Positions 1 through 14,209 of a stretch of 14,209 bases of DNA are shown piece by piece. The notes below the pieces were generated by a model that saw nothing but the letters and a program-made list of their open reading frames with translations, was not told the DNA's origin and made no database searches. The DNA is from JBFJWU01 sp041623475 [NCBI: bacterium] (GTDB lineage Bacteria > J088). Numbering within the stretch: position 1 is the stretch's first letter; every line of letters starts with the position of its first letter. The stretch is taken from the NCBI GenBank assembly GCA_041623475.1, contig JBFJWU010000045.1, positions 1 to 14,209 of the forward strand, read 5' to 3'. A program made the position numbers and the translations under genes.

Positions 1-600
1 GAAGGAATCCTGCAGTCGGTCGATAACGACGGTGACCGTGTCCGAATCAATCTTGCCAACGAGGCCCTGGCCGCGTCGGCCATGATCGTTGACTACAACG
101 CGTTTGAACTGAAGCCCGATGACAGCTTGCACGCCAACGTTGACCGGGATGAGCGCGGGTTCGTCGTGACTGATTCAGTCACTGCAACAAGCAAACCAGG
201 CATTTTTGCTGCCGGTGATATTACCGGTGGCTATGCTATGGTCTTGAATGCGCTGAATCAGGGTGCCCAGGCTGGATTTGCTGCATATGAGTACATTTAT
301 CAAAGGCGATTCGGAACCGATCCGGTCATGTTTGCCTACAAGCCTGCTGATGTTCGCATCGAAAAAGGATTCAGGACCCTCCCTGCCTGGCGCACAAGCG
401 ACCTGATTGTCACCCTTGTTTCCGCAGAACGACTTCCAGAGTTCAGAATCGGCACATCGTCACCGGGTCAGGAGTTGCTTGTCCTGGGTTCATTTGCATT
501 TAGCGACCTTCAGGAACTGGTTGGCGCGTCTGATGCGACAGCGGTACTTGACAACTGGCTGGAGCAAAAAATCGTAACCGTTCGCCGAAATGGACAGTGA
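1..600 (+). CDS. Thioredoxin-reductase-like FAD/NAD(P)-dependent oxidoreductase, 3' part (5' truncated by window)
   Basis: The frame is open from base 1, so only the last 199 residues are present and the true start lies outside; the internal ATG at 82 is not a start. The segment PGIFAAGDITGG (about residues 73-84 of the visible part) is the C-terminal FAD-binding motif of the two-dinucleotide-binding flavoprotein superfamily. The following NQGAQAGFAAYEYIY helix is typical of thioredoxin-reductase-like members. The N-terminal FAD site, NAD(P) site and any CxxC are out of view, so substrate and electron acceptor cannot be read. After the usual end of the fold there is an extra tail of about 90 residues from FAYKPADVRIEKGF to the stop. 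Its last half (ELLVLGSFAFSDLQEL onward) has the look of a small winged-helix domain. The gene ends 6 bp before the LuxE-like gene, so it probably belongs to that operon and may pass NAD(P)H electrons to the same pathway (inference). Confidence 0.8.
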   Translation, partial: EGILQSVDNDGDRVRINLANEALAASAMIVDYNAFELKPDDSLHANVDRDERGFVVTDSVTATSKPGIFAAGDITGGYAMVLNALNQGAQAGFAAYEYIYQRRFGTDPVMFAYKPADVRIEKGFRTLPAWRTSDLIVTLVSAERLPEFRIGTSSPGQELLVLGSFAFSDLQELVGASDATAVLDNWLEQKIVTVRRNGQ

Positions 601-606
601 ATCGAC

Positions 607-1668
607 ATGACATTCGACACCGCAGCTCATATCGAATGGCTGGCAGCATTGTCGGCCGAGGGACGCGCTCCGGACCTGGATTCACGGGCCGCGAGGCTGC
701 TGGCCCATCAGCTTGAATTGTTCCCGGGATGGCAGCGATTACAGGGCAAACTGCCGGACCGAATCGAACCCGGACTGGTCAGGCCGTTCCCGGCCCGCCT
801 GTTCAAGTCAATGACACCGGCGACCGGCAATCGGGTCTTTTCAACCAGCGGAACGTCATCTGGTGAGCCCGGCCGCGTCGGTTACTCGCCAGCAGACATG
901 TCGGCAATGGATACAGTCATTGACATCAATGCGGGGGCAAGGCTTTTTCCTGATGGCCCGGGAATAACCCGTACCCTGGTACTGGCCCCGGACCCGGATG
1001 CCAGGCCACAGATGATCATGGCATACGGCATGCAGCGACTGATCGACCGGTTCAGTTCCGGCGGTCAATTCTTGATTGGCAATGAGGGCCTCGACGTGCC
1101 GGCGCTTACGGCGGAACTGGACCAGGCATGCGCTGACGATACGCCCTTAACGCTGATCGGCGCAACATTTGGATTCGTCCTCTTTGCCGATGCAATGATC
1201 GACTCGGGGCGTACATGGTCGTTACCGGCGGGAAGCCGCCTGATGGATGCGGGCGGCAGCAAGGGCCGGTCCAGGTACGTGTCACGGCGCGAGTTTACCG
1301 ATGTCATCGAGACTGTTTTCGGAATTTCGATCGACTGGCAGGTCAATCTGCTGGGAATGACAGAACTGGCTTCCCAATTCTACGACCACACTGTCGGGCA
1401 GGCCAACAACCGGCTGGGCATCAAGATCAACCCGCCCTGGACACGGACATGGGCCGTTGACCCCGACAGCCTTTTTGCGGTCGCAGACGAAGAACGCGGC
1501 CTGCTCGTTCACCTGGACCTTGCAAATATCGACCACCCGTCATTCATCCTGACCGAGGATATCGGCTGGACAACGGCGGAGGGATTTGTAATTGAAGGGC
1601 GGGCCACTGGCAGCGAGCTTCGCGGTTGCTCCCTGACCGTTGAGGAATTTTCCTCGGCTTCCCGATGA
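607..1668 (+). CDS. luxE-like: LuxE-type acyl-protein synthetase (fatty acid adenylating, acyl-transferring)
   Basis: 353 residues, close to the roughly 370 of luminous-bacteria LuxE. In that family the enzyme activates a fatty acid with ATP to acyl-AMP, takes the acyl group onto a cysteine near its own C terminus and hands it to LuxC. Seen here: an ANL-type phosphate-binding loop, FSTSGTSSGEPG (about residues 78-89); an A5-like motif, LLGMTELASQFY (about 248-259); TEDIGW (316-321) at the place of the A7 aspartate motif; and GRATGSELRGCSL close to the end. Cys341, 12 residues before the C terminus, sits where the acylated Cys364 lies in Vibrio LuxE, so the relay looks intact. The start follows the flavoprotein stop by 6 bp with no clear Shine-Dalgarno, suggesting translational coupling. 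The 3' end overlaps the LuxC-like start (ATGA). The chain length or type of acid cannot be told from sequence. Confidence 0.9.
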   Translation: MTFDTAAHIEWLAALSAEGRAPDLDSRAARLLAHQLELFPGWQRLQGKLPDRIEPGLVRPFPARLFKSMTPATGNRVFSTSGTSSGEPGRVGYSPADMSAMDTVIDINAGARLFPDGPGITRTLVLAPDPDARPQMIMAYGMQRLIDRFSSGGQFLIGNEGLDVPALTAELDQACADDTPLTLIGATFGFVLFADAMIDSGRTWSLPAGSRLMDAGGSKGRSRYVSRREFTDVIETVFGISIDWQVNLLGMTELASQFYDHTVGQANNRLGIKINPPWTRTWAVDPDSLFAVADEERGLLVHLDLANIDHPSFILTEDIGWTTAEGFVIEGRATGSELRGCSLTVEEFSSASR

Positions 1669-3023
1669 CCAATGATCAATCATTGACGATTTCGTGGGCA
1701 CCCCCCGGCTGCACGGCAGGGGACATTGCGGGCATGGGTGAATGGCTAAGGTCGGCTGGACAAAGGCTCCGTGCGTCGCGCTCTGTCGAACAAATAGCAG
1801 AAGTGCTGGATGCAGCTGCGGTCGAATGGATCGGCCGTGCCAACACCAGTGATGAGATCGTCAAAAAGGTTGCCGCGCATTCGGACCTTTCCCCCGAAAT
1901 GGTTGCCCGGTGCATTCGTGCCGAGCAAACCAGTTCGCGCAAGGACGACTTGATCCAGGCCCTGAATGCGGAACTTGGATCGGCTGCATGCCTGGATCAG
2001 TTCGTCTGGCAGCCCGGGCTGAATCGGCACATCCGAGCAACGGGACCAGGGCTGGTCCTCGCCATCCTGCCTGGAAATATCCCCGGGCTCAGCCACCTGC
2101 CACTGATGCGAAGCTTGTTGGTCAAATCACCGGTGCTCGCAAAAGCGGCCTCTGGCGAGCCGTATTACGCAGCTGCGTACGCAGAGTCCATTGCCCGGAT
2201 CGACCCCCTCGTTGGCGACTGTCTCGGAATTGTCCGCTGGCCAGGAGGGAATCAGGCAATTGAATCAACGGTCGCAGAAATGGCGGACGCGGTTATTGTC
2301 TATGGCGCCCGCGAGACGATCAAGTCCTGGAGAATGGTGGTGCCGCGCCCTAAGCCTCTGGTCGAACACGGTCATAAACTGGGATTCCTGATTGCCGATC
2401 CAACGTGGCTTGCTGCAGACCCGGATCGACTGGACGCCATCGCTCTGGACATCTGCATGTACGACCAGGCTGCCTGCCTGGCCCCGCATGTTGTCATCGT
2501 ATTGGGCGATCATGACGACTCGGAACGAGTTGGCAGGGACCTGGCGAACGCCATGGAACGATTGCACAAGCAACTACCATGTGGCGGCGACGTAACCGAT
2601 GCCAGGACAACCCGGCGCGCCTGGATCGACCAGTTTGAATGGGAATCTACCGGCGATTCGCGGATGTTGGCCAACGGCCCGTGGGGTGCTGTGGCGCTCG
2701 AAACCTCAGGACAAATCAAACCAACCTGCGGGCTGCGAACGATTGCTGTTGCGCCAGCCGGCAGTATCGCGGCCGCATTAAGCCTGCTTGCGGGTTGGCA
2801 GGACTGGCTTCAGAATGCCGGGCTGGCCGTCCCGGCCGAAGTCGCAAGGCAATTGGCGGTTGCGCTGGCCGACATGGGATGTACGCGTCTGGCGCCTGCC
2901 GGAGCGATGCCTTTTCCCAGCATGCGCTGGCACCATGATGGCAGACCCGCCTTGTCGGACCTTGTGCGGTTTACGAATGTTGAAGGTCCGGCGGAAGAAC
3001 CACTGGACACCCCCTGGCTGTAG
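1665..3023 (+). CDS. luxC-like: LuxC-type acyl-CoA / acyl-enzyme reductase (aldehyde-forming)
   Basis: 452 residues, slightly shorter than the roughly 480 of luminous-bacteria LuxC. The family belongs to the aldehyde dehydrogenase fold and reduces acyl groups, taken as acyl-CoA or from LuxE, to aldehydes with NADPH through a cysteine thioester. Seen here: GPGLVLAILPGNIPGLS (about 127-143), the conserved glycine- and proline-rich segment of the family, and CMYDQAACLAPH, where Cys271 (codon 2475-2477) is the probable catalytic nucleophile of the LuxC motif DQxACxxPH. The ATG overlaps the stop of the LuxE-like gene by 4 bases, so the two are co-translated. No luxA, luxB or luxD-type acyltransferase follows: the next gene is lgt after 98 bp. 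The product is therefore probably an aldehyde used for something other than light, though genes upstream of the window could change this. Confidence 0.9.
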   Translation: MTNDQSLTISWAPPGCTAGDIAGMGEWLRSAGQRLRASRSVEQIAEVLDAAAVEWIGRANTSDEIVKKVAAHSDLSPEMVARCIRAEQTSSRKDDLIQALNAELGSAACLDQFVWQPGLNRHIRATGPGLVLAILPGNIPGLSHLPLMRSLLVKSPVLAKAASGEPYYAAAYAESIARIDPLVGDCLGIVRWPGGNQAIESTVAEMADAVIVYGARETIKSWRMVVPRPKPLVEHGHKLGFLIADPTWLAADPDRLDAIALDICMYDQAACLAPHVVIVLGDHDDSERVGRDLANAMERLHKQLPCGGDVTDARTTRRAWIDQFEWESTGDSRMLANGPWGAVALETSGQIKPTCGLRTIAVAPAGSIAAALSLLAGWQDWLQNAGLAVPAEVARQLAVALADMGCTRLAPAGAMPFPSMRWHHDGRPALSDLVRFTNVEGPAEEPLDTPWL

Positions 3024-3121
3024 CTGTCCTGCACCTGCCGGGTACCGAAGCCCGACGCGGAATGTTAATCTGGTCATTCGCAATCGATCGAAATCATCCG
3101 TTTTGAAAGGCTGATATCCGT
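3024..3121. other. Intergenic region between the LuxC-like gene and lgt
   Basis: 98 bp. A short CGGG/CCCG hairpin near 3039-3054 has no T-run and is not a convincing terminator. No clear -35/-10 pair stands out. Only a GAAAGG Shine-Dalgarno just before lgt can be supported. Confidence 0.5.
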
Positions 3122-3973
3122 ATGTTTGTTTGGGATATCGATCCCGTCTTGTTACGAATGGGACCGGTTCAGATTCGTTATTACGGAATTATGTTCCTGG
3201 CAACCATCATGTGTGGCTGGTGGTGCTGGCGCTGGCAGATGCTGCGCGGCGGTTACGACGAAGAGAAAGCCGAGCGTTTCCTGATCATTGGCGTCATCGC
3301 AGTCATCGGCGGTTCCAGGCTGGGCCACGTGCTCTTTTACGAGTTCGACCGCTTTATGGCCAACCCGATTGAGATCCTCAAGGTCTGGAAAGGCGGACTG
3401 GCCAGCCACGGTGCAACTATTGGTTTGATGATTGCGTTGGCGTGGTACGCCAAGCGGGAAAAAATGCGTGTCCTGGAAGTTACCGACCGATTCGCGATGT
3501 CGGCTGCGATTGGTGCAACGTTTGTTCGGATCGGAAATTTCTTCAACAGCGAAATTGTCGGTCGCGCGACGGATGTTCCCTGGGCCGTAAAGTTTCCAAG
3601 AAGTTACTACGACTATCGATTACCTGTTGAGAGTGTCCCGTGGCGGCACCCCAGCCAGTTGTATGAGGCCCTGATGGGGACAATCGTGTTTGCGACCCTT
3701 TACCTGATCGACCGCAGATACAAGGAGTCCCGTCCGCTGGGGCTGTTAAGCGGGCTATTCCTGGTCCAGTACTTCACGTTTCGGTTTTGCGTCGAGTTTG
3801 TCAAAGAGTTCCAGACACTGGTTCCCGGCCGGTCGTTTTTCACGATGGGGCAGTATCTGTCGATTCCATTTGTGTTTATCGGGATCGGAATGATCGTCCT
3901 CGCATTGCGCAATGGGCAGCCAACCAACCAGTTGGCACCCGTCAGCAGGAAAAAGGCGAAGCGCCGCGGATGA
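3122..3973 (+). CDS. lgt: Phosphatidylglycerol--prolipoprotein diacylglyceryl transferase
   Basis: 283 residues, a normal Lgt length. Lgt is an inner-membrane enzyme that moves the diacylglyceryl group of phosphatidylglycerol onto the lipobox cysteine of preprolipoproteins, the first step of lipoprotein maturation. Seen here: several hydrophobic membrane segments; HGATIG with His96 (E. coli His103 region); and the Lgt signature RIGNFFNSEIVGR, with Arg136, Asn139 and Glu144 at the positions of E. coli Arg143, Asn146 and Glu151. FRFCVEFVKEF near residue 220 matches the later conserved arginine region. The C terminus is basic (SRKKAKRRG), as expected for a cytoplasmic tail. The start is preceded by GAAAGG about 10 bases upstream. 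The gene stands alone after a 98-bp gap and converges with the metal-transport operon, leaving 13 bp between stops. The two lipoproteins in this window would be its substrates. Confidence 0.97.
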   Translation: MFVWDIDPVLLRMGPVQIRYYGIMFLATIMCGWWCWRWQMLRGGYDEEKAERFLIIGVIAVIGGSRLGHVLFYEFDRFMANPIEILKVWKGGLASHGATIGLMIALAWYAKREKMRVLEVTDRFAMSAAIGATFVRIGNFFNSEIVGRATDVPWAVKFPRSYYDYRLPVESVPWRHPSQLYEALMGTIVFATLYLIDRRYKESRPLGLLSGLFLVQYFTFRFCVEFVKEFQTLVPGRSFFTMGQYLSIPFVFIGIGMIVLALRNGQPTNQLAPVSRKKAKRRG

Positions 3974-3986
3974 TGCTACAGGTGTT

Positions 3987-5096
3987 CTAAAACTCGGTCA
4001 TCGCCAATCTGGCTTTTTCCAGCCCAGTGTCAGTCAGTCGCAGGTCACCGTCGTCGATCTGGACCAGGCCGGCAGCACGCGCTTCATAAACGGTCCGACG
4101 AGTAACATCAGCATCCCAGGTCAGATGCTGGTGCAAGGTCGATACCCAGCGTTCTTCATCTCGCAGGTCTTTTGTTTCGTGGTGCAGCAAGTGGACCACC
4201 AACATTCGAATCCTTGCCCTCAACATTTGCTCACGCCGGCGATGCCATTTCGCAACGACACCGTACTCCGGGGCAATCAGGAAACCAACGGCAAACAGTA
4301 TTCCGGCAACCGTTGCCATGCTTCCGGAAATTGATGCGTCCAGGGCGTGTGCCATTTGATATCCCAGGATCGCAGCCGCGGCGCCGATCCCGGTCCCGGC
4401 CCCGATCATGACGGCCAGGCGGTCTGTGAATAACCACGCTGTTGCCGGCGGCGCAATAAACAGGGCGATCACCAGGATCGATCCAACTGCGTCAAAGGCG
4501 CCAACAACCGTTATTGAGACCAGTGCCATGAAGCTGTAATGAATCAGTGTCGGCCGGATACCCAACAGGCTGGCCAGCCCCTGGTCAAATGCGGCGATTG
4601 TCAGTTCCTTGTAGAACGCCGTGATCACGGCGATATTCAACAACAGAATCGCAGTCATTACCCACAGTGATTTGGGGCCAACGTCGGTCCCGGCAATGAT
4701 CATCCTGTCAAACGGTGCGAACGCCAGTTCTCCCATCAATACCGCATCCAGGTCCAGGTGCACGTGCCCTGCGTGTTGGGCGATCAGGATTACGCCGATA
4801 CTGAACAGGGCGGGAAAAACCAGTCCGATGGCGGCGTCCTGCCGCAGATTCCCTGTCTGGAAAATCGATTCAACCAGCCAGACAGTAATCACACCCATTA
4901 CAGCAGCGGCAACAACTAGCAGCGGCGAGGCCAGATCATGGGTAATAAAGAATGCAATAACAATCCCCGGCAGGATGGAATGACTGATGGCATCGGTCAA
5001 CATTGCCATCCGGCGCAATACCAGGAATGTTCCGGGAATTGCACATGCCGCTGCTGTAACAACCGCGATCAATTGGATTTCCAATTGCGGGGTCAC
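3987..5096 (-). CDS. troD-like: Metal ABC transporter permease (TroD/ABC-3 type) with C-terminal winged-helix-like domain
   Basis: The best start is GTG at 5096-5094, which overlaps the TGA of the preceding permease (GTGA), giving 369 residues. The frame is open to 5198, but the extra 34 residues are polar, overlap the neighbour by over 100 bp and do not resemble the family. About eight hydrophobic segments fill residues 1-280. VLRRMAMLTDAISHSILPG (about 25-43) is the ABC-3 permease signature, and GAFDAVGSILVIALFIAPPATA matches its second conserved region. The final 86 residues (from WHRRREQ, about 284) are charged and cytoplasmic-looking. They end in GLVQIDDGDLRLTDTGLEKA, the wing pattern of DtxR/MarR-type winged helices. 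Such tails are absent from classical TroD and ZnuB permeases. It should pair with the other permease as the membrane channel for Mn(II), Zn(II) or Fe(II). It is the last gene of the operon and converges on lgt. Confidence 0.92.
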   Translation of the reverse strand: MTPQLEIQLIAVVTAAACAIPGTFLVLRRMAMLTDAISHSILPGIVIAFFITHDLASPLLVVAAAVMGVITVWLVESIFQTGNLRQDAAIGLVFPALFSIGVILIAQHAGHVHLDLDAVLMGELAFAPFDRMIIAGTDVGPKSLWVMTAILLLNIAVITAFYKELTIAAFDQGLASLLGIRPTLIHYSFMALVSITVVGAFDAVGSILVIALFIAPPATAWLFTDRLAVMIGAGTGIGAAAAILGYQMAHALDASISGSMATVAGILFAVGFLIAPEYGVVAKWHRRREQMLRARIRMLVVHLLHHETKDLRDEERWVSTLHQHLTWDADVTRRTVYEARAAGLVQIDDGDLRLTDTGLEKARLAMTEF

Positions 5097-6229
5097 GGTT
5101 CCCGCGCAATTCGCGCACGGCGCTCTTCCAACGATCGGGCTATTTCGATTCCGGTCTCGGTCAACGCCCAGTGACTTGCGCCAACTCGTACCAGCCACCC
5201 CCGCGCCTCCAGCAATCCCAGCAGGTCATCCCGTTCGACCCGACCCATGTCGACGATTTTCACAAGCGCCAGTTCCCGTGGCTCAAACGGGTCCTCGTGC
5301 TGATTTGCCAGGTTAAAGAATGCCAGCAACAACTGCTCAACACGCACGCCGCTGCGACGCTGACGGATACGGATCCAGGTCCACACCAGCCCGCGACTGG
5401 ATCCGAATGCAAGGGACAGGACGACTGCCGCGGCCGCAACCAGGACAATCGCCGGGCCGGTTGGCATTCGTGCGGTTTCAGCACTTACCCAGGCACCCGA
5501 CAGGCCCGATATTGCGCCGATGGCCGCAGCGATTGCCACCATTGGCGCCAATCGGTCGGTCCACTGGCGTGCTGCAGCAGCAGGGGCAACGATCATGGCG
5601 CTCATCAGGACAACGCCGACGCTTTGCAGGCCAAGCACAACGGCCAGAACCAGGCAAGACATCAACGATGCATCCAACATTGACACCCGCCAGCCGAGAC
5701 CCTGGGCGTACTCCGGATCGAAACTGATCAGTTTCCATTCTTTCCAGAACAGTCCGGTCAGGATCATCGCCACAGCACCCAGGACGGCAATTGTAATGAC
5801 ATCGCGCTCCAACATGGTTGCGGCCTGTCCAAAAAGAAACTTGTCCAGGCCCGCCTGGGATGCATTGGGCATCTTCTGGATAAATGTCAGGACGACCAGT
5901 CCGAAGCCGAAAAAAACGGCCAGCACCAGCCCCAGGGCACCGTCATAGGCAATCCGGGTCCGTTTGTCAATCTGCGTGACCAACTGCGCTCCGAGCCAGC
6001 CGGTCAGGCCTGCACCGGTAAGAAGGACCATCAAGTCCTTGCGCCCCGTCAACAGGAATGCCAGGGCAACCCCTGGCAGCGCGCAATGGGACACCGCATC
6101 ACCCAGCAGGCTTTGCCGCCGCAGGACCGCGAACGACCCCAGGACGCCGCTGGTTGCTCCGATCAAAATGGTTCCCAGGCTGACCGTGCGGACGGTGTAA
6201 TCGAAAATCAGGTCGTGAAAGAAATCCAC
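5093..6229 (-). CDS. troC-like: Metal ABC transporter permease (TroC/ABC-3 type) with C-terminal winged-helix-like domain
   Basis: The start was chosen at GTG 6229-6227, 7 bp after the ATPase stop, giving 378 residues beginning VDFFHDLIFDYTVRTV. This matches family N termini, where a DYTxRT segment follows about ten residues. TTG 6262 and GTG 6259 are in-frame alternatives that would overlap the ATPase gene by up to 26 bp. No clear Shine-Dalgarno decides among them. Seen: ABC-3 signature GSFAVLRRQSLLGDAVSH near residue 30; multiple membrane segments; and LQSVGVVLMSAMIVAPAAAA, the second conserved permease region. The last 96 residues or so (from WTWIRIRQRRSG) are hydrophilic and end with GWLVRVGASHWALTETGIEIA, a winged-helix wing like that of the partner permease. 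The two tails resemble each other in position and in the LTxTGxExA motif, which suggests descent from one ancestral tailed permease. The stop overlaps the GTG of the next gene. Confidence 0.93.
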   Translation of the reverse strand: MDFFHDLIFDYTVRTVSLGTILIGATSGVLGSFAVLRRQSLLGDAVSHCALPGVALAFLLTGRKDLMVLLTGAGLTGWLGAQLVTQIDKRTRIAYDGALGLVLAVFFGFGLVVLTFIQKMPNASQAGLDKFLFGQAATMLERDVITIAVLGAVAMILTGLFWKEWKLISFDPEYAQGLGWRVSMLDASLMSCLVLAVVLGLQSVGVVLMSAMIVAPAAAARQWTDRLAPMVAIAAAIGAISGLSGAWVSAETARMPTGPAIVLVAAAAVVLSLAFGSSRGLVWTWIRIRQRRSGVRVEQLLLAFFNLANQHEDPFEPRELALVKIVDMGRVERDDLLGLLEARGWLVRVGASHWALTETGIEIARSLEERRARIAREP

Positions 6230-6236
6230 TGGACAG

Positions 6237-7019
6237 TCATTCGTTACTGTGGCTGACACCAAGGCCAGGAATAAAGGCGGTTCGTCCGCCGTAGGTTGCC
6301 CTTAATCGTTCCTCGGTAAATACGGTCGCAACGGGTCCTGCCGCAATACAGCGAACATTCAACAATGCAACCTGGTCAAAGTATTCGGGAACCGTCTGCA
6401 GATCGTGATGAACGACAACGACGGTCTTTCCGGCTGCCCGCATATCCTTCAAAAGGGCGACGATTGCTCGCTCAGTAACTGCATCGACACCCTGGAAGGG
6501 CTCATCCATCAGGTACACGTTTGCGTCCTGAACCAACGCACGCGCAATCAATACGCGCTGTTGCTGGCCCCCGGACAGTCGACCGATGTGACGCCCGGCG
6601 AATGCCTCCATTCCGACCCGCTCCAGCGCCTCCAGAGCCTGCAGGCGTTCCGCCTTTCCGGGGCGGCGGATCAGGCCAAGAGCGCCATAGGACCCCATCA
6701 TCACGACGTCGAGGACGTTGACAGGAAAATCCCAATCCAACCCGGACCGCTGGGGAACATAACCAACCAGCCCCCGTTGCTCATCAATTTTGCGTCCGAA
6801 AATATAGACATGGCCGGCAAGCGGCTTGATCAGGCCAAGCAACGTTCGAATCAGCGTCGTCTTGCCAGCACCATTTGGTCCAACGATGGCCATCAGGATC
6901 CCCGGCGGAACATCCAGGTCAATATCCCAAAGAACCGGCTGCTCCTGATAGGCGACGGTCAAGTCTTCAATGTGGATCGCTGTTTCCGCCGAAGGAACAT
7001 GCGGATGCCCGATTGTCAT
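6237..7019 (-). CDS. troB-like: Metal ABC transporter ATP-binding protein (TroB/MntB type)
   Basis: 260 residues, full length for this family. It energises the two permeases by ATP hydrolysis at the cytoplasmic face. Motifs in order: Walker [10 protein letters not shown] (about 48-56), Q-loop [14 protein letters not shown] (the FPV and tryptophan pattern is typical of Mn/Zn/Fe chelate-type ABC-3 systems), signature LSGGQQQR, Walker [13 protein letters not shown], and H-loop VVVVHHDL. All catalytic residues are present. The ATG at 7019 lies 4 bp after the stop of the binding-protein gene, and the 3' end lies 7 bp before the preferred permease start, so the genes are one transcription unit. Nothing unusual is seen in the protein itself. 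Confidence 0.96.
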
Positions 7020-7023
7020 CCTG

Positions 7024-7962
7024 TCACGGTCCCTGATGGCCCTTTAGTGCACCGGAAATGGTAGAAACGTTATGACGGACCATCTCAACGTAGGTACCAC
7101 CCGGACCTCCTGGCTCGCCCAATGCGTCAGAAAACAGGCTGCCACCGACCTTGACATCGCCGCCTTTTGATTTGACGGCCTGGCGCAAGGCCTCTACATA
7201 GCGCTCGGGGACGGTCGTTTCGACAAATACTGCCGGAATTTCCCGGTCGGCGATGAAAGCTGCAAGGTCCTGGACGTCGGCGGCACCTGCTTCGGACGCG
7301 GTGCTGATGCCCAAAAGTCCGCGAACCTCCATCCCATAGGCGCGCCCGAAATAGCCAAACGCATCGTGGGCAGTGACCAGAACCCTGACCGGTTCCGGGA
7401 TCAGCTCGACCTGCTGTCGAACCCACTGATCGAGCGTGCCCAGTTCCGAAATAAAATCGGCGGCTCTGGCCCTGTATCCGTCAGCGTGGGCCGGATCGAG
7501 CTCTGAAAGTCGTTCGGCCAGGTAGGCGACCCCCTGGCTCCAGAGCGACACATCAAACCAGATGTGGGGATCGTTGTTTCCAGGGTAATCGGGAAACGCC
7601 AGCAACTGCCCTGCCGGAATTCCTGCGGTAATAGCGACGGTAGGCTTGCCATTCTCTGCCATCCGGGCAAAGATTTCGACCATCTTGCCTTCAAGATGCA
7701 GGCCGTTATAGACAACGATATCAGCCGCCGCCATTCGCGAGACGTCACCCTCGCTGGCCTTGTACAAATGCGGATCAACACCTGCACCCATCAGGGCGGT
7801 AACCTGGACATCGTCGCCCCCCAGTCGGCGCACGGTGTCGGCAACAATATTTGTCGTCGCCACGATCTTTGTCGCCGCGCCCGTTTCCGTTGCAACCGGC
7901 TTACCAGCCTTGTCACATCCTGCAGCAACGACCACAACAGCCAGTAAGATCCTAATGGGCAT
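7024..7962 (-). CDS. troA-like: Metal-binding lipoprotein of ABC transporter (TroA-like, cluster A-I)
   Basis: 312 residues from the ATG at 7962, preferred over the ATG at 7971 because AAGGA lies 8 bases before it, whereas the first ATG touches that sequence. This periplasmic protein captures the metal and delivers it to the permeases. The N terminus has Arg4, a hydrophobic stretch and VAAGC with Cys16. That is an acceptable lipobox, although Ala rather than Leu is at -3. The four metal ligands fall at His65 (DPHLYKAS), His133 (DPHIWFDV), His199 (AHDAFGYF) and Asp279 (FSDALGEPG). The last three match Treponema TroA numbering exactly, and the first corresponds to TroA His68. There is no His-rich loop of the ZnuA kind between the first two ligands. 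This favours a TroA/Mn-type function, but Zn cannot be excluded, since TroA binds both. The gene overlaps the regulator gene by 11 bp. Confidence 0.95.
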
Positions 7963-8641
7963 ACGATTCATCCTTGGGTAAGGTTACGTGGACACAGGCC
8001 GCCAGTGCGCGACCAATCACGTGCTGGTTTGACTGGATTTCAATCGTCAACGGACCATCCAGCGGCTCCTGCCTTAACAGACGCACGTGGGCACCCGGAT
8101 ACATTTGCAGGTCACCCAGATAACGCAGGACATCGCCGTCCTGATTACGAATCCGTGCGACGATTGCGCGGGCTCCGATATCAATTTCCGTCAACGGCAC
8201 CAGGTCTCGCTTGACGATCGTGCCATCGCGATCCGGAATCGGGTCCCCATGGGGATCGTGCGTTGGGTGTCCAAGGACTTTGTCGATTCGGTCTTCAAGC
8301 TCCTCAGAAATGACATGTTCGAGCCGTTCCGCCTCCTCGTGAACCTGGTCCCATGGCACGTCCAGGGCTTCGGCCAGGAACAGCTCGATCAGGCGGTGGT
8401 GGCGAATGACTTCTAATGCGATACCTTCGCCCGCCGGTGCCAGTTCAATGTGCTTGTAAGGCTCATAACGGATTAATTTAAGCCCTGCCAGCTTCTTCAG
8501 CATACCGGTCACAGAGGCCGCACGAACGCCCAAATGATCCGCGATTGCGGACGTAGTCACCTGGTCACCGGCTTCCTTCAGGGCATAAATTGCCTTCAGG
8601 TAATCCTCAACCGCACGGGTGTTCAATTCTTTGCCAGGCAT
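7952..8641 (-). CDS. mntR-like: DtxR/MntR-family metal-dependent transcriptional repressor with C-terminal FeoA/SH3 domain
   Basis: 229 residues, three-domain DtxR architecture. There is an N-terminal winged HTH (about 7-75: TSAIADHLGVRAASVTGMLKKL). A metal-binding dimerisation domain follows (about 76-140, ending LGHPTHDPHGDPIP), then an SH3/FeoA-like domain (about 150-225). Aligning with Corynebacterium DtxR by a constant offset of 3, the ligands map as His79 to His82, Glu83 to Glu86, His98 to His101, Glu105 to Glu108 and His106 to His109. DtxR Met10 and Cys102 are replaced by Asp13 and Glu105. Asp and Glu at these two places are the mark of Mn(II)-responsive MntR/SloR-type members; the extra MntR ligand Glu11 is Lys16 here. 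It is the first gene of the uptake operon, so it probably represses its own transcription and that of the transporter when metal is abundant. A DtxR-type box lies over its promoter. No Shine-Dalgarno precedes the ATG. Confidence 0.95.
   Translation of the reverse strand: MPGKELNTRAVEDYLKAIYALKEAGDQVTTSAIADHLGVRAASVTGMLKKLAGLKLIRYEPYKHIELAPAGEGIALEVIRHHRLIELFLAEALDVPWDQVHEEAERLEHVISEELEDRIDKVLGHPTHDPHGDPIPDRDGTIVKRDLVPLTEIDIGARAIVARIRNQDGDVLRYLGDLQMYPGAHVRLLRQEPLDGPLTIEIQSNQHVIGRALAACVHVTLPKDESYAH
7971..7975 (-). promoter_or_regulatory. Ribosome binding site deciding the TroA-like start
   Basis: AAGGA on the minus strand lies 8 bases before the ATG at 7962 and directly next to the ATG at 7971. 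The spacing supports the inner ATG as the true start of the binding lipoprotein. Confidence 0.6.
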
Positions 8642-8659
8642 TTTTTTAGTTTAACCTAA
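8641..8659 (-). promoter_or_regulatory. DtxR/IdeR-type operator overlapping the -10 box
   Basis: Minus strand TTAGGTTAAACTAAAAAAA resembles the 19-bp DtxR box TTAGGTTAGCCTAACCTAA at about 14 positions. The core 8646-8659 is an inverted repeat, TTAG-N6-CTAA, with the inner TTAA also symmetric. It covers the -10 and the predicted start site, so repressor binding would block RNA polymerase. The most likely ligand is the regulator encoded just downstream (autorepression). Confidence 0.6.
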
Positions 8660-8676
8660 TAAAAAATTTTGGTCAA
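8648..8676 (-). promoter_or_regulatory. Predicted promoter of the metal regulator/transport operon (leaderless)
   Basis: Minus strand: -35 TTGACC at 8676-8671 (5 of 6 to TTGACA), a 17-base spacer, and -10 TAAACT at 8653-8648 (4 of 6 to TATAAT). Six A residues then lead straight to the ATG at 8641, so the expected start site seven bases after the -10 is the A of the start codon. This fits the absence of a Shine-Dalgarno and suggests a leaderless transcript. The AT-rich tract between the boxes is typical of a sigma-70 promoter. Confidence 0.55.
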
Positions 8677-8681
8677 TTTTC

Positions 8682-8697
8682 TTAGGCGTTTACCTCA
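8682..8697. promoter_or_regulatory. Possible second regulator site in the divergent region
   Basis: TTAGGCGTTTACCTCA is an imperfect inverted repeat whose outer halves are TTAGG and, on the other strand, TGAGG. The TTAGG half is the same as in the operator over the regulator promoter. It lies between the two divergent -35 boxes. It could be a weaker second site for the metal regulator; the spacing differs from the first box, so this is tentative. Confidence 0.25.
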
Positions 8698-8722
8698 TCA
8701 TTTGGTCCCGCACACAACAAAA

Positions 8723-8738
8723 TTGACATGCCAGTCAA
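8723..8738. promoter_or_regulatory. Inverted repeat over the -35 box (candidate operator)
   Basis: TTGAC-ATGCCA-GTCAA has perfect 5-bp arms around a 6-base centre and includes the whole -35 hexamer. A dimeric repressor could bind here, but five-base arms are short, one of them is simply the -35 consensus, and no regulator for it is encoded in the window. Confidence 0.3.
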
Positions 8739-8751
8739 CTTATGGGATAAC
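8723..8751 (+). promoter_or_regulatory. Predicted sigma-70-type promoter of the MaoC-like hydratase gene
   Basis: TTGACA (8723-8728, perfect -35), 17-base spacer, GATAAC (8746-8751, 4 of 6 to TATAAT). Transcription would start near 8758 and give a 5' leader of about 50 bases ending in a strong Shine-Dalgarno. The promoter is divergent from that of the metal operon, with 46 bp between the two -35 boxes. Confidence 0.55.
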
Positions 8752-8792
8752 GAATAACTCAATCGCTATTATTGAATTCAAGACGCACAATC

Positions 8793-8799
8793 AAGGAGG
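8793..8799 (+). promoter_or_regulatory. Strong Shine-Dalgarno deciding the hydratase start
   Basis: AAGGAGG lies 7 bases before the ATG at 8807. The open frame extends upstream to 8669, but the extra 46 codons would cross the promoter and regulator sites and do not look like protein, so 8807 is the start. Confidence 0.85.
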
Positions 8800-8806
8800 C
8801 AATCCG

Positions 8807-9667
8807 ATGCCGATCGATGCGGAAAAGGCGCTTGCCGCCACATTTGAAGGAATGGAATCCAAGTTTGACGAATCTGACGTCATTCTTTACGCGCTCGGAA
8901 TCGGCGCCGCAGCGGAAAACCCAACGGATCCAGGACAACTGAAATACGTCTACGAAAACGGACTTCAGACGCTGCCGACGTTCGGTGTAGTTCCGGCGTT
9001 TCCGGCACTGTCTGTTGCGATGACGGCCCCGGGTATGGAGTTCAATCCGATGATGCTGTTGCACGGAGAACAGTATCTGGAAATCAACAAATACCCGATC
9101 CCGACGCGCGGCACACTGACCACAACGCCATCGATTTCGGCCATTTATGACAAAGGGAAAGGCGCCCTGGTTTATCTGGATGCCGTGACTACGGATGAGA
9201 AAGGCGAAACTGTCTTTACGAACTCGTTCGGAATTTTCCTTCGCGGCGAAGGCGGCTTTGGCGGTGAACGCGGTCCCGAGCCGGGCAACGAACCGCCAGA
9301 TCGGGAGCCGGACGCGGTGCGTGAAGAGAAAACAGCCCCCAACCAGGCGCTGATCTATCGCCTCAGTGGTGACCGAAATCCATTGCATGCCGATCCCAAT
9401 TTCGCAGCAATGGGCGGGTTTGATCGACCAATTCTGCACGGCCTGTGCTTTTTTGGATACGTGGGACGTGCAGTCCTTGAAGAGTTCTGCGACAACGACC
9501 CGACCAAATTCAAGTCCATCAAAGTCCGGTTCGCCAAAAGCGTCTTTCCCGGCGAAACAATCGTCACCAAAATGTGGAAAGAGGGCAACAAGGTCCTGCT
9601 GGAAGCCAGCACCAAGGAACGTGGCGAGGCCGTCATTACCAACGCAGCCGTCGAAATTAACGAATAA
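8807..9667 (+). CDS. MaoC-family (R)-specific enoyl-CoA hydratase (hydratase 2 type, double hot-dog)
   Basis: 286 residues, the size of the two-hot-dog hydratase 2 unit found in peroxisomal multifunctional enzyme 2 and its bacterial relatives. These enzymes add water to trans-2-enoyl-CoA to give (R)-3-hydroxyacyl-CoA in the cytoplasm. Seen here: the N-terminal half with [11 protein letters not shown] (about 24-34); the linker [11 protein letters not shown]; and the catalytic hydratase 2 motif [17 protein letters not shown] with Asp189 and His194, followed by [20 protein letters not shown]. All catalytic residues of the C-terminal hot-dog are kept. It is a single-gene unit with its own promoter and terminator, so its partners are not shown by context. 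Beta-oxidation, a modified fatty-acid cycle or supply of hydroxyacyl-CoA are all possible. The C terminus is complete, and no dehydrogenase or SCP2 domain is fused. Confidence 0.92.
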
Positions 9668-9694
9668 CTGCCAGCTGGCGCGACAGGCAATTTT

Positions 9695-9732
9695 ACAAGG
9701 GTCGCCGGGAACGGCGGCCCTTGTTGATTTTT
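9695..9732 (+). terminator. Rho-independent terminator after the hydratase gene
   Basis: ACAAGGGTCGCCG (9695-9707) pairs with CGGCGGCCCTTGT (9712-9724) as a 13-bp stem with a single G-U wobble, closed by a GGAA tetraloop. The tail TTGATTTTT follows. It begins 27 bp after the hydratase stop. The upstream side has T rather than A residues, so it should act in the plus direction only. Confidence 0.9.
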
Positions 9733-9749
9733 GGCGAAAAACCTATAAA
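9721..9749 (+). promoter_or_regulatory. Weak candidate promoter of the Ig-like lipoprotein gene
   Basis: TATAAA (9744-9749) is a good -10 with TTGTTG (9721-9726) 17 bases upstream. That -35 is poor and lies in the descending arm of the terminator. A second -10-like TAAACT at 9767-9772 lies 8 bases before the ATG but has no -35. Which is used cannot be told from sequence. Confidence 0.25.
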
Positions 9750-9780
9750 AACGTCGTTTGCTCTGCTAAACTGTGACCAT

Positions 9781-12549
9781 ATGGACGGACTGATTAATCG
9801 TGCCCGATTTGTTTCCGCGTTCGCGGTGCTGGCGGGCATTCTGCTGGCAGGCTGTAATAACGGAAAGCCGCTACCAATCCTGCCAGATTCCTGCGTACTG
9901 ACCGTCACGCCGGATCCCTCAGTTGGAAACGCACCGGTTTCGGTCAGTGCCACCGCCGTCGACCCCGAAACCGGCCTGTCCGTACCAGTGCCATATGTGT
10001 TGGAATCCAGTCCCCTGCCTGCGGACCCGGTGACGCAGGCCAGCGACCCTGTGACAGTTGCCAGCGGGCCGCCAAGCCCGGGGGCATTTCCAGATGACGG
10101 AATTAGCCTGGGCCAGGGCATCCACGCGATGCTCATTGGTAATCCTTGCAGCAAGGATTGGTTCCGCTACGAGTGGGCTGTTGACCTGATCGCACCAATC
10201 GTTAGCGTCGATCCTGATGGTGGATACTTTCGCGAAGATGTAACGATACAAATCGGTGTTGATGATGTCAGTGCGCAGTTGGCTACGCGTTTCTATTTGA
10301 GCGGAAGTGTCGCCCCGGAGTTTGCCGTACCCGGGTCGACCGAAATTATCCTTGACAACAGCGGCGAATGGATCGTCGAAGCACAGGCAACGGATCCGTA
10401 CGGGAATGCTTCATCCACCGCAACCGCGACCATACAGCTGGACACACTCGCACCAGCGCTTATCGGGTTTGACGTCAGCCTTTTGTCCGGCGGCGAAGTT
10501 GGCCTGTACCCCCGGATTACGCTGACATTTGATCGACCAATGGACCAGACTGTCGATATGCTGGCCGACGCGGTAACCTTTTCATCTGGGTCGCCGGACC
10601 CAAGGAACCTGATGTTGATCTGGAACAGTGGGACGGTCGCACATGCCTGGCCGGACCAGCGGCTGACAAGTGGCGAAACCGTCTGGGTTGATGTTTCGGC
10701 TCTTGCAGGCGCGTCCGGATCGCCGCAGACGCCCGGACCTGTCAACAACGTGCAAACAGCGGTCGTTTGCAGCACCTGCACTAATACCGCGTATCAACTT
10801 GAACTTCTACCTGGTGACCATTTCGTACCGGCGACAGAAGGACAAACCGCATTCAGGTTTGACGTTAATCCACCGGCACCGGATTCGACAATATTCAGCG
10901 TTTCGGCATTTGGAAACGATGGCGACAGCACAACACTTACATCGGGGCTGGAAAACTGGTCGATCACGGATCGTTTCGGAGACGGTTCCAGTTTTGAAGT
11001 TACGGTTTCGGCAGATGCATTCGGCCAGGTTTTCTATTCGCCGGTGCTGGTGTGGGTCGTTGCCGGACAATCGTCGATTCGCCACTATGCGACCGGTATT
11101 TCTGCCGGGCTGGCAGTGTTTCCCGCGGCACCGATGTTGCTGTCGACCCACCCGTCGACCGATGTCTCATTGGCCCCGGTGCAGGCTATCGATCTGGGGT
11201 TCAACGTGTTGATGAACCCGGACTCGGTCCAGGACGGATCAACGCTGCTCATCAACGGCATCCCGGGATCATTTGACGCTTTTGGCATCCCTGATCCGGC
11301 CGCGAATATCGTCCGGATTGAACCTTTGCAGAACCTGGAATCAGGTGATCTGGTCCAGTTTACGGCGGGGGCCACGGTCGAAGACGTTTGGGGACGCAGC
11401 CTGGGTGTAACGACATTCGTCGAATTCACGGTCGAAGGTCTGGATACGGTCGACCTGTCCTACACCTGGAACCGTGCGGATGGCAGTTCAGTTGACCTGG
11501 GAGCTGGTACAGTCATCCTGGCCGGGTACGTTGAACCGCCCGTAACCGGCATCAAACAGGCCGATTTGGTTCACGTATCGAGCGGGCACACCTTCCCGCT
11601 GATCGACAGCATTGTCAGGACTTCCGGCACGAGACATCGAAGCCAGGGCGCAAGCTCGTGGGTGTCGTTGTCGATAGCTGACGACGCACCCCAGCTTCCA
11701 GACGGCGGATACCGCGTGGAAATTACTCCTGACAGGACGTTGGACGGTAGTTCGGATCCGGCCATGTCCGTCGTGTCGTTGATCTACGATCCAGACGACG
11801 TTTCGCCGTCGTTGATCCCGGAACAACCAACCGGGCGGGGCGTACTGTTGACGCGCGAAGACGGCACGCTTCCAGGCCCGATTCAGGCGCGTGTCAATGA
11901 CCCCCGGCAACTGGCCCTTGATCTTGAACTCTTGCCAGACATTGGTATCGGGTCGGTTCAGGTAACGACGGTCGTTCCATATTTGGATCAGAACATCTAC
12001 TTTTATTCCAGCGCCAACACATCGATCTACAACCTGTTAACCAACGCTCCGGCCGTTACCGGACCCGGGGCCGAGGCCAACATTGATGCCTCGATCACAG
12101 GAGACGGTATCCGGGTCGACCGAACGCTGCAGACGTTTGCACCCAACCAGATACCCCAGCCCATCACGCCAACCGCCGGCGCACGTTATGCAGCTACGGA
12201 CTATGTCGAATTCTCTTGGAGCCTGACCGATGACACTGCATTTGATGCGCTGCGGCTCCAGTTTTTTTACAACGAACCCACCACCGTGTATACACGTTGG
12301 ACGGACCTTTATACAGTCCTGCCTGGAACACGAAACTTTTTGTTGCCGGTTTTTGCATTTCCGCGACCCGTCAGCGGCCAGGGGGCTGGTTTGGGCACGC
12401 CGGTATCAACCGCAACGTTCAACTGGATTATAACCGGCGTGAAGTCCGGCGCTTCGCCGCACAATCCGCTAGAGCTTGGTTGGGACCCGACTGCCCTGGA
12501 AAGTGGAACCGCGGTCGGTCGACCCGGCGACTTTACGATCGATTATTAA
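9781..12549 (+). CDS. Large secreted lipoprotein with bacterial Ig-like (Big_5/SbsA-type) domains
   Basis: 922 residues from the ATG at 9781; the frame is open back to 9721 but those codons overlap the terminator. The N terminus MDGLINRARF, then a hydrophobic core and LLAGC, is a textbook lipoprotein signal with Cys near residue 22. Lgt and signal peptidase II should process it, leaving it anchored in a membrane. The rest is exported and beta-rich. About residues 134-220 (APIVSVDPDGGYFREDVTI to ATDPYGNAS) resemble a chitobiase-C-like Ig domain. About 221-310 contain LYPRITLTFDRPMD, the Big_5 signature. About 450-565 form a second Big_5-like domain (LSTHPSTDVSLAPVQAIDLGFN, then LESGDLVQFTAGATVEDVWG). 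Residues 790-922 form a further Ig/fibronectin-like fold (TPTAGARYAATDYVEFSWSL). CSTC near residue 330 may form a disulphide. No catalytic motif is seen. An adhesive or scaffold role at the cell surface is a guess. Related secreted genes are common in large-genome Gram-negatives. No Shine-Dalgarno is visible. Confidence 0.85.
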   Translation: MDGLINRARFVSAFAVLAGILLAGCNNGKPLPILPDSCVLTVTPDPSVGNAPVSVSATAVDPETGLSVPVPYVLESSPLPADPVTQASDPVTVASGPPSPGAFPDDGISLGQGIHAMLIGNPCSKDWFRYEWAVDLIAPIVSVDPDGGYFREDVTIQIGVDDVSAQLATRFYLSGSVAPEFAVPGSTEIILDNSGEWIVEAQATDPYGNASSTATATIQLDTLAPALIGFDVSLLSGGEVGLYPRITLTFDRPMDQTVDMLADAVTFSSGSPDPRNLMLIWNSGTVAHAWPDQRLTSGETVWVDVSALAGASGSPQTPGPVNNVQTAVVCSTCTNTAYQLELLPGDHFVPATEGQTAFRFDVNPPAPDSTIFSVSAFGNDGDSTTLTSGLENWSITDRFGDGSSFEVTVSADAFGQVFYSPVLVWVVAGQSSIRHYATGISAGLAVFPAAPMLLSTHPSTDVSLAPVQAIDLGFNVLMNPDSVQDGSTLLINGIPGSFDAFGIPDPAANIVRIEPLQNLESGDLVQFTAGATVEDVWGRSLGVTTFVEFTVEGLDTVDLSYTWNRADGSSVDLGAGTVILAGYVEPPVTGIKQADLVHVSSGHTFPLIDSIVRTSGTRHRSQGASSWVSLSIADDAPQLPDGGYRVEITPDRTLDGSSDPAMSVVSLIYDPDDVSPSLIPEQPTGRGVLLTREDGTLPGPIQARVNDPRQLALDLELLPDIGIGSVQVTTVVPYLDQNIYFYSSANTSIYNLLTNAPAVTGPGAEANIDASITGDGIRVDRTLQTFAPNQIPQPITPTAGARYAATDYVEFSWSLTDDTAFDALRLQFFYNEPTTVYTRWTDLYTVLPGTRNFLLPVFAFPRPVSGQGAGLGTPVSTATFNWIITGVKSGASPHNPLELGWDPTALESGTAVGRPGDFTIDY

Positions 12550-14209
12550 TTAATCCAGCCGCCGGACAACAATCTGGCTGCCGATTGCCTGGTCATCGTA
12601 TAACCCACCAGCAAACACCTGGCCACTGGATGCCAGCAACTGGACGCCGGTCAGATTTGCTGCAGCGGCACTCGCATCGGCGGCGATGAACACCGGCTTG
12701 TTACGATCCGAAATGTCATAGAAATAGACTCCGTTACCGCGACCCTGCAGATGGACCGCCAAAATGTCATCAGCCGCATCCAGGTCAAGCGTATCTGGCG
12801 GAAACGACGCCGGGAACGGCACTGAAAATTCCATCATTGCCGGGCCCGAACCAGCCAGCGAATACGCCCGTACACTGACCTGTTCTGCTCCAGGGGATCG
12901 GTCGGTCACGTACAATCGGTCCTGATCACAGGTAAAGGCGGTCGCGACGGGTATCGGCAATTGCCCCCAGATTTTGGCCGACCCGTCATCCCGGATCCAT
13001 TCAAATTGTCGCAACCCGTTAATGGACCGCCAGGCCAATAGTCCGTCCGGACAGGACTGGACCTGCTGATACTGGCCAGGAACGGTGGCTGACATCTTTA
13101 CCAGATCCGAGCCGCTGAAGCGGTACATGTCGATTCGGCGGTTGTCACCACTGATCACCGCGGCCCGATTTCGAGCGGCGTCAATAGCGAGGGACTCAAT
13201 TGCAACAGACCGCGTAATCAACGTCGCAACTGTGGGATATCCCTGACCGTCCACATCCACCCAGGCAATCTGGGCATCATTGGCCAGCATCACCGGTGTC
13301 CGCTCAACGGCATCAACCGCGAGGCGAAAGAATGCCGATGGCAGCGAAACGGTTGCTCGCGGCCCGGGTTGGATACCATCGGCAGATCCAGAAAAATCAG
13401 CGGTATCAAAAACCGAAACCGAGTCGACACCCAGCCCCCAGACTCGATCCGCGCCCGCCAGGTGAACACCGCTGAATGTGGCCGGCACGGCGAGCGGCGG
13501 CTCGACCCGGCCCTTGTCCAGGCGCATCAGGCGGACGAATTCACTCCCCAACGTCTGACCAAATGTCCAGAGTTCCCCTTGGCCGCCGCCAATGAACTCA
13601 AACGCGGGAAACCCGGACCAGCATCCGGTCAGGTCATTCAACTGGTCCGTGGGTGTCAGTTTCTTGTTTTTCCGGTTCTCAGGCAGGCATTTATTGTCGG
13701 TGTACGGCCAATACCGGGTTATGCCGTGACTGTAATCCCAGTTGTCCGGCTGCATGCGCAATACGGCATCCTGGTTCCCGTATGCAAAATCGGCAATGAA
13801 CAGATCAGTGCCTTTTCGTTTCACATCAAAAAAGAAATCCACCGGATCGGGCCGGGTTTCAAAATTGAATTCGGCATAGAAATGGGTCGCCAATGTCACC
13901 TGGCTGACCGATGCGCCGTACCTCATGTGGAATTGGGCGGCCCCCTGGTCACCCATCGCAACATGCCACGTCACTTCATTCGGGCCGGTAATCGCGTCGA
14001 CCGCGACAGCCAGCCTGTTTGCGCCGGGTGTCGCCCGGGGCAGGTCAACATAGATGGCCTGGGGCTCTGCACCGGTTTCCTGAAACGGTTTCAAATCATA
14101 AATCATGAACGATCCGGTTTTTGCGAGGCCCAGAAATCGATCGCCGGCACACGCCAGTTCCTCGACATTGCCTTCGGGCACAACTGCCAGTTCGTTGCCG
14201 CTGCCATCA
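12550..14209 (-). CDS. Beta-propeller-like protein with LVIVD-like repeat, probably secreted (5' truncated by window)
   Basis: The frame is open to the right edge, so at least 552 residues are present and the start lies beyond 14209; the internal GTG at 14181 is not the start. The protein is a run of beta-strand repeats with FMIYDLKPF, VSVFDTADFSG, IDMYRFSGS and YFYDISDRNKPVFIA. The last is the LVIVD pattern of seven-bladed propellers in exported proteins. Sparse cysteines (CLPENRK to LTGCWSG, QSCPDG, FTCDQD, LACAGD) would fit an oxidising compartment. No membrane segment or catalytic motif is visible. Export is inferred from the repeat type only, since the N terminus is missing. Its stop codon abuts that of the Ig-like lipoprotein on the other strand. 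The pair may be functionally linked as cell-surface proteins, but this is a guess. Function unknown. Confidence 0.75.
   Translation of the reverse strand, partial: DGSGNELAVVPEGNVEELACAGDRFLGLAKTGSFMIYDLKPFQETGAEPQAIYVDLPRATPGANRLAVAVDAITGPNEVTWHVAMGDQGAAQFHMRYGASVSQVTLATHFYAEFNFETRPDPVDFFFDVKRKGTDLFIADFAYGNQDAVLRMQPDNWDYSHGITRYWPYTDNKCLPENRKNKKLTPTDQLNDLTGCWSGFPAFEFIGGGQGELWTFGQTLGSEFVRLMRLDKGRVEPPLAVPATFSGVHLAGADRVWGLGVDSVSVFDTADFSGSADGIQPGPRATVSLPSAFFRLAVDAVERTPVMLANDAQIAWVDVDGQGYPTVATLITRSVAIESLAIDAARNRAAVISGDNRRIDMYRFSGSDLVKMSATVPGQYQQVQSCPDGLLAWRSINGLRQFEWIRDDGSAKIWGQLPIPVATAFTCDQDRLYVTDRSPGAEQVSVRAYSLAGSGPAMMEFSVPFPASFPPDTLDLDAADDILAVHLQGRGNGVYFYDISDRNKPVFIAADASAAAANLTGVQLLASSGQVFAGGLYDDQAIGSQIVVRRLD

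Follow-up and report, generated by a model that had tools for sequence, protein, structure and literature searches.

The window (the whole 14,209-nt stretch of DNA that we analysed) carries five genes on its minus strand, which run downward from position 8641 and overlap or almost abut: a DtxR/MntR-type metalloregulator of 229 amino acids (7952–8641), a ZnuA-type metal-binding lipoprotein (7024–7971; Pfam PF01297), an ABC transporter ATPase (6237–7019; PF00005) and two ABC-3 metal permeases (5093–6262 and 3987–5198; PF00950 in both), each with a C-terminal extension. The Pfam domains occur in the order Fe_dep_repress, Fe_dep_repr_C and FeoA, then ZnuA, ABC_tran, ABC-3 and ABC-3, with PF01297, PF00005 and two copies of PF00950 as in a ZnuA/MntC-type ABC metal-uptake operon, and all five genes of the metal operon proposed by the initial annotation are backed by Pfam. 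The regulator, which was also identified by profile and structure matches, contains DNA-binding (PF01325, 4e-16), metal-binding/dimerisation (PF02742, 4e-31) and SH3-like FeoA (PF04023, 5e-17) domains, all above the cut-off. As it scored 220.9 bits against the best curated equivalog, NF047407 (MntR), which has a cut-off of 350 bits, we call it DtxR/MntR type and assign it no exact equivalog or metal on this basis. By eye, an AAGGA lies 8 nt 5' of an ATG at 7962 in the binding-protein gene, and this ATG may be its true start. The permease extensions of approximately 95 residues (5093–5395 and 3987–4280) gave nothing over the Pfam cut-off (the second had AAA_assoc_C at 0.0023 and HemN_C at 0.015 below it, whereas the first had no hit); these tails resemble a winged helix by eye, and tblastn matches in two relatives (L003 and L019) span both of them. 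Elsewhere in the window, LuxE-like and LuxC-like (acyl-CoA reductase) genes adjoin at 607–3023, and 9721–14181 holds an ORF of 942 codons that contains a Big_5 domain and, on the opposite strand, one of 543 codons without a Pfam match.

Ahead of the regulator gene, the minus strand carries a −35 hexamer TTGACC (8671–8676; five of six matches), followed at a spacing of 17 nt by a −10 hexamer TAAACT (8648–8653; four of six), six A residues and the ATG (8639–8641), so spaced that the first T of TAAACT stands 12 bp 5' of the A of the ATG, on which transcription is predicted to start. A scan of 8500–8900 on both strands returned this promoter-like site (9/12 matches) and no other, as the initial annotation had described it, and no plus-strand promoter for the divergent gene rose above the scan threshold in the same interval. 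Also in agreement with that annotation, none of the Shine–Dalgarno motifs AGGA, GGAG or GAGG was found at −18 to −4 before ATG 8641; a TANNNT approximately 12 bp before a start with no Shine–Dalgarno is, at the level of sequence, the signature of a leaderless (TA-led) gene. The DtxR-type box that had been placed over the −10 was recovered at 8645–8660 as the palindrome ATTAGGTTAAACTAAA (minus strand, arms ATTAGG and ACTAAA around a central TTAA), a putative DtxR/MntR-type operator which begins 7 bp ahead of the −10, encloses the whole of it and scores 10/12 against the family box TTTAGGNNNNCCTAAA. Reading upstream in frame from ATG 8641, the stop codon TAA that forms the first half of the −10 is met before any start codon, and this ATG is therefore the most upstream start possible; we favour it by approximately four to one over an in-frame TTG at 8624–8626, its rival as the start. 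The first 40 nt of the predicted transcript fold weakly (−2.2 kcal/mol; z +2.2) and the first 70 nt fold like shuffled sequences (z +0.4).

The promoter by itself is not above chance, with one site found against 0.4 ± 0.6 in shuffles of 8500–8900. To assess the combination of features, the 166 nt upstream (8642–8807, including the first base of the ATG of the divergent gene) were put through 20,000 dinucleotide shuffles, and a −10 lying 5–9 nt before the start was counted as leaderless geometry. A promoter with this geometry arose in 0.86% of the shuffles, a box of at least 10/12 in 1.2% and both in 0.02%, and the corresponding values for the last 60 nt were 1.3, 1.6 and 0.015%, all of these being percentages for a geometry and thresholds chosen once the site had been seen. 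In the window as a whole, the same geometry occurs at one of 72 ORF starts, that of the regulator itself, and at one of 760 ATG/GTG triplets.

The conservation of the box was examined in relatives of the regulator locus, taken as the best 80 of 577 loci from one scan of genome contigs and making 81 with the window. When scored over −200 to +45 around the aligned start against TTTAGGNNNNCCTAAA, the box reached at least 10/12 in 32 of the 81 loci (approximately 0.5 in shuffles) and 11 or 12 of 12 in 12 of them (none in shuffles); the consensus was derived from the same loci and the count is thus partly circular, although the margin is large. Scores of 8/12 or less were found in 38 of the 81 loci, including 11 from Balneolota, where our guess is that the regulator is perhaps away from the promoter. 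Matches to all four transporter genes lay downstream in 11 of the 81 loci, the window included, one of which (L038) is counted on a contig that ends there, its second permease match falling on the first permease; in two other loci (L064 and L067) an Nramp transporter comes next after the regulator. As the downstream genes differ where inspected, the box appears, on these comparisons, to travel with the regulator gene through many phyla rather than with one transporter. A second box within the regulator gene of the window (8595–8610; 10/12) was rejected as an extra operator: it sits on the conserved E-D-Y-L codons, and its scores over the same 81 loci fit the expectation from synonymous codons (four loci against 2.0 expected at a score of 10, and 15 against 17.0 at 9). 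A fused regulator–Nramp protein in L067 was likewise discarded, since the long ORF is not in the frame of the regulator and matches only Nramp in Pfam, and a 973-codon ORF in L045 without a Pfam match was taken as spurious. In a Calditrichaeota genome (G002; C304:365-1749 and C109:21-1402), the frame directly after a regulator match is longer (393 and 368 amino acids respectively) and holds a second DtxR-like stretch of 32–34% identity.

The distance from a −10-like hexamer to the start was then counted, for gaps of 0 to 79 nt and with several starts per locus permitted, in the 42 loci (among the best 80 of 577 plus the window) that have a box of at least 9/12 and an ATG or GTG start. Gaps of 6 and 7 nt were found in seven and eight loci respectively, or 15 of the 42, against a mean of 1.4 loci for the other 78 gaps, the highest of which was six loci at a gap of 18. 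Three of these 15 loci have a hexamer at gap 6, yet were not labelled leaderless, in two cases (L019 and L037) because there is a better promoter upstream and in the third (L076) because the hexamer goes with a GTG further downstream. The 12 that remain are the window, two Caldilineaceae loci (L048 and L080) and nine from Actinomycetota; weaker additions to the leaderless group are L071 (gap 8), L075 (gap 9) and L079 (a CATAAC seen by eye, below the hexamer threshold). The resulting labels, 15 leaderless and 20 leadered, are our own and leave 46 of the 81 loci unlabelled, among them seven with a box (L005, L012, L027, L038, L061, L063 and L076). AGGA, GGAG or GAGG preceded the start used in none of the 15 leaderless loci and was present at some candidate start in nine of the 20 leadered ones, this strict rule leaving 11 of the 20 without a Shine–Dalgarno.

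The two Caldilineaceae promoters, TTGACG-17-TATGAT-6-ATG (L048) and TTGACA-17-TATAAT-6-ATG (L080), have the layout of the window. The position of the box relative to the −10 varies: in ten Actinomycetota loci among the best 80 it begins 11–12 bp before the −10, so that its right arm overlaps this hexamer, and in L048 and L080 it begins 5 bp past the start of the −10, with the ATG at the centre of the box. A GTG occupies the same place within the box in L011 and L057. In these four relatives the box thus lies across the predicted leaderless start codon (L048, 5976–5991; L080, 162–177; L011, 4421–4436; L057, 5970–5985), and the operator bases over the start codon also encode the first residues of the protein, M-A-K, M-T-K, M-P-K and M-S-K respectively. 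The ATG of L076 is also within a box, with no qualifying −10 ahead of it.

When the 81 proteins are placed on a tree, the leaderless label, which covers mostly Solirubrobacterales and their kin, requires five changes, at least three of them forced by well-supported branches, against a mean of 11.5 when the labels (46 of the 81 rows being unlabelled) are shuffled; it is therefore clustered, yet has been gained or lost several times. The deep nodes of this tree are weak and its bootstrap support unsettled. The window pairs with L001 (97/94) and falls in a group that has weak support and contains 19 rows, 12 leadered ones among them. Ten relatives among the best 80 have transporter genes downstream, and none of the ten is clearly leaderless: seven read as leadered (L003, L006, L013, L014, L018, L019 and L020), a box is absent from L008, L038 has a 12/12 box but no promoter at the scan threshold, and L001 has no box of at least 9/12 near its start. 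With seven of the ten read as leadered and three unreadable, the layout of the window looks derived among the transporter-bearing relatives, as judged from their sequences. It was not found in L001, the closest of the relatives listed. The ATG of L001 at 5986 is instead preceded, at a distance of approximately 110 nt, by a palindrome, GTTAGCCATAGCTAAT (5859–5874), and then by a frame of 13 codons that opens at GTG 5941 after an AGGAG, stops 3 nt short of the ATG and is possibly a leader peptide or coupling device. Comparison nevertheless supports both the leaderless start and the self-repression that had been claimed for the operon, in that the box is kept in the family and the 6–7 nt gap without a Shine–Dalgarno recurs in separate lineages; both the start site and the repression stand as predictions.

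Start signals were also examined genome-wide. Among 23 genomes searched, the nearest to the window was G001, with an Lgt 64% identical (41% for the next genome); the best match in G001 to the divergent hydratase was only 27%. In 80 sampled contigs of G001, Shine–Dalgarno motifs were enriched, preceding 89 of 350 ORFs where control positions gave 23 and 30, and TAnnnT at −13 to −11 was not clearly so (6 of 230, against 1–6 in eight controls; 3 of 168 under other ORF rules), in a test weakened by uncurated ORF starts. In 19 pooled Actinomycetota loci, the Shine–Dalgarno count stayed at control level (26 of 126, against 23 and 28); TAnnnT was found in 5 of 83, against 5, 1, 0, 0, 0, 0, 0 and 1 in the controls, a count that is suggestive of leaderless use although the nearest control is equally high. 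The earlier description of such a start as unusual in many bacteria is thus fair for the lineage of the window, in view of the G001 counts, but needs qualifying, as leaderless genes are reported to be common in Actinobacteria and Deinococcus-Thermus in the excerpted text of a genome-wide survey (PMC3160421) and the acuR operon described below is a precedent. In that text, the first T of the TANNNT of TA-led genes stands approximately 12 bp before the start, in the window exactly 12; the TA-led genes differ in that they are a genome-wide sequence class with no operator.

The features of the locus are best explained, with a probability of roughly 0.68, by an operon for the uptake of manganese or iron whose promoter is autoregulated, with an mRNA that is leaderless from ATG 8641 and repression through the box. 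As the best account of the sequence features and their recurrence in relatives, we infer from these the start site, the binding, the metal and the repression. When metal is scarce, RNA polymerase would begin on the A of ATG 8641, giving a leaderless mRNA whose 5'-terminal AUG would serve for translation of the regulator, while each transporter gene would be translated from an internal start site of its own. When metal is ample, a metal-loaded dimer of the regulator on 8645–8660 would cover the −10 and silence both the transporter and the regulator itself. The best solved-structure match of the regulator is PDB 8pvt, named 'Iron dependent repressor, putative', which we take to be DR2539 of Deinococcus. 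In our own reading of the alignment, the Lys of V-E-D-Y-L-K in the window protein occupies the place of the corresponding Lys of DR2539, presumably the position of Glu11 in MntR, the numbering that we adopted for the ligands. This match and this Lys lead us to expect Mn(II) or Fe(II) as the metal that would load the dimer. In the excerpted account of DR2539 of Deinococcus radiodurans (PMC3327659), it is an Mn(II)- and Fe(II)-dependent repressor in which Lys replaces Glu11 of MntR and which binds an inverted repeat in an Mn(II)-/Fe(II)-dependent manner; like the window regulator, it has the SH3-like domain. It differs in that it represses mntH, and that text describes no leaderless or self-repressed promoter.

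Three other explanations were weighed against a leaderless start at ATG 8641. Translation might instead begin at TTG 8626 on an mRNA from near 8641 with a 15-nt leader, the 5'-terminal ATG being incidental or minor. Many leadered relatives (e.g. L003, L004, L006 and L007) have their ATG or GTG exactly at the position aligned with this TTG, and its product would begin M-N-T-R-A-V-E-D-Y as theirs do. However, TTG is a weak start in general, no Shine–Dalgarno precedes TTG 8626 by eye, and L001, which lacks a start codon at the aligned position, begins four codons upstream, so that the lineage carries an N-terminal extension; we consider translation from the TTG unlikely. Somewhat less probable still is a true promoter further upstream giving a leadered mRNA, with TTGACC-17-TAAACT a chance match in AT-rich DNA. 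The frequency of such promoters in shuffled DNA and the seven leadered loci among the ten transporter-bearing relatives speak for it, whereas 8500–8900 offers no other site at the same threshold, neither candidate start has a Shine–Dalgarno and the box sits on TAAACT.

The box could, finally, be the site of another regulator or no operator at all, the operon then not being self-repressed, a reading compatible with any position of the start site. The window box scores 10 rather than 12 of 12 and its role as an operator is a prediction, but the same box is found before the regulator gene in many phyla, with varied genes downstream where inspected, and we regard this as the least probable of the three.

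The architecture is already known in kind. The cI repressor of phage lambda is translated from a leaderless mRNA made from PRM and exerts negative self-control through a site on its own promoter, although this is a phage system that also activates itself and involves no metal. The acuR-acuI-dddL operon of Rhodobacter sphaeroides, which is leaderless and self-repressed (PMC3017554, excerpted text), is a complete precedent from a different regulator family. There, as in the window, the repressor gene comes first, there is no Shine–Dalgarno and an inverted repeat, in the window a putative operator, lies on the promoter; the transcript starts exactly from the AUG and the repressor acts on itself, as is predicted for the window; the differences are that AcuR belongs to the TetR family and is acrylate-induced, and that the start, mutants and translation were measured in that system, the window being known from sequence alone. 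By sequence, the window thus has an acuR-like design, regulator first and operator overlapping the promoter, with a DtxR-family regulator and hence no TetR-family AcuR member. In the same text, the leaderless first gene is translated at approximately 7.5% of the level of the next gene (PMC3017554), and by analogy leaderless translation may keep the regulator of the window operon low relative to the transporter. Closer to the regulator itself, DtxR of Corynebacterium diphtheriae belongs to the same superfamily, and according to the excerpted text of PMC5784534 the genes that it represses have their sites over the −10 or beyond the start, its repression is attributed to covering of the −10, the hexamer that the putative operator of the window also covers, and 20% of the genes are leaderless; for dtxR itself, that text mentions neither a leaderless start nor self-repression. 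In the open-licence PMC literature, by titles and the beginnings of abstracts, no leaderless gene for a DtxR/MntR-family regulator was recognised.

That expression of the operon might depend on the state of the ribosome, as had been suggested, is speculation; such an effect would directly touch no gene but that of the regulator, and, according to the excerpted text of a review (PMC9031893), other laboratories did not reproduce the control of leaderless mRNAs by MazF. Tentatively, and with the odds against it, the merger of −10, operator and start codon could be a repeatedly evolved, selected design in the DtxR/MntR subfamily, in which leaderless translation would hold the repressor low and leave the transporter well made, and in which the operator over the start codon would dictate the first residues of the protein in some lineages. 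What is new is the prediction for the window operon together with the recurring pattern in relatives, including operators over the start codon. A metal regulator would thereby join the repressors for which a leaderless, self-repressed operon is predicted, and would do so in a lineage where Shine–Dalgarno signals predominate in the closest genome among those searched. The relatives form a natural series of one regulator with leadered, leaderless and operator-on-start-codon promoters, which would allow the effect of leaderless translation on the feedback loop to be compared.
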